Source: Natrialba chahannaoensis JCM 10990
GTDB lineage: Archaea; Halobacteriota; Halobacteria; Halobacteriales; Natrialbaceae
Assembly: GCF_000337135.1 (NCBI RefSeq)
Contig: NZ_AOIN01000034.1
Coordinates: forward strand, 1-64,000
Direction of reading: 5' to 3'
DNA length: 64,000 nucleotides
A program made the translations under genes and the position numbers. The notes under the pieces are model-generated. The model made no database searches, was not told the DNA's origin, and was given only the letters and a program-made list of their open reading frames with translations. Below, one piece after another: positions 1 to 64,000 of this stretch; within the stretch, counting starts at the first letter, position 1, and each line of letters opens with the position of its first letter.

Positions 1-105
1 GGTCTCCACCCTCGCTCCGTTCGCTGCGTTCTCGCCCCCGCTACTCTCGGTTCGTTTCCCATAGCAATCGGCGGTGAACGGCTAGCTGTGTGATGATGGC
101 AGCTC

Positions 106-185
106 ATACGGATCGTTGTAGCGTTTTACCGGTAATCGCTCGGACGAGGCAGTGGCCACCGGTAAAGAACTACAACGGACCGTAT
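106..185. repeat. 80-bp imperfect palindrome, MITE-like
   Basis: The two ends are inverted copies of about 28 nt with a few mismatches: the left arm starts atacggatcgttgtag and the right arm ends ctacaacggaccgtat, with an inner accggt block in both arms. There is no coding capacity inside it. It resembles the short palindromic intergenic elements seen in haloarchaeal genomes, but no second copy was found in this window. The remainder of the first 342 nt shows no gene that I can support. Confidence 0.55.
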
Positions 186-342
186 CAGGCGAGGGATTCT
201 GACCGATATGGACGATATCTGTTGTGGCGCGAGCTGGGGGATGATCGTGGGATGCGGTCGACGTTCGCGCTACCACGCACTTTGTTCTACACACCTCACG
301 CTCGACACACCGTACTCAAACACACCCGCCTTCGCGAATCGG

Positions 343-927
343 TCACCGAATTCGGATAACAGTCGAATCGGTCGGCTGATACCGCCCGTTGTCGGTCGCG
401 ACGAACGCCCGAATCTCGTACTCGCCCGGGTCGGGAACGACGTACTCGTGGCGGCCCGCGGTCCGCTCGAAGCGGCCGTTCCAGGTCACGCGGATCTCCT
501 TTCGCTCACCTGCGCTGAACCGAAACGTAGAGGGGGCGGACTGGAGATACCGGCGCTCGTCACTCGCCTCGAGCTCACCGTTGACGGACCAGCCCCAGCG
601 CCGGCGGCGCGGGGTCGGCACGGCAACTGAAACCGGGAGCCGATTCCGAAACGTGACGGTGAACGAGACGTCCTCGTCCTGGGCGTAAACGTCGCGGTCG
701 CTCGTCACGGACACCGAAATCGCTCGCCGAGCGAGTGGCTCGGGGACGAGCGACGAGAGCAACGACGCGATCGAGTACCGAGAGTCGGACGTGGACTCGA
801 GTCCGGTTCCAGAGTCGGTTCTGGGTCTGGGACCGTGTCCAGGGCCGACACCGGACCCGGACGGTCGATTCCCGCCGGTTCGACCGCCGTCACGTCGGCT
901 GCCTGTGCGCTGATGATCGACCATCAA
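343..927 (-). CDS. BsuPI-like (proteinase-inhibitor fold) domain protein
   Basis: This is a 194 aa protein of unknown role. Residues 1-65 or so are polar, Gly/Arg/Ser-rich and probably disordered. From about residue 68 it has a beta-rich domain with the pattern V-T-S-D-R-D-V-Y, then V-x-F-T-V-T-F-R-N, and an ending G-E-Y-E-I-R-A. This fits BsuPI-like intracellular proteinase-inhibitor domains, which many haloarchaea carry as secreted or lipid-anchored proteins. No clear signal peptide is visible from this start, so the true start may be further downstream. The assignment rests on pattern memory only. Confidence 0.6.
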   Translation of the reverse strand: MMVDHQRTGSRRDGGRTGGNRPSGSGVGPGHGPRPRTDSGTGLESTSDSRYSIASLLSSLVPEPLARRAISVSVTSDRDVYAQDEDVSFTVTFRNRLPVSVAVPTPRRRRWGWSVNGELEASDERRYLQSAPSTFRFSAGERKEIRVTWNGRFERTAGRHEYVVPDPGEYEIRAFVATDNGRYQPTDSTVIRIR

Positions 928-954
928 CTACGACATCAACGACGGTGTACTAAA

Positions 955-1030
955 TGTTGTAGTCGCCACCGAGAATCACTGCACATCCGACCGCACGATG
1001 TCTATGCGATTAGAGTTGAGATCGTTTCAC
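955..1030. repeat. Degenerate copy of the 9.8-kb palindromic repeat
   Basis: The stretch gtagtcgccacc, aatcactgcaca, ccgcacga and atcgtttca appears in the same order as in the better-preserved palindrome at 9800-9885. The right arm is badly eroded. The rest of the 928-1171 gap holds no supportable gene. Confidence 0.4.
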
Positions 1031-1153
1031 TTGTTTCTGGACTTGGGAACTGTCTTTTCAGCGGGAACTCTGATTGAGCCGTTCTGGTCGTACTCGCGTG
1101 TTTGACGATAGCTGCAATCGGTATTTGAGTTTGAAGAAGATATTTGGGTGTTA

Positions 1154-1159
1154 GGAGGT
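1154..1159 (+). promoter_or_regulatory. Shine-Dalgarno motif deciding the start at 1172
   Basis: GGAGGT lies 12 nt before the ATG at 1172, which immediately precedes a lipoprotein signal peptide. An upstream GTG at 1148 overlaps this motif and is therefore less likely to be the start. Confidence 0.5.
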
Positions 1160-1171
1160 TACTTTATTGTG

Positions 1172-2224
1172 ATGGAACGGCGCAAATTCATCGCAACGTC
1201 GTCGCTCCTTTCGTTCGGAGTAATAGGGTGCTTGGGCAGAGAAGAAGAAACTGAATCAGAGAGCCCTGTTGGGATGTCCGTTGAGTCTCTCTATCGGGCC
1301 TCTCCCCTTGCGGATGGCGAACTGGCAAATGGCCTATCAAGCACACCGTCATCCTACCAGACAGTTCTTGCCGATAGAGCGGCAGCCGAAGCTCGGCTAG
1401 AGCAGCACGAGGATGTGGATGCGTTTATCAACGAGACGGATTTCAACGAGTCATATCTTGTGGCCATCTTGGCGGGATTGTGGTCAAGTCCGCATCGGTT
1501 AGAACTGGCGGCGATGGATCGCACGGAGTCCGGTATCCATGCAGTTGTAGAGACCGTCTCTCCAGACGCAGGAGACCACGATTTGGCCTATCATGGATTA
1601 GTCCTCCGTATCACCGACGAGGTGGCCGGAATCCCCAAGACAGTGAGTGTTGAGGTTGACGGCGAAGATGCTGGGACCACCGAACGTACTTTGGCTCTCG
1701 GTGAAGCACCCCCCGTTTCGATTGAAGCGGCTCCCGACCAAGAGTACGAACAGTCTAGGGACGACAATCGTGTCTCCATCGAGACCGAAACGGGAGAGAC
1801 GAAAGAGATGGCGTTTGCCGAATGGGGCACAAGACAGGCAACGAGCGCCGCTATAGATCACGTCCAAACGTTCTTTGAAGAAGAGGGTATCGTGAAGGGG
1901 ACGGTAGATGGTGCCGAAATAAGTGAAACCGCGATGGACGTTGAACCGGATGCGGTCACGGACGAGTTCTTCGAGAACGAAGAAGCCGTTGACCCGTCGG
2001 AATTCGAGAGCGAGGCCGCTGTCGTCCCTGTCGTCCGTCATACAACAATGTATTCGAACGAGGGTGAACTCGAATATGGATCGGGTGAGAATTGGGGACC
2101 CCAAGTGGACTTCGAAACAGTCGTCGAATCGACGCCCCAATCTGCCGAGGTTACGGTAACATTCCCGGAGCGAGACGACACGTCGGTAGTTCCAGTGCTA
2201 TGTCTTCGAGAGGAAATATACTAG
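1172..2224 (+). CDS. Putative lipoprotein of unknown function
   Basis: The 350 aa product starts MERRKF, followed by a short hydrophobic stretch and a G-C-L lipobox near residue 19, so it is probably Tat- or Sec-exported and lipid-anchored on the outer face of the membrane. The mature part is very acidic (rich in E and D), typical of haloarchaeal surface proteins. No catalytic motif was recognised. Codon use is somewhat less GC-biased than in neighbouring core genes, hinting at an accessory gene. It stands alone, followed by a short scarred region. Confidence 0.7.
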   Translation: MERRKFIATSSLLSFGVIGCLGREEETESESPVGMSVESLYRASPLADGELANGLSSTPSSYQTVLADRAAAEARLEQHEDVDAFINETDFNESYLVAILAGLWSSPHRLELAAMDRTESGIHAVVETVSPDAGDHDLAYHGLVLRITDEVAGIPKTVSVEVDGEDAGTTERTLALGEAPPVSIEAAPDQEYEQSRDDNRVSIETETGETKEMAFAEWGTRQATSAAIDHVQTFFEEEGIVKGTVDGAEISETAMDVEPDAVTDEFFENEEAVDPSEFESEAAVVPVVRHTTMYSNEGELEYGSGENWGPQVDFETVVESTPQSAEVTVTFPERDDTSVVPVLCLREEIY

Positions 2225-2513
2225 ATGGCACGTTTCTCCGTAAACTAGGGCTTTCGTACTCAACCCCACGAACAAACGTCCATCACGACCTGACGACGCT
2301 GAAGAGATTCTCGGTGAGCACCTTGATGAGGCGAAACAAGGCAAGTTCGAAGAGCGGTTTTACAGGTTGAGCAGGCGCAAAGCCTCGCCGTTCACGGCGG
2401 GGATACGCGCCGTCGCACGATGACGGTAACCAAGACAGAGCGGATACGAACAAAGGGTGCGCTCGTACGCCACTGCAGCCCGACAGGCCCCCACCGTGTC
2501 GAACAGAAACCCC
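2225..2513. other. Scarred intergenic region
   Basis: No intact gene. From 2292 a short open stretch reads DDAEEILGEHL and continues to FEERFYR, which looks like protein but has no start and soon runs into an IS-type hairpin (2383-2402). I read it as leftover coding DNA of unknown origin. Confidence 0.35.
2383..2402 (+). repeat. IS200/IS605-type right-end hairpin remnant
   Basis: CCTCGCCG-TTCA-CGGCGGGG forms an 8-bp stem with one G-T wobble. Hairpins of this kind sit just past tnpB in haloarchaeal IS200/IS605/IS1341-type elements and form the right end or omega-RNA scaffold. No tnpB is present next to it, so it is an orphan end. The assignment rests on hairpin shape and on the similar orphan at 36566-36609. 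Confidence 0.4.
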
Positions 2514-2675
2514 CTATCGCCACGCCGGAAGTGTCATCGCCTCGTCCGCTCGCATGGAGAGCCATGCGTCGTCGGCCGAGATATCCGCAATGACGTACTC
2601 GTCGCTCGAATCGGAAGAGTCAATCGAGCCGACGACCGTCTCGTCTGCCGCTGTGGTGTGGGGTTTCGACACCAT
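2514..2675 (-). CDS. Small conserved haloarchaeal protein (53 aa)
   Basis: A 53 aa protein beginning MVSKPHTTAADET and ending LPAWR. The central pattern E-Y-V-I-A-D-I-S-A-D-D-A-W-L-S-M and the final LPAWR are typical of a small haloarchaeal family of unknown function (I recall it as DUF7556, not verified). The ATG sits in a strongly acidic, well-coded frame with the expected third-position GC. It is divergent from the CBS-domain gene with 135 bp between them. No membrane segment or metal-binding motif is visible. Confidence 0.75.
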   Translation of the reverse strand: MVSKPHTTAADETVVGSIDSSDSSDEYVIADISADDAWLSMRADEAMTLPAWR

Positions 2676-2780
2676 GGTAGAGAGTGGCAATCCAAGACAT
2701 ATAAGCGCGTCGAATCAACCTGTCAGAAAGTGAAATATATCTCACATATCTGGTGAACACGGGCGCACGAAACACTGGGT

Positions 2781-2787
2781 TTATACT
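2781..2787 (+). promoter_or_regulatory. TATA box for the CBS-domain gene
   Basis: TTATACT centred about 27 nt before the ATG at 2811 implies a leaderless transcript and supports that start over the ATG at 2793, which overlaps the predicted promoter. Confidence 0.55.
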
Positions 2788-2810
2788 CATTTTTGCCCTA
2801 CTGTAGGGAC

Positions 2811-3662
2811 ATGAACGTAGCCGACGCGATGACACCCCGCGAGGACGTGGTGACCGTCGACCTGCCAGGCACCCGCTCGGACGTACTCGAGTACCTCCAG
2901 GAACGGTCGTTCTCGTCAGTGCCGGTCGTAAAACCGACGGACAACGGCCCTGAGTACCGCGGACTGGTCTCTCGAGATACGCTGATCGAGCAGCCCGACG
3001 AAGACCAGCTGGTCATGTTGATGGACGACGTGCCGACGACGACGCGCGAGACGACACTCGAGGAGGTCGCCCGAACGATGGTCGAGGAGGGCGCGCGCCG
3101 CGTCCCGGTCGTCGACGGCGAGTTCGAGGGAATCATCACGGTGACGGACGTGATCCACGCGATTGCGACGGGCGATCAGGAAACTGACGACACCGTCGGC
3201 GGCTACGCGAGCGAGGACGTGAACACGACCTACGAGGGCGCGCCGCTGTCGGTCGCCGAGCGTGGGCTGTCGTACGCGAACGTCCCCTACACGATCGCAC
3301 TGGACGACGAGGGTGGGATGAGCGGTGTCCTCACGGAGGTCGACATCATCGAGGTCGCCCGCATCGTCGAGGGCGAAGAAGAGACGGGGAACAACTTCCC
3401 GGATCAGGACTCGGAGTGGTCCTGGGAGGGGATCAAGGGCGTCGGCAGTCGCTACCTCCCAACGCGGGACATCGAGATTCCAAACGGTCCCGTACGGGAG
3501 TTCATGAGCGATGACGTGGTGACGGTCTCGACCGAGAAGACGATTCAGGAGGGCGCACAGCAGATGATCAGCAACGATATCGAACAGATTCCGATGGTGA
3601 CCGGCGAGCAGCTCGTTGGCATCGTCTGTGACGTAGATATCCTCAAAGCACTCTACGAATGA
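2811..3662 (+). CDS. Four-CBS-domain protein
   Basis: This 283 aa cytosolic protein consists of tandem CBS motifs. They begin at residue 1 (VADAMTPREDVVTV), about 70 (LMDDVPTTTRETTLEE), about 145 and about 225 (REFMSDDVVTV), each ending in a G-I-V/I-x-x-D-I/V signature. CBS pairs bind adenine nucleotides such as AMP, ATP or S-adenosylmethionine and usually act as energy or metabolite sensors. There is no attached catalytic domain. It lies 21 bp upstream of glyS on the same strand, so the two are probably co-transcribed. The ligand cannot be told from sequence. Confidence 0.88.
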   Translation: MNVADAMTPREDVVTVDLPGTRSDVLEYLQERSFSSVPVVKPTDNGPEYRGLVSRDTLIEQPDEDQLVMLMDDVPTTTRETTLEEVARTMVEEGARRVPVVDGEFEGIITVTDVIHAIATGDQETDDTVGGYASEDVNTTYEGAPLSVAERGLSYANVPYTIALDDEGGMSGVLTEVDIIEVARIVEGEEETGNNFPDQDSEWSWEGIKGVGSRYLPTRDIEIPNGPVREFMSDDVVTVSTEKTIQEGAQQMISNDIEQIPMVTGEQLVGIVCDVDILKALYE

Positions 3663-3683
3663 ATTGAGTCTTAAATAAGACAT

Positions 3684-5474
3684 ATGACACAGTACGATCT
3701 AACCGAAGAAGACGAAGCAGTTGTTGAGAGCGATAATGTGAGCGAGAAACTCGTCGAACTCGCAAAGCGCCGGGGCTACTTCTTCCAGTCCTCGGGCGCG
3801 TACGGCGGCGTCGGCGGCTTCTACACCTTCGGTCCGCAGGGCGCAGCCCTGAAAGGCAACGTCGAGGACGCCTGGCGCGACCGCTTCGCGGTCGCCGAAG
3901 GCAACATGGAGATCGACGCGCCGACGATCATGCCCGAACCCGTCTTCGAGGCCTCGGGCCACCTCGACGGCTTCGACGACATGCTCGTGGAGTGTCCGGA
4001 GTGTGGCGAGAGCCACCGCGCGGACCACGTCGTCGAGGACAACACCGAGTACGAGGACGCCGAGAGCCTCCCCATCCCCGAGGTCGAGGAGGTCATCGCC
4101 GAGTACGAACTCGTCTGTCCCTCCTGCGGTGCCGGCCTCGCGGACCAAGCCGTCGAGACGTTCAACCTCATGTTCGCGACGAACATCGGCCCCGGCGACT
4201 CCCAGCCCGGCTACCTCCGCCCCGAGACTGCACAGGGCATCTTCGTCGAGTTCCCGCGACTCAAGGAGTACGCCCGGAATCAACTACCGTTCGGCGTCAC
4301 CCAGATCGGCCGCGCCTACCGCAACGAGATCAGTCCCCGGCGCTCCATCATTCGGACGCGTGAATTTACGCAGGCCGAACTCGAGTACTTCGTCGATCCC
4401 GAGGAGGACGAACCGGACCTCGAAGCGGTCGCGGACGTCGAGGTGACGCTCTATCCGGCGGCCGAGCAGAACGCAGCGGACGGCGATGAAATCGAGACGA
4501 CCATCGGCGAGGCCGTCGACGAGGGCATCATCGGCGACGAGTGGGTCGCCTACTTCCTCGGCGTCGCGAAGCCGTGGTACGACGCGGTTGGCGTCGACAT
4601 GGACCGATTCCGGTTCCGCCAGCATCTCTCGGGTGAGCGTGCACACTACGCCGCGGACTGCTGGGACGCCGAGAGCGAAATCGACGGTAACTGGATCGAG
4701 ATGGCCGGCTTCGCCTACCGTAGCGACTACGACCTCTCGAAACACGCCGAATACTCCGAAGACCGATTTACCGTCTTCCGGCAGTACGACGAACCGAAGA
4801 CTGTCGAGCGCGCAACCGTCGACCCCGACATGAGTTATCTGGGTCCCGAGTTTGGCGGCGCAGCACAGGACGTTGTCGACGAACTCGAGTCCCTCGCCGG
4901 CCGAGACCGGGCTGCGTTCGAGGGCGACAGTGTCGAAATCGAACTCGACGGCGAGAGCCACGAAATCCCTGTCGAGAAGACCGGCTTCGCAGTTGAGGAA
5001 CAGACCGAGGCCGGCGAGCACATCGTCCCCCACGTCGTCGAACCCTCCTTCGGTGTGGATCGGCTGGTCTACACCGTCCTTCACCACGCCTACGCGGAGG
5101 ACGAGGTCGACGGCGAGGAGCGTACCTACCTCGCACTTGACCCCGAAGTCGCGCCCACCTTCGTCGGCGTCTTCCCGCTGCAGAACGACGACGAACTCGA
5201 GGCGACCGCGGACGAGATCGTCGTGGACCTCCGCGACGTGGGTCTGTCGGTGACCTACGACGACTCGGGTAACATCGGTCGGCGCTACCGCCGCCAGGAC
5301 GAGGTCGGCACGCCGTTCTGCGTGACCGTGGATTACGAGACGCTCGAAAACGAGGAGACCACCGTCACGGTCCGCGAGCGAGATACGACGGCGCAGAAGC
5401 GACTGCCGGTGTCGGAGCTCCCCGAAATTATGGCGGATCTTCGAGCAGGTGAACTCGAGTTCGACGAGCTCTGA
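3684..5474 (+). CDS. glyS: Glycyl-tRNA synthetase
   Basis: This 596 aa class II synthetase charges tRNA-Gly in the cytosol. Visible hallmarks are the N-terminal KRRGYFFQSSGAYGGVGGFY block, a zinc knuckle with Cys104/Cys107 and Cys145/Cys148, motif 2 around RNEISPRRSIIRTREFTQAE, and a C-terminal anticodon-binding domain from about residue 490 (APTFVGVFPLQ). The length fits the archaeal/eukaryotic alpha2-type enzyme. It follows the CBS gene by 21 bp. The long open frame on the opposite strand is a high-GC shadow. Confidence 0.96.
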   Translation: MTQYDLTEEDEAVVESDNVSEKLVELAKRRGYFFQSSGAYGGVGGFYTFGPQGAALKGNVEDAWRDRFAVAEGNMEIDAPTIMPEPVFEASGHLDGFDDMLVECPECGESHRADHVVEDNTEYEDAESLPIPEVEEVIAEYELVCPSCGAGLADQAVETFNLMFATNIGPGDSQPGYLRPETAQGIFVEFPRLKEYARNQLPFGVTQIGRAYRNEISPRRSIIRTREFTQAELEYFVDPEEDEPDLEAVADVEVTLYPAAEQNAADGDEIETTIGEAVDEGIIGDEWVAYFLGVAKPWYDAVGVDMDRFRFRQHLSGERAHYAADCWDAESEIDGNWIEMAGFAYRSDYDLSKHAEYSEDRFTVFRQYDEPKTVERATVDPDMSYLGPEFGGAAQDVVDELESLAGRDRAAFEGDSVEIELDGESHEIPVEKTGFAVEEQTEAGEHIVPHVVEPSFGVDRLVYTVLHHAYAEDEVDGEERTYLALDPEVAPTFVGVFPLQNDDELEATADEIVVDLRDVGLSVTYDDSGNIGRRYRRQDEVGTPFCVTVDYETLENEETTVTVRERDTTAQKRLPVSELPEIMADLRAGELEFDEL

Positions 5475-5733
5475 CGGGGGTAGTGGGATAGCGGTATAGC
5501 AAAACAGGAGAACAGGGACGACAGGATGAACGGGGACAGCGATCGGGGAACAGGGGCCACCGAGTCCGATTACGACGCTGTCTTCCAGCCGCCAAAGAGT
5601 GTGATTAGCAAACACGAGCCGATAAGAGAGAAGCAAGCGTACTTCGGCTAACCCTCATCGGGACGGCGAACTATCCGTAATGCTGCTCGAACAGAGACGT
5701 TTTATCGTTCGGGAGTGACGTTTTCAGCGAGCA

Positions 5734-6168
5734 ATGGCTCACCAGCAGTCCACCCTTCAGGACGAAATTGTTCGCTCGATAACGAGCGGCACGTTCGCGG
5801 CGGCCGTTCTCTGGGGTGCAATCGTGTGTACCCTTCTGAATATCGTCGAGTACAATATGACTGGACTGCTCACGAGTTCGTACACGGTCGGTTACGGACA
5901 GCTCGTCGGTGGCGCTCTCGCCGGTGCACTCTACGCCGGGCCACGACAGGAGGTGCTGAAAGCCGGTGGCTGTGCAGGTGCGATCTCGGTCCTCGTTCTC
6001 GGACCGATTACCTTGCTTCTCATCATGACGGAACGCGCACTGACGTTCGGCATCGAGGCCGTCGTCTTCGAATCGATCGTCTTGCTACTCACCGCGTACC
6101 CCGTTGCTGCCGGGTTTGGGGCACTGATTGGGGGAATCGGCGCGTATATCAGTCGGTGGCTTTCCTAA
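5734..6168 (+). CDS. DUF5518-like small membrane protein
   Basis: 144 aa with four predicted membrane segments (about residues 18-38, 52-70, 78-98 and 118-140), rich in Gly and Ala. The G-x-L-V-G-G-A-L-A-G-A-L-Y and A-x-F-G-A-L-I-G-G-I-G patterns are those of the haloarchaeal DUF5518 family of unknown function. A second DUF5518-like gene lies at 45736-46545. A TTTATC element around 5701 gives a plausible leaderless promoter. Confidence 0.7.
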   Translation: MAHQQSTLQDEIVRSITSGTFAAAVLWGAIVCTLLNIVEYNMTGLLTSSYTVGYGQLVGGALAGALYAGPRQEVLKAGGCAGAISVLVLGPITLLLIMTERALTFGIEAVVFESIVLLLTAYPVAAGFGALIGGIGAYISRWLS

Positions 6169-6321
6169 CACACCACCAGGAAGCGACAGTCTGCGCAACG
6201 GATACAAGTGTTTGATCACGACCAGCAGACCAGGACGAACCACACAGGCGACAACCACGTCCCAAACGTAACCGACGCACTGAAGGTCACCACCTCCGAC
6301 GGAAGAGACAGAGACGAAACG

Positions 6322-6912
6322 ATGGCCGACGAACTCAAACGACGGCTCGTCCACTCGAGTGGGGCCGGCCTGGTCGCCCTCTATCTGCTCGCAACCTACC
6401 TCGACCTCGGCCTCACCTGGGAGCGCTTTGGCGTCCTCATGACGGTCCTCGCCGTCGGCACGATTGCACTCGAGTTCGTCCGATTGAACGTCGGACTCGA
6501 CCTCTGGATCTACGAGAAGTTGACCCGCGACTACGAACAGGACCAGTTCGCGGGCTATGGCTACTACATGGTGAGCATGACCATCGTGGTCTTGCTCTTC
6601 CAGCCAGATATCGCGCTGCCGGCGATGTTGATGCTCGCCATCGGCGACCCAATCAGCGGTGCCGTGTCGGACAACACGCTGCGACGGGTCAAGAGCACGA
6701 AGGTACTCGTCACGATGTTCGTCGTCAGCGCGATTATCGCCGCGCCGTTCCTCTACGAGGTGCCGCCTGCCGTCCTCGCGGCCGCCCTCGGTGCGACTAT
6801 TGCCGACGGCGTGAAGGTCCAGATCGGCGACTTCATCGTCGACGATAACCTGACGATTCCGATCTACGCCGGCGTGCTCGCGTGGGTTGTACTCGAGTTC
6901 GGGCCGGTCTGA
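6322..6912 (+). CDS. Dolichol kinase / CTP:phosphatidate cytidylyltransferase-family membrane protein
   Basis: 196 aa integral membrane protein with about six segments. The start at MADELKRRLVHSSGAG matches how the family normally begins; a GTG start further upstream would add unmatched residues. The family motif is visible as AIGDPISGAVSDNTLRRVKSTKV, followed by a Gly/Ala-rich region and A-D-G-V-K. Members use CTP (or a CDP-linked group) on lipid substrates such as dolichol or phosphatidate, so a role in N-glycan lipid-carrier or phospholipid metabolism is likely. Substrate not resolved. Confidence 0.8.
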   Translation: MADELKRRLVHSSGAGLVALYLLATYLDLGLTWERFGVLMTVLAVGTIALEFVRLNVGLDLWIYEKLTRDYEQDQFAGYGYYMVSMTIVVLLFQPDIALPAMLMLAIGDPISGAVSDNTLRRVKSTKVLVTMFVVSAIIAAPFLYEVPPAVLAAALGATIADGVKVQIGDFIVDDNLTIPIYAGVLAWVVLEFGPV

Positions 6913-7223
6913 AAACGGGCCATGCCGCGGGCGGTTTATTTCTTTTCGAACCCTACGATTATATCTTCAAGATCAGATACGAACACAACCCCACTTGCAT
7001 CGCCTGTGGCGGTGGACCATGCTCGACGTACTTCGACACGGCTGACGACAATTCGTACAGGTGACCAGACTGCTCGCGTTCGCGGCCGCCGTGTCCGTCG
7101 CAGTGACGGCGTCGCGACTCGATGTCATGTTCCAGTATATCCGCTTCATTCGTCCAGGTCGTAGGACCTATTCGCACTGGAGCAACGCGACCAGTACAGT
7201 TCACTTTCACCATGCTTTCTCAA
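6913..7223. other. Intergenic region without a supportable gene
   Basis: About 310 nt between the dolichol-kinase-like gene and hef. A Cys-rich open stretch on the plus strand (TCIACGGGPC near 6993-7022) overlaps the 3' end of the upstream gene and has no convincing start. I see no good gene on either strand. Confidence 0.4.
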
Positions 7224-7230
7224 TCCTTAA
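7224..7230 (+). promoter_or_regulatory. TATA-like element before hef
   Basis: TCCTTAA centred about 30 nt before the ATG at 7257. It favours that start, with a leaderless transcript, over in-frame upstream starts at 7122 and 7212. Confidence 0.45.
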
Positions 7231-7256
7231 CCGGACCCGCGTCGAAGCCGCCGCCA

Positions 7257-9764
7257 ATGGCAGCCCAGGACGAGGAGCCGCCCTCGATCGATCACCCGCT
7301 ACTCGAGTCCGACTTTCTCGAGCGCCGCCTCTATCAGCTGAAACTCGCCGGGACCGCCGCGAACGGTCATACGCTCGTCTGTCTCCCGACGGGCCTCGGC
7401 AAGACGACCGTGAGCCTGCTCGTGACGGCGCGGCGACTCGACGAGGTCGGCGGCACGTCGCTGATGCTCGCTCCCACGAAGCCGCTCGTCCAGCAACACG
7501 CCGACTTCTACCGCGAAGCGCTCAAGATTCCCGACGACGAAATCGTCGTCTTCACCGGCGACGTGAGCCCGGACGACCGCGCCGAACTGTGGGAGGAGGC
7601 GACGATCGTGATGGCCACCCCGCAGGTGATCGAAAACGACCTCGTCGGGAGTCGCATCTCGCTCGCCGACGTGACCCACCTGACGTTCGACGAGTGCCAC
7701 CGCGCGACCGGCGACTACGCCTACAACTACATCGCCGAGCGCTACCACGCGGATGCGACGGACCCGCTCGTGACGGGGATGTCGGCCTCGCCCGGCGGCG
7801 ACGAGGAGGCCATCCTCGAAGTCTGTGAGAACCTCGGGCTGCAGGAAGTCGAGGTAATGACCGAGGAGGACGCCGACGTCGACGAGTTCACCCACGACAC
7901 GGAGGTCGAGTGGGAGCGGATCGACCTCCCCGACGAGGTGCTCGAGATCCGCGACGCGCTGAACGAGGTGATCACAGACCGACTCGAGAAACTCAAAGAG
8001 CTAGGCGTCGCGAAGTCGACCCAGCCCGACCAGTCCCAGAAGGACCTGAACCGGATGCGCGCCGAGTTACAGCAGTTGATCAACAACGACCAGTCGGAGG
8101 GGTTCAAGGGGATGTCGGTCCACGCGGAGGTGATGAAGCTCCGCCAGGCGGTCACGCTCGTCGAAACCCAGAGCGTCGAGGCCCTGCGGCGGTACTTCGA
8201 CCGCCAGCGCAACCAGGCCCGCTCCTCGGGAGCGTCGAAGGCCAGCCAGCGGATGGTCTCGGATCCGCGCGTCCGTGAGGCCATGCGGAAGGCCGAAAGC
8301 TTCGACGAGTTACACCCCAAGTACCGCAAGACGCGGATGCTCCTCGCGGAAACGCTCGGACTCGAGGGCGGCGAGCGCGTGATCGTCTTCACCGAGTCCC
8401 GAGACACGGCGGAGGCGCTGACGGCGTTCCTCTCGGATAGCTTCGACGCGAAGCGCTTCGTCGGGCAAGGCGACCGCGAGGGATCCGACGGCATGACCCA
8501 GAAGCAACAACAGGAGGTCCTAGACGAGTTCCGCGCGGCCGAGTTCGAGGTGCTCGTCTCGACATCGGTCGCCGAAGAGGGCCTCGACGTGCCCGAAGTC
8601 GACCTCGTTCTCTTTTACGAACCGGTTCCTACGGCAATTCGATCCATCCAGCGCAAGGGTCGGACGGGACGTCAGTCCGAGGGCCGTGTCGTCGTTCTCA
8701 TGGCCGAAGACACCCGCGACGAGGCCTACTTCTGGATCTCCCGCCGCCGCGAGAAAGAGATGGAGTCCGAACTGCGCGAGCTGAAGGGGATGGCCGACGA
8801 CCTCGCCGAGGAACTCGACGAGTCCCAGCAGTCGCTCGCCGATTTCGGTGGGGACTCAAGTAGCGACGGAGCCACCACCAATGCCAACACCGATGCCGGC
8901 GGCCAGGAAGACAGCGAAGTGAAAGTAGACGAAAACACCACCAATCCCGACGCAGTCCCCGACTCTTCCAGTGGAAGCGGAGGGGGTTCGGATCGGCCAG
9001 GACTGCGGGAGTTCGATGCGGCCAGCAACGACGATGAAACGGCGGACGGCGAATCGGACAGCGAGACCGACAACGTGGAGACGCACGAGCCGTCGGCCGA
9101 GGGCGACGCGATCGAAATCGTCGCCGACCAGCGTGAGATGGACGCCAACATCGCCCGCGACCTCTCCCGACGCGAGGAGATCGAGGTCCGACTCGAGACG
9201 CTCGACGTGGGTGACTACGTCCTTTCGGATCGCGTCGTCGTCGAGCGCAAGTCCGTCGCCGACTTCGTCGACTCGCTGGTCGGCGGCGACCGCTCCGTCT
9301 TCGAACAGGTCGGCGCGATGGCCCGCCACTACGCCCGCCCCATCGTCGTCGTCGAGGGTGACGGCCTGTACGAACAGCGAGACATCCACCCCAACGCGAT
9401 TCGCGGGGCGCTCTCGAGTCTGGCTGTCGACTTCGGTGCGAGCGTGCTCCGAACCGAGGGGGAAACGGAGACGATGGAGTTGTTCGCAGTAATCGCAGGA
9501 CGGGAACAAGAGCTTTCAGACCGAGAGGTCTCGGTCCACGGCGAGAAGCAGTCGAAGACGCTGGCCGAGCAACAGGAGTACGTCGTCTCCTCGATTGCCG
9601 AAATTGGGCCGGTGACAGCGCGCTCGCTACTCGAGGAGTTCGGCACGGTCGAAGCGGTGATGATCGCGACCGAAGACGAGTTACAGGCGGCCGACGGCGT
9701 CGGACAGGTAACTGCTGAACGAATGCGAGAGGTTATCGGCAGCGAGTACACCGGACCAGGCTAG
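7257..9764 (+). CDS. hef: Hef-type helicase-nuclease (FANCM/XPF family)
   Basis: This 835 aa protein unites an SF2 helicase and an XPF-type nuclease, acting at stalled replication forks and branched DNA. The helicase carries Walker A TGLGKT at residues 45-50, a DECH box at about 145-148, T-G-M-S-A-S-P in motif III and QRKGRTGR as motif VI. An acidic Ser/Gly/Asp linker follows (about residues 530-615). The nuclease motif GDYVLSDRVVVERKS is near residue 651, and a helix-hairpin-helix pair ends the protein. In Haloferax, Hef and the resolvase Hjc provide alternative essential routes for fork processing. Confidence 0.95.
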   Translation: MAAQDEEPPSIDHPLLESDFLERRLYQLKLAGTAANGHTLVCLPTGLGKTTVSLLVTARRLDEVGGTSLMLAPTKPLVQQHADFYREALKIPDDEIVVFTGDVSPDDRAELWEEATIVMATPQVIENDLVGSRISLADVTHLTFDECHRATGDYAYNYIAERYHADATDPLVTGMSASPGGDEEAILEVCENLGLQEVEVMTEEDADVDEFTHDTEVEWERIDLPDEVLEIRDALNEVITDRLEKLKELGVAKSTQPDQSQKDLNRMRAELQQLINNDQSEGFKGMSVHAEVMKLRQAVTLVETQSVEALRRYFDRQRNQARSSGASKASQRMVSDPRVREAMRKAESFDELHPKYRKTRMLLAETLGLEGGERVIVFTESRDTAEALTAFLSDSFDAKRFVGQGDREGSDGMTQKQQQEVLDEFRAAEFEVLVSTSVAEEGLDVPEVDLVLFYEPVPTAIRSIQRKGRTGRQSEGRVVVLMAEDTRDEAYFWISRRREKEMESELRELKGMADDLAEELDESQQSLADFGGDSSSDGATTNANTDAGGQEDSEVKVDENTTNPDAVPDSSSGSGGGSDRPGLREFDAASNDDETADGESDSETDNVETHEPSAEGDAIEIVADQREMDANIARDLSRREEIEVRLETLDVGDYVLSDRVVVERKSVADFVDSLVGGDRSVFEQVGAMARHYARPIVVVEGDGLYEQRDIHPNAIRGALSSLAVDFGASVLRTEGETETMELFAVIAGREQELSDREVSVHGEKQSKTLAEQQEYVVSSIAEIGPVTARSLLEEFGTVEAVMIATEDELQAADGVGQVTAERMREVIGSEYTGPG

Positions 9765-9799
9765 CACGCGTCCAAAACGGTAGCTGTCCCGGGGGAGTG

Positions 9800-9885
9800 C
9801 TATAGTAGTCACTGCAAGTCACTGCACACCAGATCGCACGACAGCTGTGCGATCAGTGTGTAAATAGTTGCAGTCGTTACTATAG
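9800..9885. repeat. 86-bp palindromic intergenic element
   Basis: The ends are inverted: ctatagtagtcactgcaa on the left and ttgcagtcgttactatag on the right. A second, inner palindrome pairs gatcgcac with gtgcgatc and cacac with gtgtg. It encodes no protein. Eroded copies sit at 955-1030 and 46639-46722. Size, symmetry and intergenic location fit a MITE or a structured repeated element. Confidence 0.7.
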
Positions 9886-9985
9886 TGATTCGAACCGGGC
9901 CGATGACCGGCCGTACCGAGTGTGGGCAGCGGGCATATGCACGCGAACCCGTTACAGGCCCTGCCGTAGACGATAACAGCAGCCA

Positions 9986-12115
9986 GTGTCACTCGCCGGA
10001 TCAGACATCTTGTCGGCAACGTCGCCGCTCGTCGTGGAGTCACCGCTGACGGGGTTGTTCGGCGGTTCTGTAGCGTTGACCCTTCCGTTCGACGACCCCG
10101 TTGCAATCTTCGGGCTCGCAGTGGCGATTTTCCTGATCGCACCACTCGTCCTCAAACGGTATCGGCTGCCGGGCATCGTCGGCATCATCCTCGTCGGCGC
10201 GGTGATCGGCCCGAACGGACTCCACCTCCTCGAACGCGGCGAGACGATTCAGGTGCTCGGCGAGGTCGGCCTGATCTACCTGCTGTTCATCGCCGGACTC
10301 GAGATCAACCTCACGCAGTTCGTCGCGTACAGAGATCGAAGCATCGTCTTCGGGCTGCTCTCGTTTTCGATTCCGCAGGCTGTGGGTACCGTCGTCGGCG
10401 TCGCAGTGCTTGACCTGTCCGTTGCTGCTGCGTCACTGTTCGCAGCGATCTTCTCCTCACATACGCTGCTCGCATATCCAGTGGTTACCCAACTTGGGAT
10501 CGCGAAAAACGAGGCTATTACTGCGACGATCGGCGGCACGATCCTGACCGACACGCTGGCGCTGCTCGTGCTCGCGGTCGTGATTGCCGCGGTCGGTGGT
10601 GATCTGGACGCCGCGTTCTGGGTGCAGTTGACGGCCGGACTCGCGGTGTTCTTCGTCGGCGTCTGGCTCGTCGTGCCGCGGCTCGGGCGCTGGTTCTTTC
10701 GGATTCACAGCGAGGAGAGCTACTTCGAGTACCTGTTCGTCCTCGCCGTCCTCTTCGGCTGTGCAATCCTCGCCGAACTCGTCGGCGTCGAGCATATCAT
10801 CGGCGCGTTCCTGGCCGGATTGGCGCTCAACCGCCTGATTCCCGAAACCGGGCCGTTGATGAACCGCATCGAGTTCGTCGGCAACGCGCTGTTCATCCCA
10901 TTTTTCCTGTTATCGGTGGGGATGCTCGTCGATGCACGAGTCTTCTTCGAGGGGGCCGAAACGCTCCTCATCGCCGGCTCGTTGCTCGGCATGGTCGTCA
11001 CCACGAAGTACCTCGCCGCGTGGGCGACCGGCCGGCTGTACGACTACGACCGCAACGAGGTCTACAGCATGTTCGGCCTCTCCGTCGGCCAGGCTGCGGC
11101 GGCGCTTGCGATCGTCCAGATCGGATTCGAGGCCGGCGTCGGCGGGTTCAACCAGCACATGATCAACGGCGTCGTGGTGATGATCCTCGTCGTCAGCCTG
11201 TTCAGCCCAACGCTCGTCCAGCGAACTGGTGCAGAGATTGCTCGTGCGCGCGAGCGTGAACCGTACGACCCGGATACAGCTCCACAGCGAATTCTCGTCC
11301 CGGTGGCACACGACTCGAGAGCCCCCCTCTCACTGCTCGGACTCGCGATGGCAATCCGCGACGAGCGAGCCGACGAACCGATCCACGCAGTCACCGTCGT
11401 CCGTCCCGAGACGGTCACGCAGACCGCCGCTGCAGTCGGTGATGCGGAGACGCGGCTCGAAACGCTGACAGACGAGACCGCGGCTGCAGCGGTGCCACTC
11501 GAGACGCACACTCGAGTAAACCACAATATCGCCTCGGGAATCGTCGGCTCAGCGGTCGACAATCGCATCACGACGCTGGTGATCGGGTGGGACGGCGCTC
11601 GTGCGCGGACACAGCGGGTGTTCGGCCACGTGATCGACCAGGTGCTCCGGCGAACGACGCAGCTCGCGCTCGTCGCGCGGATTCGTGACCGGCTCAACAC
11701 AACACAGCGGATCGTGCTCGTGCTCCCCCCGAACGTGGCTCGCAACGACGGGATCGCCGAAGCGCTGCACACGGTGGCCCTCGTCGCTGAGCAGACGGGA
11801 GCGCCGATCCATGGCGTTGTGGTCGCCGAGGAGTCGGCGCAGTTCGAACGGCTGATGGAGGACATTGCACCGGAACAGCCAGTCGAGTTCGACACGGTCG
11901 CGGACTGGGATGACCTGACCCAACCGCTTCGCAGCGCAGGTGAGGCGGGCGACCTGATCGTCTGTCTGAGCTCTCGCCGGACAGACACGGGATGGCATCC
12001 GGAGCTCCAGACACTGCCAGCACGAATCGCGCGGCTCACCGAGGGGAACTTCGTGATACTGTATCCGGCGGTGGCAGAGCAAACGGACGACCGGCAATTC
12101 CTCCGGTTCTCCTGA
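9986..12115 (+). CDS. Cation/proton antiporter (CPA2 type) with C-terminal universal-stress domains
   Basis: 709 aa. Residues 30-410 hold about 12-13 membrane segments of the Kef/NapA antiporter fold, with [18 protein letters not shown] and [12 protein letters not shown] as family signatures. Residues about 425-709 are soluble and contain two UspA-like halves, starting at [20 protein letters not shown] and [20 protein letters not shown]. Such proteins exchange Na+ or K+ for H+ and the Usp module probably senses nucleotide. The start is a GTG (MSLAGSD); no good alternative start is seen. Ion specificity is unknown. Confidence 0.88.
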
Positions 12116-12168
12116 TCGCCACCGGTGGTCGGCAACGTCAGCAATCGCGACAGCGACGACGGGCGAAC

Positions 12169-12933
12169 TCAGCGAAGCGACTCCAGCGTCTCGCTCGCTT
12201 CACGAGCTGCCTCGAGACACTCTTTCGCGTACCGCGGGTCGTCGGTAGCCGCTGCCTCGGCGGCGAACTTCTCGAGTGCACGCGTCAGCGAGTCGCGAGC
12301 GGCGGAGCGGTCGCCGGCGCTGCTGTCAGTGGCGTTCGTGTCGACACTGCTGGCCGGTGTTGGCTCGTCGCGGCGAGGTGGTGACTCTGGGTGGGCCTTG
12401 GTCTGGTTCTGGGACTGGGTCCGACTCTGAGGCTGAGACTGAGTCTGCGGCTGAGACTGAGAGTACGACCCCGACGCTGGCCGTGACCGGTCTGCATCCG
12501 TACGGTCCGAATCAGTCTCATCCGACGGCTGAGACGTGACTTTGGGATCTCTTGGCGCGTCGGTGTCGGCGCGGTCGGCCGTCTCGGACGAGTCCGCGGC
12601 GGCGTTTCGCTCGTCTGTGGCGGTCTCGGGCCCAGCCCCGGCCTCGGGCGCAGTCTCTTCGGGCGTAGCATCCTCGGCTGCATCCGCGTCAGCCGCGTCC
12701 GCCTCCAGTCCGGTCCCCTGCACGGCATCCGGATTCCCGTGACAGCTTGGACAGAACGTCGTGCCGTTCTCCTGAAAGAGCGGGTCGCCGCAGGTGCCAC
12801 AGTGGGAGTTCGTCATCGTCGCTCCCTTGAGCAGCAGGTCGCTCATACGCTGGGTGGCCTGTCGCTCTTCCTTGTCGCGCTCGTACTTCTCCCGAAGCTT
12901 CTCGCGCTCGGCCTCCTTATCGAAGTCACTCAT
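12169..12933 (-). CDS. Autoantigen p27-like zinc-ribbon protein
   Basis: 254 aa. The first 80 residues contain a charged helix (FDKEAEREKLREKYERDKEE) and a zinc ribbon C-G-T-C-G-D ... C-P-S-C-H, matching the archaeal Sjogren's syndrome/scleroderma autoantigen 1 family (p27). The middle is an acidic, Ala/Glu/Asp/Ser/Gln-rich disordered region. The end (DPRYAKECLEAAREASETLESL) is helical. Function unknown. It is followed on the same strand, in the upstream direction, by the GNAT gene. Confidence 0.85.
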   Translation of the reverse strand: MSDFDKEAEREKLREKYERDKEERQATQRMSDLLLKGATMTNSHCGTCGDPLFQENGTTFCPSCHGNPDAVQGTGLEADAADADAAEDATPEETAPEAGAGPETATDERNAAADSSETADRADTDAPRDPKVTSQPSDETDSDRTDADRSRPASGSYSQSQPQTQSQPQSRTQSQNQTKAHPESPPRRDEPTPASSVDTNATDSSAGDRSAARDSLTRALEKFAAEAAATDDPRYAKECLEAAREASETLESLR

Positions 12934-12994
12934 ATCCACTAGAACGGTGGCATCCGTCGAAAAAGCTGCGAAGGCGAACCCACCGAATTTGGGG

Positions 12995-13435
12995 TCACTC
13001 CGTCCGCCGATACATCCCCTTCGACGCCGGTCGCGTCTCCTCGTAGCCGAACGACTCGTAGAAGCCGTCGATGTCGGCCATGAGGTTGACGTACGCCGAC
13101 GGGGGCGCTTCCGTCTCGAGGTAGGACTCGAGTTGGGCCATAATTTGCGTGCCGAGTCCCTGGCGCTGGTGGTCGGGGTGGACAGCCATATCCGAGATCT
13201 GGTAGACGGTGCCACCGTCACCGACGATGCGGCCCATGCCGACCGTCTCGCCGGTTGGTTCGTGGACAACGATTACGCCGTAGACGGAGTTAGGGAGTCC
13301 CTGTTCGATGCCCTCGGGAGAGCGTGGCGGCATGTCGGCGGCCTCGCGCAGCGCAGCGAACGTTTCAGGATCAGGAAGTTCCTCATGGATGGTGTACGGG
13401 TCAGCAGTGGCATCGGCGGTGTTCGAATCAGTCAT
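12995..13435 (-). CDS. GNAT-family N-acetyltransferase
   Basis: 146 aa. The acetyl-CoA site is clear: DMAVHPDHQRQGLGTQIM, with the Q-R-Q-G-L-G pyrophosphate loop, and a terminal G-F-Y-E-S-F-G-Y-E-E-T pattern. The ATG at 13435 gives the family-like length. The substrate, a small amine or protein N-terminus, is not predictable. It is probably in one unit with the neighbouring 149 aa gene. Confidence 0.9.
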   Translation of the reverse strand: MTDSNTADATADPYTIHEELPDPETFAALREAADMPPRSPEGIEQGLPNSVYGVIVVHEPTGETVGMGRIVGDGGTVYQISDMAVHPDHQRQGLGTQIMAQLESYLETEAPPSAYVNLMADIDGFYESFGYEETRPASKGMYRRTE

Positions 13436-13546
13436 AGGTGGACCGAGGAGGGGACGCACAAAGCCGGTACCGATTCGGTATGGCGGCGGTGGCAAGTACC
13501 GATAGCGGCTGTCGTACAACGAGTCAGGAATCGGGTCGCGACAGGG

Positions 13547-13996
13547 TTACTCGAGTGCTGCCTCCACGGCATCAACGGCGGCCGTGGGTGTCTCGACCGT
13601 CTCGATCTCGAGTCCGGCGATGTCGTGAGTCTCGAGACCAACGATGGGGCGGTCGTAGATGCCCGCGAAGCCGATTTCGGAGAGCGTGCCGACACCGCCG
13701 GAGAGCGCGATGACTGCATCGCCGTTCATCGGAACGAGTGCGTTCCGGGCGTGGGCGAGGCCGGTTGCGATCGGGACGTCGATGTGCTCGTTTGCGGTGG
13801 TCCGCCGGTCCCCGGGGAGGATGCCGATGGTGCTCCCGCCAGCCTCTTTCGCACCGCGGCAGACGGCCTCCATCGTCCCGCCGAGACCGCCACAGACAAC
13901 CGTGTGGCCGCGCCGACCGAGTTCACGGCCGACTTCTGCGGCGCGGTCGGCTTCGTCGTTCGTGATCGTTCCGCCGCCGATGACGCTCACTCGCAT
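13547..13996 (-). CDS. LOG-like TIGR00725-family protein
   Basis: 149 aa Rossmann-like protein. Motifs seen: VSVIGGGTITNDEAD, the GHTVVCGGLGGTMEAVCRGA block, and IALSGGVGTLSEI, which corresponds to the PGGxGTxxE phosphoribohydrolase motif of the LOG family with its first Pro replaced by Ser. Relatives cleave nucleoside 5'-monophosphates or are annotated as lysine-decarboxylase-like; the true archaeal substrate is unknown. The start MRVSVIGG at 13996 matches family starts. Confidence 0.85.
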   Translation of the reverse strand: MRVSVIGGGTITNDEADRAAEVGRELGRRGHTVVCGGLGGTMEAVCRGAKEAGGSTIGILPGDRRTTANEHIDVPIATGLAHARNALVPMNGDAVIALSGGVGTLSEIGFAGIYDRPIVGLETHDIAGLEIETVETPTAAVDAVEAALE

Positions 13997-14143
13997 GTGG
14001 GTGAGACGGCGGCGCTGGCTCATATCAGTTCGGGACGTGTATCTGTCCCTGCCACGCGACGACGGTGAGTACGACGATCAGGGTTCGACAATCGTCGATA
14101 GAAATATCGTCATATCGTGCGAGAAGAGCGGGATTCGACGGAT

Positions 14144-14149
14144 TTAACG
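14144..14149 (+). promoter_or_regulatory. TATA box for mdh
   Basis: TTTAAC about 28 nt before the ATG at 14176 gives a leaderless transcript. Confidence 0.5.
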
Positions 14150-14175
14150 CAGGGGCAAGCGGATCGTTACGTGGT

Positions 14176-15090
14176 ATGACGAAAGTTAGCGTGGTCGGCG
14201 CGGCCGGAACGGTCGGGGCCGCCGCAGGGTACAACATCGCGCTTCGGGACATCGCAGACGAACTCGTCTTCGTCGACATCCCGGACAAGGAAGACGACAC
14301 GATCGGTCAGGCCGCCGACGCGAACCACGGCGCAGCCTACGACTCGAACACCACGATCCGCCAGGGCGGCTACGAGGCCACCGAGGGCTCGGACGTCGTC
14401 GTCATCACGGCCGGCATCCCGCGCCAGCCCGGACAGACGCGGATCGACCTCGCGGGTGACAACGCGCCGATCATGGAGGACATCGGCTCCTCGATCGCGG
14501 AGTACAACGACGACTTCATCACCGTCACGACGTCGAACCCAGTCGACCTGCTCAACCGCCACCTCTACGAGACGGGCGACCGCGCACGCGACAAGGTGAT
14601 CGGCTTCGGCGGGCGACTCGACTCCGCTCGCTTCCGCTACGTGATCTCCCAGCGCTACGACGCACCGATCCAGAACGTCGAGGCGACGATTCTCGGCGAG
14701 CACGGCGACGCCCAGGTCCCTGTGTTCTCGAAGGTCCGCGTCAACGGCCAAGACCTCGAGTTCACCGACGACGAGAAGGACGAACTTCTCGAGGAGCTCC
14801 AGACCTCCGCGATGAACGTCATCGAGAAGAAAGGCGCGACGGAGTGGGGACCAGCGACCGGCGTCGGCCACATGGTCGAGGCCATCCTCCGCGACACCGG
14901 CGAAGTGCTGCCGGCAAGCGTCACACTCGACGGGGAATTCGGCCACGAGGACACCGCCTTCGGCGTTCCCGTCAAACTCGGCTCGAACGGCGTCGAGGAA
15001 GTCGTCGAGTGGGACCTCACGGAGTACGAGCGTAACCAGCTCGGCGAGGCCGCAGAGAAGCTCTCGGACCAGTACGACAAGATCGCCTGA
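14176..15090 (+). CDS. mdh: Malate dehydrogenase
   Basis: 304 aa NAD(P)-dependent LDH-like malate dehydrogenase, interconverting malate and oxaloacetate in the citric acid cycle. [17 protein letters not shown] is the dinucleotide-binding loop and [10 protein letters not shown] marks the NAD-preferring acidic strand end. The substrate arginine region is [10 protein letters not shown], the catalytic Asp lies in GRLDSARFR, and His in [12 protein letters not shown]. Upstream in-frame ATGs fall before the TATA box, so the start at MTKVSV is preferred. It is followed by a decayed region. Confidence 0.96.
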
Positions 15091-15127
15091 TCGGCGCAGT
15101 ACGGCGAGATCTGGAGAGCTGCGAGAA

Positions 15128-15442
15128 TTGCGAACTGCTCTCAATTCGGATCAGCCGGATCGACCGCAAACAACCGCGACCGATTTTCTCACCGCATTCA
15201 TCTCTCCGACCGAAACGGTAACATACCCATTCAGCCTCGAGCGTGCACTGGACGATCTATCCGTCTCTGTCGAGTCAACGCTCTACATCGGCGACAGCGA
15301 GAGCGATATCCTGGCTGCAGAACGGGCCGGACTCGAGTCCGTCTTCGTTCGCCGACCCCACTGTCGCGAGGTCGAACTGGGAGTGGAACCGACGGACGAG
15401 GTCGAAGACCTGCACGGAGTGAAACGACTGGTCCGCGAGTGA
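15128..15442 (+). pseudogene. HAD-superfamily phosphatase, N-terminal part lost
   Basis: The readable part (104 aa) is only the C-terminal third of a HAD hydrolase: TLYIGDSESDILAAERAGL is motif IV (G-D-S-x-x-D) and VFVRRPHCREVEL follows as in phosphoglycolate-phosphatase-like enzymes. The N-terminal nucleophile motif DxDGT and the cap domain are absent, so it cannot be active. The deletion abuts a zone of insertion-sequence remnants. Confidence 0.7.
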
Positions 15443-15607
15443 CAAAGCAGAACACAGCCTACCGTTTCCGGACTCGCATCTCGACCAGCCCGGGATCGAG
15501 TTAGTCGGGGTTCTCGGTCCCCTTCCAACCAAATGTGATCCAGTATACAAGACGCAGTGGCTGACCCTGCCGCTGTATAGAAATGAGTGACAAATCGAGA
15601 GTGATTT

Positions 15608-15808
15608 TCAACAGTACAATTCCTTATAAGAAACCTCCGCAACTGCTGAACTCCCTCCGAAGTAATAATGTCTGACAGTTGAGGGGTTTCGGCCGTTCCC
15701 GAAGGTGACGTCCACAGTAGTACGACTGATCTTCGAATAGTTCTGTCCGACAGTATACGCTCTTGCGAAGTGGATTGCTGATGGCGAGAGAAACGGCTCA
15801 AAGTCGCA
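15608..15808 (-). pseudogene. Transposase fragment (ISH3/ISH6-like), tentative
   Basis: The minus-strand frame reads FEPFLSPS, AYTVGQNYSKISR and TTVDVTF, a pattern I associate with haloarchaeal ISH3/ISH6-type transposases; the rest of the reading is degraded. It directly precedes the IS1595-type remnant, suggesting nested insertion. The family name is a recollection, not a search result. Confidence 0.3.
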
Positions 15809-15841
15809 GAAGGCAAGGGCACCGCTCGCGCGGTTCCCGAT

Positions 15842-16700
15842 ATGTTCCCTGTGAACCTGTTGGTGTCGAAATCGACTGCCGCGGACCTGTTCCAACAGGT
15901 CCGCTGATGTAACGGTGTCGAATTCCCCCGCTGCCGTTCTGTCCTGACGGTCAGAAACGGGAGCTACCGGGTGCATCAGCGGTATCTGTGTAAGAGTTGT
16001 TGTCGCACATTCAACGACAAGACCGGCGCAATTTTCGCTCATTCAAAGCTCACACTCAAAGAGTGGAAATTCATGATCTGCTTGTTCTTACGCTTCAACG
16101 CGAGCATTCGGCAGATCGAAGCCGAACTCGACCTCTCGTACAAAACGGTAAGACAGCGCGTCGAGCGCTCTGGCAAAGCGCTCGACGCGCCTTCACTCAC
16201 GCTATTTGGCCCCGCCGAAATCGACAGAGTATACGTCCCAGCAGGGTTGAAAGGTCGCGAGCACGACCAGAAGGCACGCTTGCGTGTCCTGTCCACGCGT
16301 GGTCGTGGATCGTACGATGGAGACAAACCACCGGTATTCGCGCTCGTCGATCGTGGCAACAGCCAGCGATTCGTCGTGCCAGCGAAATCCGCGGACAAAT
16401 CGACGGCTCAGTCCCTTCTTGCGGACCACGAAGAGAAGCCACTGACAGTGTATACCGACGGGTTTCGTGCGTACGACCCGCTTGAGAACGATGACGCATT
16501 CACGGGCGAATGCGTGGTCCATGGCGATGGTGAATACACTGATGGATATGTGCACGTCAATACCTGCGAGAGCCACATCGAGGAGTCTCGAAAGACAAGT
16601 TAACACCGTATCTCAGAGCGTTTTAGCTTCAGCGTGAACTCTATAGAAAACCGAGCGATGAAGTTCTCTAACATGCTATCGATGCTGTACTCTGAGAATT
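15842..16700 (+). pseudogene. IS1595-type transposase, multiply broken
   Basis: The frame starts MFPVNLLVSKSTAADLFQQV, then meets an in-frame TGA at 15905-15907 where a Trp is expected. It resumes with VEFPRCRSVLTVRNGSYR, where the first zinc Cys has become Phe, and continues with YLCKSCCRTFNDKTG. A long intact piece covers the DDE-type core (VYTDGFRAYDPLEND and HVNTCESH). Just past HVNTCESH the segment expected to read like SLARRW is deleted; then GVSKDKLTPYLRAF and REL-YRKPS follow with further stops. The element is dead in place. Confidence 0.85.
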
Positions 16701-16702
16701 AA

Positions 16703-16873
16703 CAACGTGTTTGACAAGCGTACTTGATAAGCAAGGACGGAGAACAGAGCGGTTCCGGAGTCGATAGGATATCTCGTACCACTTAATGCAAAATCACTAG
16801 ACAGCACTCCATCAACAATGTGCTATGAAGGATCCTACGTTACAATTATAATACAACAGGACCAAATGAAAGT
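16703..16873. promoter_or_regulatory. AT-rich upstream region of the islet
   Basis: Base composition drops sharply here; ttacaattataatac at about 16840-16854 could serve as promoter for the gene at 16874. No other feature is visible. Confidence 0.3.
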
Positions 16874-17491
16874 ATGAAGAAGACTATAATATTATTAATT
16901 ATTGGTCTAGTGCTGATATTGAATCCGGTTTATCTATACTCTTCTGGAGGGGGTATAGAATATAATTACAAACCAATTGAATTGAATAGTACTGACAGTG
17001 TTGAAAATGCTCTTGTGGAATCCGACAGAGTAGTTGAATGTCCTGGGAACCGTGTATGTGAGTTAGAACAAGAAGCTCTAGTTGATAACTCAAGCAATAA
17101 TATTAGGCAATCGCAGTATGAAAGCCCGTATGATGTTGTGAAAATTGATGATGGTTGGTATATAACAATATACGATCCAAATGACCAAGGTTCACAACTT
17201 AAGGAGGTTACAGCAATGGAAGCCGCAAAGACTGTTGCAACTCCTGCTGGCGAATACTCTACTACAGTACAGACAGCAATTGAAAACGATGAACACACAG
17301 TTTATGGGAAACAAATTGCTGCCTACGAAAGGGGCGAAGTTGTTGAATACAATGAAGATATCTATTTAATAACAATAGAAGAGAGCAGACATTGGACCCA
17401 AGAAAATAGCCTGTCAATTGTTCGAATATTATTGATATCACTTGGTAGTTTCACCATGATATTTGCTACTCTTTGGCGAGAGAATAGATAG
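16874..17491 (+). CDS. AT-rich membrane-anchored protein, unknown function
   Basis: 205 aa. Residues 4-25 (TIILLIIGLVLILNPVYLY) form one hydrophobic helix and about 178-198 (IVRILLISLGSFTMIFATLW) a second; the 150-residue loop between them probably lies outside the cell. The loop has two Cys in the segment VVECPGNRVCELE. Codons are AT-rich (ATA, AAT, TTA), unlike all core genes here, so it was probably transferred in. It converges with the Tat-exported gene 28 bp downstream. No family was recognised. Confidence 0.65.
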   Translation: MKKTIILLIIGLVLILNPVYLYSSGGGIEYNYKPIELNSTDSVENALVESDRVVECPGNRVCELEQEALVDNSSNNIRQSQYESPYDVVKIDDGWYITIYDPNDQGSQLKEVTAMEAAKTVATPAGEYSTTVQTAIENDEHTVYGKQIAAYERGEVVEYNEDIYLITIEESRHWTQENSLSIVRILLISLGSFTMIFATLWRENR

Positions 17492-17519
17492 TGAGAAGTG
17501 GTGTTGTGTAATACCTTAT

Positions 17520-18767
17520 CTAATTAGGCCATGTCTGATAGCTTGGGTAAAGCGGCACCTCTATAGTACTCTGTGTTGGATTAATATTGGGATCATTAGG
17601 ATGTGTAACTGTCCAACGAAATCTTCCACCGATAGGTACTGATTGTAGAGAATATACATCATTGACGTTATCTTTTACACCCACTAGAACACCATACGAT
17701 TCCTCTTGATCTTCTGGGAATCTCTCTGCCTCAAGGGTCCATTTTGCATGCTGCGTATTGTTATTATAGCTACCATTTATTGACTCAGGAGAAGTTTCGT
17801 ACGAACTTAGAGCTAAGGCAGCACTAAATGGCCCATGCCCAACTGAAAGGGCAAGTGAAACATCAAATTGAGAGTCAGTGTCCGATATACTATCAGGCAC
17901 CATACCATTTCGTCTAACTTCATCATTGTCTGGTTCAAAGTAAAAACTGTAACTCTCTGGGTTCGGACTCCACATAGGAGAATCCGAGAGGTCCGGTTCT
18001 TGGACAAAGAATGTCGATAGACACCAATCTTTTGCTGCCCCCCTTCTTATTTTCTCGTGGTCTGTTTCACCTTCTTCACCTAAGGCACCGACAGCCAATT
18101 CGTAGTTCGCCATTGAATCGTTTGTTCCTTCATTTTCATATTCATAAGAATACCCTGCGATCAAATCCCCCTCGAAATCAAGGTCAGAACTTGCGTGGCT
18201 CGTCTCTACATCACCATCATCATTATTTTCTTTTCTATTATTCTCTTCCTCTGGATTTATTAATTCATTATTATCTATTCTTTTTGTTTCTCGGTCTTTA
18301 ATAAGTGCCACGTACCCAATACTTTCTTTGCTTCCCTCAACAAATCCACTTACTGATTTAGGGTTTTTATTGATTGAAATATATGTCTCTGAACTTTTCG
18401 TAGATTCTTCTTTGCTAACTTCCGATGTTGTTGTTGTTGTTGAGTAATGTCGGAATTCAACTCCGTCACCATTTTCGTTAAATTGAGGGTTATCCTCAAG
18501 TGAGAAAGAGTATTGTGAAGGGGACTTTTTAGAATTGAAGTTAATTTTGATGTCACCCTTAATTTTATTATTAATCTCATTTAACTCTACTTTTATACCA
18601 CCAAGATTATCCATGGTAGAAGGATTATAAACAACTCCTTCATATTCATTTGCTGAATTAGACGTTGCTGTACCGAGTGTGGATAACGAAATTGATCCAC
18701 AAACGGTTGCAAGCGGTACTGATTTCAAAACGGTTCTCCGACGTTGTTGTTCGGGATTATCTCCCAT
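17520..18767 (-). CDS. AT-rich Tat-exported protein, unknown function
   Basis: 415 aa. The N-terminus QQRRRTVLKSVPLATVCG is a twin-arginine signal, with a hydrophobic stretch to about residue 35, so the product is exported folded. The mature part is rich in Asn, Ser and Glu, with an acidic poly-Asn/Glu patch near residues 168-190 (EEENNRKENNDDGD) and several strand-like stretches (FDVSLALSVGHGPFSAALAL). Only one Cys was noticed in the mature chain, so it does not resemble a Cys-rich halocin core. AT-rich codon use matches its convergent neighbour. Confidence 0.7.
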   Translation of the reverse strand: MGDNPEQQRRRTVLKSVPLATVCGSISLSTLGTATSNSANEYEGVVYNPSTMDNLGGIKVELNEINNKIKGDIKINFNSKKSPSQYSFSLEDNPQFNENGDGVEFRHYSTTTTTSEVSKEESTKSSETYISINKNPKSVSGFVEGSKESIGYVALIKDRETKRIDNNELINPEEENNRKENNDDGDVETSHASSDLDFEGDLIAGYSYEYENEGTNDSMANYELAVGALGEEGETDHEKIRRGAAKDWCLSTFFVQEPDLSDSPMWSPNPESYSFYFEPDNDEVRRNGMVPDSISDTDSQFDVSLALSVGHGPFSAALALSSYETSPESINGSYNNNTQHAKWTLEAERFPEDQEESYGVLVGVKDNVNDVYSLQSVPIGGRFRWTVTHPNDPNINPTQSTIEVPLYPSYQTWPN

Positions 18768-18917
18768 AACTCATCAAATACAGTCGTTGTATATAATTGT
18801 ATTCTAGTATATTTTATATACGTTAGTCTATTATTTTATACTTTCATCTATATCATCATTTTTATCTTCCTTAAATATGTCTCAACGAGTCGTTATATAG
18901 AGATGGATTTGCCTAGC

Positions 18918-19530
18918 TCACGGACGCTTGATGTTGTAGACCGCACTCATCAGAATGATTTCACGGAACTCTCGATACCAGCTTTGCGCACGCACGTCGG
19001 AGCCGAGCGTGCGCTTGATCACGGAGAAAACAGTCTCAAACGACGCTCTGTGACCATACAGAGTTCGATTGGTTCTTCTTCTCTCAGCCTATCGCGTAAT
19101 TGCTGCCAATCGTAACCTTTGTCGGCAGCGAGGCTGTGCAACTCGCCCGTGTTCGGCGGGCGAGTTGCCAACCGAGTTGGGTGTCGTGACATTTCTCGGT
19201 CGTACAGTGAACATCGAGGATAGCTTGTGACTCTGTGTCGACGAGGGTGATTATTTGAGCTTTTGCACGCGGTAATTCCTCCGTCGGCAGTAGTGTTTGC
19301 TGGCGTTTTCGCGGTCGAAAAGCATCGCGTCCATCGCACATGACCAGACCGCTATCTTAATCTTGCCAAATGCTTTTACTAGCGTCGAATGATCAAAGAT
19401 ATTGACCTTAAGAAGGCAATATCTGTCAGTATTTGTGGTACTTCGCTCAAAAGATCGAGCACCTTCCGGTAGGACTTCTCCAAGTAAATTCGGAGACAAT
19501 GGAGCGAAACAACGGCGTAATCGGCGCAAT
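18918..19530 (-). pseudogene. IS5-type transposase, frameshifted
   Basis: Minus-strand pieces in three frames add up to one transposase. They are an N-terminal part with FDHSTLVKAFGKIKIAVW, a middle part with TLVDTESQAILDVHCTTEK followed by ADKGYDWQQLRDRLREE, and a C-terminal part reading HRASFETVFSVIKRTLGS, then REFREIILMSAVYNIKRP. The D-K-G-Y-D and the closing A-V-Y-N-I are IS5-group signatures. Several frameshifts separate them, so it is inactive. It closes the AT-rich islet on its right side. Confidence 0.8.
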
Positions 19531-19637
19531 CTTGTGATTCACCAGAACCTTAAATATCCTTCTAGTACCGATCACTTTGTCGATGAGCGACTCACCGGAG
19601 AATATTAAACTCGAAAAGATGACGGCCTTGAGAAAAC

Positions 19638-19835
19638 ATGTTGTTGTTTATCAAGAAACTAGCCGCACGACAGTTGAAGGCGATAGCAATAGCTCGTGAG
19701 TTAGGGTACTACGAGGTACCACAGACGGGATCGTTGGCCAACGTAGCGACGGCACTCGAGTGCTCGGAGAGTGCGGCCTCGACGTTGCTCCGAACGGCGG
19801 AGTCGAAACTGGTCGATGCTGCAGTACAACGGTAG
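19638..19835 (+). pseudogene. Stump of a bacterio-opsin-activator-type regulator (HTH only)
   Basis: 65 aa. After a few unmatched residues the sequence ARQLKAIAIARELGYYEVP, then ATALECSESAASTLLRTAES and a final KLVDAAV, is a classic HTH-10 DNA-binding domain as found at the C-terminus of Bat-type haloarchaeal regulators. Those proteins are normally 200-900 aa, so the N-terminal sensor part is missing, presumably cut off by the adjacent IS5-type insertion. Confidence 0.65.
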
Positions 19836-19859
19836 AAGTGTTGGAACCCGAGCGCCCGA

Positions 19860-20105
19860 TCAGGGAATTAGTTGCTCGCCATCGTCGTCGTAGATTCGAA
19901 TCGCGTCGACGGGACACGTGCGAGCGGCGAACTTCGCGTCGAGTTCAGCGTCCTCGGGTACCTCACGGACGAAGATGCCGTCTTCGACTTCTTCGCTGTC
20001 CTCGAGGATCGCCTTTCCTTTCGATTTGTCTTTCGTGAAGCCCTCCCACTCGGCGACACACTGGTACATGCCGATACAGGTGTCCTCGTCGAATTCGACC
20101 TTCAT
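19860..20105 (-). CDS. Small ferredoxin
   Basis: 81 aa acidic electron carrier. Cys10 and Cys16 occur in DEDTCIGMYQC, and a third Cys is in ARTCPVDAI. Three cysteines in this spacing (C-x5-C ... C-P) suggest a 3Fe-4S cluster, although some relatives carry 4Fe-4S with an extra ligand. The ATG at 20105 gives the normal length. It is divergent from the gene at 20278. Redox partner unknown. Confidence 0.88.
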   Translation of the reverse strand: MKVEFDEDTCIGMYQCVAEWEGFTKDKSKGKAILEDSEEVEDGIFVREVPEDAELDAKFAARTCPVDAIRIYDDDGEQLIP

Positions 20106-20241
20106 ACGCGAGGCTTGGACCGATCGTCGTAAATCGTTAGCGGTCGGGACGATGGATCGGCGTCCGTCGGTACCGGTTGGCAGACACCGTCCGGTATATG
20201 GTATCGTTTTTCGCGACAGTCCGACGAACTCGGGACGTGGC

Positions 20242-20248
20242 TTATACA
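20242..20248 (+). promoter_or_regulatory. TATA box for the 20278 gene
   Basis: TTATACA ends 29 nt before the ATG at 20278. Confidence 0.5.
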
Positions 20249-20277
20249 ATCAGCACCCATAGATATCAACATCTATC

Positions 20278-20634
20278 ATGAGGATTGAACAGGGCGATTT
20301 TTCGGCGATCGAGGAGACTGCGTCCGGACAGACGCTCGACGAGTGGCTCGAATTGCTCGCCAAACCAAAGACGCGGATCACACTCGCTTACCTGCACGAT
20401 CACCCGAACGCAACAGTGGACGAACTCGCGACGGCGATCGCCGGCAAAACCGCCGTCGAGACGGGACGGATCGTGACTGAAGCAGAGTACGATGAAGCGT
20501 GCATCTATCTGTACCACTCGATACTGCCGCGACTCGACGACTACGGGGTACTCGAGTACGACCACGCAGAAAGCGCTGTTCGAGACGCCACCATTCCCGC
20601 GGCGGTCGTCGCCGTGCTTGAGATCGACGAATGA
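20278..20634 (+). CDS. Small HTH-like regulator candidate
   Basis: 118 aa. The pattern PKTRITLAYLHDHPNATVDELATAIAG followed by YLYHSILPRLDDYGVLEYD is the winged-helix-like arrangement of a haloarchaeal family annotated as DUF7344/DUF7345-like. Its stop overlaps the start of the DICT-domain gene by 4 nt (ATGA at 20631-20634), so the two are translationally coupled and probably form a sensor-regulator pair. Confidence 0.72.
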   Translation: MRIEQGDFSAIEETASGQTLDEWLELLAKPKTRITLAYLHDHPNATVDELATAIAGKTAVETGRIVTEAEYDEACIYLYHSILPRLDDYGVLEYDHAESAVRDATIPAAVVAVLEIDE

Positions 20635-21365
20635 CGATTGAGGGGCTGGATGATGCATTCGTGGCCGTCGAGCGTGAGCGAAAGCGACTCGTGGTTCACG
20701 CCGCCGACGTTGCTGTCGCGGACGAACTCGAACGGCAGTTCGCGACCCGAAACGTGGCCGTCGACTACCGACGAACCGCGGCGTTCGACGAGGGATTCGT
20801 GGTGATTCGAGACGCCGACGGCCGCTTTCGAGGGACGCTCGGAATCGACCAGTTCGACACCGTTCTCTCCCCTGAAACCACTCCGCTGTGGGCCCTCGAG
20901 CCCTCCGAAACCGAAGCGGACGAGTTGTTCGACTTCCTCGAGAACACGCTCTTTTCGTCCTACGATCGGCGGCAGATGCTCGCGGCTACGAGAGAGATCG
21001 AAGATCGAGCGTGGCGGGCCGCCGAGGGACACCTGTACGCCGGTTTCCAGCGAACGGCCGCGCTCGAAGCACAACGCGAGGCGTATGATCGCCTCTCGGC
21101 TCGTGGAGAGCTGTCGGTAACTGTCTTCACTGACGACGACTGGGACAAGGCCCTCGAGGAACTCTCGGTCGTCTCTGCATCGGGCGAGATTGGGCAGTTC
21201 TGGTTCGTCGTCTTCGACGGCACCGTAGAGGAGAACCAGGCGTGTGCGTTGGTCGCGGAGGAGCGCGAACCCGGACTGTACTACGGCTTCTGGACGTACG
21301 ATCCCGCGTTCGTCGGCGAACTGGTGGCGTACCTCGAGGATACCTACGATGTCCCAGAAGCGTAA
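20631..21365 (+). CDS. DICT-domain sensory protein
   Basis: 244 aa cytosolic protein. The N-terminal half carries DAFVAVERERKRLVVHAADV and DEGFVVIRDADGRFRGTLG; the middle has RRQMLAATREIEDRAWR, then a G-x-L-Y-A-G-F-Q-R block typical of DICT sensory domains. The C-terminal half adds QFWFVVFDGTVEENQACALVA and a W-T-Y-D-P pattern. DICT domains accompany two-component and cyclic-nucleotide proteins in bacteria; haloarchaeal members are often linked to small HTH proteins like its coupled upstream neighbour. Ligand unknown. Confidence 0.75.
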   Translation: MTIEGLDDAFVAVERERKRLVVHAADVAVADELERQFATRNVAVDYRRTAAFDEGFVVIRDADGRFRGTLGIDQFDTVLSPETTPLWALEPSETEADELFDFLENTLFSSYDRRQMLAATREIEDRAWRAAEGHLYAGFQRTAALEAQREAYDRLSARGELSVTVFTDDDWDKALEELSVVSASGEIGQFWFVVFDGTVEENQACALVAEEREPGLYYGFWTYDPAFVGELVAYLEDTYDVPEA

Positions 21366-21446
21366 CGGTCAGGTTGTGGCAAAAACACGAGATTCGAAGA
21401 TCGAACGAACGCTTTTGCACCGAGGAGTCGAACTGGTGTTGATCGA

Positions 21447-22655
21447 ATGGTTGCGCTCTCGTTCGCCGTCCTCGTCGGGGTCGCTATCGGTACCTGTCTG
21501 TTCATGGCCTGGGTGCTCGGGGCGAACAGCAACTCCCCGCCGTTCGCACCGGCGATCGGCGCGAACGCGATTTCGACGATGCAAGCGGCGTTTGTCATCG
21601 GCTTGCTCGCCGCGGCGGGTGCGCTCATGCAGGGCGGTAGCATCTCCGAAACCGTCGGTGCGGACCTCATCGACGGTGTTACGATCACGCCGCTTGCCGC
21701 AACTGCGGGGCTGCTCACCGCAGCTGGTTTCATGGCGATCGGGATCTACACCCGGTATCCGATCCCCGCGGCGTTTGCAACGACGGGTGCGATGGTCGGT
21801 GTTGGCCTCTCACTCGGTGGTGATCCAGCGATGGCGACCTACCAGCGACTCGGAACGTTCTGGGTCATGGTCCCGTTCATGTCGGGCGGATTGGCGTACG
21901 CGACCGCAGTCACACTCAGGCGCGAAGAGATCCCGGAGACGGTCGGCGTTCCGCTGCTTGCAGGAATCGTCGGCGCGATTGTCGCAAACATTCGTCTCGG
22001 GGTTATTCCGGATCCAGCCGCCGATCAGGGGACGCTTGCGCGATTTCTCGCCCAGCAGATCGGCGGGGGTCCGACACTCGTCGCAGACGTGACAGTAGGC
22101 GTTATCATCGTGACGATTGTCTTCGGTGCGCTCTGGTTTTACTGGGTCAGAAGACAAGTTCGTGTCTCCGTCGAGACCGGCATCCGTTCGTTTTTGCTCG
22201 TCCTCGGCGGGATCGTCGCGTTTTCCTCTGGCGGCTCACAGGTCGGGCTCGCGACCGGGCCACTCGAGAACCTCTTTCGTGTCGAACTCGGTCTTCCGGG
22301 AATCGTCCTGCTCTCGATCGGTGCGACAGGTATTCTCGCCGGAGCCTGGATGGCAGCACCACGATTGTTACAGGCGACCTCGAGAGAGTACGCCCAACTC
22401 GGCGTCCGACGCTCAATCGCCGCGCTGGTTCCCGGGTTCATTATCGCACAGCTCGCGATCGCACTCGGCATCCCGATCTCGCTCAACAACATCATCCTCT
22501 CGGGTGTCATCGGCGGCGGGCTGGCAGCGGGATCAGCCGGCGTCTCCCGTCGAAAAATCGGCGTGACGGTGACGTTCTGGCTGCTGACACTCGGGAGTTC
22601 GATCGTCGTCGGCTACGGGCTCTATCAGGTGCTCGCGTTTGTCATCGGTGGGTAA
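21447..22655 (+). CDS. PiT-family inorganic phosphate transporter
   Basis: 402 aa with about ten membrane segments. The family signature is present twice: WVLGANSNSPPFAPAIGANA near the N-terminus and GIPISLNNIILSGVIGGGLA near the C-terminus, the two inverted repeats that line the phosphate path. PiT permeases move phosphate with H+ or Na+. It converges with a universal-stress-protein gene only 5 bp away, so antisense read-through is likely between the two. Confidence 0.9.
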   Translation: MVALSFAVLVGVAIGTCLFMAWVLGANSNSPPFAPAIGANAISTMQAAFVIGLLAAAGALMQGGSISETVGADLIDGVTITPLAATAGLLTAAGFMAIGIYTRYPIPAAFATTGAMVGVGLSLGGDPAMATYQRLGTFWVMVPFMSGGLAYATAVTLRREEIPETVGVPLLAGIVGAIVANIRLGVIPDPAADQGTLARFLAQQIGGGPTLVADVTVGVIIVTIVFGALWFYWVRRQVRVSVETGIRSFLLVLGGIVAFSSGGSQVGLATGPLENLFRVELGLPGIVLLSIGATGILAGAWMAAPRLLQATSREYAQLGVRRSIAALVPGFIIAQLAIALGIPISLNNIILSGVIGGGLAAGSAGVSRRKIGVTVTFWLLTLGSSIVVGYGLYQVLAFVIGG

Positions 22656-22660
22656 CACCC

Positions 22661-23092
22661 TCACTTGAGGACCGTCACCGGCTGTGGAGTTCGTTCGATC
22701 ACCGTCGTCGCGACACCGCGGCCGAGAAACCGGGTGACGAGGCCGCTCGAGTGGGTATCGTGACCGTACATGACGACGTGGTCGACGTCGTGGTCGGTCG
22801 CGTACCGAGGAACGACGGTTCCGGGCCGCCCCGCTGTGCTGTGGATCTCGACACGGTCGGCCGCCGACTCGTCGATCCTCGCCAGCAGACGAGCGCTCCG
22901 CTTGCGTGCCTCGTGCGTTCGCTCGCCGGCGCGCTCGAGGACGCCGCCCTCGCTCATCGGCGCATCGATCGGTGTCACAACCGCAAGAAGCGTTACGTTG
23001 GCGTCGGGAAACGTCTCGAGGGCATAGGAGAGTGCTTCGTCTTCGCGAGGGCGGCCGAGCGTGGGAACGAGAACGGTGTCAGGATCGACCAT
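22661..23092 (-). CDS. Universal stress protein, UspA family
   Basis: 143 aa. DTVLVPTLGRPREDEALSYA opens the Rossmann-like fold and HVVMYGHDTHSSGLVTRFLGR resembles the ATP-binding G-2x-G-9x-G region, here altered. The end is the usual V-x-V-L-K. It may therefore bind nucleotide weakly or not at all. Convergent with the phosphate permease. Confidence 0.85.
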   Translation of the reverse strand: MVDPDTVLVPTLGRPREDEALSYALETFPDANVTLLAVVTPIDAPMSEGGVLERAGERTHEARKRSARLLARIDESAADRVEIHSTAGRPGTVVPRYATDHDVDHVVMYGHDTHSSGLVTRFLGRGVATTVIERTPQPVTVLK

Positions 23093-23271
23093 GCCCCGTC
23101 TACAACGGGCACAGGGATCGGTCTATCGCCAGCTAAGACTGGGAACCGACGCCGTCGGAACCGAATCGCGCGCTGCCCTGCTGGCGCACAGACGAGAGTG
23201 CAAACGCACACTGCACTGACCACCCCGTCTGTTCGTGCAACGGACGAGCGATACCGACTCGGGAGACGACA

Positions 23272-23278
23272 GTTTAAA
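23272..23278 (+). promoter_or_regulatory. TATA box for hel308
   Basis: GTTTAAA about 28 nt before the ATG at 23304; supports that start over the in-frame ATG-less extension from 23235. Confidence 0.55.
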
Positions 23279-23303
23279 CCACAGGACGCGCCAATCACGG
23301 GTA

Positions 23304-25715
23304 ATGAACGTCGAGGAGCTGTCGGGGCTCCCGCCCGGTGCCCGCTCGCACTTCGAAGAACAGGGCATCGAGGAGCTCTACCCGCCCCAGGCCGAGGCCG
23401 TCAAGGCCGGTGCGACCGAGGGTGAGAACCTCGTCGCCGCCGTCCCCACCGCCAGCGGCAAGACCATGATCGCTGCGCTGTCGATGCTCTCTGCCGTCCA
23501 GCGCGGCGGGAAGGCGCTGTACATCGTCCCGCTGCGAGCCCTGGCCAGCGAAAAGAAGGCCGAGTTCGACGCCTACGAGGAGTTCGGCGTCACAACCGGC
23601 GTCGCCACCGGCAACTACGAGTCGACCAGCGAGTGGCTCGCCACGAAGGACATCATCGTCGCGACCAGCGAGAAGGTGGACTCGCTCGTGCGAAACGGCG
23701 CGGACTGGCTCTCGGATCTCACCTGCGTCGTCAGCGACGAGGTGCACCTGATCGACGACCGGAACCGCGGCCCGACACTCGAGGTAACCCTGGCCAAACT
23801 CCGGCGACTCAACCCACAACTGCAGGTCGTCGCACTCTCTGCAACCGTCGGCAACGCAGACGAACTCGCCGACTGGCTCGACGCCGACCTGGTCGACACC
23901 GACTGGCGGCCGATCGACCTCCAGATGGGCGTCCACTACGGCAACGCGCTCAACTTCGACGACGGCGAGACGCGAGAGGTCCCCGTCGAAGCCGGCGAGA
24001 AGCAAGAAGCCGCACTCGTCCGTGACATCCTCGAGGAGGGCGGCTCCTCGCTCGTCTTCGTGAACTCCAGGCGAAACGCCGAGGCCGCTGCCCGCAGACT
24101 CGGACAGGTCTCGAGTCGCGAACTGACCGCCGGTGAGCAAAGCGACCTGGCAGAGCTGGCCGCCGAGATCCGCGAGGACAGCGACACCGAGACGAGTCAG
24201 GACCTGGCCGACTGCGTCGAGCGCGGCTCGGCGTTCCACCACGCGGGGCTCTCGAGTACCCAGCGCAGTCTGGTCGAGGACGCCTTCCGCGACCGCCTAC
24301 TGAAGGTCATCTCCGCGACGCCGACGCTTGCCGCAGGGGTGAACACGCCGGCACGGCGTGTCATCGTCCGCGACTGGCGGCGCTTCGATCCGAGCGCGGG
24401 CGGGATGGCCCCACTTGACGTACTCGAAATCCACCAGATGATGGGGCGGGCCGGACGTCCGGGTCTCGACCCCTACGGCGAGGCCGTCCTGCTCGCGAAG
24501 AACCACGACGAGAGCCAGGAGCTGTTCGACCGCTACGTCTGGGCCGAGCCCGAACCTGTCCGCTCGAAGCTGGCCGCAGAGCCGGCGCTGCGGACGCACG
24601 TGCTCGCCACGATCGCTTCCGGATTTGCCCGCACACGTGCGGGGCTACTCGAGTTCCTCGAGGCCACGCTCTATGCGAGTCAGTCGAGCGAGGGAGGACG
24701 GCTCGAGCGGGTGACCGACGACGTGTTGAGCTACCTGGAACGGAACGATTTCATCGAACGCAGCGGCGGTCCCGAGGACACGCTCAACAGCGAGGCCGAC
24801 GCGGCGAGTGCGTTCACGTCGGCGGCCGACCTGGCCGATAGCGGTAGTGGTGGCGGTGATAGCGGGGGCACAACCGGTCAAGAAGAGGACCTCGAGGCCA
24901 CCAGCCTCGGCCACACCGTCTCGCGGCTCTACCTCGATCCGATGAGCGCCGCCGAAATCGTCCACGGGCTCGAGGACGCCGACGAGCGCCCGACCGCCCT
25001 CGGACTCTACCAGCTCGTCTCACGAACCCCCGACATGTACGAACTTTACCTGCGCTCGGGCGAGGACGAGACATTCGGCGAACTCTACTACGAGCGCGAG
25101 CGCGAACTGCTCGGCGACGCACCCAGCGAGTTCGAAGAAGAACGCTTCGAGGACTGGCTCGCCGCCCTCAAGACCGGCAAGCTACTCGAGGACTGGGCGA
25201 GCGAGGACGACGAGGAACAGATCACCGAGCGGTACAAGATCGGCCCCGGTGATCTCCGTGGGAAGGTCGACACTGCCGAGTGGCTGCTCGGTGCGGCAGA
25301 GTCACTCGCGAGCGAGATCGACACCGAGTGGGCCGTCGCGGTCCGCGAGGCTCGCGCCCGCGTCGAACACGGCGTGAGTGAGGAACTGCTCGAACTCGTC
25401 TCGGTGAGCGGAATTGGCCGCAAGCGTGCCCGGCGGCTCTACGCGGCAGGCATCGAGGAACCGGCAGCCCTCCGGTCCGCCGACAAGGGTGTGATCCTGC
25501 ACGTCCTCAAGGGCGAGAAGACGGCCGAGAATATCCTCGAGAACGCCGGGCGCGAAGATCCGTCGATGGACAGCGTCGAGCCGATTCCGGTCGAGGGCGG
25601 CTCCGGGTTGAGTGGAGCATCGAACTCGAGTAGCGGCGAACTGAGCACCACCGAGAACGACACGAATACCGATGCCGACGCCGACGACAACCAATCCAGC
25701 CTGGGTGACTTCTAA
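23304..25715 (+). CDS. hel308: ATP-dependent DNA helicase Hel308
   Basis: 803 aa Ski2-like helicase that unwinds forked and D-loop DNA and restrains recombination at blocked forks. The motifs are LYPPQAEAV (Q motif), AVPTASGKT (Walker A, about residues 46-54), SDEVHLID (Walker B), ALSATVGN (III) and [12 protein letters not shown] (VI). A winged helix and ratchet domain follow. The helix-hairpin-helix is [18 protein letters not shown], and the tail is Ser/Asp/Asn-rich. An acidic Gly/Ser insertion of about 30 residues near 500-530 is a haloarchaeal embellishment. Its stop shares one base with the start of cgi121. Confidence 0.96.
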
Positions 25716-26242
25716 TGGACCCAGAGCTACTCGAGTGTCGCCTCGCAGTCGACGACCTCGATGCGTTCGTCACCGACCTTGGCGAGATCAGCGAGCGCCA
25801 CGGCGTGACAATACAGGCCTTCGACGCGCGATACGTCGCCGGCCAGCAACACCTCCAGCGGGCCGCCCAGTTCGCAGACCGCGCGCTCGAGCGCGGCGAG
25901 AACGTCGCTCGCGACCGGGCAGTCGAGATACTGCTCTACGCGGCGGGCCGACGGCAGATCGACCAGGCACTCGAGATGGGCGTCAGCCAGGGCGAGACTC
26001 GCGCCGTCATCCTCATCGACCACGCTGGGTCGACGGAGAACGAACGCGGCGACCTCGAGGCCGCCCGCGAGGCGATCACAGATCTTGAATCGTTCGTCGA
26101 ATCCGAATTGACGCTCGACGATCCGGACGAGGAGACCCTGCAGTCGTTCTTCGATATCACTGACGCCGAACGCGCCGCGACGGACGCCTCACTCGAGGCG
26201 CTGGTTCGCGAGCGAGTGGCGTTACTCGAAGTCCAGAAGTAA
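25715..26242 (+). CDS. cgi121: KEOPS complex subunit Cgi121
   Basis: 175 aa. Signature pieces are VTIQAFDARYVAGQQHLQRA, the EILLYAAGRRQIDQALEMG block and the terminal VALLEVQK. Cgi121 binds Bud32 and the tRNA 3' CCA end within KEOPS, which makes N6-threonylcarbamoyl-adenosine at tRNA position 37. The ATG overlaps the hel308 stop by one nucleotide (TAATG), so both are made from one transcript. The other KEOPS genes are not in the window. Confidence 0.92.
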   Translation: MDPELLECRLAVDDLDAFVTDLGEISERHGVTIQAFDARYVAGQQHLQRAAQFADRALERGENVARDRAVEILLYAAGRRQIDQALEMGVSQGETRAVILIDHAGSTENERGDLEAAREAITDLESFVESELTLDDPDEETLQSFFDITDAERAATDASLEALVRERVALLEVQK

Positions 26243-26346
26243 CATTGGCACACGAACACTGTCCTCAAATCGGTACGCGCACCCGAAAACCGGAAATCGG
26301 CAGCACACTCTTATCCATCCCCGTTGAACCGCCGTCAACAGCATCG

Positions 26347-27801
26347 ATGGCCACCCTCGAGGACCCCCTCACAATCGGCGGCGTGACGATTCCCAACCGG
26401 CTCTACCGCGCGCCGCTACTCGAGTGCGCGGGAAACGGCCCCGACGCAGTCGACGCGCTGATCGACGACCTTGAACCGGCCGCAGCGTCGGGAGTAGGGC
26501 TCATTTTCCAGGGTGCGACCATCGTCCGCGGCGAGGGCGGCTGTGCCGCACCCGGTATGACCCGCGTGCACGACCCTGCGTTCGTCTCGCGACTGTCGCA
26601 GCTGACCGACCGGATCCACGACCACGGCGGTCGGGTTTTTATCCAACTCGAGCACGGCGGCCTGCGGAGCATGGAGACTTGGAACGCCGAGTATCGCGCC
26701 GAACATCCCGACCTCGAGCAGCTGGCGGTGTCGCGACCGCCGTGGCAGCTTCGCCTACTCGATCGACTCGGCTTTCTTTCGTACGATCCGCACGTGCTCT
26801 CGACCGACGAGGTGTACGACCTCGCGGCCGATTTCGGCCGCGCGGCTGCAGCTGCTGTCGAGGCAGGCTACGACGGCATCCACCTCGCGGCGGCGAACAT
26901 GGGGATCATCCAGCAGTTCCTCTCGCCGTTCTATAACCGTCGGGACGACGAGTTCGGCGGCTCGCCCGAGGCCAGACTCGCGTTCCTCGCGCTGGTCCAC
27001 GACGAAATTCGTGAGCGTGCAGGTGACGTTCCAGTCGTGACCAAGGTGCCAGCAGAGACGCCAGCACCGCCCGCACCGATCGTTCGGCGGAAACTCTCGC
27101 TCTCGGACGGCATCGAAATTGCGCGCCGACTCGAGCGGATCGGCTACGACGCCGTGGTACCGGTCCAGACATCGGTCGTCTGGGATATGAGTATCGTGCG
27201 CGGCGAGTATCCCGAGCGGGCATGGGCAAACGACAACTTACAGGAGGCGTACGACGCAGCGTTTGGCGGACCGACGCGACGACGACTCGTCTCGCTCGCA
27301 AATTGGGTCCAGTCGCTGCAGTACGGGTTCGAGCCAGCCTGGAACGAGGAGTTCTGTCGGCGGGTTCGTGAGGCGGTGTCGATTCCAGTGCTCGCAGAGG
27401 GCGGGATTCGTGAGCGCAGGGAGATGGATCGATTGCTTGGGGCAGGCGAGGGGAACGGCGGTGGCGGCGAATCGGGGCAGGAGACCGAGCCTGCGTGCGA
27501 TATGGTCGGCCTGGCCCGTCCGTTCTACGCCGAACCGCGACTCGGTGCGCGACTGCTCGATATCGACGCGGATTCGACCCACACCTCTTCCACTCCCTCT
27601 CACCCTACCGGCACCGCCGAGAAGACCGCACCGCGCGTCCTCTGTGACAGCTGCAACAACTGCACCGTTCCGCAGGCTACGGGCGCACCCGGCATCTGTC
27701 GCACACCCAGCGTGCTGCGACAGCGAGGGGTACTCGAACGCGAGGATGCGTACGTGACCGATAACAAACACGCGAACAGTGACGAAACAAGCAAGCAGTG
27801 A
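26347..27801 (+). CDS. Old-yellow-enzyme-family NADH:flavin oxidoreductase
   Basis: 484 aa FMN enzyme with a TIM barrel. It opens LTIGGVTIPNRLYRAPL; the substrate and FMN contacts lie in QLEHGG, DGIHLAAANMGIIQQFLSPFYNRRDDEFGGS (active-site region) and LAEGGIR. The Cys-rich end (CDSCNNCTVP ... GICRTPS) resembles the iron-sulfur site of 2,4-dienoyl-CoA reductase relatives, but the large C-terminal FAD/NAD domain is missing. A Gly-rich insertion sits near residue 365. The reduced alkene or ketone substrate is unknown. The ATG at 26347 gives the family start. Confidence 0.88.
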   Translation: MATLEDPLTIGGVTIPNRLYRAPLLECAGNGPDAVDALIDDLEPAAASGVGLIFQGATIVRGEGGCAAPGMTRVHDPAFVSRLSQLTDRIHDHGGRVFIQLEHGGLRSMETWNAEYRAEHPDLEQLAVSRPPWQLRLLDRLGFLSYDPHVLSTDEVYDLAADFGRAAAAAVEAGYDGIHLAAANMGIIQQFLSPFYNRRDDEFGGSPEARLAFLALVHDEIRERAGDVPVVTKVPAETPAPPAPIVRRKLSLSDGIEIARRLERIGYDAVVPVQTSVVWDMSIVRGEYPERAWANDNLQEAYDAAFGGPTRRRLVSLANWVQSLQYGFEPAWNEEFCRRVREAVSIPVLAEGGIRERREMDRLLGAGEGNGGGGESGQETEPACDMVGLARPFYAEPRLGARLLDIDADSTHTSSTPSHPTGTAEKTAPRVLCDSCNNCTVPQATGAPGICRTPSVLRQRGVLEREDAYVTDNKHANSDETSKQ

Positions 27802-27862
27802 TGGAATACTCGGTCAGTGACGAGCCACCAACTCGAGAACGAACATTGCAGGCGCGAACAAC

Positions 27863-28597
27863 TCAGACACGAACGGTCTCAGACGAGAACTCCTCGATTG
27901 TCCCTTCGAGTTCGTAGCTCGGCGTCCGTAACTCGAGAAGCGACGAGTCGGGCACATCGACGAAGTGTAGCGACAGTTCGTACCCGCCGTTCGCGTCGAT
28001 GCGGCTGGCTTCGCGCTGGCCAGTCTCGGGGTGGACCGCGAGTGCGTACTCGCCGGCGTCTGCGGGGTCCGTCTCACCCTCGATTGCGTAGGTCGACAGC
28101 GACGCCTGGCCATCGTTGCTCTCAACGGGGTAACCGTTGTCGCGCCACGGGTTGAATCCGTCTGCAAGGCCGTAGACATCCGTGTAGCCGTTCTCGATGA
28201 GCGTCCCCGCTCGCTCGCCTGCCTGCAGGATCGGACAGACACAGTAGGTGACGATTCGCGTGTCGGTGTCCCACTCTGCAACCGGATCGGCCGACCCCAA
28301 TCCGTCCGGTGACGGGCTGAAGACGGCACCCTCAATGTGCGCCTCGTCGTACTGCGCCTGCGTTCGTGCGTCGACAAATCGGGCCTCGCCATTCTCCCAC
28401 CACTCGACGACATCCTCGAGCGGCGCAAACGGGACGGTCTGACCGTTGAACGTCACGGTTTCGTACTCTTCCGGGGAGTCGTGAGAGTCGGTATCGTCGG
28501 ACTCAGAATCCGAAAACTGGTCTAGACACCCGGCAAGGCCAGCGAAGCCACCGAGTGCCACACCACCAGTCGCTCGGAGAACCGTTCTTCGTTCCAT
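27863..28597 (-). CDS. Rhodanese-domain lipoprotein
   Basis: 244 aa. MERRTVLRATGGVALGGFAG and LAGCLDQ give a twin-arginine lipoprotein signal with lipobox Cys near residue 24. The rhodanese domain follows: ARFVDARTQAQYDEAHIEGAV and TYCVCPILQAGERAGTL, with the catalytic Cys in the C-V-C-P loop. The last 70 residues form a beta-rich add-on not typical of rhodaneses. It probably transfers sulfur or acts as a thiol sensor at the outer surface. It converges with the oxidoreductase gene. Confidence 0.85.
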   Translation of the reverse strand: MERRTVLRATGGVALGGFAGLAGCLDQFSDSESDDTDSHDSPEEYETVTFNGQTVPFAPLEDVVEWWENGEARFVDARTQAQYDEAHIEGAVFSPSPDGLGSADPVAEWDTDTRIVTYCVCPILQAGERAGTLIENGYTDVYGLADGFNPWRDNGYPVESNDGQASLSTYAIEGETDPADAGEYALAVHPETGQREASRIDANGGYELSLHFVDVPDSSLLELRTPSYELEGTIEEFSSETVRV

Positions 28598-28690
28598 AAT
28601 TTAGGAAATGGGGCAGTAAATTATATCAGTTGGGGTCGACGCCAGTAGCACTCACAGAGTGATTCGCCGTCACTGCTCATCAGATCTGAG

Positions 28691-28711
28691 ACCCCTTCGT
28701 TTCAACTGGAG
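28691..28711 (-). other. Orphan origin-recognition-box-like element
   Basis: The 20 nt CCCCTTCGTTTCAACTGGAG plus a preceding A are identical to the core of the two boxes at the origin (62243-62269 and 62551-62576). It lies in the intergenic space between the rhodanese lipoprotein and tRNA-Gln. Whether Orc1 binds here is inference. Confidence 0.6.
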
Positions 28712-28757
28712 ATCCACAGCCGACGCTCGGATAGTACTCGAGTTGAAATGTGAGAAG

Positions 28758-28830
28758 TAGTCCATGCTGGATTCGAACCAGCGTCGAAGCCCCCAGAAGG
28801 CTTCAGGATTGGCCGCTACCCTAATGGACT
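28758..28830 (-). tRNA. tRNA-Gln (anticodon CTG)
   Basis: Read on the minus strand, the 73-nt molecule begins AGTCCAT and ends ATGGACT plus discriminator A, a perfect 7-bp acceptor stem. The anticodon arm is AAGCC-TTCTGGG-GGCTT, placing CTG at positions 34-36, and the T arm has GGTTCGAATCC. No intron is visible, and CCA is not encoded. In archaea it is normally charged with Glu and amidated by GatDE. Confidence 0.93.
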
Positions 28831-28898
28831 TGACATGACGCCGCCGGTGTCGGTTACCAACGTCGTACCAGTCTGTAGTTGGGGTTCGTATTAGAGTG

Positions 28899-29454
28899 TT
28901 ACGAACTCAGATGAGCGAGACAGCGTGAGTCATAGTGCTCCTTCCGATGGCAATTGGCACAGAGAACGAGACACTTCTTGATCTCACGTTCGATCCGCTC
29001 TTTCGAATACCCAAAAGAAACCATCTTTCCGACAGCCATCTCTTTTTCGTCTTCATTTAAATGATAGAAGTCCAGACACCTGGGATCATCCTCGTCACAT
29101 CGGGTACAGCCTCGCTCGTGTTTGTATTCGTACACCCACGCTCGGTGCCTCGCTCGTCGGATGAGAGACCGCTCCGTGTTCCAGTCGGTGGTTCGGTAGT
29201 GCCACCGCTGATCCACAGAGAGGTCATCCCAGGACATTCCCTCGGGAAGTTCGATATCGTCTGGCTTCGGGCTTACTCGAGGGCCTCTCGAGTCCGGCCC
29301 GTTCCTTCGCGTCGTTCCAGCCACCACACGTTCGAATAATCGTCGCAGAGGCGGGTGTCAGCCCGATTTCTTCGTACTGTGCTTTCGTCGGCGACTCACC
29401 AAGTCGTTCGGCAGCCTCCCGAAGTGCCTCGATACACTCGTCTTCCGTAGTCAC
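28899..29454 (-). pseudogene. Homing-endonuclease-like gene (HNR repeat + HNH), frameshifted
   Basis: The upstream frame, from a GTG at 29454, encodes a homing-endonuclease-associated repeat (IEALREAAERLGESPTKAQY, then TIIRTCGGWNDAKERAGLE). The downstream frame, open from 29327, encodes PDDIELPEGMSWDDLSVDQR and an HNH-like zinc domain with paired C-x2-C motifs (CTRC, then CANCHRKEH). The two parts form one protein in relatives that I recall. Here they are out of frame at about 29270-29290, so the gene is broken unless sequence error or recoding intervenes. Confidence 0.65.
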
Positions 29455-29570
29455 ACCTCCGTTCGTTCCAGCATTTGGTATAAACCCGCAGACGAAAACC
29501 GGATGGGAGTACGCTACTCGTGTGATCACGAACCGATACCACTATTCTCCCGACCCGAGCACACTCGAGT

Positions 29571-30182
29571 ATGTACGTCGGACGATTCGTCGTTGTTGGC
29601 CCCGAGGGTGGCGCGTACCGCGTCTCCTCCCGGTCGTTCCCGAACCGAGCAATCACTGCACGAGACGATGCTGAGGCACTGACCGTCGGCCCGACCGAAG
29701 ATGCACCGGACACCGACAACCCGTACGTCTCCTACAACTGCCTGCGCGTTGTCGAGACACCGACCGGCGAGACGGTTGCGTTCGGCAACGGCTCGCATGT
29801 CGATCCGATCGCGGAGAAACTCGAGTTGGGCTACCCGGCGCGGGACGCGCTCGCGGAGAGCCTGCTCGCACTCGATTACGAGAAGGACGACTACGATACG
29901 CCGCGAATCGCGGCGACGATCACTGACGATGGCGAGGCGCTGATCGGCACCGTCCGCAAGGACGCGCTGCTGGTCGAGACCGTCGACGAGCCAACGCTCG
30001 TGGCGACCTACGAGAAGGACGCACCGGAGCCGATCGACTTCGAGGCAGAGAGCGCCGCGGCGGCAGCCAGCGAGAGCTACGCACTCGAGTACGAACACGC
30101 AGTGTGTGCGGCTGGTGTCGTGCGAACCGAGGACGGATTCGAGACGGCGATCGAGAACGGGAACGAAGACAGCGCACACTGA
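29571..30182 (+). CDS. purO: Archaeal IMP cyclohydrolase
   Basis: 203 aa. Closes the ring of FAICAR to IMP, the last step of purine synthesis in archaea that lack the bacterial PurH cyclohydrolase. Family patterns are [49 protein letters not shown] and the late [10 protein letters not shown]. Length matches the family. It stands alone, with the HNH remnant divergent upstream. Confidence 0.93.
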
Positions 30183-30321
30183 TTTTGGCGTGACAAGCCC
30201 TTCGTCCAGAAGGGGGTGTCCCACGTCCTGACGCAACGAGTTGGGTTCTGGGTGTGCGAAACGGAGTGAGTCACGTGCGGGCAGGCAATGTACAACTGTA
30301 TCGCGACAGTGAGTGTCGCAC

Positions 30322-30990
30322 ATGAAGGTCGGACTCATCTCTGACATCCACGGGAATCGCGTCGCCCTGGAAGCGGTCCTCGCAGACATGCCGCGAGTCG
30401 ATGAACTCTGCTGTGCCGGGGATGTCGTCGGCTACAATCCCTGGCCAGGAGACTGCGTCGACGAGTTGCGCAAGCGAGATGTCCCGACCGTGCTCGGAAA
30501 CCACGACGCCGCCGTCGCCGGCGAGACGCCGTTCCGGTTCAACGGGATGGCGCGGGCAGGGGTCGAGTACGCTCGCACCCAGCTGACGGCAAACCAGCGC
30601 GCGTGGCTCGAGGGGTTGCCGACGGAGCGACTCGAGTGCGACGGGCGCGTCAAGCTGGTCCACGGGCATCCCGACGATCCACAGCGGTATTCGCGGTACA
30701 CGTATCCGGAGGAGTTCTCGGCGCAGTTACTCGACGAGGAGGACGTGCTGGTGCTCGGCCACACGCACGTACAGGGGGTCGAACGCTTCGCTGAGGGGAT
30801 CGTCGTCAATCCCGGGAGCGTCGGCCAGCCTCGTGACGGCGATCCGCGGGCGGGCTACGCGGTCGTCGATCTGGCGGCGATGACTGTCGAGACGGATCGC
30901 GTCGAGTACGATGTAGCGGCGGTGCAAGAGGCAGTCAGAGAGGCCGAACTGCCAGAGCGGATCGGGAGTCGGCTCGGGCGAGGAAAGTGA
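30322..30990 (+). CDS. YfcE/MJ0936-type metallophosphoesterase
   Basis: 222 aa calcineurin-like phosphoesterase. Metal ligands are visible in GLISDIHGNRVAL, CAGDVVGYNPWP, LGNHDAA, LVHGHPDDP and LGHTHVQGVE. This subgroup in archaea shows phosphodiesterase activity on nucleotide substrates in vitro. The ATG at 30322 places the first strand at the N-terminus. Physiological substrate unknown. Confidence 0.92.
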   Translation: MKVGLISDIHGNRVALEAVLADMPRVDELCCAGDVVGYNPWPGDCVDELRKRDVPTVLGNHDAAVAGETPFRFNGMARAGVEYARTQLTANQRAWLEGLPTERLECDGRVKLVHGHPDDPQRYSRYTYPEEFSAQLLDEEDVLVLGHTHVQGVERFAEGIVVNPGSVGQPRDGDPRAGYAVVDLAAMTVETDRVEYDVAAVQEAVREAELPERIGSRLGRGK

Positions 30991-30999
30991 TCAGAGGCG

Positions 31000-31090
31000 G
31001 TGTGGATTGCTCTGTTGTGTGCAGTCTACAATATCAAGAGACAATCAAACAGTAAAATCCACCGCCTTACAGCGATTCAACAGCGGTCGA
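31000..31090 (+). pseudogene. IS5-type transposase 3' tail remnant (left copy)
   Basis: The frame reads LLCAVYNIKRQ, then KIHRLTAIQQ. C-A-V-Y-N-I-K-R is the C-terminal signature of IS5-group haloarchaeal transposases, like the copy at 18918. No further transposase DNA is present. The following 31091-31342 contains an inverted repeat CCACGGGTCA-TC-TGACCCGTGG at 31097-31118 and no gene. Confidence 0.5.
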
Positions 31091-31096
31091 GGCAGG

Positions 31097-31118
31097 ATTC
31101 CACGGGTCATCTGACCCG
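31097..31118. repeat. Perfect 10-bp hairpin
   Basis: CCACGGGTCA, a 2-nt loop and TGACCCGTGG. It lies between an IS5-type scar and the 3' end of the hydrolase gene and could act as an IS terminal structure or a transcription stop; no poly-T follows. Confidence 0.45.
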
Positions 31119-31342
31119 TGGAGCTGACCAGTGCCGTCTCACGAGAAACAAACTCGAATTGAGACCAGATACGGGCCACACAGCCTCTGCAAGCGGTTCG
31201 GCAACTGAAGGTGTCTGCAGAAGACGACACCGCACACAAAGGCGATACCGAAGTGTGAGACGAGGGTGCCGGATTTCTCACGGGGGCTGGGAACGGTCAC
31301 GCATTCGAAACGGGATCGATTGTTGATCGTCACGGGGACCAC

Positions 31343-32188
31343 TTACCATTCACTGAAGTCGGAAGTGTGTTGCTGCGATAATGTCTCTGAGAGAAAGGTT
31401 GTAAGTGCAGTAGTGACTGCATCAGGTTGTTCAACAGGGGCACTGTGACCGGCACTTGGAAGGAGTGTCTGGTGAGCATGCGGGAGCTTGTCAATCATCG
31501 ACGTGGTCCGATCGGGAGAAAGAACGTTGTTTCCCTCACCGTGAATAGATAAGACGGGGACCGTGACTGTCCGTAACTTCGGGGTGAAGTCAGATCGATC
31601 AATCCATGACTGCATTGCGTAATAAACCGACTTCGCCGGATACGTCTTCCACCGATTCACCCAGGAATCGACGACAGCCGGCTTGGTCGAACGTGTAGTA
31701 TCACTAAACATCTTCTCCACTGATATCTGTAGCACAGTGTTGGATTGCATACCATCTTCGAGAACGGTCTCTGCAAGCTGCCGATATTCCTCCCTCTCAG
31801 CGTCGGTGTGCGGTTCAGCCATGCTATTGATGAGTACAAGCCCTTTGAGGTACTCTGGATAGCGGTCTGCAAACCGTAATGCCATAAACCCGCCCATTGA
31901 AATTCCAACAAGGACGAATGAGTTGATGTCTAGCGCCTCCCGTAGTGCAGCAAGATCGTCCGCGAGGTCATCTAGGTCATAGGGTTCATTGTACAGGTCC
32001 GTTCGTGCACGGAGATCGTACGCAATTGCTCGATACTCCGATGACAAGGCATCAAGTTGCTCGGCAAATAGCGTTCGATCCGTTAACATCCCATGTGCGA
32101 AGATTACTGGGGGTCCATCGCCGACATCAGTAATAACGGTTTCTGGCCGTTCTCGGTACCGCTTTGATCCGTCAGTAGCTGTCGCCAT
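31343..32188 (-). CDS. Alpha/beta hydrolase
   Basis: 281 aa. The fold markers are PPVIFAHGMLTDRTLFAEQL (oxyanion His-Gly), the nucleophile elbow VGISMGGFMALR (Ser in G-I-S-M-G), the acid in a late loop and SAGHSAPVEQPDAV (catalytic His). Relatives include 3-oxoadipate enol-lactonase-like and haloperoxidase-like esterases. The GC content and codon use are somewhat lower than in the core genes. With the MaoC gene upstream on the same strand and scars on both sides, it may be a small acquired module. Confidence 0.88.
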   Translation of the reverse strand: MATATDGSKRYRERPETVITDVGDGPPVIFAHGMLTDRTLFAEQLDALSSEYRAIAYDLRARTDLYNEPYDLDDLADDLAALREALDINSFVLVGISMGGFMALRFADRYPEYLKGLVLINSMAEPHTDAEREEYRQLAETVLEDGMQSNTVLQISVEKMFSDTTRSTKPAVVDSWVNRWKTYPAKSVYYAMQSWIDRSDFTPKLRTVTVPVLSIHGEGNNVLSPDRTTSMIDKLPHAHQTLLPSAGHSAPVEQPDAVTTALTTFLSETLSQQHTSDFSEW

Positions 32189-32370
32189 GTAACAACAGAT
32201 ATCGCCCACACGACACGTAATATAACTTCTCCCTGAATTTGAACTTACCTTATTACATACGATAAAGAGTAGTGAGCGTGAACAGGAGATACTGTTGAAA
32301 CAGACGTTGTTCCCTCACCAGAGGGCTGTACAGGGTGTACGTCGTGAGATGACGAGTCACGTTCTCGTTG

Positions 32371-32817
32371 TTATGTAGTGTGTTTTCGCATATAACGAAC
32401 TGGTGTGCTGAGTGATGCAACTGTCGACCCGCTTTGGTTACCAATCTCTAGCTGGAAGCGAACGATCCCAAAGCCGTCTTCCAACTCATCCTTACCAGTG
32501 ACTTCACATGTAACGTGAAGGGTGTCGCCAGGTCGAACAGGCTGTTTCCATCGTAACTCATCGACCCCAAGTGCTCCGCTCGTTTTCGACCCCTGGAGAA
32601 GATTTTCGACAAAAAGTCGTTGTGCAACGCTGACTGTAAGCAAGCCGCTTGCAATGAGTCCGCCGAACACAGACTCTGTCGCCGCATCTGGATCTGTATG
32701 AAACGGGAGCGGATCATACTGTTCTCCATAGGAGATGATTTCGTCTTCTGTAAGTGTGTGCTCCCCGAATTCGTATGTTTCGCCGACAGAGAAATCTTCG
32801 TAATAATCGTTGCTCAT
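32371..32817 (-). CDS. MaoC-like hotdog-fold dehydratase
   Basis: 148 aa. YYEDFSVGETYEFGEHTLTEDEI, then YDPLPFHTDPDAA and FGGLIASGLLT give the MaoC / R-specific enoyl-CoA hydratase motif with the catalytic Asp and His in D-P-L-P-F-H. It probably hydrates enoyl-CoA or a related thioester in acyl-CoA or polyhydroxyalkanoate metabolism. It is upstream of the hydrolase on the same strand (182 bp apart). Confidence 0.9.
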   Translation of the reverse strand: MSNDYYEDFSVGETYEFGEHTLTEDEIISYGEQYDPLPFHTDPDAATESVFGGLIASGLLTVSVAQRLFVENLLQGSKTSGALGVDELRWKQPVRPGDTLHVTCEVTGKDELEDGFGIVRFQLEIGNQSGSTVASLSTPVRYMRKHTT

Positions 32818-32897
32818 GGTCGATGCACATTGTCATCAGATATAATGGTTTCCCAGGTTCGATAAACAGTCTCAGAGAGCTAAATTCCAAAAGAACG

Positions 32898-32950
32898 GTT
32901 GTATTCAATTACTAGACAGTGTAAAATCCAACGCCGTATAGCGACTCAAC
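32898..32950 (+). pseudogene. IS5-type transposase 3' tail remnant (right copy)
   Basis: Encodes the eroded peptide YSITRQCKIQRRIATQ and shares most of a 36-nt block with the left copy (31046-31081; here 32914-32950). Both copies point the same way and bracket the hydrolase/MaoC pair. The remaining 32951-33209 stretch shows a weak open frame (33058-33210) that I do not accept; it may be a long leader of cysE. Confidence 0.45.
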
Positions 32951-33209
32951 ACAGCCGGAGAGAGAGAGAGACAGGTCCGACTGTGAGGGGAGGTACACGG
33001 ACCCGAAGAGCAACCAAATCGAACCCTTTAGGCAGGACACCGATATACGGTGGCGTATGGTTGTCTCCGGCGACCGGGCGTGTACCGGCAAGAATCGACC
33101 ACGACACGCCGAGCGCCGGTGTTGTCGATGGCACACGCGAGCGAGCAGTAGTAACCGACTAACAGGGAAGGCATCTGAGCCGCCTCAGCAACAGGGAGGC
33201 AAATGGTAG

Positions 33210-33722
33210 ATGATCGGACGACTACGCGAGGACACGCGGGCGATGTGCGACCGAGATCCGGCCGCACGCCGGTGTCTCGAGGTCGCACTCACCTATCCCG
33301 GCGTCCACGCCGTCTGGGGCCACAGAGTCACCCACCGGCTCTGGAACAGCGGCTTTCGACTCCTCGCTCGCCTTCTGTCGCATCTCGTGCGACTCCTGAC
33401 GGGTGTCGAAATCCATCCTGCTGCGACGATCGGACGACGGGTCACGATCGATCACGGAATGGGTGTCGTCATCGGCGAGACCGCCGAGGTCGGCGACGAC
33501 GTACACATGTACCACGGCGTCACGCTCGGCGGCGACACGAACGAGCCAGTGAAGCGACACCCAACGGTCGAGGACGGCGTGAAAATCGGCGCGAACGCGA
33601 CGCTGCTCGGCGACATCACGATCGGTGAGAACGCGGCCGTCGGTGCGGGGTCGGTCGTCACCGACGACGTCGAAGCCGGTGCGACGGTGGTCGGTATTCC
33701 GGCACGACGGATCGACGACTGA
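33210..33722 (+). CDS. cysE: Serine O-acetyltransferase
   Basis: 170 aa. Makes O-acetylserine from serine and acetyl-CoA for cysteine synthesis. The left-handed beta-helix signature runs [20 protein letters not shown], then [18 protein letters not shown] and [16 protein letters not shown], with catalytic His in D-H-G and Asp/His in the preceding helix. This short form, lacking most of the N-terminal helical domain, is EpsC/SRPG-like and common in archaea. There is no cysK next to it. Confidence 0.93.
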
Positions 33723-33751
33723 CGAGTGGGTACGGCTAACGAGTAGGAGGG

Positions 33752-34162
33752 TCAATTCTCCTGTTGCTCGTCGACCGTTCCGTCCGCACCCGGGGGTTCT
33801 CCTTCTGCTGGCACACCCTCATCCGTTTCGACGCCTGTTTCCGTTGTGCCGTCAGCATTCGGTTCGCCGTCATCAGCGGTTGTATCGTCACTAGCCGTCT
33901 CCTCGTCGGTGGATTCAGGATCTGAGACGTACCCCAGTTCGAACCAGAGCCTCGCCGTACAGTCCATCGCCTCCTCGTCGAGTTCAGTTTCTCCCTCCCG
34001 CTGGTCGAGATAGCCGTTACAGCGGCCGTGCTGGACCACGTTCATTAGCGTCGCCGCCGAGCCACACTCGGGGCAGTCGATGTAGTAGTTCCCCTCGTCG
34101 TTCTGGTGCCAGGTGTCGGGGTCCAACTCGGTGTAGGCGGCATCCTCGCGTCGACTGTCCAT
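33752..34162 (-). CDS. Zinc-ribbon protein of haloarchaea, unknown function
   Basis: 136 aa. YYIDCPECGSAATLMNVVQHGRCNGYL holds three Cys and a His, enough for a zinc site (C-P-E-C ... H-x-x-C). The second half is acidic and Thr/Glu/Asp-rich (disordered). The start MDSRREDAAYTEL is followed by a compact domain. Convergent with cysE. Confidence 0.75.
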   Translation of the reverse strand: MDSRREDAAYTELDPDTWHQNDEGNYYIDCPECGSAATLMNVVQHGRCNGYLDQREGETELDEEAMDCTARLWFELGYVSDPESTDEETASDDTTADDGEPNADGTTETGVETDEGVPAEGEPPGADGTVDEQQEN

Positions 34163-34248
34163 GTCCGACTCATCGACGACGGGGCCGGTAAGTGCAAGCC
34201 CAGAACACGCAACCTACCCGCCGGCTGACTGGTCACCAGTCTACTCGC

Positions 34249-35709
34249 TCAGCCGTGGAACTCGACGAGCGGCTCGACCAACGACTCGCCGGCATCGAGC
34301 AGCGTCGCCACGCGGTCGTCCGTCTCGGCCTCAGCGTAGACCCGCAACACGGGCTCCGTCCCGCTCGGCCGAACGAGCAGCCACGACCCATCATCGAGTA
34401 GCAACTTGAACCCGTCTGCGGTGTTCACGTCTGCAACCGTCGTGTCAGCCACTGTCTCAGGAATTTCGGACTCGAGTGCACCGAGCACGCGCGCCTTCTC
34501 CTCGTCGGGGCAGTCGACGCTGGTCTTGTCCTGCACGACGGTCCCGTGGGAGTCGAGCAGTCGATCCACCCGGTCGTCGATCGGTTCCGCGGCGTGCATG
34601 GCGGCTGCGAGCAGCGCGACGAGGACGCCATCCTTCTCGCGGACGTGCCCGCGGACGGTGAAGCCGCCGGACTCCTCACCACCGATGAGGGCGTCGCGGT
34701 CGGCCATCGCCTGTGCGACCCACTTGAAACCGACCGGGACCTCGTGGACGGCCTCGTCGTGCGCCTCGGCGACGCGGTCGATGAGGTACGTCGTCGAGAC
34801 CGAGCGGACTGCCGAGCCAGCGTCGGACTCGAGTAGGTACTCGTAGAGTGCGGCGAAAAAGAGGTTCTCGTCGAGGTAGCCGCGGGCGGGTGTGACGATG
34901 GCGAGGCGGTCGGCGTCGCCGTCGTTTGCGAGACCGAGAGTTGGCGCGCTGTCGGGGTCGGTGACGCGGGCGATCAATTCGGTGAGGTGCTCAGCGGCAG
35001 GTTCGGGTGCGCCGCCACCGAAGTCGGGGTCGCGCTCACAGCGCAGGCGTTCGACGGTGAGGCCGGCACGCTCGAGGGCGGCATCCGTGACGCCACGACC
35101 GCTGCCGTGCATGGCGTCGTAGGCGACGGTGAACTCCGCGTCGGTGACCACGTCGTCGGCATCGTTGTCACCGGCATCGCTGTCGCTACCCTCGCGATCA
35201 TCGCCTGCGGTAATCGACCCGACCAGATCGAACACCGCGTCGGCGTGTGGCGTCTCGAGATCGACCTCCTGGACGGTGCCGTGCTCGGACTCTGGAAGCG
35301 GGTCCGGTTCCGCGAGACGGTCGGCAATCGCGTCCGTGACTTCTGGAAGCGCCGGCGCGCCGGTGTGTGGAATGAACTTCACGCCGTTGTACTCTGGCGG
35401 GTTGTGCGAGGCGGTGATCGCGAGGCCGCCAGCGAGGCCGCGCTCAACAATCGCGTGCGCAACGAGTGGCGTCGGGCAGTCACGTTCCGGGAGCAATACG
35501 TCGAAGCCGTTCGCACACAGCACTCTGGCGAGTTCTTCGGCGAAACCACGAGAGGTCTCGCGGGCATCATAGCCAACCACGACGGGGGCGTCCCGACCCT
35601 CGTCGGCAAGGTACGTCGCAACTCCTTGGCCCACCATGCGGACGCGCGGCGTCGTGAACGTTTCGAGTGTCGCTCGCCAGCCGTCGGTGCCGAACGTAAT
35701 GGCGTTCAT
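34249..35709 (-). CDS. Phosphohexomutase (phosphoglucomutase/phosphomannomutase)
   Basis: 486 aa. Four-domain alpha-D-phosphohexomutase: the active phospho-Ser loop is LAITASHNPPEYNGVKF (Ser near 101), the metal loop NDGDADRLAIV (about 265), the sugar-binding loop GGEESGGFTV (about 355) and the phosphate loop RPSGTEPVLRVYAE near the end. An acidic insertion (about residues 168-185) lies between the first two motifs. It provides hexose 1-phosphates for surface glycans; specificity for Glc, Man or GlcN cannot be decided. Confidence 0.92.
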   Translation of the reverse strand: MNAITFGTDGWRATLETFTTPRVRMVGQGVATYLADEGRDAPVVVGYDARETSRGFAEELARVLCANGFDVLLPERDCPTPLVAHAIVERGLAGGLAITASHNPPEYNGVKFIPHTGAPALPEVTDAIADRLAEPDPLPESEHGTVQEVDLETPHADAVFDLVGSITAGDDREGSDSDAGDNDADDVVTDAEFTVAYDAMHGSGRGVTDAALERAGLTVERLRCERDPDFGGGAPEPAAEHLTELIARVTDPDSAPTLGLANDGDADRLAIVTPARGYLDENLFFAALYEYLLESDAGSAVRSVSTTYLIDRVAEAHDEAVHEVPVGFKWVAQAMADRDALIGGEESGGFTVRGHVREKDGVLVALLAAAMHAAEPIDDRVDRLLDSHGTVVQDKTSVDCPDEEKARVLGALESEIPETVADTTVADVNTADGFKLLLDDGSWLLVRPSGTEPVLRVYAEAETDDRVATLLDAGESLVEPLVEFHG

Positions 35710-35855
35710 AGACGTGACTCACCGTCGGATGCGAAAAAAGCGACGCTGCAACCCTCTGACCGAAACGGTGAACTGACAGGAAGGGGTCTTTGTGCTAACG
35801 CCCCACACAAACAGAGGCGACACACACATTGGGGCGTTCCACATTATCTCCCCTA

Positions 35856-36449
35856 ATGAGCCATTCCACGCCAACCGTCCTTGCAGTCAGTGGCAGCCTT
35901 CGCGAAGGGAGTTACACGCGAACCGCACTGCAGTACGTCTTGCGAGCGGCCACCGAAGCCGGTGCTGAGACAACGCTACTCGACCTCCGCGAATACGACT
36001 TACCGGTCTATGACCCCGATCTCGACGAACAGGGCGACGAACAGGAAGTGAAAGCCCTCATGCGCGAAGCCGACGCCGTTGCTCTCGGCACACCGGTCTA
36101 TCACGGCTCGTACTCGGGCGCGCTGAAGAACTTCCACGACTACTGCGGCTGGGACGAATACGAAGACACCACCGTCGGCCTGCTCGCGACCGCTGGCGGC
36201 GGCAGTTACGGGTCGACACTCGACCACCTACAGATCACGGTCCGGGGCGTCCACGGCTGGGTACTGCCCCACCAGGTCGGCCTTCGGAATGCGAATGAGA
36301 AGTTCGAGAATGATCCTGACGCGATCGACGGGCGTCGGTTCCGCGACACCGACCTGCAGGAGCGGGTGGAAAAACTTGGGCGGAGCCTCACCGAGTACGC
36401 GTTCATCGATCCCAGCGTTACGTCGACGCGGGCGGCCGGCGACGATTGA
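35856..36449 (+). CDS. NADPH-dependent FMN reductase
   Basis: 197 aa flavodoxin-fold reductase. TVLAVSGSLREGSYTRTALQY is the FMN phosphate loop, ALGTPVYHGSYSGALKNFHDY the isoalloxazine-contacting loop, and LLATAGGGSYGSTLDHL the third. The ATG at 35856 directly precedes the first strand. Reduces FMN or quinone- and azo-like substrates. Confidence 0.9.
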   Translation: MSHSTPTVLAVSGSLREGSYTRTALQYVLRAATEAGAETTLLDLREYDLPVYDPDLDEQGDEQEVKALMREADAVALGTPVYHGSYSGALKNFHDYCGWDEYEDTTVGLLATAGGGSYGSTLDHLQITVRGVHGWVLPHQVGLRNANEKFENDPDAIDGRRFRDTDLQERVEKLGRSLTEYAFIDPSVTSTRAAGDD

Positions 36450-36503
36450 ACGACGACCGGTTCAACACACGACGAACGCGACGCAGACGGTTTACAAAGC
36501 GCG

Positions 36504-36602
36504 TTTGTCGAGGGAACCCCGACAGGCTGTCAGACGTAGTCTGACAACGTCGTGGAAACAGGAAGCCCCATCCTCAAGCGCGAGCCGTCAGGCGAGCGGT
36601 AG
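36504..36602 (+). pseudogene. TnpB C-terminal tail remnant
   Basis: 33 codons read FVEGTPTGCQT, stop, then SDNVVETGSPILKREPSGER and a terminal stop. V-V-E-T-G-S-P-x-L-K is the usual C-terminus of haloarchaeal IS200/IS605/IS1341 TnpB proteins. The rest of TnpB is absent. It runs directly into the right-end hairpin at 36566-36609. Confidence 0.6.
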
Positions 36603-36609
36603 GGTGGGG
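36566..36609 (+). repeat. IS200/IS605-type right end, orphan
   Basis: CCCCATCCT at the left pairs with AGGGTGGGG at the right, with an inner GC-rich arm. This is the typical structured end after tnpB (mature omega-RNA scaffold region in active elements). No tnpA or full tnpB is nearby. Confidence 0.6.
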
Positions 36610-36686
36610 TCGTTCACTGGACGCCATTGCCGGCCCAACTGCAATACGGCTACGGTCGAACCGAGACGTCGGTATGGCAGTCCGTA

Positions 36687-37742
36687 TTAAGCCTCGACCG
36701 CGTCGAGGCGATGCTCGAACAGCCGATCGCCCGACTTCTCGCAGATCACGGCGATCACGTCGCGGGAGGTACAACAGGACTCGACAACCTCCTCCGTCAT
36801 GTGTACGTCGCCGCCGGTCGGACACTTCTCTAAGAAAATTCGGAGTGCGTTACAGATCTCGCCCTTCAGCTGCGGGTCGTGTGTGTCCCAGTCGGGCATC
36901 CACTCCGCGAGGGTGCGACTCGCGGCGACATCGGCGAGTAACGCCGTCCGGGAGGGCCACCGTCCAACGGCCTGGCGGTTTGCGCGGAGGATCAGGCCGT
37001 CGCCGCGGGGCTCGAGGTCCAACTCGTCGGGGTCAGCCTCGAAGCCGAACGCGTCGACGGCGTCGACAAGCTCGATGGACTCCACGTCAACAGCGTCGAT
37101 CTCGTCGAACCAAACCCGTTCGAATTCTGCGGTGAGACAGAGGTCATCGATGTCCTCGCAGGGCTCGATGACCTCGTGCTCGAGGAAGTACGTCTCGAGG
37201 TTGATGGCTCCGGAATCGGAACCACCATTACCATTCCCATCACCATCACCGTCACCGTCACCGTCGACATAGTGGGCCGGCGGTTCAGACTGCACCGTTG
37301 CGTCGGGGCCGGGCGGCTCAACCATCGGATCGAAGTAGGCGGTCGCGTCGTCCGGGTCGGTCGTGTCAACACCAGCGTGAGCATCAGTGGTGTCGATACC
37401 AATCTGCTCGTCGGTCATCGAGTCGATGTCGGCTCCGCTCGAGACCGTACCGGCATCGACGCCCTGGAAACCGCCAGCGATCTCGGGGTCCTGCTCCTTG
37501 CCGAACAGGCGTAACACGTCAGCCGGCAGATACCGTTTGGTCAACGTCGGCGTCCCGGGGACGAGATAGCCGCGAAAGTAGATTATCGCAGTCGAGACGG
37601 CAATGGCAAGGACGCCGGCGGCCCTGTGTTTCCGAGCGACGAGCCAGCCAGCAACCGCAGCAATCGCCAGGTTGACCAGCGTACACGGCAGGCAGCGATT
37701 CTCGCCAGTATACTCCGGCTGTTTGAGATCGTCGATGTCCAT
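36687..37742 (-). CDS. Haloarchaeal membrane-anchored protein with Asp/Gly repeat linker
   Basis: 351 aa. The N-terminus has DDLKQPEYTGENRCLPCTLV with two Cys, then two membrane segments (LAIAAVAGWLVARK, GVLAIAVSTAIIYF). The cytosolic or external part is acidic with a (DG)n/(NG)n run near residues 160-170, a Ser-Asp stretch and a folded end (residues 180-351) with several Cys (EICNALRIFLEKCPTGGD, EEVVESCCTSRDVI). Conserved haloarchaeal type, function unknown. Confidence 0.75.
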   Translation of the reverse strand: MDIDDLKQPEYTGENRCLPCTLVNLAIAAVAGWLVARKHRAAGVLAIAVSTAIIYFRGYLVPGTPTLTKRYLPADVLRLFGKEQDPEIAGGFQGVDAGTVSSGADIDSMTDEQIGIDTTDAHAGVDTTDPDDATAYFDPMVEPPGPDATVQSEPPAHYVDGDGDGDGDGNGNGGSDSGAINLETYFLEHEVIEPCEDIDDLCLTAEFERVWFDEIDAVDVESIELVDAVDAFGFEADPDELDLEPRGDGLILRANRQAVGRWPSRTALLADVAASRTLAEWMPDWDTHDPQLKGEICNALRIFLEKCPTGGDVHMTEEVVESCCTSRDVIAVICEKSGDRLFEHRLDAVEA

Positions 37743-37986
37743 ATTGTCCGCATGAACGACGACCGTCACTATCTATTTTTCGGATAGGTCGTGAGAAATA
37801 CTATCTGAAGATCACGATTGCGTCGATAGCGGAGCAGTCCGGACACCGTTCGGCGGTGGTCGGTGGCCGCGGGGGAAGAACGCTCGCCGGTGGATTCCCA
37901 GAGAGATCTGGTCGGTTCGTGGCTGTTCCTCGAACCCATCTGTGGCGACCAGCTTCCGTACTCGAAGCGCCGCCAAGGCAGGACTC

Positions 37987-38352
37987 TCACTCGAGGCCAA
38001 CGAGTCGCTCCTTCTGAGCGCGGGTCAACTGCTTGATCTCGTACTCACGGGACATGGCGGCCGAACGCGTCTCGTAGCGCTCGTGGTAGCGCAGTTTGAC
38101 CGGCGTGCGACCGCGGGTGTACTTCGCGCCCTCACCCGCATCGTGTTCGGCGACCCGTCGCTCGAGGTCGGTCGTGTAGCCGGTGTAGAGCGACCCGTCG
38201 GCGCACTCGAGTACGTAGACGACGTGCTCACCGTCGGAAACAGAATGTGGGCCAGAGGCGTCGCGACGCATGTCGTTGGCAGTGGTGTGTTCCGATTCGG
38301 ATGAGTTGACGGTGTGGTCCGGCGAATCAGCAGGTGACTCCGGCTGTGCCAT
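37987..38352 (-). CDS. GIY-YIG nuclease-family protein
   Basis: 121 aa. [29 protein letters not shown] contains the V-Y-V-L...Y-T-G-Y version of the GIY-YIG motif with Arg and His that position water and metal; [22 protein letters not shown] supplies the conserved Glu. This is the single-domain YhbQ-like type. The first 40 residues are polar and unstructured. Possibly involved in DNA repair; substrate unknown. Confidence 0.9.
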
Positions 38353-38446
38353 CGTGCGTTGATTCGAAAGAGAGCCCAAAAAGGGTCCCGTCTGGACAGA
38401 GCTGGCGGTTGCAACATACGATTCTCAGCGGGGTCGTCCGGTCGTG

Positions 38447-38596
38447 TTAGGGACGACGAGCACGCTCGCGCGCGGCTTCGGCGATTCCTGCATTGGCCGA
38501 GCAGCTAATGCAGGCCCGAATATCGCCGTATTCGTCCGCAAAGACGCGTGCAAACCGGTCGGAAACGTGCGCGTCGCAGTGGTCACACGTGGGCAT
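38447..38596 (-). CDS. Small zinc-ribbon protein (49 aa)
   Basis: MPTCDHCDAHVSDRFARVFA opens a 49 aa protein; a second C-x2-C pair follows in DIRACISCSAN, so four Cys can bind one zinc. The end is Arg-rich (ARERARRP). It is a widespread haloarchaeal small zinc protein of unknown role (I recall it as DUF7563, unverified). Third-position GC and acidic/basic balance match real genes. It lies 94 bp from the GIY-YIG gene on the same strand. Confidence 0.8.
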   Translation of the reverse strand: MPTCDHCDAHVSDRFARVFADEYGDIRACISCSANAGIAEAARERARRP

Positions 38597-38713
38597 TGGT
38601 GACGCCGGCAAACGCCGGCATGCAGTACTATTCGTGGAAGGAATAAAAATCCTTCCTAGACGCCCACCTGAGTTTGAGTATGAGAAGGTTATCTTTTGAA
38701 TCCGGAAACAATA

Positions 38714-39472
38714 TTACCGTCGAGCGCTATGAATCGCGCGCGCAATCAATGTAGCTTGTGCGCCGGCGACGAAGCCAGCGTCGATGTTGACGACGGACAG
38801 CACCGTACAGGACTGGAGCAATCCCGCCAGGGCCGCCTCACCGTCGCCGCCGTGACCGTACCCACTCGAGACGGGAACCGCGATGACCGGCGTATCGACG
38901 AGGCCAGCGATCACGGTCGGCAGCGCACCCTCTCGACCCGCGGCGACGATCAAGACATCTGCATCACGAAAGCGCTCAACCTGATCGAGCGTCCGCGTGA
39001 GGGCCGCGACGCCAACGTCGTCGACTCGGTCGATCATCGCCCCGGCGTCTGCACAGACGATTTCAGCCTCGTCGCCGACTGGCTTGTCGACCGTGCCAGC
39101 CGTCACGATACCAACGGTCACCCCGAGTTCTGGCTGATCGAAGTCGGACCCGACAACGCGGACGGTCGTCCCGCGGCGCTCGATCGTCGCATCGGGAGCG
39201 GACTCAGCCAGTGCCGTTCGGAGGGCATCGACCTGGTCGTCGCTGACGCGAGTGAGCAGCGCTCGGTCAGTCGTCTCGAGTGCGGTCTCTGCGAGCGCGA
39301 CGACCTGTGCGGTGGACTTGCCCTCGGCGAGGATCGCTTCGGGAATGCCCCGCCGTGACTGTCTGGCAGCGTCGAAGCGACCGGCCTCGCCGGTGACGTA
39401 GCCATTGAGCTCGGCCTCGGCCTGTTCGGGAGAGAGGGTGCCATCAGCGACGGCATCGAGGAGTTCGCGCAT
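38714..39472 (-). CDS. larB: LarB-type pyridinium-dicarboxylate biosynthesis protein
   Basis: 252 aa. The C-terminal part is PurE-like: VGIVTAGTVDKPVGDEAEI, then DVLIVAAGREGALPTVIAGL and VIAVPVSSGYGHGGDGEAALAGLLQSC. The N-terminal region (EQAEAELNGY, AEGKSTAQVVALA) is typical of LarB. LarB carboxylates nicotinic acid adenine dinucleotide to start synthesis of the nickel-pincer cofactor. No larC or larE is within the window. Confidence 0.9.
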   Translation of the reverse strand: MRELLDAVADGTLSPEQAEAELNGYVTGEAGRFDAARQSRRGIPEAILAEGKSTAQVVALAETALETTDRALLTRVSDDQVDALRTALAESAPDATIERRGTTVRVVGSDFDQPELGVTVGIVTAGTVDKPVGDEAEIVCADAGAMIDRVDDVGVAALTRTLDQVERFRDADVLIVAAGREGALPTVIAGLVDTPVIAVPVSSGYGHGGDGEAALAGLLQSCTVLSVVNIDAGFVAGAQATLIARAIHSARR

Positions 39473-39697
39473 ACGTTCAATGGGGGACCGCGATACTCGA
39501 ATCCGTCGGAGATGCGAGGGAGGTGTCGAAACCGCGCACGAGAGGACCCAGCGGCGCGCGCGAGCCGAATCGACGCGCTCGAACGGGTAAAGCGGCGTTC
39601 CTGAGACTCATAAGTCATATACTTTCCGGTGATTGGACCCCCCGAAATGGGCGTCGCAACCCCTGACGGCCCGGTATTTCCGTGAATAACCAAAGCA

Positions 39698-39704
39698 TTT
39701 ATAT
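39698..39704 (+). promoter_or_regulatory. TATA box for the histone-fold-like gene
   Basis: TTTATAT 27-33 nt before the ATG at 39731, a strong match in an AT-rich patch. Confidence 0.65.
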
Positions 39705-39730
39705 GGTGGAAAGGGAAATCGCTATATCGT

Positions 39731-39898
39731 ATGGCAGACCTTATCGTCAAAGCTGCTGTGAAGGAAGCGCTCGATGACAAGAACGTCGCCTCGGACTTCT
39801 ACGACGCACTCGACGAGGAAGTCGACGAGCTGCTCGAGGACGCCGCCCGTCGCGCAGAAGCAAACGACCGAAAGACGGTCCAGCCGCGCGACCTGTAA
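39731..39898 (+). CDS. Histone-fold-like small protein (55 aa)
   Basis: MADLIVKAAVKEALDDKNVA is followed by DFYDALDEEVDELLEDAARR and a terminal KTVQPRDL. Helix lengths and the final R-K-T-V-Q-P-R-D-L (compare R-K-T-V-x-x-x-D-V in archaeal histones) mark a one-histone-fold unit, annotated elsewhere as a DUF1931-like histone-fold protein. It is acidic, so nucleosome-like DNA wrapping is doubtful; dimer formation is likely. A strong TATA box suggests it is well expressed. Confidence 0.85.
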   Translation: MADLIVKAAVKEALDDKNVASDFYDALDEEVDELLEDAARRAEANDRKTVQPRDL

Positions 39899-40094
39899 GG
39901 TAGCGGTTACCACAATTCTTTCGCACGCTACACTGGTGAGCTGTTGCTGTCGCCTGATAGCTAGCTGTGTCTGTCAGTCATACCGATAGTGGCACGGTTA
40001 GTAGCGGAAGTGACACTAGCACCAGCGCTGCTGTACTGGCGCTTCGGGAGCAGCTGTCAGCAAAACAAAGACACGAGAACGATCGAGTCGATCC

Positions 40095-41162
40095 TTACCG
40101 GTTTCGTTGGCGCTCGTCGAGGTACTCCTTCGTGTGGCCGCCAACAACGTACTCCGCCTCCTGCAAGTCAGCGACGGAGGCCGACCCTGTGACGAACATC
40201 GCCGTCCGCAACTCGAGTTCGAGTTGCTCGATCAGGTCGACAACCGCGTCGGTGCCCTGACCTGCCGGGCCGAGGAACGGCTTTGCAAGGCCGCCCGCGC
40301 GAGCGCCCAGGGCGATCGCTTTCGCGATGTCGAGACCGGTTCGGACGCCACCGCTCGCGATCACGCAATCGTGCACCGACGCGGATTCAAGCGTGCTCAC
40401 CGCGGTCGGGACGCCCCAGGCACGGAACAGTTGGCCGATTTTCTCCTGGCGGGATGCACCGACAGCAGCGGCGCGATAGGATTCGATGCCGGACCACGTG
40501 GTTCCGCCCTGCCCGGCCACGTCGATGGCGTCGACACCGGCGTCGGTGAGGCGACTTGCGGTCTTGCGCGAGATACCGTTGCCCGTCTCCTTGACGACGA
40601 CCGGTACGGAGAGATCGCTCGCGACGTGGCCGATTTCGGCGAGGCAGCCCCGAGCGTCGACATCACCCTCCGGCTGGACTGCTTCCTGCAGGAAATTGAG
40701 GTGGATCGCCATCGCGTCGGCGTCGATCATGTCGACGGCCGCCTCGACGTCCGCCACGTCGTACTCGAGTAGCTGTGCCGCGCCGACGTTGCCGTAGAGG
40801 AACGCGTCGGGTGCGACATCGCGAACGACGGTGTAGGACTCGAGTAGGTCCTCGTCGTCGAGTTCAAGGCCGGCGCGCTGGCTGCCGACGCCCATCGCGA
40901 TGTTCGTCTCCTGGGCGGCTTCAGCGAGTGCGCGGTTGATCTTCGTCGTGTTTGGGTGGCCGCCAGTCATGCTCTCGATGACGATCGGGGCCGCTAACTC
41001 GTGCCCGAACAGCTCGATCGTGGTGTCAATCTCGTCGCGGTGAATCTCCGGCAGTGCCTCGTGGACGAGGTCGATGTTGGCAAAGCCGGTGCCTGCCGTC
41101 TCGACGTCTTCCTCCTCGATGATGCGGATGTGGTCGTCTTTCCTGTCGGATGTTTCGGGCAT
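40095..41162 (-). CDS. fni: Type 2 isopentenyl-diphosphate delta-isomerase
   Basis: 355 aa FMN/NADPH-dependent enzyme interconverting IPP and DMAPP, feeding archaeal lipid and carotenoid synthesis. Motifs: [45 protein letters not shown]-like stretch, [28 protein letters not shown] and [19 protein letters not shown]. Start uncertain: the ATG at 41162 gives the family start, while the ATG at 41213 would add 17 polar residues. Divergent from the 41303 gene. Confidence 0.93.
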
Positions 41163-41273
41163 CGAATCGTCTCCATCCGAAGGTGGGGGAGTCTGTGTTG
41201 AAAAGGTGTCCATTCTCGGTGCGCAGGTGTGGGTTCTCCTCCCGACTTCGCAGCATCTCACATCGGACACACG

Positions 41274-41280
41274 CTTTTAG
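41274..41280 (+). promoter_or_regulatory. TATA-like box for the 41303 gene
   Basis: CTTTTAG 23-29 nt before the ATG at 41303, giving a leaderless transcript. Confidence 0.45.
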
Positions 41281-41302
41281 CACTCCCCATCGAATCCCGC
41301 CT

Positions 41303-41728
41303 ATGCTCCGTCACCTCCTGACCGGGATCGGCATTCTCGAGTTCGCTGCACCGCGGCGTATTATCCGCGCTGCAGAACGAATCGCCTTCGAAAACCCCGG
41401 TGAGGGACGGCTCAGACGGTGGACGATCCCGATGGCCCGTCTCGAGGCGCTCGTGTTCACCTGGGCCGCCGTCCGCAACCGCGGTCCGCCCGCAATCGCT
41501 CGCCCACTGCTGGCCGGCCTCGGCCTCGCGATGGCCCTCGCGCCACGGTCGGCACTCGAGTTCTGCCTCCGACTAACCTACGAGAATTCGGATGATATCG
41601 AGGTGAAACCGTGGGTAGGGCCGCTTATGCGTGCGCTGGGTGTGGTCTATCTGGTGGCTGCGCTGGCTGCTGGGCGGGCGGATACGCCAGCGGACATCGA
41701 CGCGGGAGAAGACAGCGCCACCCAGTGA
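41303..41728 (+). CDS. Conserved haloarchaeal membrane-associated protein
   Basis: 141 aa with two or three hydrophobic stretches (HLLTGIGILEFAAPRRII, ARPLLAGLGLAMALAP, RALGVVYLVAALAAG). The pattern RRIIRAAERIAFENPGEGRLRRW occurs in a haloarchaeal family of unknown function. It is divergent from fni and convergent with rpiA (25 bp gap). Confidence 0.7.
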   Translation: MLRHLLTGIGILEFAAPRRIIRAAERIAFENPGEGRLRRWTIPMARLEALVFTWAAVRNRGPPAIARPLLAGLGLAMALAPRSALEFCLRLTYENSDDIEVKPWVGPLMRALGVVYLVAALAAGRADTPADIDAGEDSATQ

Positions 41729-41753
41729 AGTACCGCTGAGAAGACCGCCGGAA

Positions 41754-42461
41754 TCAGTACGTTCGAACGTCCACACCGTCGGCCGTGCCGACGTACGTCT
41801 CGTCGGCCAGCCCGACGAACAGGCCGTGTTCGACGACGCCCGGAATCGAAGCGAGTGCGGTCGCGAGCGCGTCTGGATCTGCAACTGCTCCAAACTCGCA
41901 GTCGAGGAGTAGGTTTCCGTTGTCGGTGACGACCGGACCGTCCTTGTGCTCGGCGTCGCGAAGCGTTGGTTCGCCGTCCAGTTCCCGAACGCGCTCGGCG
42001 ACGACGGTGTGGGCGTCGGGGAGCACTTCGAGTGGAACCGATCGATCGAGGTCGGTCGTGAGCTTCGACGGATCGGCGACGACGAGGAACCGGTCCGCGG
42101 CCGCATCGACGAGTTTCTCGCGGGCGTGTGCGCCCCCGCCACCCTTGATGAGCGCGCCGTGTGCGGCCGACTCGGGATCGTCGACCACCTGATCCGCACC
42201 GTCGATCGCGAGATCCACGCCGTCGACGGCGTCGAGTGTCGTCAGTGGAATGTCGTACTCGAGTGCAAGCTGGCGCGACTGGAAAGACGTCGGGATAGCC
42301 CGAACGTCGAGGCCGTCGGCGACGGCCTGTCCGATGGCTTCGATCGCGTAGGCGGCCGTCGATCCGGTGCCGAGGCCGACGACGGTGCCGTCCTCGACGG
42401 CGTCAGCCGCGCGCTCGCCTGCGTGTCGCTTCGCCGTGTCGCTCCCGCCCTCGGTCTTCAT
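41754..42461 (-). CDS. rpiA: Ribose-5-phosphate isomerase A
   Basis: 235 aa. Interconverts ribose-5-phosphate and ribulose-5-phosphate. GTVVGLGTGSTAAYAIEAIG, IDLAIDGADQVVDD-like region, GGGGAHAREKLVDAAADRF (catalytic Glu/Lys region) and the late PGVVEHGLFVGLADETYVG are family signatures. An alternative start 4 codons upstream (MNQT) is possible. Confidence 0.94.
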   Translation of the reverse strand: MKTEGGSDTAKRHAGERAADAVEDGTVVGLGTGSTAAYAIEAIGQAVADGLDVRAIPTSFQSRQLALEYDIPLTTLDAVDGVDLAIDGADQVVDDPESAAHGALIKGGGGAHAREKLVDAAADRFLVVADPSKLTTDLDRSVPLEVLPDAHTVVAERVRELDGEPTLRDAEHKDGPVVTDNGNLLLDCEFGAVADPDALATALASIPGVVEHGLFVGLADETYVGTADGVDVRTY

Positions 42462-42626
42462 GGTCTGGTTCATCAGGCGGTCGGCGAAGAGAAAAACGTT
42501 GTACATCTCGTATCGCTATCGTGTCGCGCTGATCGTGCTGTCCGCTGTCGCGCTGGTCGCGTTGCCCGTGTGAGAAGCGCGGCCGAGGGCAAGCAGACAA
42601 CCCACAATGAGTCCGTAGCGTGGGTA

Positions 42627-43463
42627 CTACCCGAACGACGCCACGAGCTGGGAGCCAGCGAGCGGCGGCGAGGTCGTGACGGCGAACAGGGACTCGAGTG
42701 CGACGCGAACCTGGCCGAGCCATGGGAGTCGGACAACGGACTTGCTGGTGACCCACTCGGGTTTGACGACGGTCGTGTCTGCGTACTGGCCGCCAACCTG
42801 GTCGTACAGGCTGTTCGCATCACCCTTCGTGACGAAGCCGTCGTGCGGTGCCGGACACGAGTGCAGCGCCGCACACGTTCTGTCGCCGAGCGCGTCGGTG
42901 TCTGCCTTCGTCTCGACCCAGTTTTCGCCCTCCTCCACCCAAAAGTGTGCGCGGTGGATGACTGGCGTTTTACTCGGATCGCCGTCTGGTGTGAAGACGA
43001 TGACATCGCCGGGTTCGCCGAACCGGAAGTGCGTCCCATCACCATTCATTGCAGCTTCGCGAGTGACAACGCCAGTCTCGCCGACGGCCTCGCTGCCGAC
43101 GAACCGATCGCCGTCGGCGACGAGAACGAGGTCCCCGGTGTCCACGTTGGGTTCCATACTCCCACTCTCGACTGCGGCCAAAGGCGGCCAGACGCCACTG
43201 AATGCGACGAGCAACAGGCCGACCAGTCCGACGACGGCGACACTGCTCGCGATATCTCTGCACGCGACGGCACGGGCATCGTCCGATCGGAGCAGCCAGT
43301 GACCGAGTCCGTCAGTGGGGTCGGAGTCAGAACCACTCGAGGGCCCGGCGGTGTCGGCTGGGGGCGCATCCGAACTCGAGTCTGGACGCGAGCGTGTACT
43401 CGAGTTGGCCGCCGAACGAGAGGGCGAATCGGAGGGCGAATCGGAGCGGGGACGATCGCTCAT
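42627..43463 (-). CDS. Signal peptidase I (S26, archaeal/ER type)
   Basis: 278 aa. An N-terminal Ser/Asp/Arg-rich cytosolic extension (about 60 residues) precedes one membrane helix (SSVAVVGLVGLLLVAFSGVW). Catalytic boxes: AVESGSMEPN (Ser), GDVIVFTPDG, TPVIHRAHF (His, in place of bacterial Lys) and GFVTKGDAN. A 30-residue insertion between boxes (ENWVETKAD ... CAALHSCPAP) carries two Cys. It cleaves Sec signal peptides outside the membrane. A close paralogue lies at 57807-58802. Confidence 0.88.
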   Translation of the reverse strand: MSDRPRSDSPSDSPSRSAANSSTRSRPDSSSDAPPADTAGPSSGSDSDPTDGLGHWLLRSDDARAVACRDIASSVAVVGLVGLLLVAFSGVWPPLAAVESGSMEPNVDTGDLVLVADGDRFVGSEAVGETGVVTREAAMNGDGTHFRFGEPGDVIVFTPDGDPSKTPVIHRAHFWVEEGENWVETKADTDALGDRTCAALHSCPAPHDGFVTKGDANSLYDQVGGQYADTTVVKPEWVTSKSVVRLPWLGQVRVALESLFAVTTSPPLAGSQLVASFG

Positions 43464-43588
43464 CGAGACACTCTCCGAGCCCACGGCAGGTCAACGTTTC
43501 GGGTTTCCAACACCATCAGGGTGAACACACGTCCTGCGGTCCTGCAACCGCTGCGAACCTTTTTCACACCAACCGTGGTCGAACACCC

Positions 43589-44356
43589 ATGGCGACGGGG
43601 ACCGCAGTCAGCCTCGAAAACGTTCGTAAAACCTACCAGCTGGCCGAACCCGTCCACGCGCTCGACGGCGTTGACCTCGAGATACCAGAGGGATCCTACA
43701 CCGCGATCATGGGACCAAGCGGCTCCGGCAAGTCGACGCTGATGAACCTCGTCGGCTGTCTCGACACCCCAACCGACGGCACCGTCGTCGTCGGCGGACA
43801 GGACGTCGGCGACCTCGACGACCGCGAGCGGACCACCCTCCGGGGGATGACCGTCGGCTTCGTCTTCCAGACATTCAATCTGATGCCGCGACTCACCGCA
43901 CTCGAGAACGTCGCCCTGCCACAGCTCTTTCAGGGAGTTAGCCGAAACGAGCGAACCGACCGCGCACGCGAGTTGCTGGAGCGTGTCGGACTCGGCGACC
44001 GGATGGACCACCTGCCGAACGAACTCTCTGGCGGCCAGCGCCAGCGCGTCGCTCTCGCCCGCGCGCTGGTGAACGACCCGACGATAGTGCTGGCCGACGA
44101 GCCGTCAGGGAATCTCGACACCGAGACCGAGGCCGACGTGCTCGACCTCTTCGACGAGTTCCACGACGCCGGTACGACCATGCTCGTCGTGACCCACGAG
44201 CGCCATGTGGCATCGCGCGCAGAGCGGATCGTCCACCTGCTGGACGGTCAGATCGAGCGAATCGAGGAACTCGACAGCAGTGACGCGAGTCCGCGGTCGA
44301 GCGCTGGCCACGACCCTGACGAGCGCACAGGATCGGCACCCGGAGCGAACGGCTGA
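43589..44356 (+). CDS. MacB/LolD-type ABC transporter ATP-binding protein
   Basis: 255 aa. Walker A GPSGSGKST, Q loop FVFQTFNLMPRL, ABC signature LSGGQRQRVALARAL, Walker B TIVLADEPSGNLD and H loop VVTHERH are all intact. The FNLMPRLTALENVALP stretch is typical of the LolD/MacB/FtsE class that pairs with FtsX-like permeases. It is coupled to its permease by a 1-nt overlap. It drives export or mechanotransmission of an unknown lipoprotein, peptide or lipid. Confidence 0.94.
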   Translation: MATGTAVSLENVRKTYQLAEPVHALDGVDLEIPEGSYTAIMGPSGSGKSTLMNLVGCLDTPTDGTVVVGGQDVGDLDDRERTTLRGMTVGFVFQTFNLMPRLTALENVALPQLFQGVSRNERTDRARELLERVGLGDRMDHLPNELSGGQRQRVALARALVNDPTIVLADEPSGNLDTETEADVLDLFDEFHDAGTTMLVVTHERHVASRAERIVHLLDGQIERIEELDSSDASPRSSAGHDPDERTGSAPGANG

Positions 44357-45687
44357 TGCGCCCACTCGAGTTCGGTCGACTCGCCTGGCGGTCGATCGGG
44401 AGCCACCGGTTACGCTCGGCGCTAACGACGCTGGGAATTATCATCGGTATCGCAGCGGTGATCGCGTTCGTCACACTGGGTGCGAGCCTACAGGCCGGCT
44501 TGCTCGGCGATATCAGCCCGGACGATCAGCGGAACCTCTACGGCTGGGCCGCCGAGCCGGAGACGGAAGGTGGCCCACTCGCCGGCGCACAACCAGTGTT
44601 CACGCAGGACGATCTCGAGCGGGTGGACGAACTCGAGGACGTCGACGCGGCCTACGGTTACATGCCAATTTCGACGCAGGCGTTGGCCTACGACGGTGAG
44701 CTAACGCCACAGAGCGATGCGCTGATCGCCGCGGGACCACCGTACATCAGACCGGAGACGATCGACGAGGGTCGGCAGTTCGAGATGGGCGAACGTGAGG
44801 CAGTGATCAACCCGGCGGTGGCCGGCCAGTTCGAGGAGAACGTCTCCGTCGGCGACGAGTTGACCATCGTCAGGCAGGGCGGCGAGCAGACGTCGGTGAC
44901 TGTCGTCGGGATCACGGACAGTTCTGAAGGACTGAGTCCGTTCGAAGGGTTCGAGCCGTCGCCACGGGTGTACGTGCCGACGGACCCCTACTACACGGAG
45001 GAGGTAGACGGGATCGGTGCCGGGTTTGGTGGTGACGAAGCAGCTGAAGACGAAGCGGACGAGGCGGATCCAGCCGACGGCGATGACGGCGATGCAGCAA
45101 CCGCTGAGGACGCCAGATTCCTCGCAATCGTCGTCGAGGCACCATCTGCCGACGAGGGGGATATCGACCAGGCTCGCGACAGCGCACTGGCCGTACTCGA
45201 GAGCGACGACTCCGATGCGAGTGAGTTGCTCGGCGACGACCTCGAGATCACCATGCAGACGAGCACCGAGTTGCTCCAGCAGCTACAGGACATACTCGAC
45301 CTGCTGCAGAACTTCATCGTTGGCATCGCGGCTATCTCGCTCGTCGTCGGTTCGATCGGCATCGCGAACATCATGCTGGTTAGCGTCACCGAGCGGACCC
45401 GTGAGATCGGGATTATGAAGGCCGTTGGTGCGCAGAACCGGGACGTGTTGGGCCTGTTCCTGACGGAAGCGGTGGTGCTGGGAGTCATCGGTGCCATCCT
45501 CGGCACGGTACTCGGACTCGCCGTTGGGTACGCCGGGGCGTGGTACATCGATATTCCGCTCGTCTATCCCTACGAGTACGTCGCGCTCGCTGTCGCCGTG
45601 GGAATCCTCGTCGGCGTTCTCTCAGGGCTCTATCCCGCCTGGCGGGCGGCCCGAACGGATCCGATCGACGCGCTCCGGTACGAGTGA
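44356..45687 (+). CDS. MacB/FtsX-type ABC transporter permease
   Basis: 443 aa. One N-terminal membrane segment (LTTLGIIIGIAAVIAFVTLG), a large outer domain of about 270 residues and three C-terminal segments, with the FtsX signature SIGIANIMLVSVTERTREIG and IMKAVGAQNRDVL. The outer domain has an acidic linker (residues 225-255, DEADEADPADGDDGD). The start overlaps the ATPase stop. Substrate unknown. Confidence 0.93.
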   Translation: MRPLEFGRLAWRSIGSHRLRSALTTLGIIIGIAAVIAFVTLGASLQAGLLGDISPDDQRNLYGWAAEPETEGGPLAGAQPVFTQDDLERVDELEDVDAAYGYMPISTQALAYDGELTPQSDALIAAGPPYIRPETIDEGRQFEMGEREAVINPAVAGQFEENVSVGDELTIVRQGGEQTSVTVVGITDSSEGLSPFEGFEPSPRVYVPTDPYYTEEVDGIGAGFGGDEAAEDEADEADPADGDDGDAATAEDARFLAIVVEAPSADEGDIDQARDSALAVLESDDSDASELLGDDLEITMQTSTELLQQLQDILDLLQNFIVGIAAISLVVGSIGIANIMLVSVTERTREIGIMKAVGAQNRDVLGLFLTEAVVLGVIGAILGTVLGLAVGYAGAWYIDIPLVYPYEYVALAVAVGILVGVLSGLYPAWRAARTDPIDALRYE

Positions 45688-45735
45688 GGACGATAGACGG
45701 GAAGAGCCAGAATTAGAATTAGAATCAGAACCGAA

Positions 45736-46545
45736 TCAGCCCCGGTTTCGATTGTCGTCAGTTACCTGATCGTCGCCTGCAGCGTTGTCGGCGTCCGTGG
45801 CATCGTCGTCATCCCCATGCCAGCGTGCCGCCTCTCGGTCGGGGCGGTCCCCTGTGTCAGTATCAGCGGGTGGCTCAGTGTCGGTGGCTCGACCGCGTTC
45901 GCGAGTTTCGTCCTGGTCGCGATTCGTATCTGAGCGAGCGCGGTGGTCGGTGGCTGTAGATCCGTAGCGGTCGGGACGAGTAGAACGGTCCGATCGATCA
46001 GACGAAGGTGGCCCGTTGGGAGGCGACCGCGAGCGGTCAGCGCGGTCGGGGTGTGTCGCGGACGAGTCCGTGGGCCCGGTGGCGCGCGAAGCCCGTGGCG
46101 AGCGCACGCGGCGACCGCGTGGCCCCTCACGCCGGGGCGGCTCCGTCCCGAGCGTCTGGTTGGTTCGGTGTCGCACCGACGGGAACTCGCGGGCGAGGTA
46201 CGATCCGAGGACACCGCCGAGTAGCGAGAGGCCAACGGTGTAGAGCAAGACGACCGTCGAAAGCAGTCCGAAGAAGGCAAGCACGACGACAAAGCCCTCG
46301 AACGGGACGGCGGCGACGCCGAAGCCAAATCCCATAAATCCGAGGAAGAAGAGGGCAATGCCGACGACCGGCACGAACATGATCGCACCGGCGAGCGCCC
46401 CGGCGAGGACACCGTCTCTCGTTTCCGGTCCCTCGAGAAAGCCGGCGACTGCGCCCCCGATGATCGTCGAGAAGGGGATAAACGAGAGGACAACGGCGAC
46501 GACGGCACCGATGAGCGCGTTGATAGCAGTTCGGCCACGACTCAT
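45736..46545 (-). CDS. DUF5518-like membrane protein with charged tail
   Basis: 269 aa. Four membrane segments lie in residues 1-125 (INALIGAVVAVVLSFIPFST, GVLAGALAGAIMFVPVVG, and two more), matching DUF5518. Residues 130-269 are a hydrophilic Arg/Ser/Asp-rich tail, probably disordered, which the smaller relative at 5734 lacks. It converges with the ABC permease. Confidence 0.72.
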   Translation of the reverse strand: MSRGRTAINALIGAVVAVVLSFIPFSTIIGGAVAGFLEGPETRDGVLAGALAGAIMFVPVVGIALFFLGFMGFGFGVAAVPFEGFVVVLAFFGLLSTVVLLYTVGLSLLGGVLGSYLAREFPSVRHRTNQTLGTEPPRREGPRGRRVRSPRASRATGPTDSSATHPDRADRSRSPPNGPPSSDRSDRSTRPDRYGSTATDHRARSDTNRDQDETRERGRATDTEPPADTDTGDRPDREAARWHGDDDDATDADNAAGDDQVTDDNRNRG

Positions 46546-46638
46546 ACGCGACCAACGACGAGCAGCGAGAAAAGTGTCCGTGGTCGAAACGACTCGTTTC
46601 GGAGCGCTGTCCAGTTCACTCCTTTCCTAGGCACGGTC

Positions 46639-46722
46639 TATAGTACCCGCTGAAAATCACGAGACACCAGATTGTACGAGGGCTGTGGACCACCGTGGGA
46701 ACCGTTTCAGTCGGTACGGTGG
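46639..46722. repeat. Eroded copy of the 86-bp palindrome
   Basis: The left end reads ctatagtacccgctgaaaat, then cacgagacaccagattgtacga, and the right arm shows ccgtttcagtcggtac, collinear with the element at 9800-9885. Several substitutions break the pairing. Confidence 0.5.
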
Positions 46723-46741
46723 TGGGAATGCCAGTAGCAAC

Positions 46742-47122
46742 TCACCCAGGGTTAGCGACTGTTTTTGAGTGAACCTCTTCAGATCGCTCGTTTTTATGGA
46801 TGATAGTCAGGCGCTCAGGGAACCCAGACATCAATTCGAGCGTGACTTGATAGGGAACATTACGGCCAACATCCGAGACAATTTCAGAATCTACTTTGTT
46901 GATACAGATTATGATCGTTATTTCGCCATCTTCTATGATCATATTTTCCAAGACTACTTGATGCGTTTCGTCCCCCGTTGGGAAGACGCCCTCAACGACG
47001 ATTTCGTTAGAGGGCTCCAGCCAACGTACGTCGGTAGATGTCTCGCCTGAAAGAATACTAGGAGGGGTTGTCAATCCTGAAAGATTGGTGAAGCTCCACG
47101 ATCGCACATGCATAGCCCTCAT
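46742..47122 (-). CDS. Secreted-type beta-rich fragment, probably truncated
   Basis: 126 aa. The segment VRWLEPSNEIVVEGVFPTGDE, then VVLENMIIEDGEITIIICINK and ERLTIIHKNERSEEV resembles the mature portion of small haloarchaeal lipoproteins, but the start lacks a signal peptide or lipobox Cys. Codon use is less GC-biased than in neighbours. Either the N-terminus was lost or it is a cytosolic orphan. No function assigned. Confidence 0.45.
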   Translation of the reverse strand: MRAMHVRSWSFTNLSGLTTPPSILSGETSTDVRWLEPSNEIVVEGVFPTGDETHQVVLENMIIEDGEITIIICINKVDSEIVSDVGRNVPYQVTLELMSGFPERLTIIHKNERSEEVHSKTVANPG

Positions 47123-47251
47123 ATCTGTGTGAAGGAACTTAGATTGTCACTGTCCATACGGAGCCATTTCCGACTGAACGCACCTACTGCTGCGTGCACA
47201 CACGCAGAAAGCAACTACTACTGCCAACCGAGTCCTGTGACTGGGCAGGGA

Positions 47252-47257
47252 CCTTAA
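47252..47257 (+). promoter_or_regulatory. TATA-like box for the binding protein
   Basis: CCTTAA 26-31 nt before the ATG at 47283; leaderless start likely. No thiamine-pyrophosphate riboswitch was recognised upstream. Confidence 0.45.
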
Positions 47258-47282
47258 GCCCGCGCGGCATAATATGCGACTA

Positions 47283-48428
47283 ATGGACCGACGGACGTTC
47301 GTCCGCGGCGTCGGCGGCGGCTCGGTCGCCGCACTCGCCGGCTGTCTGACCCGCAACGGCGAGAACGAAGAACACGCCGCCGAAACGGGGCCGCTGCGAG
47401 TCGCTACCTACACCTCCTTCGCGACCGGCTCAGACTCCGACCCTAATACCGACTCCGATCCCAATCCCGATCAGGCCCCCAGCCCCGCCGGCGACTGGTT
47501 CCGAGAAACCGTCGAAGAAGAGTTCGAGGAGGAAATCGAGTGGACCGTCCCCGAATCCGGCATCGAACACTACATCCAGCGCGCCCGTCTCGACGCCGAC
47601 ATCGACACCGACGTCATCCTCGGCCTCACCGCGAGCGAACTCGCACTCGTCGACTCCGCCCTCGACGCCCACGGCGACACGCGACTGTTCGAATCGCTCG
47701 AGCGCGACCGCTTAGAGCACGCCGACCGAATCCAATCCGACCTCGCCTTCGACGACCCGCGCGACCGCGTACTCCCCGTGGGCACCAGCTACCTCTCGCT
47801 CGTCTACGACGAGACGGTACTCGAGTCCCCACCCGAGACGTTCGAGGACCTTCTCGAGCCGACGTATTCGAACACGTTGCTCGCACAGGATCCGCGCGTG
47901 TCGAATCCGGGGCAGGCGTTTTTCCTGTGGACGGTCGCAGAGTTCGGGTCGGGCTCTGACATGCTCTCTTTCTGGGAGGAACTGCAGACGAACGGCGTTC
48001 GCATCGAGGAGCGCTGGACGGACGCCTACCGAGACGCCTATCTCGAGGGCGAGCGGCCGATGGTGGTCTCCTACTCGACAGATCAGGTGATTGCAGCCGC
48101 GACGGACCGGGAGATGCAACGCCACCAAATCGCGTCACTCGACGACGCAGGATATCAGAGTACGGAGGGCGCTGCAATCTTCGCGGACACGGCGCAGCCA
48201 GACCTCGCCTACGAGTTCGTCGACCTTGTACTATCGCGGACGGCGCAGGGAGAGCTCGCAACGCGAAACGCGCAGTTCCCCGCTGTCAGAGATGAGTACG
48301 TCAACCTCGATGCGACCTTCCTTGAGAACGCGGTGGAGCCAGCCGAGACAGTAAGGCTCACCTACGACGATCTGGAGGGAGAGTTCGCGACCTGGCTCGA
48401 GACTTGGGACGACGAAATCGCAGATTGA
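47283..48428 (+). CDS. Thiamine-type ABC transporter substrate-binding lipoprotein
   Basis: 381 aa. MDRRTFVRGVGGGSVAALAG followed by C-L gives a Tat lipoprotein signal with the lipid-modified Cys near residue 21. After an acidic linker, patterns such as LRVATYTSFA, VILGLTASELALVDSAL, VGTSYLSLVYDETVL, LLAQDPRVSNPGQAFFLWTV and RPMVVSYSTDQV match the ThiB/TbpA family. The permease and ATPase genes do not follow directly, so it either works with a distant transporter or its partners were separated. Confidence 0.88.
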   Translation: MDRRTFVRGVGGGSVAALAGCLTRNGENEEHAAETGPLRVATYTSFATGSDSDPNTDSDPNPDQAPSPAGDWFRETVEEEFEEEIEWTVPESGIEHYIQRARLDADIDTDVILGLTASELALVDSALDAHGDTRLFESLERDRLEHADRIQSDLAFDDPRDRVLPVGTSYLSLVYDETVLESPPETFEDLLEPTYSNTLLAQDPRVSNPGQAFFLWTVAEFGSGSDMLSFWEELQTNGVRIEERWTDAYRDAYLEGERPMVVSYSTDQVIAAATDREMQRHQIASLDDAGYQSTEGAAIFADTAQPDLAYEFVDLVLSRTAQGELATRNAQFPAVRDEYVNLDATFLENAVEPAETVRLTYDDLEGEFATWLETWDDEIAD

Positions 48429-48491
48429 CCCACAGAAGGCAGTGAGAACTCGGTGCAGTTTTAAGACGGCGAGCGTGGTACGTCGCTGCGC

Positions 48492-48860
48492 ATGGCCCTA
48501 CAACGGATACTCAGCGGTGACCCCTCGAAGACGTCGAAGCTCTACCTCGCGATCGGCGTGCTCTCGCTGATCAAAGCGATTGCAGTGCGAGACGACAAGA
48601 ATCGGTTCAGACAGGAGTTGACGGACGCCGGACTCTTCATCGGCGTCGGTCTCGCACTCAGAAAATATAGTCAGCTCAAAGCGGAGAAGCGCTCGGAGAT
48701 CGAGTCGCAGGTACCCGACTGGGCGCTCGACGTTGCCGAGTCTGCAGCGGCGAAGCAGGCAGTCCGAAGCGCGGCAGACCGCGGACTGCGGGGCCGCTCC
48801 CAACCGGAACCGGAGCCAGGTATCCGTGACCGAGCGCGCGGACTGCTCTCGAGTCGGTAA
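48492..48860 (+). CDS. Conserved haloarchaeal small protein
   Basis: 122 aa. SKLYLAIGVLSLIKAIAVRDDKNRFR and DAGLFIGVGLALRKYSQLKAEKR suggest two amphipathic or weakly hydrophobic helices, then a helical charged end with an Arg/Gly/Glu-Pro tail. The codon use is that of a real gene. Function unknown; the family is seen in other haloarchaea as an uncharacterised protein. Confidence 0.65.
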   Translation: MALQRILSGDPSKTSKLYLAIGVLSLIKAIAVRDDKNRFRQELTDAGLFIGVGLALRKYSQLKAEKRSEIESQVPDWALDVAESAAAKQAVRSAADRGLRGRSQPEPEPGIRDRARGLLSSR

Positions 48861-48923
48861 GCAGACGAGGACAATCGAAGACTCGAGAACTTGAGGACTC
48901 AAAGAATCAAAGAAACAAAGGAT

Positions 48924-48959
48924 CGAGGACCGAGGACCGAGGACCGAGGACCGAGGAAC
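48924..48959. repeat. 7-bp tandem repeat
   Basis: CGAGGAC is repeated four times in a row followed by a part unit, between two convergent genes. Low-complexity slippage DNA. Confidence 0.85.
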
Positions 48960-48990
48960 CGAGCCGTCCGACTGGTGACTATCGGCTTCG

Positions 48991-50925
48991 TCAATCGTCG
49001 GAAAGCGCGTCACTCAGCGCATCCGTCCCGCCGACGATCGGAAGCCGAGCAGCGCTCTGTTTCACGTCAAGCGTGAGTTCTTTCACCTCTGGCGGCCGCT
49101 GCGTGAAGTTGTAGTCCGTCGAGAGGACGGCGATACCGATCCGATGATCCGATGCGAAGACGTGGTCGTCAGGCTGGAGGTCGAACGAAAGCCGGTACGG
49201 CGTGCCGGGCTGGATGGCGAACGTCTCCGAGTTCGACTTTCGGTTCTGCGGGTTCATCCACCCCCGGTTGATGATTTCGGTCTCCCCGTCCGGCCCAACG
49301 TCGACCAGCACACCCGTCACGTTCGCCGATTCCGAGTCGAACGAGAGTCGCACGTCGAGTTCGACCGTGCCGCTCAGGTGAACCTCCTCCGCGAGCTGTG
49401 CGGTCGTATACAGCAGTCGGTGTGGCGACTCCTCAGCTGCGATCAGGTCGTCCGCCGGCGTTTCCGGTTCTTCCGGATCGACGACCGTCTCGGTGACCGA
49501 TCGGCCACGCGTGTGTTCGAGTGTGAGTCCACCCATCGTCCGGCCACCCGGCGTGAAGTTGAGTTCGGCCTCGCTCGTCTCTGGAACCGGCCACTCGTCG
49601 TACGTGGTCCAGGAGTCGTCCTCCCGCTGGACCGTCGCTGTCGGCCCGTCCATCACGTCGTTCTCGACGCCAAACAGCCAGCGCGTCCACCACAGGTTCA
49701 ACTCATCGAGCCACTCGTCCGGCCGATGGCTGAGTGGACTCGAGTGCCCGCCCTGGTGGAGCCAAATTTTGCGCGAGACGCCGGCCTCGCGCAGCGCGTC
49801 GTACCACTGGGCGAACTGCTTGGTTTTGACGTTGTCGTCGTTGAGTCCGTGGGTAACGAGGACGGCGGCCTCGACGTTGTCGGCGTCGTGGACGTAGTTG
49901 CGGGCGTCCCAGAACTCGTTGTAGTTGCCAGTCTCGCGACCCTGGTCGACTTCGATCTGCTCGAGGATCGGTTCGGCGACCTCCCGGTCCTTTCTGGTCG
50001 TGACCCAGGCGGCGAGCTGGTAGGCGTCCTCGCCCTGCCAGCCGCCGGGGGCGACGACGTGGCCGTTCGCTCTGAAGTAGTCGTACCAACTCGAGACCGC
50101 GACCTCCGGGACGATAGCTTCGAGGCCGTCGACGCCGGTCGCCGCGACGCCGTTCGGGAGCGTGCCGTTGTACGACGCGCCGATCATGCCGGTTTTTCCG
50201 GTCGTCCACTCGGCCCCAACGGGGTCGTCGCCGGAGCGGGAATCGTAAGCCGTCGCACGGCCGTTCAACCAGTCGACGACGGCTTTGATTCCGTTTACCT
50301 CCCGCTCGTCGCCACAGGTGTTCGCACCGGTGGACTTGTGGGTGCCGGGCGAGGAGGCGTACGCGAAGACGAAACCTCTGGGGACGAAGTACTCCTCGTA
50401 GGTGCTCGGCCCGATCCAGTCGGTTCCACTGCCGCTGAACGCCGTCAGGTCGTCGCTGTCGACCGTCTGCTCGGCCGACGTGTCGCTTCGCGGTCGATTG
50501 TCACGACCCGGCTTGTCGGGTTCGTACAGCGAGACATCGACATCGTAGAGGTCGGCCGTGCTCATATCTAGACCGCCGTAGTATGGGCTTGGCTCCATAA
50601 TCACCGGCAACGCGATGTCGCTGTCCACAGTCGACTCGGGCCTGGCAATCTCGACGTGAATCCGGTCCAGATCGCCGGTGTCGGTCGTGTCGGTCTCGGT
50701 TTCGACCCAGAACTCCTCACGGAGGACGTCGTCCTCGGCGAAGACGGGTTGCGCGCGACCGTCCTCGAAGATGGGACCGTCGGCGTCCGCCGCCGCAGTT
50801 GCGGTGACTGCTCCCGGAACCACCGCCGCACCAATCCCGGCAGCGGCGTACGTTCCGAGTGCCTCACGGCGTGTGAGCACGTTTTCGCTCGGCTCCCCGT
50901 CGCGTGGTATGTCATCTCCAGACAT
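48991..50925 (-). CDS. Tat-exported X-Pro dipeptidyl-peptidase / CocE-type hydrolase (S15)
   Basis: 644 aa. NVLTRREALGTYAAAGIGAA is a twin-arginine signal ending near A-T-A-A-A-D. The hydrolase core has GSGTDWIGPSTYEEYFVPRG, a nucleophile loop GMIGASYNGTLPNGVAA (Ser in G-A-S-Y-N-G), WLHQGGHSSP (His) and the C-terminal jelly-roll (ELDVRLSFDSESANVTGVLV) of family S15. It cuts X-Pro dipeptides or esters outside the cell. A TATA-like cttata lies about 28 nt upstream of the ATG at 50925; a GTG one codon earlier is possible. Confidence 0.9.
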   Translation of the reverse strand: MSGDDIPRDGEPSENVLTRREALGTYAAAGIGAAVVPGAVTATAAADADGPIFEDGRAQPVFAEDDVLREEFWVETETDTTDTGDLDRIHVEIARPESTVDSDIALPVIMEPSPYYGGLDMSTADLYDVDVSLYEPDKPGRDNRPRSDTSAEQTVDSDDLTAFSGSGTDWIGPSTYEEYFVPRGFVFAYASSPGTHKSTGANTCGDEREVNGIKAVVDWLNGRATAYDSRSGDDPVGAEWTTGKTGMIGASYNGTLPNGVAATGVDGLEAIVPEVAVSSWYDYFRANGHVVAPGGWQGEDAYQLAAWVTTRKDREVAEPILEQIEVDQGRETGNYNEFWDARNYVHDADNVEAAVLVTHGLNDDNVKTKQFAQWYDALREAGVSRKIWLHQGGHSSPLSHRPDEWLDELNLWWTRWLFGVENDVMDGPTATVQREDDSWTTYDEWPVPETSEAELNFTPGGRTMGGLTLEHTRGRSVTETVVDPEEPETPADDLIAAEESPHRLLYTTAQLAEEVHLSGTVELDVRLSFDSESANVTGVLVDVGPDGETEIINRGWMNPQNRKSNSETFAIQPGTPYRLSFDLQPDDHVFASDHRIGIAVLSTDYNFTQRPPEVKELTLDVKQSAARLPIVGGTDALSDALSDD

Positions 50926-51206
50926 CACCAGAGATAATCACAGATAGTTATAAGTAATTTTGCGGGAGGTATTGAGTTACTTATACTAACTTGATCGGTT
51001 GCTGCGAAACGGGAAAACGGAACAGTAGATGGTAGCACGGTTTCTTTATTAAGAACCGATCCTGAAACTGAATCGGGCAGTTCGGTAACTACGTGTGCTT
51101 ATTGAACGCTGGACGGTCTATCAGGACTGAGAGATATTCAGAATACCGTGCTGAATACAGAGCGCGAATGCGGCATGGTAGTTTGGACGATCGTCATTCG
51201 TTCGAA
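50926..51206. other. Non-coding spacer with one arm of an inverted repeat
   Basis: No gene supported. The 13-nt CGGTTTCTTTATT at 51038-51050 recurs inverted at 52069-52081 on the other side of the racemase gene. Base composition is lower in GC than the flanks. Confidence 0.4.
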
Positions 51207-51911
51207 TCATTCGGAGAGACACCGCTCGATTGCGCGCTCGGTGTGCAGTGCTGTTGTATCGAACATCGGTACACTCGGGCGGTCGCTTTGCTCAACGAGC
51301 ATTTCAATCTCCGTACAGCCTAATACGAGACCCTCTGCCCCCTTCGCGGTCAACGTATCGATCACTGAAAGATACAGTTCTCTGGAGTCTTCCCGAACAA
51401 GACCGTTCGTCAATTCGTCGAATATGATGGTATCGACTGCCTCGCGCTCCTCGGCGTCCGGGGTGACGACCTCAATGCCGTGGCTCGCGAATCGGTCTCG
51501 GTAAAACGGTGCTTCCATCGTGGTCTTCGTTCCAAGGACACCGACTGTCTGGATGTCTTCGGTCAGTATCGCATCGGCTGCGACATCCACGATGTGAAGG
51601 AACGGTATCGAGAGTGCCTCGGTTAGTTGGGGCGCGACCTTATGCATCGTATTCGTCGCCATGATAAGGAAATCGGCACCACCGCGTTCAAGATCACGGG
51701 CAGCTTCAGTCAGCATTCCTGCAGCAGTGTTCCACTGCTCGTTTCGGATACACCGTTCGATCTCGGCGAAGTTCACACTTCGAATTAGAAGATCACCTGC
51801 AGCGTGGCCACCGTACACTTCATTGACACCCTTATCAATACGGCGGTAGTACTCAATAGTAGATTCGCTGCTCATGCCACCTAAAACCCCAACTGTTTGA
51901 AGCCCGTCCAT
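51207..51911 (-). CDS. Aspartate/glutamate racemase-family protein
   Basis: 234 aa. TVGVLGGMSSESTIEYYRRI, LIMATNTMHKVAPQL, QTVGVLGTKTTMEAPFYRDR and GLVLGCTEIEMLVEQ are family blocks. The second catalytic Cys is present (L-G-C-T-E), but the first position is Thr (A-T-N-T) instead of Cys, as in the E. coli YgeA subgroup. Activity is therefore likely narrower or directional. It is lower in GC than neighbours and lies between 13-bp inverted repeats. Confidence 0.88.
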   Translation of the reverse strand: MDGLQTVGVLGGMSSESTIEYYRRIDKGVNEVYGGHAAGDLLIRSVNFAEIERCIRNEQWNTAAGMLTEAARDLERGGADFLIMATNTMHKVAPQLTEALSIPFLHIVDVAADAILTEDIQTVGVLGTKTTMEAPFYRDRFASHGIEVVTPDAEEREAVDTIIFDELTNGLVREDSRELYLSVIDTLTAKGAEGLVLGCTEIEMLVEQSDRPSVPMFDTTALHTERAIERCLSE

Positions 51912-52119
51912 AGATCTTGTCACTCATACAACTATTAGGTGCTTACGGTCGCACGATGGATTAATTCTCTATATTCAGCAAGCGACTTTTGGCATAGTTC
52001 GGATAGATTGATAGCCGCTTCGGTAACTGCTTGCCCTATACTTACCGCGATTTTCACACCTCATACTGAATAAAGAAACCGAACTACCAACTACTGGAAA
52101 CGCACCGAGACCGAGTCGG

Positions 52120-53472
52120 CTACTGTGAGGACGGGACCGGCTCGAGTTCTGCCGTAAAGTGTCGAATTTCGGGCATCACAGGGTCGCTCGCGAGTTGGAG
52201 TCCGGAGACCGTCTCGCGCTTCTCAAGGACGGCCTCGGCAGTCTCGACGACGTGATCGAAGTGCTCGCGGTGATACATCCGCCGCGGGACGGCGAGCCGA
52301 ACAAGCTCCGGCCGGTCGGTGTCTGGGAACGCGAAGCTGCCGAGTTCGACGCCGCGAACGCCACCCTCACGGTAGAGTTCGCAGGCGAGCACCTGGCCGG
52401 GGAACTCCTCGGGAGCGAGGTGCGGGAAGAGTTCGCCCGCGTCGACGTACACCGCGTGGCCGCTGGTCGGTGTGTAGACCGGTACCCCCACGGCGGCAAG
52501 CTGTGCACCGAACTCGCGGACCTGCTCGATGCGGTCCTCGAGATAGGCGTCCTCGACGGCCTCGCGGAGGCCAACAGCCATCGCGGCGACGTCGCGGCCG
52601 GCCATCCCACCGTAGGTCGGGAACCCCTCATAGAGGATCGCTCGCTGCTTGCACTGTTCGAACAGCGTGTCGTCGTCGGTGGCGACGAAGCCACCGGCGT
52701 TGACCAGTCCGTCCTTCTTGCCACTCATCACGAGCGCATCGGCGTAGCCGAGCTGTTCGCGGGCGATATCGGCGATCGAGGCGTCGGCGAACTCCTCCTC
52801 GCGCTGGCTGACGAAATAGGCGTTCTCGGCGAACCGACAGGCGTCGATGACGAACGTGGCGTCGATTTCGTCGGCGAACTCGCGGACCTGTCGGGTGTTC
52901 TCCACGCTGACTGCCTGGCCCGCTGCCGAGTTGTTCGTGATCGTCTGGACGACGACCGGGATGCGCTCGGGTCCATGCTCTTCGACCACCGCGCGGGCGC
53001 GGTCGAGCGAGAAGTTACCCTTGAACGGCTCGTCGGCGTCCGGATCATGCGCGACATCGATTGGACAGTCGACCGGATCGGCCTCCTGATTCGAGATATG
53101 TGCGCGCGTCGTGTCGAAGTGCGTGTTGTTCGGCACAACATCGCCAGCCGAGAGGAGCGCACCGTAGAGAACGTTCTCTGCGCCACGGCCTTGATGGGTT
53201 GGGACAACGTTGGAAACACCCATCACGTCTGCAACCGCCTCCTCGAGTTCCTCGAAACTGCGAGAGCCGGCATAGGACTCGTCACCGCGGATCAGGGCGG
53301 CCCACTGAGCATCGCTCATCGCGCCGGTGCCACTGTCCGTGAGCAGATCGACGAAGACCTCCTCGGAGGGGAGATTGAAGAGATTGTAGCCGGCGGCCTC
53401 GAGATTTCGCTCGCGTTGTTCTCGAGACGGCAACCGAATTCGCTCGACCATCTTCGACTTGTATGCGACCAT
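52120..53472 (-). CDS. tnaA: Tryptophanase / beta-eliminating lyase
   Basis: 450 aa PLP enzyme splitting tryptophan to indole, pyruvate and ammonia (or tyrosine to phenol in close relatives). The segments are LLTDSGTGAMSDAQWAALIR, NVVPTHQGRGAENVLYGAL, NNTHFDTTRAHISN, TITNNSAAGQAVS, DATFVIDACRFAENAYF and the PLP-lysine loop ALVMSGKKDGLVN. Tyr/Trp choice cannot be settled. The upstream DNA to 53741 has no supported gene. No transporter is linked. Confidence 0.93.
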   Translation of the reverse strand: MVAYKSKMVERIRLPSREQRERNLEAAGYNLFNLPSEEVFVDLLTDSGTGAMSDAQWAALIRGDESYAGSRSFEELEEAVADVMGVSNVVPTHQGRGAENVLYGALLSAGDVVPNNTHFDTTRAHISNQEADPVDCPIDVAHDPDADEPFKGNFSLDRARAVVEEHGPERIPVVVQTITNNSAAGQAVSVENTRQVREFADEIDATFVIDACRFAENAYFVSQREEEFADASIADIAREQLGYADALVMSGKKDGLVNAGGFVATDDDTLFEQCKQRAILYEGFPTYGGMAGRDVAAMAVGLREAVEDAYLEDRIEQVREFGAQLAAVGVPVYTPTSGHAVYVDAGELFPHLAPEEFPGQVLACELYREGGVRGVELGSFAFPDTDRPELVRLAVPRRMYHREHFDHVVETAEAVLEKRETVSGLQLASDPVMPEIRHFTAELEPVPSSQ

Positions 53473-53741
53473 ACGTCGTTCACGGTGCCAAGTGTGTTCA
53501 AATCGATTGACGGGACCTGGATGCCGACGGTGTGAGACGGGTGCCAGCGCACAGGTTCGAACAGTGGTGAACGGCTTCGGAACGCAGGCGCAATCGTGGC
53601 TTTGGACTGCAGTCGCGCCTTCGGCCCACCCTCGAGAGTGGACGTTCAAGTCGGAGTCGAACTCGAGCCAGAGCCCGAATGCGAATGCCAACACCATGCG
53701 AACGCGAACTCGAGTACGTCTCCACTCGACGACCGCCGCAC

Positions 53742-53927
53742 CTACACGTCGTGTTTGTTGAGCGTCCCATTGCACTTGAAACACCGGCAGAGTCCAGGAG
53801 TAGCAGGGATACCGATCGTTCGTGTCGAATGGCAGTGTGGGCAGTTGACGCGAACGGCGGTGGCGGCCGAGCAGAGACGTTCGATCAGACGATAGTAACA
53901 GCAGACTGGTAAAAACGGTTCTTTCAA
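53742..53927 (-). CDS. Possible small zinc-ribbon protein
   Basis: 61 aa reading with VNCPHCHSTRTIGIPATPG, then LCRCFKCNGTL near the end. Two C-x2-C-like pairs could bind one zinc, and C-F-K-C-N-x-x-L is a familiar ending in small haloarchaeal zinc proteins. The first 25 residues are weak, so the true start may differ. Kept at low confidence. Confidence 0.4.
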   Translation of the reverse strand: MKEPFLPVCCYYRLIERLCSAATAVRVNCPHCHSTRTIGIPATPGLCRCFKCNGTLNKHDV

Positions 53928-54086
53928 ATCGACGGGGTATCGACGGTGGTGTCTCTTGGTATCGGTATCGGTGTCAGTGTCGGTGCCGACCTCAGTATCG
54001 GTACCGAAACCCGGTAGACAGTGATAGCTCTACGAATGGCAAAGGGAAGAACGCACTACTCCTCGAGACAGTAGCGCCGGACACCC

Positions 54087-55265
54087 TCAGAACAGATCCT
54101 GCGTCAACTCGAGTGTCTTCTCACGGTCGTCCCAGTCGACGAACAGCGCGACGCTGGTCGCGCTCGTGATGACGTCCTGCAGGTGGATGCGCTCCTCGGC
54201 GAGTGGGTTGACAATCTCGCTGATGACACCGGGCTGATTGGGGAGTTCGCCGCCCGTCACGCGGATGACTGCCACCGGCGAGTCGACGGTGACACTCGAG
54301 AGCTCGTCGCGGGCGATGACCTCGCGGTGGAGGATGTTCTCAGCGCGTTCGGCTTCGTCCTCGTCGATGTAGAACGTGACCGAGTCCATGCCGCTGGCGA
54401 CGGCGTCGATGTTGACGTCGCTCTCGCTCAGCGCGGCCGAGAGGTGATGGAAGATGCCGGGTTCGTTGCGGATCGCGCGGCCGGCAACGGTGAGGCAGGC
54501 CAGCGGACGCTCGCGGAGGTCGACGAGGTTTTCGAACTCGCCTTCGATGCTTGTGCCGCCCGAGAGGAGGTCGCCGTGCTGGTAGTGGACGACGCGGACA
54601 GTGAGCATCTCGTCCTTGTAGGAAAGCGCGGAGGGAGCGACGACTTCGGCACCACGGAACGAGAGGTTTCGCAGTTCGTCGACGGAGATCTCGCCGACGT
54701 TTCGCGCGCCTTCGACGACCCGCGGGTCGCCGGTCATGACGCCTTCGACGTCGGTGACGATGACGACCTCGTCGGCGTCCATGTACTTGCCCATCATCAC
54801 GGCGGTCGTGTCGCTGCCACCGCGGCCGAGCGTCGTGATCGAACCGTCCGGCCCTTCGGCGAGGAAGCCGGTGATGACCGGGACGGTCTCGTCCATCTCC
54901 GCAGCGACCGCCCGGGCGCGCTCGTTCGTCTCCTCAACGTCGACTTCGCCGTACTCGTCCGTGACGACCGGCCAGCCCTCGCTGCCAGGTTCTAAGAACC
55001 GGGCGTCGATGTCGCGGGCCGAGAGCGCAGCCTTGAGCATCCGAACGGAGGTCCGTTCGCCCATGCTCACGATCTGGGCGCGGTCGGCTTCGTCCGTCTC
55101 AAAGGAGATCTCGTCGAGCAGTTCGTCAGTGGTCGATCCCATTGCGCTTGCGACGACGGCAATTTCGTGGCCGTCCTCGACGGCGGCCGCGATCGAGTTT
55201 GCGGCACGGTTGATACGGTCGCCGCTGCCGAGGCTCGTCCCCCCGAACTTGGCTACAACGCGCAT
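54087..55265 (-). CDS. lysC: Aspartate kinase
   Basis: 392 aa. Phosphorylates Asp, the first step to Lys, Met, Thr and (in archaea) other Asp-family products. VVAKFGGTSLGSGDRI is the catalytic loop with Lys, ITTLGRGGSDTTAVMMGKYM the ATP region, and two ACT domains follow (CLTVAGRAIRNEPGIFHHL and VIRVTGGELPNQPGVISEI) for feedback control by lysine or threonine. The length is that of a single-function enzyme. Confidence 0.95.
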   Translation of the reverse strand: MRVVAKFGGTSLGSGDRINRAANSIAAAVEDGHEIAVVASAMGSTTDELLDEISFETDEADRAQIVSMGERTSVRMLKAALSARDIDARFLEPGSEGWPVVTDEYGEVDVEETNERARAVAAEMDETVPVITGFLAEGPDGSITTLGRGGSDTTAVMMGKYMDADEVVIVTDVEGVMTGDPRVVEGARNVGEISVDELRNLSFRGAEVVAPSALSYKDEMLTVRVVHYQHGDLLSGGTSIEGEFENLVDLRERPLACLTVAGRAIRNEPGIFHHLSAALSESDVNIDAVASGMDSVTFYIDEDEAERAENILHREVIARDELSSVTVDSPVAVIRVTGGELPNQPGVISEIVNPLAEERIHLQDVITSATSVALFVDWDDREKTLELTQDLF

Positions 55266-55508
55266 GGGGGCACCTCATTTCGTACAATCGAGCGAATACT
55301 GGTGGCGTGGCTCATACTCGGTCCGTTACCAGAGCGAGCAGATAACTGTGTTCCCTTCCACGTATTTTTCCGGTGTTCTGTCCCCTGTCGTCGGTGAATT
55401 CACATCTTCAACCATCAACGATCATCGGCTCCATCATCCATTCTCAAGTCGATCGTCGCGGCCGAACCAACCAGAGGGGAGGGGAAAACCGAGCAAATCG
55501 CGGACGGT

Positions 55509-55515
55509 TTTATAT
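55509..55515 (+). promoter_or_regulatory. TATA box for the 55541 gene
   Basis: TTTATAT 26-32 nt before the ATG at 55541; leaderless transcript. Confidence 0.6.
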
Positions 55516-55540
55516 TTGTGCGTGCCTTTACCACACACCG

Positions 55541-55987
55541 ATGAACGTACGGGACGCACTCGAGGCCGACGCGGACGCGCTGGCGGCAATCGCCGACTCG
55601 CCAACCGACGTGATGCGAAACCTCGTCCACGATCGCACCGTCCGCGTCGCCGAGGACGGCAGCCACGACCCGAACGCCGACGTCTCGAGTTCGGGCTCGC
55701 AGTACGGCGGCTCGGATCCGGAGGACCTGCTCGGCTTCATTAGCTTCGATGCGCGCGAGAACACGGTGCACGTGACACAACTCGATGGGACGGGCGAGGC
55801 CTGTCGGCAGTTGCTGGCGGAGCCGGTCCGGTTCGCAGAGCGCGAGTCGATGGCGGTCGAGGTACTTGCGCCCCCGGAAAACGAGTCGATCGAAGCGGCG
55901 GCCGACGAACTCGGATTCACGAGGGAGGGGCGCGGACCGCGCTTCGACGGCTCGCAGACAGTTCGGTTTCGACTGGAGCCATCGTAG
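55541..55987 (+). CDS. GNAT-like haloarchaeal protein
   Basis: 148 aa. MNVRDALEADADALAAIADS is the usual first helix of GNAT-fold proteins; LLGFISFDARENTVHVTQL gives the central strands and EAAADELGFTREGRGPRFDG the final helix-strand. The acetyl-CoA loop Q/R-x-x-G-x-G/A is replaced by GEACRQLLAEP, so it may not be an active acetyltransferase. An acidic insertion lies near residues 42-60. Confidence 0.7.
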   Translation: MNVRDALEADADALAAIADSPTDVMRNLVHDRTVRVAEDGSHDPNADVSSSGSQYGGSDPEDLLGFISFDARENTVHVTQLDGTGEACRQLLAEPVRFAERESMAVEVLAPPENESIEAAADELGFTREGRGPRFDGSQTVRFRLEPS

Positions 55988-56042
55988 CTGATGCTGGCGG
56001 TGTACGTGCCGTCGACTGCGCCACGCGCGCTGGAACGAGCCG

Positions 56043-57677
56043 TTAGCTGAATTTCTGTACCGTTACGTCCAGCGTGTCGAGATCGACGATCGGTGCGAAC
56101 CCTGAATCTGGGTTGATGTTGACGCTCTTCTGGAAGTCCGTCTGGGCCTGCCAGCAGCCCGAGTTGATCGCGAGCACGTTGTGGTACTTCCCGAAACCGA
56201 GTTTGTGAACGTGGCCCGTGTGGAAGATGTCTGGCACCTCGTCCATGACGAGGAAGTCCTCCTCTTCGGGTGCAAGACGAGTGTGGCCCCCGAACTGCGG
56301 GGCGACGTGGCGCTTTTTCAAGAGCTGGTACATTGCCTTGTGTGGCTCGTCGTAGCTCGCCTTTTCCTCGGGAAGTTCGGCAATGACCTCGTCCAGCGAG
56401 ACCCCGTGGTACATGAGAATAGAAACGCCCTCGACGGTGACGGTGGAGGGATTGCTCACGATCTGTGGATCGTGGGCGGACATGATATCACGGAGTCGGT
56501 CGTCGAAGCCAGGCTGTGGTTCTGCGAGCCGAACCGCGTCGTGGTTGCCCGGTATCATGACGATATCCAGATCGCCGGGCACCTGCTTGAGGCGATCGTT
56601 GAACACCTCGTACTGCTCGTAGATGTCGACCACGTCGAGCTCTTCATCCTGGTTCGGGTAAACACCGACACCCTCGACCATGTCGCCAGCGATCAGCAAG
56701 TACTCGACGTGCTGGGCCTGCTCCGTGTAGAGCCAGTCTGCGAAGGCGTCCCAGGCATCGGCCATGAACTCCTGGCTGCCGACGTGGACGTCGCTGATCA
56801 GCGCCGCCTGCACGTGGCGGTCTGCCGTCGACGGCTCGTGCGTGCGCGGCACGTCCGGGAAGTACATCGAGTCGACGAAGGCGATCCCCGCGTCGTCCGA
56901 AAGCGTCCCCTCCATCGCCAGCACCTCGTCACAGAGCAGTTGATCGACCATATCCGCGAACTCACGGTCTTTCATCACCAGCCACGGGAACGTGCCCGTG
57001 GCATCCTCGAGTTCGATCAGCCAGTGGCCGCTCGCCGTCGAGCGAATATCGTTGACTAGGCCAACCATTCCCGCCTCGCTGCCGCCCGGCATCGACTGGA
57101 TAGCCGTTGCGGGTCGGTGGTTGACTCGCCCGCGGAGCTTTCCACCGAGGCGCTCGAGTCGGTCACGGAAGACGGCGACGAAGTCATCGTACTCACCGGT
57201 CCCCGTACTGTCACCGGTCATGTCGCCATCGATCTCGAGCGAACGTAGCGAGGGGTCGGTGTCGCGCTCAACCCGCGCGCTGGGCTTTGAGTCGGTGTCT
57301 GCAGCTGATCCAGACCCCCCTGTTTCAGCTGGAACTGACCCTGTTGGGTCGTGCTGATCTGCGGAACGCTCTCCAGTTGAAACAGAGGGGTCTGCACCGG
57401 GTGTATCAGGGACGGAATCAGTATCGAAATCAGGATCGGGCTCGGGATCGCTAGCTGAATCTTGAGCGGAAGTCGGCTGCCGAACACCCGCCGCCAGCAC
57501 CGCTTCGACGTGGTCCGTTCGCACGACCAGCGCGTCGTCGGGCATCTCCTCGACGACCTGTTCGAGGACGGCCGCGGGATGATCCGCCGCGGCGATATGG
57601 GTCACCGCCTCGCGCTCAGCGTTGTAGCCGCGGCTCGTCAGTTCGCTAACGATTCGGGCCGGCCCCTCGAGTGGCAC
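56043..57677 (-). CDS. polD1: DNA polymerase D small subunit (DP1)
   Basis: 544 aa exonuclease subunit of replicative archaeal PolD. From the GTG at 57677 it reads PLEGPARIVSELTSRGYNAE (N-terminal helical domain). An Asp/Ser/Pro-rich disordered linker (about residues 60-165) follows, then an OB fold (GMVGLVNDIRSTASGHWLIE). The phosphoesterase domain has all ligand motifs: LISDVHVGSQEF, AGDMVEGVG, PGNHDAVR, MYHGVS and TGHVHKLGF. The linker DNA carries two ORB-like elements. A longer reading to 57728 is possible but lacks family match. Confidence 0.94.
   Translation of the reverse strand: MPLEGPARIVSELTSRGYNAEREAVTHIAAADHPAAVLEQVVEEMPDDALVVRTDHVEAVLAAGVRQPTSAQDSASDPEPDPDFDTDSVPDTPGADPSVSTGERSADQHDPTGSVPAETGGSGSAADTDSKPSARVERDTDPSLRSLEIDGDMTGDSTGTGEYDDFVAVFRDRLERLGGKLRGRVNHRPATAIQSMPGGSEAGMVGLVNDIRSTASGHWLIELEDATGTFPWLVMKDREFADMVDQLLCDEVLAMEGTLSDDAGIAFVDSMYFPDVPRTHEPSTADRHVQAALISDVHVGSQEFMADAWDAFADWLYTEQAQHVEYLLIAGDMVEGVGVYPNQDEELDVVDIYEQYEVFNDRLKQVPGDLDIVMIPGNHDAVRLAEPQPGFDDRLRDIMSAHDPQIVSNPSTVTVEGVSILMYHGVSLDEVIAELPEEKASYDEPHKAMYQLLKKRHVAPQFGGHTRLAPEEEDFLVMDEVPDIFHTGHVHKLGFGKYHNVLAINSGCWQAQTDFQKSVNINPDSGFAPIVDLDTLDVTVQKFS
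57315..57392. other. ORB-like inverted pair inside polD1
   Basis: The left element (57315-57335) reads cccccTGTTTCAGCTGGAAC and the right (57371-57390) CTCCAGTTGAAACAGAGGGG; the right one matches 18 of 20 bases of the origin ORB core. G-runs point outward and the cores face inward, exactly as at the origin. They lie in the linker-coding part of polD1. Confidence 0.55.
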
Positions 57678-57806
57678 ACGAGTCGTATTCGTGACCTGGG
57701 GGAAAAGGATAGCGAATCCAGAACGCATTCAGGGTCAGATCTGGGCGGCTTCACGTGGTTCGACTGAGCAGAAGGTTGATTGTAGCCCCCAGCAAAAAGC
57801 GGGGTG

Positions 57807-58802
57807 ATGAGCGGCTCTGACCCCGGCGGGACTGACGATGATGTTGGCGACCGGCGTCGTGAGCGTGATCACGAGAGCGACGGTGAGCAAGCGCGTGATC
57901 ACAATCACGAGTACGATCGCGATCGTGACCGCGACCACGACCCAAGTTCGAGTACGCCTGCGGCGAACCGGGCCGAAAACGGAGCTGACCAACGCAGTGA
58001 CCGTGGTGACCGCGGCGACCGCGTGACCATCGAAGACGACGGCGTCATCCGCTGGTTTCTCCGCACGGATGACGGGACCGTCGTCGTCATCAGAGACATT
58101 CTGAGTAGTGTCGCGATCGTCGCCGCGATCGGCCTGCTGCTGTTCGCCGTCAGCGGGATCTGGCCGCCACTCGTCGCCGTTGAGAGCGGCAGCATGGAAC
58201 CAAACATGGAACGCGGCGATCTGATCTTCGTCGTTGACGACGACCGCTTCGTTGGCGATGATCCCGTCGGCGGGACCGGAGTAGTGACACTCGAGAACGG
58301 CCAGAACGGCGACCACGAGAAGTTCGGCGAGCCAGGGGACGTGATCGTCTTCATGCCTGATGGCGATCCCGGGCAGACACCGGTGATACACCGGGCGCAT
58401 TTCTGGGTTGATGAGGACGAAAACTGGGTCGACACGAAGGCAGACGAGGAGATCCTCGGCGGCGCAACCTGTGATCAGATTCGAACCTGTCCAGCACCAC
58501 ACGAGGGGTTCATCACGATGGGTGACAACAACAACGGCTACGACCAGTACCAGGGCGGAGCCCCGACGACGATTGTCCATCCCGACTGGGTAACCGGAAA
58601 GGCAATGTTCCGGATTCCGTGGCTCGGCCATATCCGCCTCGCGTTCGACGAGTTCTTCGGCGGCATGCTCGGACCGAACGCACCCGGCGCAACAGGACTG
58701 ATCGACGGTGCAATGCTCGACCTCATGAGCGACGCCGGGGTCGGCGTCGGTGCTAGCACTGGTATTGGTATTGCGGCAGCAGCGCACCGGTACAGGGCAT
58801 AA
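57807..58802 (+). CDS. Signal peptidase I (S26), paralogue
   Basis: 331 aa. A highly charged Asp/Arg/His/Glu extension (about 85 residues, DRDRDRDHD repeats) precedes one membrane helix (SSVAIVAAIGLLLFAVSGIW). Boxes AVESGSMEPNMERGD (Ser), GDVIVFMPDGDPGQTP, VIHRAHFW (His) and GFITMGDNNNGYD match the paralogue at 42627, including the two-Cys insertion (GGATCDQIRTCPAP). The C-terminus extends about 40 residues with a Gly/Ala-rich second possible helix. Divergent from polD1. Confidence 0.88.
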   Translation: MSGSDPGGTDDDVGDRRRERDHESDGEQARDHNHEYDRDRDRDHDPSSSTPAANRAENGADQRSDRGDRGDRVTIEDDGVIRWFLRTDDGTVVVIRDILSSVAIVAAIGLLLFAVSGIWPPLVAVESGSMEPNMERGDLIFVVDDDRFVGDDPVGGTGVVTLENGQNGDHEKFGEPGDVIVFMPDGDPGQTPVIHRAHFWVDEDENWVDTKADEEILGGATCDQIRTCPAPHEGFITMGDNNNGYDQYQGGAPTTIVHPDWVTGKAMFRIPWLGHIRLAFDEFFGGMLGPNAPGATGLIDGAMLDLMSDAGVGVGASTGIGIAAAAHRYRA

Positions 58803-58847
58803 TCCGGCAGAACAGGTCACAGCCGGTCGTTCAAACCAAGACCGCAG

Positions 58848-59309
58848 TCAGTCACTCTCGCTGGATTCGATCTCGAGTACCAGCGCCTCACGGTCGGCGA
58901 GTTCGTGGGTCGTTGGATCGACCGACTCACCGTCGACTTCGACCGTAATCGTTGTCTCCGAATCGCGTTCGTCGTACACCGTTCCGTCGAACGTCACCAC
59001 GTTCGACTCATCGATGCGTTCGTACTCGAAATGGGGGAGAAGAGTGAACCCCTCCGCGACGGTCACTCGTTCCTCGCCCTCCATGTACCAGTAATCGTCG
59101 AACTCGTGGAGATGGAAGTCTATCGAGTCGTTGTCGGCGTATTCGGCCTGAATTTTATCCATCGACTCGACTGACTCGCCGTCGATAGTGATCTCGATTT
59201 CGCCGCGTTCGAACTCCTCGATGTCGCCGTGGTCGTCGGAGAGACAGCCGCTCAGAGCGAGAAGTCCGGGAAGGCTACCAATTCCCGCGAGGACCGTTCG
59301 TCGCTGCAT
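58848..59309 (-). CDS. Small lipoprotein, unknown function
   Basis: 153 aa. MQRRTVLAGIGSLPGLLALS then G-C-L: twin-arginine lipoprotein signal with the Cys near residue 22. The mature part is strongly acidic with a strand-rich pattern (EIEITIDGESVESMDKIQAE, VTFDGTVYDERDSETTITVE) and no cysteine after the lipobox. Convergent with the signal peptidase gene. Confidence 0.75.
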   Translation of the reverse strand: MQRRTVLAGIGSLPGLLALSGCLSDDHGDIEEFERGEIEITIDGESVESMDKIQAEYADNDSIDFHLHEFDDYWYMEGEERVTVAEGFTLLPHFEYERIDESNVVTFDGTVYDERDSETTITVEVDGESVDPTTHELADREALVLEIESSESD

Positions 59310-59369
59310 ACTGGAGCAAAGTGAGTCTGCAGTTATGCGTTCTTCGGACGGTCCGAGCGAGTGGGAACC

Positions 59370-59434
59370 AGAACCGAACAGGGCAGAACAGGACAGAACA
59401 GGGCAGAACAGGCAGAACAGAACAGGGCGGGACG
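59370..59434. repeat. Degenerate gaacag tandem repeat
   Basis: Units of the type agaacaggg/cagaacag repeat about seven times between the lipoprotein start and the orc1 stop. Low-complexity DNA; no gene. Confidence 0.75.
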
Positions 59435-59449
59435 GGGACGCGCTTGCAA

Positions 59450-61552
59450 TCAGTTCTCGAAGCGCGCCTGCACAAACGGCTGGATATCGTCGATATCCGA
59501 AAGTCTGGAATCAGAGAGCAGTACCGCCTCCGTCTCGTCGATCGGCACCGAGAGGCTGATCTCCTTCGTTCGGCCGTAGCGGCCCTTCGAGACAACAACT
59601 GCGTTGACGATTCCGAGCATGTCGAGTTCGCTGATCAAGTCCGTCACACGGCGCTGTGTGAGGACATCGGCGTCGATCTCCTCACAGAGACGCTTGTAGA
59701 TGTTGAACACCTCGCCCGTGTTGATGCTGTGGACGCCGTTCTTCTCGAGAAGGATGATCGCGAACAGGACCAGTTTACTCTGGGTCGGAAGGGTGCGGAC
59801 GACCTCAACGACGCGGTCGAGTTCGATCTTGTCCTGCGCCTGGCGGACGTGCTCTTCGACGATGGTTTCGGCCTGCGAGCGTTCCGCGAGTTCGCCCGCC
59901 GTCCGAAGGAGATCGAGTGCGCGACGTGCGTCCCCGTGTTCCTGTGCAGCAAAGGCCGCACACAGCGGGATGACGTCTGCAGACAGCGCGCCCTCTTTGA
60001 ACGCGACCTCGGAGCGGTGCTGGAGGATGTCACGCAGCTGGTTTGCGTCGTACGGCGGGAAGACGATTTCCTCCTCGCCCAGACTGGACTTGACGCGCGG
60101 GTCGAGGAAGTCAGTAAACTTGAGGTCGTTCGAAATACCGATGATCGAGACGCGGGAGTTCTTGAGTTCAGAATTCATCCGCGAAAGATTGTAGAGCGTG
60201 TCGTCACCGCTCTTCTCGACGAGTTTGTCGATTTCGTCGAGCATGATAACGACCACCCGCTCGTCGTAGTCGACAGCGTCGAAGAAGACGCTGTAAACAC
60301 GATCCGTGGGCCACCCAGTCATCGGTACCTCTTCGAACGAGTCCTTGTCCTCGCGCAGGGACTCGATCCGTGTGTCAATGTCGGCAACCGATTCGAAAGC
60401 AGTGTCCTCGAGTGGGTGAACTGACTGATTCACAGCGTCGTTTCCGTACCCCTCTTGTTCGACTGGAGGTTGCGAACTATTTGCCTTCTCAGATCTAGTC
60501 CGACCGGAGTCGTTTCCAGTCGAAATGTCGCTGTGATGTTCAGAGTTGGACTGAGGTACCGACGGAGAACTGGTGGTATTTTCCTGCTCGGACGCCTCGT
60601 TGTACGTCTCCACTTGCTCGCGGAGCGTCTGCAAGGACTCGATTTGGTCGTCGATTCGCGCCTTGTTCTTCTCGATGAATTTGTTCGCGAGCTGTGCGAG
60701 GACGCGATACTGCGTGTCGGTCACCTCACAATTGATGTACTCGACATCACACGGGACGCTATACTTCTGGGAGGTGCTCTCGAGTTCCTTGCTGACGAAC
60801 TTCGCGCTCGCAGTCTTTCCGGTCCCGGTTTTCCCGTAGATAAGGATGTTTGACGGTGTTTCACCCCGAAGCGCGGCGACCAGAATGGTTGCCATCTTGT
60901 TGATCTGGTCGCTTCGGTGCGGGAGTTCGTGTGGCGTGTACGACGGCCGAAGGACTTCCTTATTTTCGAAAATCGGTTCACCACTCAGGAGATCGTCAAA
61001 CAGCCCCTGGTTTGACTCTTCGCCACTATCGCCGAGTTCGGTGTCGCCGAAGTCAGTCGAAAAACCGTGTGTGTTGTCGGTGTTAGAAGGAGTGCTGTCG
61101 GTACTGGAACGTGTGCTACCGGCGTCTACGTCGGCATCAGGGCTGCCACCATCGGTGTCGGCAGACGTTCCAGTATTGGTAGAACTCGAGTTGGGAGTCG
61201 CCGAACTTGGTGTTGTGTCGGTTCCGGTGGAGGGTTGGTTGGTTCCGGAAGGTGTTTGCTCAGTCGGTGTTTGCTTAGCAGATGTTTGCTCAGCCGATAG
61301 CGGACCAGTGGCTGTCGGATCAGAGGATTGCGAATCTTCCGCAGCGGTTGTTTCAGCGGCAGTGTTCCCGGTTGGTGAGTTGGTTGGTTCGTCATCTGGA
61401 CTTGCGGCCGGATCCGAATCACGGTTCGACTTCGAGGGCGATGATAAGTCCGTCTGCTGAGAAGAACGGTCGCTGTCCGTGAAATCATTCTCCTCTGAGT
61501 TCATCCCTGTGTCCGTGTTCGAACCTGTTTGTTCCGTTTCGTCGTCTGACAT
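59450..61552 (-). CDS. orc1: Orc1/Cdc6 replication initiator, enlarged form
   Basis: 700 aa, against about 400-415 for the usual family member. Residues 1-185 are Ser/Thr/Asp/Gln-rich and disordered, with a 15-bp tandem repeat in the DNA. The AAA+ core then runs from Walker A GKTGTGKT (240-247) through Walker B VVVIMLDEID (433-442), sensor I IGISND (471-476) and sensor II GDARRALDLLR (540-550). A second disordered insertion (about 315-385) separates Walker A and B. The winged helix ends at 700. It sits directly beside the origin and is its probable initiator. Confidence 0.95.
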   Translation of the reverse strand: MSDDETEQTGSNTDTGMNSEENDFTDSDRSSQQTDLSSPSKSNRDSDPAASPDDEPTNSPTGNTAAETTAAEDSQSSDPTATGPLSAEQTSAKQTPTEQTPSGTNQPSTGTDTTPSSATPNSSSTNTGTSADTDGGSPDADVDAGSTRSSTDSTPSNTDNTHGFSTDFGDTELGDSGEESNQGLFDDLLSGEPIFENKEVLRPSYTPHELPHRSDQINKMATILVAALRGETPSNILIYGKTGTGKTASAKFVSKELESTSQKYSVPCDVEYINCEVTDTQYRVLAQLANKFIEKNKARIDDQIESLQTLREQVETYNEASEQENTTSSPSVPQSNSEHHSDISTGNDSGRTRSEKANSSQPPVEQEGYGNDAVNQSVHPLEDTAFESVADIDTRIESLREDKDSFEEVPMTGWPTDRVYSVFFDAVDYDERVVVIMLDEIDKLVEKSGDDTLYNLSRMNSELKNSRVSIIGISNDLKFTDFLDPRVKSSLGEEEIVFPPYDANQLRDILQHRSEVAFKEGALSADVIPLCAAFAAQEHGDARRALDLLRTAGELAERSQAETIVEEHVRQAQDKIELDRVVEVVRTLPTQSKLVLFAIILLEKNGVHSINTGEVFNIYKRLCEEIDADVLTQRRVTDLISELDMLGIVNAVVVSKGRYGRTKEISLSVPIDETEAVLLSDSRLSDIDDIQPFVQARFEN
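60448..60527. other. ORB-like inverted pair inside orc1
   Basis: Left element (60448-60471) accCCTCTTGTTCGACTGGAG; right element (60511-60527) gtTTCCAGTCGAAATG. The cores are inverted and face each other, 40 nt apart, in the DNA coding for the inserted linker (residues about 342-366). The right one lacks a G-run. Weaker than the origin boxes. Confidence 0.4.
61253..61300. repeat. 15-bp tandem repeat in orc1 5' part
   Basis: Three units related to gTGTTTGCTCAGTCG encode the SAEQT / SAKQT / PTEQT series in the disordered N-terminal arm of Orc1. Confidence 0.75.
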
Positions 61553-61566
61553 TCGTCGTACACGTA

Positions 61567-61590
61567 CCCCCTTGTTTCGAGTGCAGATCC
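61567..61590 (-). promoter_or_regulatory. Weak ORB-like element upstream of the orc1 start
   Basis: ACCCCCTTGTTTCGAGTGCAG, 15-35 nt upstream of the orc1 ATG, resembles the ORB core with several mismatches. If bound by Orc1 it would give autoregulation. No better promoter element was identified. Confidence 0.3.
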
Positions 61591-62242
61591 CAACCCGACG
61601 GCGAGGATATGGCGGTATAGACGAGCCAACAAGGCCGGTCTACTTTCCTAACGACCCGGTTCGGATCCAGTTGATGCAAACGAAACAGAGGAAGACGGTG
61701 ATATTAAATTCTTCCCTTCCATTCACGGAGGTTGAGTGATTCACGGAACGGATCACGAGAGAACAGTTTCCGTCTGCAGGATAGATCAGCAACTCAAACA
61801 GAACTCTGTAGCGAGTACTCTCCGTAGCGAGTAATGGCAAATCAGATGCATTGGGAGACAATCTGGGACTGACTTCTGAGGAGTTGTTATTAGAGTGCGT
61901 AGACTGTATACTACGTTGTATGTGTAGACTGGATAAGTATGGTTTCTGTGTGCATACGTGTGCACGACATACTGTGCACGACAGTTTGACTCTGTCAGCG
62001 TTGGCTCTTTGTCCACTTTGTGCAGTATAGCAACGTCTACTTTGGGTACCAGCACACAGATTCGTTCCTGAACGAGTTGTTGAGCCACCGATACAGAGGA
62101 ATAATGAGTTATAGACCGACTGGATTGTCGTCTGACTGTGGTTTCTCTGCTGTGGGTGAAGATCAGTAACACAAACAAGAGGATTGGTAACATGAGTAAT
62201 GGCAAGAATGAGTCAGGAAAGGTGTATGAATAGAGGGGGATG

Positions 62243-62269
62243 CCCCCCACCCCTTCGTTTCAACTGGAG
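62243..62269 (-). other. Origin recognition box, left
   Basis: CCCCCCACCCCTTCGTTTCA then ACTGGAG; on the minus strand this is CTCCAGTTGAAACG-AAGGGG plus a G-run, the haloarchaeal ORB pattern bound by Orc1/Cdc6 winged helix and AAA+ domain. G-run points away from the AT-rich centre. Confidence 0.85.
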
Positions 62270-62301
62270 AGGGCCGAGAGAGGGGGTGGGGAGGGGGACT
62301 T

Positions 62302-62694
62302 CTAGAACGACTGGATTTATAATGATGGGTGAGAAATACGGACCGTACCACTAGCAGATTGATGTTTTTACTAGAGGAGTTAGTTTTATTGCTAGATGAT
62401 ACTAGATCTGATCCTCTCAAAGAGATCTGTTACTAGACCTCTCGAACCTCGTGTTTTCTCCCGAGATACCCTCTGTATTCCCGTTCGAGATGAAATAATG
62501 GCCGCTAACACTATCCACTCCCCAGTTGTCCACCCCACCCTTGCCGCTCGCTCCAGTTGAAACGAAGGGGTGGGGGTGTTCAGAACACGCCGTGTCTCCA
62601 CGACATTTCCGAAATCTGACTCCCTAGAACTAGTCTAGAGCATTCTAGTATTCGTTAGTTGCATCTAGTGACCCATGATAAATATTGTCTCTAG
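62302..62694. other. CTAG-rich segment of the origin
   Basis: CTAG occurs at 62302, 62351, 62371, 62392, 62402, 62433, 62624, 62630, 62635, 62645, 62665 and 62691. CTAG is normally strongly avoided in haloarchaeal genomes, so twelve in 393 bp is remarkable. Six lie between the ORBs and six beyond the right ORB. Confidence 0.8.
62551..62576 (+). other. Origin recognition box, right
   Basis: CTCCAGTTGAAACGAAGGGG then TGGGGG: a 26-nt perfect inverted match to the left ORB, 282 bp between the inner edges. Confidence 0.85.
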
Positions 62695-62971
62695 GCTATG
62701 ATAAACAGTCCCTCTATCGAATCTACAATACCAACTTTGCAAGCAAAGCTCGGGTTTCCAGGCACAAGCTCAGGCTCACAGGCATAGTTCGTACCTTCCA
62801 GTCACGACTTGACCTTGTATAAGCGTCACCCGATCCTCTACTATGCGACCTCTCTTCGTTGAGCCGTCAAACCTGACAGGAATCCATGCTTTTTCGTCTG
62901 AAAATCAACACGTTTGACGTAGGCTTAAGTGAGTTCAGTCAGTAGTACGCGCAGATGCACCCCGCGGTGCT

Positions 62972-62976
62972 GGAGG
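62972..62976 (+). promoter_or_regulatory. Shine-Dalgarno motif of oapA
   Basis: GGAGG 9 nt before the ATG at 62986; decides this start over an in-frame GTG-type extension from 62929. A TATA-like cttaag at 62924-62929 would leave a short leader. Confidence 0.6.
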
Positions 62977-62985
62977 GCCCTACAG

Positions 62986-63624
62986 ATGGGACTGTTCACA
63001 GAACTCAAAGATAGTATCTCTCGGGTTACGGACCGCCTGTTCTCCGAACAGGAACCCAAACGAATCGGTATCTATGGTCCACCGAACGCTGGAAAGACGA
63101 CGCTCGCAAATCGGATTGCCCGGGACTGGACCGGCGATGCAATCGGTACTGAGAGCCACGTTCCACACGAAACGCGGCGCGCGCGCAGGAAAGAAAACGT
63201 CGAGATCGAACGTAACGGCAAGACCGTGACGATCGACATCGTCGACACACCTGGTGTCACGACGAAAGTCGACTACGAGGAGTTCACCGACGAAATGGAA
63301 GAGGACGATGCCATCCGCCGTTCTCGTGAGGCGACCGAAGGCGTCGCCGAGGCCATGCACTGGCTTCGCGAGGATGTCGACGGCGTCATCTACGTCCTCG
63401 ACAGCGCGGAGGACCCGATCACGCAGGTTAATACGATGTTGATCGGCATCATCGAGTCCCGGGATCTACCGGTTCTCATCTTCGCGAACAAGATCGATCT
63501 TGACGACTCGAGTGTCAAGCGCATCGAAGACGCGTTCCCACAGCATAAGACGATCCCGCTGTCCGCAAAGGAGGGTGAGAATATGGACGAAGTCTACGAG
63601 AATATCGCGGAGTACTTCGGGTGA
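62986..63624 (+). CDS. oapA: Origin-associated GTP-binding protein OapA
   Basis: 212 aa Era-like small GTPase. G1 GPPNAGKTT, G3 DTPG, G4 ANKIDL and G5 PLSAKEG are intact; the switch region is embedded in TRRARRKENVEIERNGKTVT. In haloarchaea the three oap genes follow the main origin; OapA is described as GTP-binding, with no essential function assigned. It is 7 bp apart from the next gene, so they are co-transcribed. Confidence 0.93.
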   Translation: MGLFTELKDSISRVTDRLFSEQEPKRIGIYGPPNAGKTTLANRIARDWTGDAIGTESHVPHETRRARRKENVEIERNGKTVTIDIVDTPGVTTKVDYEEFTDEMEEDDAIRRSREATEGVAEAMHWLREDVDGVIYVLDSAEDPITQVNTMLIGIIESRDLPVLIFANKIDLDDSSVKRIEDAFPQHKTIPLSAKEGENMDEVYENIAEYFG

Positions 63625-63630
63625 ACACCT

Positions 63631-64000
63631 ATGCCAACAGCAACTAACGCGGACGACTCCGATCCGCCGGACTCCGACGGTGTCCAGATCGATCTCATTA
63701 GTGGCGAACGCATGGACAGCATGGCGACGATGGAGAAGATCCGGATGATCTTAGACGGTGTCCACGACGGAAACATCGTCATCCTCGAGGAGGGACTTAC
63801 TCCGGACGAGGAGAGCCGGCTCATCGAGGTGACGATGTCCGAGATCAGCCCGGACGAGTTCAACGGGATCGAAATCGAGACGTATCCCAAATCGGAAACG
63901 CGCGACTCGTCGCTACTCGGTCGACTTATGGGGTCGGACGAGACCGAAGCAAAGCTGACCGTGATCGGACCGGCGAACCAGATCGAGACACTCCACAAGG
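63631..64000 (+). CDS. oapB: Origin-associated protein OapB (DUF2073), partial
   Basis: The first 123 residues are visible; the gene runs off the window. VQIDLISGERMDSMATMEKI, then GNIVILEEGLTPDEESRLIE and LTVIGPANQIETLHK match the DUF2073 family that accompanies the OapA GTPase widely in archaea. The expected third gene, zinc-finger OapC, would lie outside the window. Confidence 0.9.
   Translation, partial: MPTATNADDSDPPDSDGVQIDLISGERMDSMATMEKIRMILDGVHDGNIVILEEGLTPDEESRLIEVTMSEISPDEFNGIEIETYPKSETRDSSLLGRLMGSDETEAKLTVIGPANQIETLHK

Follow-up and report, generated by a model that had tools for sequence, protein, structure and literature searches.

The replication origin of Escherichia coli, oriC, contains dense GATC sites that are methylated by Dam (m6A) and controlled by SeqA, and DnaA-box arrays and plasmid iterons are likewise made up of repeated sites. 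For the DnaA boxes of E. coli, whole-turn changes in spacing are tolerated, while part-turn changes are not (PMC4285127). It is already known from Blow et al. (2016) that CTAG clusters occur at haloarchaeal orc1/cdc6 starts and correlate with an orphan CTAG methyltransferase (PMC4752239, Fig. 6D). Ouellette et al. (2018) found the CTAG density of H. volcanii to be raised only at oriC2 and doubted its role (PMC5867850). Apart from ORBs and G-rich repeats, the determinants of unwinding and helicase loading in haloarchaea are poorly known. In the literature consulted here, only Sulfolobus offers a non-ORB motif whose protein has been described: ucm lies in the unwinding element, is bound by UBP, and is essential for origin activity (PMC12141716).

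The locus analyzed here lies in a 64-kb stretch of DNA, hereafter called the window, and is assigned to oriC1 of a Natrialba species, its close relatives by GTPase identity being Natrialba species. As the original prediction had stated, it is an origin, with inverted ORBs located between an orc1/cdc6 initiator gene of the oriC1 type (59450 to 61552, minus strand; Pfam Cdc6_C, E = 1.9e-32, Cdc6_lid, E = 2.3e-30, and AAA) and an Era-like GTPase gene forming the oriC1 border (62986 to 63624, plus strand; Pfam MMR_HSR1, E = 3.3e-14). The left ORB with its G-string, CCCCCACCCCTTCGTTTCAACTGGAG (62244 to 62269, minus strand), is one arm of a 43-nucleotide inverted repeat that is 84% complementary, and it is conserved in the Natrialbaceae alignment. 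The other arm, the right ORB with its G-string, CTCCAGTTGAAACGAAGGGGTGGGGG (62551 to 62576, plus strand), was identified from the inverted repeat, the alignment, and a best-match search. As in other oriC1-type origins, the inverted ORBs with their G-strings flank an AT-rich region, and an orc1/cdc6 gene adjoins. Between the ORBs, an inner G-rich stretch belonging to a repeat (62280 to 62299, plus strand) is comparable to the G-rich inverted-repeat enhancer of Haloarcula hispanica oriC1 (PMC3936714), and a mini-ORB, TCGAGATGAAA (62485 to 62495, plus strand), represents a degenerate third ORB.

Two further elements precede the CTAG sites discussed below. A T-rich TATA-like block, TTTATAAT (62316 to 62323, plus strand), corresponds to conserved TTTAT alignment columns, and a core box, GAGAAATACGGACCGTA (AGAAACARTATCCGYA in relatives; 62331 to 62347, plus strand), was recovered in every haloarchaeal group where the ORB-anchored search gave a result. 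The core box (AACARTAYCCG) is located 67 to 74 bp inside the left ORB in the majority of the other haloarchaeal origins examined, its Halorubrum counterpart being the related AACAGTACCCTCGACAA, and TTTATTA stands some 22 to 25 bp before it in most haloarchaeal oriC1 examined. The core box has the appearance of either an additional origin element or a promoter. By stability, the segment carrying the array ranks in the lowest ~1% of the window. Its single strands fold no better than shuffled sequences and no Rfam match was detected within it, ruling out a folded single strand or a known RNA.

The 12 CTAG sites announced by the original prediction are indeed present within 393 bp (62302 to 62694), at positions 62302, 62351, 62371, 62392, 62402, 62433, 62624, 62630, 62635, 62645, 62665, and 62691. 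They lie in and beside the ORB-bounded core as described, one group (62302 to 62436) between the ORBs and the other (62624 to 62694) outside the right ORB, and several share the context ACTAGA. The expected avoidance of CTAG was also borne out, with 46 occurrences in the window against 114 expected from dinucleotide shuffling. From the CTAG rate elsewhere in the window, 0.22 sites would be expected in the cluster, which is thus enriched 55-fold, and no other 393-bp window of the stretch contains more than 3. Dinucleotide shuffles of the 393 bp gave a mean of 2.4 and never more than 8 CTAG (n = 5,000). Equally AT-rich windows elsewhere (GC of at most 46%) average 0.96, so that neither chance nor simply relaxed AT-rich DNA, one of the alternatives initially considered, explains the cluster. 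No other 4-bp palindrome was comparably enriched within it, the runner-up being TATA (2.4-fold, one copy). The CTAG cluster in the main replication origin is therefore confirmed.

Across the draft genome (4.3 Mb), clusters were counted by a pattern of three CTAG with gaps of at most 30 bp rather than by single CTAG, which returned 20 matches, 7 of them at oriC1. Three matches fall in a second cluster and one in a third, both upstream of other orc1/cdc6 homologues (contigs C77 and C91). Clusters away from orc1/cdc6 starts are mostly found inside reading frames or at scattered intergenic positions; four are within long reading frames and one adjoins another cdc6 homologue at its 3′ end, and not every cluster therefore marks an origin. 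The second orc1/cdc6-adjoining origin, on contig C77 (L181:5227-5275), carries five CTAG boxes, mostly ACTAGA or ACTAGT, in one orientation and outside the 10.4-bp layout described below. The GATC control pattern returned zero matches in genera g2 and g7 (genomes G001 to G006, G013, and G014) and several in other genera, which suggests that GATC is avoided in these two genera.

Alignment of the arrays shows the inner CTAGs, from 62351 to 62433, to be the centers of five directional boxes on the same strand, with the consensus TTACTAGA. All are read on the plus strand: E1, the variant CACTAGCA (ACTAGCA; 62349 to 62356), occurs in 80 of 86 arrays and E2, TTACTAGA (62368 to 62375), in all 86, while E3, TTGCTAGA (62389 to 62396), E4, ATACTAGA (62399 to 62406), and E5, TTACTAGA (62430 to 62437), were defined by the array alignment and logo. 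Exact TTACTAGA occurs in 12 copies genome-wide, including E2. In the logo of 86 distinct arrays, which were picked on CTAG alone and not on flanking bases, the flanking T-T-A and A are 70 to 100% conserved in most boxes. Successive boxes from E1 to E5 are separated by 20 to 21, 20 to 22, 10, and 31 to 32 bp, corresponding to one, two, or three helix turns, and the best period of these spacings is 10.25 to 10.4 bp, a fit that random placement would seldom give (P = 6e-5 to 3e-3). An extended motif is thus directly repeated on one helical face, as in a phased binding-site array. A sixth CTAG, E0 (TTCTAGAA; 62302 to 62305, plus strand), stands 49 bp before E1, out of helical phase, and is retained in many, not all, relatives.

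Orthologous origins were located through the bordering Era-like GTPase gene, which was found in 124 of 125 family genomes, and in those compared directly the inner CTAGs keep their spacing. The signature CTAG-N6-CTAG-N26-28-CTAG was detected in 90 of 125 Natrialbaceae genomes (82 of the 111 near-complete ones, 22 of 29 genera), usually as one copy per genome, at oriC1. A looser box pattern matched 75 of 101 family genomes and 8 of 290 outside the Natrialbaceae. Conservation of the cluster in orthologous origins thus held within this family, but the cluster is absent from most other haloarchaeal families examined. Several Natrialbaceae (Halovivax, Natronococcus, and others), like other families, also lack the array or have it rearranged, and it is therefore not universally needed. 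In Natronococcus sp. A-GB7, the phased array is replaced by dense CTAG between the ORBs, including CTAGCTAG doublets. In one genus (g24, genomes G110 to G117), oriC1 lies far from the GTPase gene that usually borders it while the layout between the ORBs is retained, indicating a rearranged neighborhood in which the array was kept.

The two halves of the cluster differ in evolutionary depth. The outer group of six CTAGs (62624 to 62694, minus strand) was followed in an alignment of six Natrialba. Its trio at 62635, 62645, and 62665, with spacings of 10 and 20 bp, whose distances from the start of the ORB are 84, 94, and 114 bp, is common to four N. magadii-like genomes and missing in N. aegyptia and N. 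asiatica. On the minus strand, 62645 and 62665 read ACTAGA. Judging from the alignment, the outer group is younger than the inner array, and in the N. magadii-like clade it may form an additional, divergent array. The original prediction had seen the shared contexts of the sites but missed their phasing, their orientation, and the differing depth of the two halves.

The array is further tied to the right ORB by its distance. To the best-matching right ORB, chosen with spacing disregarded, E5 lies at 116 to 119 bp in 19, 126 to 130 bp in 36, 137 to 139 bp in 12, 148 to 150 bp in 16, and 170 bp in 1 of 84 distinct origins; an incomplete contig (L055) without a proper right ORB was excluded. The classes thus center on ~118, 128, 138, 149, and 170 bp, and the gaps between them are empty. 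Where recognized, the mini-ORB follows the last box by ~53 bp, and it precedes the right ORB by 64 to 66 or 74 to 76 bp in relatives, with few exceptions. The linker is otherwise mostly unconserved apart from a GAATTC-like word and the mini-ORB itself (TCGAGnYGAAA). Because relatives are not independent samples, the linker was evaluated by counts of changes. The GTPase tree, which represents one gene and has many weak branches, requires a minimum of 13 changes of total length class; for the class of the mini-ORB-to-ORB distance, the minimum is 8. By our own arithmetic, the chance that 13 changes of arbitrary size would all fall in windows of at most 5 of every 10.35 bp is ~7e-5. Taken across these origins, the comparison shows that the array-to-right-ORB distance shifts only by whole helix turns. 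The left ORB-to-array distance, at 122 to 127 bp, has a half-turn spread without gaps, and strict phasing is therefore confined to the right side.

As the original prediction expected, the genome encodes a CTAG methyltransferase homologue (contig C70:21106-22194), with 57% identity to the Haloferax enzyme and 48% identity over 92% to a protein on the methanogen plasmid NC_001337, which we take to be pFZ1, the matched protein presumably being MthZI. The methyltransferase is encoded in 111 of 111 near-complete Natrialbaceae and therefore cannot explain why some of them have the array and others do not. Of 30 Halorubrum genomes, 6 encode it, and oriC1, taken there from regions beside orc1 since the GTPase gene often does not adjoin it, contains 0 to 1 CTAG with the enzyme (n = 6) and 0 to 2 without (n = 14). 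Presence of the cluster thus does not track presence of the enzyme in Natrialbaceae, nor in this small sample of Halorubrum oriC1. CTAG carries m4C in Natrinema pallidum (PMC12160562), and by analogy, the CTAGs of oriC1 are probably m4C methylated as well.

Conserved boxes across most Natrialbaceae, together with their helix-turn spacing, point to a putative protein on one DNA face. We consider it reasonably probable that the array represents same-face sites at which a putative origin protein works together with Orc1 within the unwinding region. This sequence-specific protein would bind the row of boxes cooperatively on one helix face and, with Orc1/Cdc6 on the ORBs and the mini-ORB, would form a stereospecific complex that promotes or controls opening of the weak segment and helicase loading, while m4C on the CTAGs could modulate binding or melting. 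Against this same-face reading, the array is not universal, the left ORB distance shows no comb, E0 is out of phase, and part of the +20 bp length steps, which accompany an added sixth box, could arise by repeat duplication. Slippage between repeated boxes, rather than selection on helical phase, might accordingly have produced the quantized lengths, but the 65-to-75-bp steps between the mini-ORB and the right ORB contain no CTAG boxes and still recurred, so that slippage has only a slim chance of being the explanation. The DNA-bending or unwinding device proposed originally overlaps with the same-face protein and is still a candidate. In its protein-free form, phased flexible TA steps would bend or open the segment, perhaps aided by histones or nucleoid proteins, which would agree with the helical phasing of CTAG and the low stability of the segment. 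Phased TA steps would suffice for such a device, which has no need of eight conserved oriented bases nor of whole-turn spacing to a distant ORB, and the shuffle-level folding also speaks against it; we regard it as improbable.

A methylation timing system in the manner of SeqA and Dam, in which hemimethylated m4C sites would let a sensor block re-initiation until remethylation, finds backing in the universal methyltransferase of near-complete Natrialbaceae, in the methylation of CTAG in N. pallidum, in the correlation reported by Blow et al., and in the other orc1/cdc6-adjoining clusters of this genome. However, the conserved flanks (TTA-CTAG-A) are asymmetric and not needed for methylation alone, 29 of the 111 near-complete genomes keep the enzyme without the array signature, Halorubrum oriC1 CTAG counts are alike with and without it, and H. 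volcanii strains lacking CTAG methylation are viable (PMC5867850). A search for a SeqA homologue (PF03925) found none in the genome, while the E. coli control matched, and the Dam/SeqA label was rejected. Given the longer box and its helical spacing as well, the simple seqA-like switch suggested at first is unlikely, and on these comparisons methylation alone does not account for the array. A more elaborate proposal, in which a dedicated putative Natrialbaceae protein reads TTACTAGA rows, senses m4C, and couples initiation to remethylation together with Orc1, is doubtful; it would, if true, constitute an independently evolved archaeal counterpart of SeqA control. Finally, the boxes could be repressor or activator sites, with TTTAT and the core box as the promoter of an origin transcript, as might be indicated by the conserved TTTATA-like block that precedes the core box by ~25 bp. 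Since no gene starts just downstream, Rfam gave no match, and the boxes lie inside the ORB pair with a spacing that follows the right ORB, such operators are very unlikely.

With same-face sites of a putative origin protein as the preferred reading, the phased array and its whole-turn distance to the ORB are evidence from natural variation for a stereospecific initiation complex, and they bring the missing protein within reach of DNA affinity methods. The array also makes it possible to test concretely a proposal, now a decade old, in which CTAG methylation controls archaeal replication. The box architecture appears to be new in its orientation, phasing, and ORB-linked spacing: no description of phased boxes was found in the openly accessible article texts searched. 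The clusters of Blow et al. (PMC4752239) involve the same word, kind of place, and methyltransferase family, and CTAG enrichment next to orc1/cdc6 and a methyltransferase homologue are both present here. Nevertheless, that report, in the part available, deals with density only, with no box beyond CTAG, orientation, helical spacing, or relation to ORBs, and some genomes have retained the enzyme but lost the array signature described here. Haloarcula hispanica oriC1 likewise has inverted ORBs, G-strings, an AT-rich region, and an adjoining orc1/cdc6 gene, but CTAG goes unmentioned in its description (PMC3936714), the box array being mainly a Natrialbaceae feature. Like the GATC sites of E. coli oriC, CTAG is a dense short palindrome and the target of a methyltransferase, whereas here the box is longer and oriented, the modification would be m4C instead of m6A, and no SeqA homologue was detected. 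DnaA-box arrays and iterons share with the array repeated sites and tolerance of whole-turn changes (PMC4285127), yet the box here is short, unlike the ORB, and its protein is putative. Compared by description, the array resembles the ucm motif of the ucm/UBP system in being a conserved non-ORB motif within an unwinding element between ORBs, with a phased row of five boxes in place of a single 11-bp motif.
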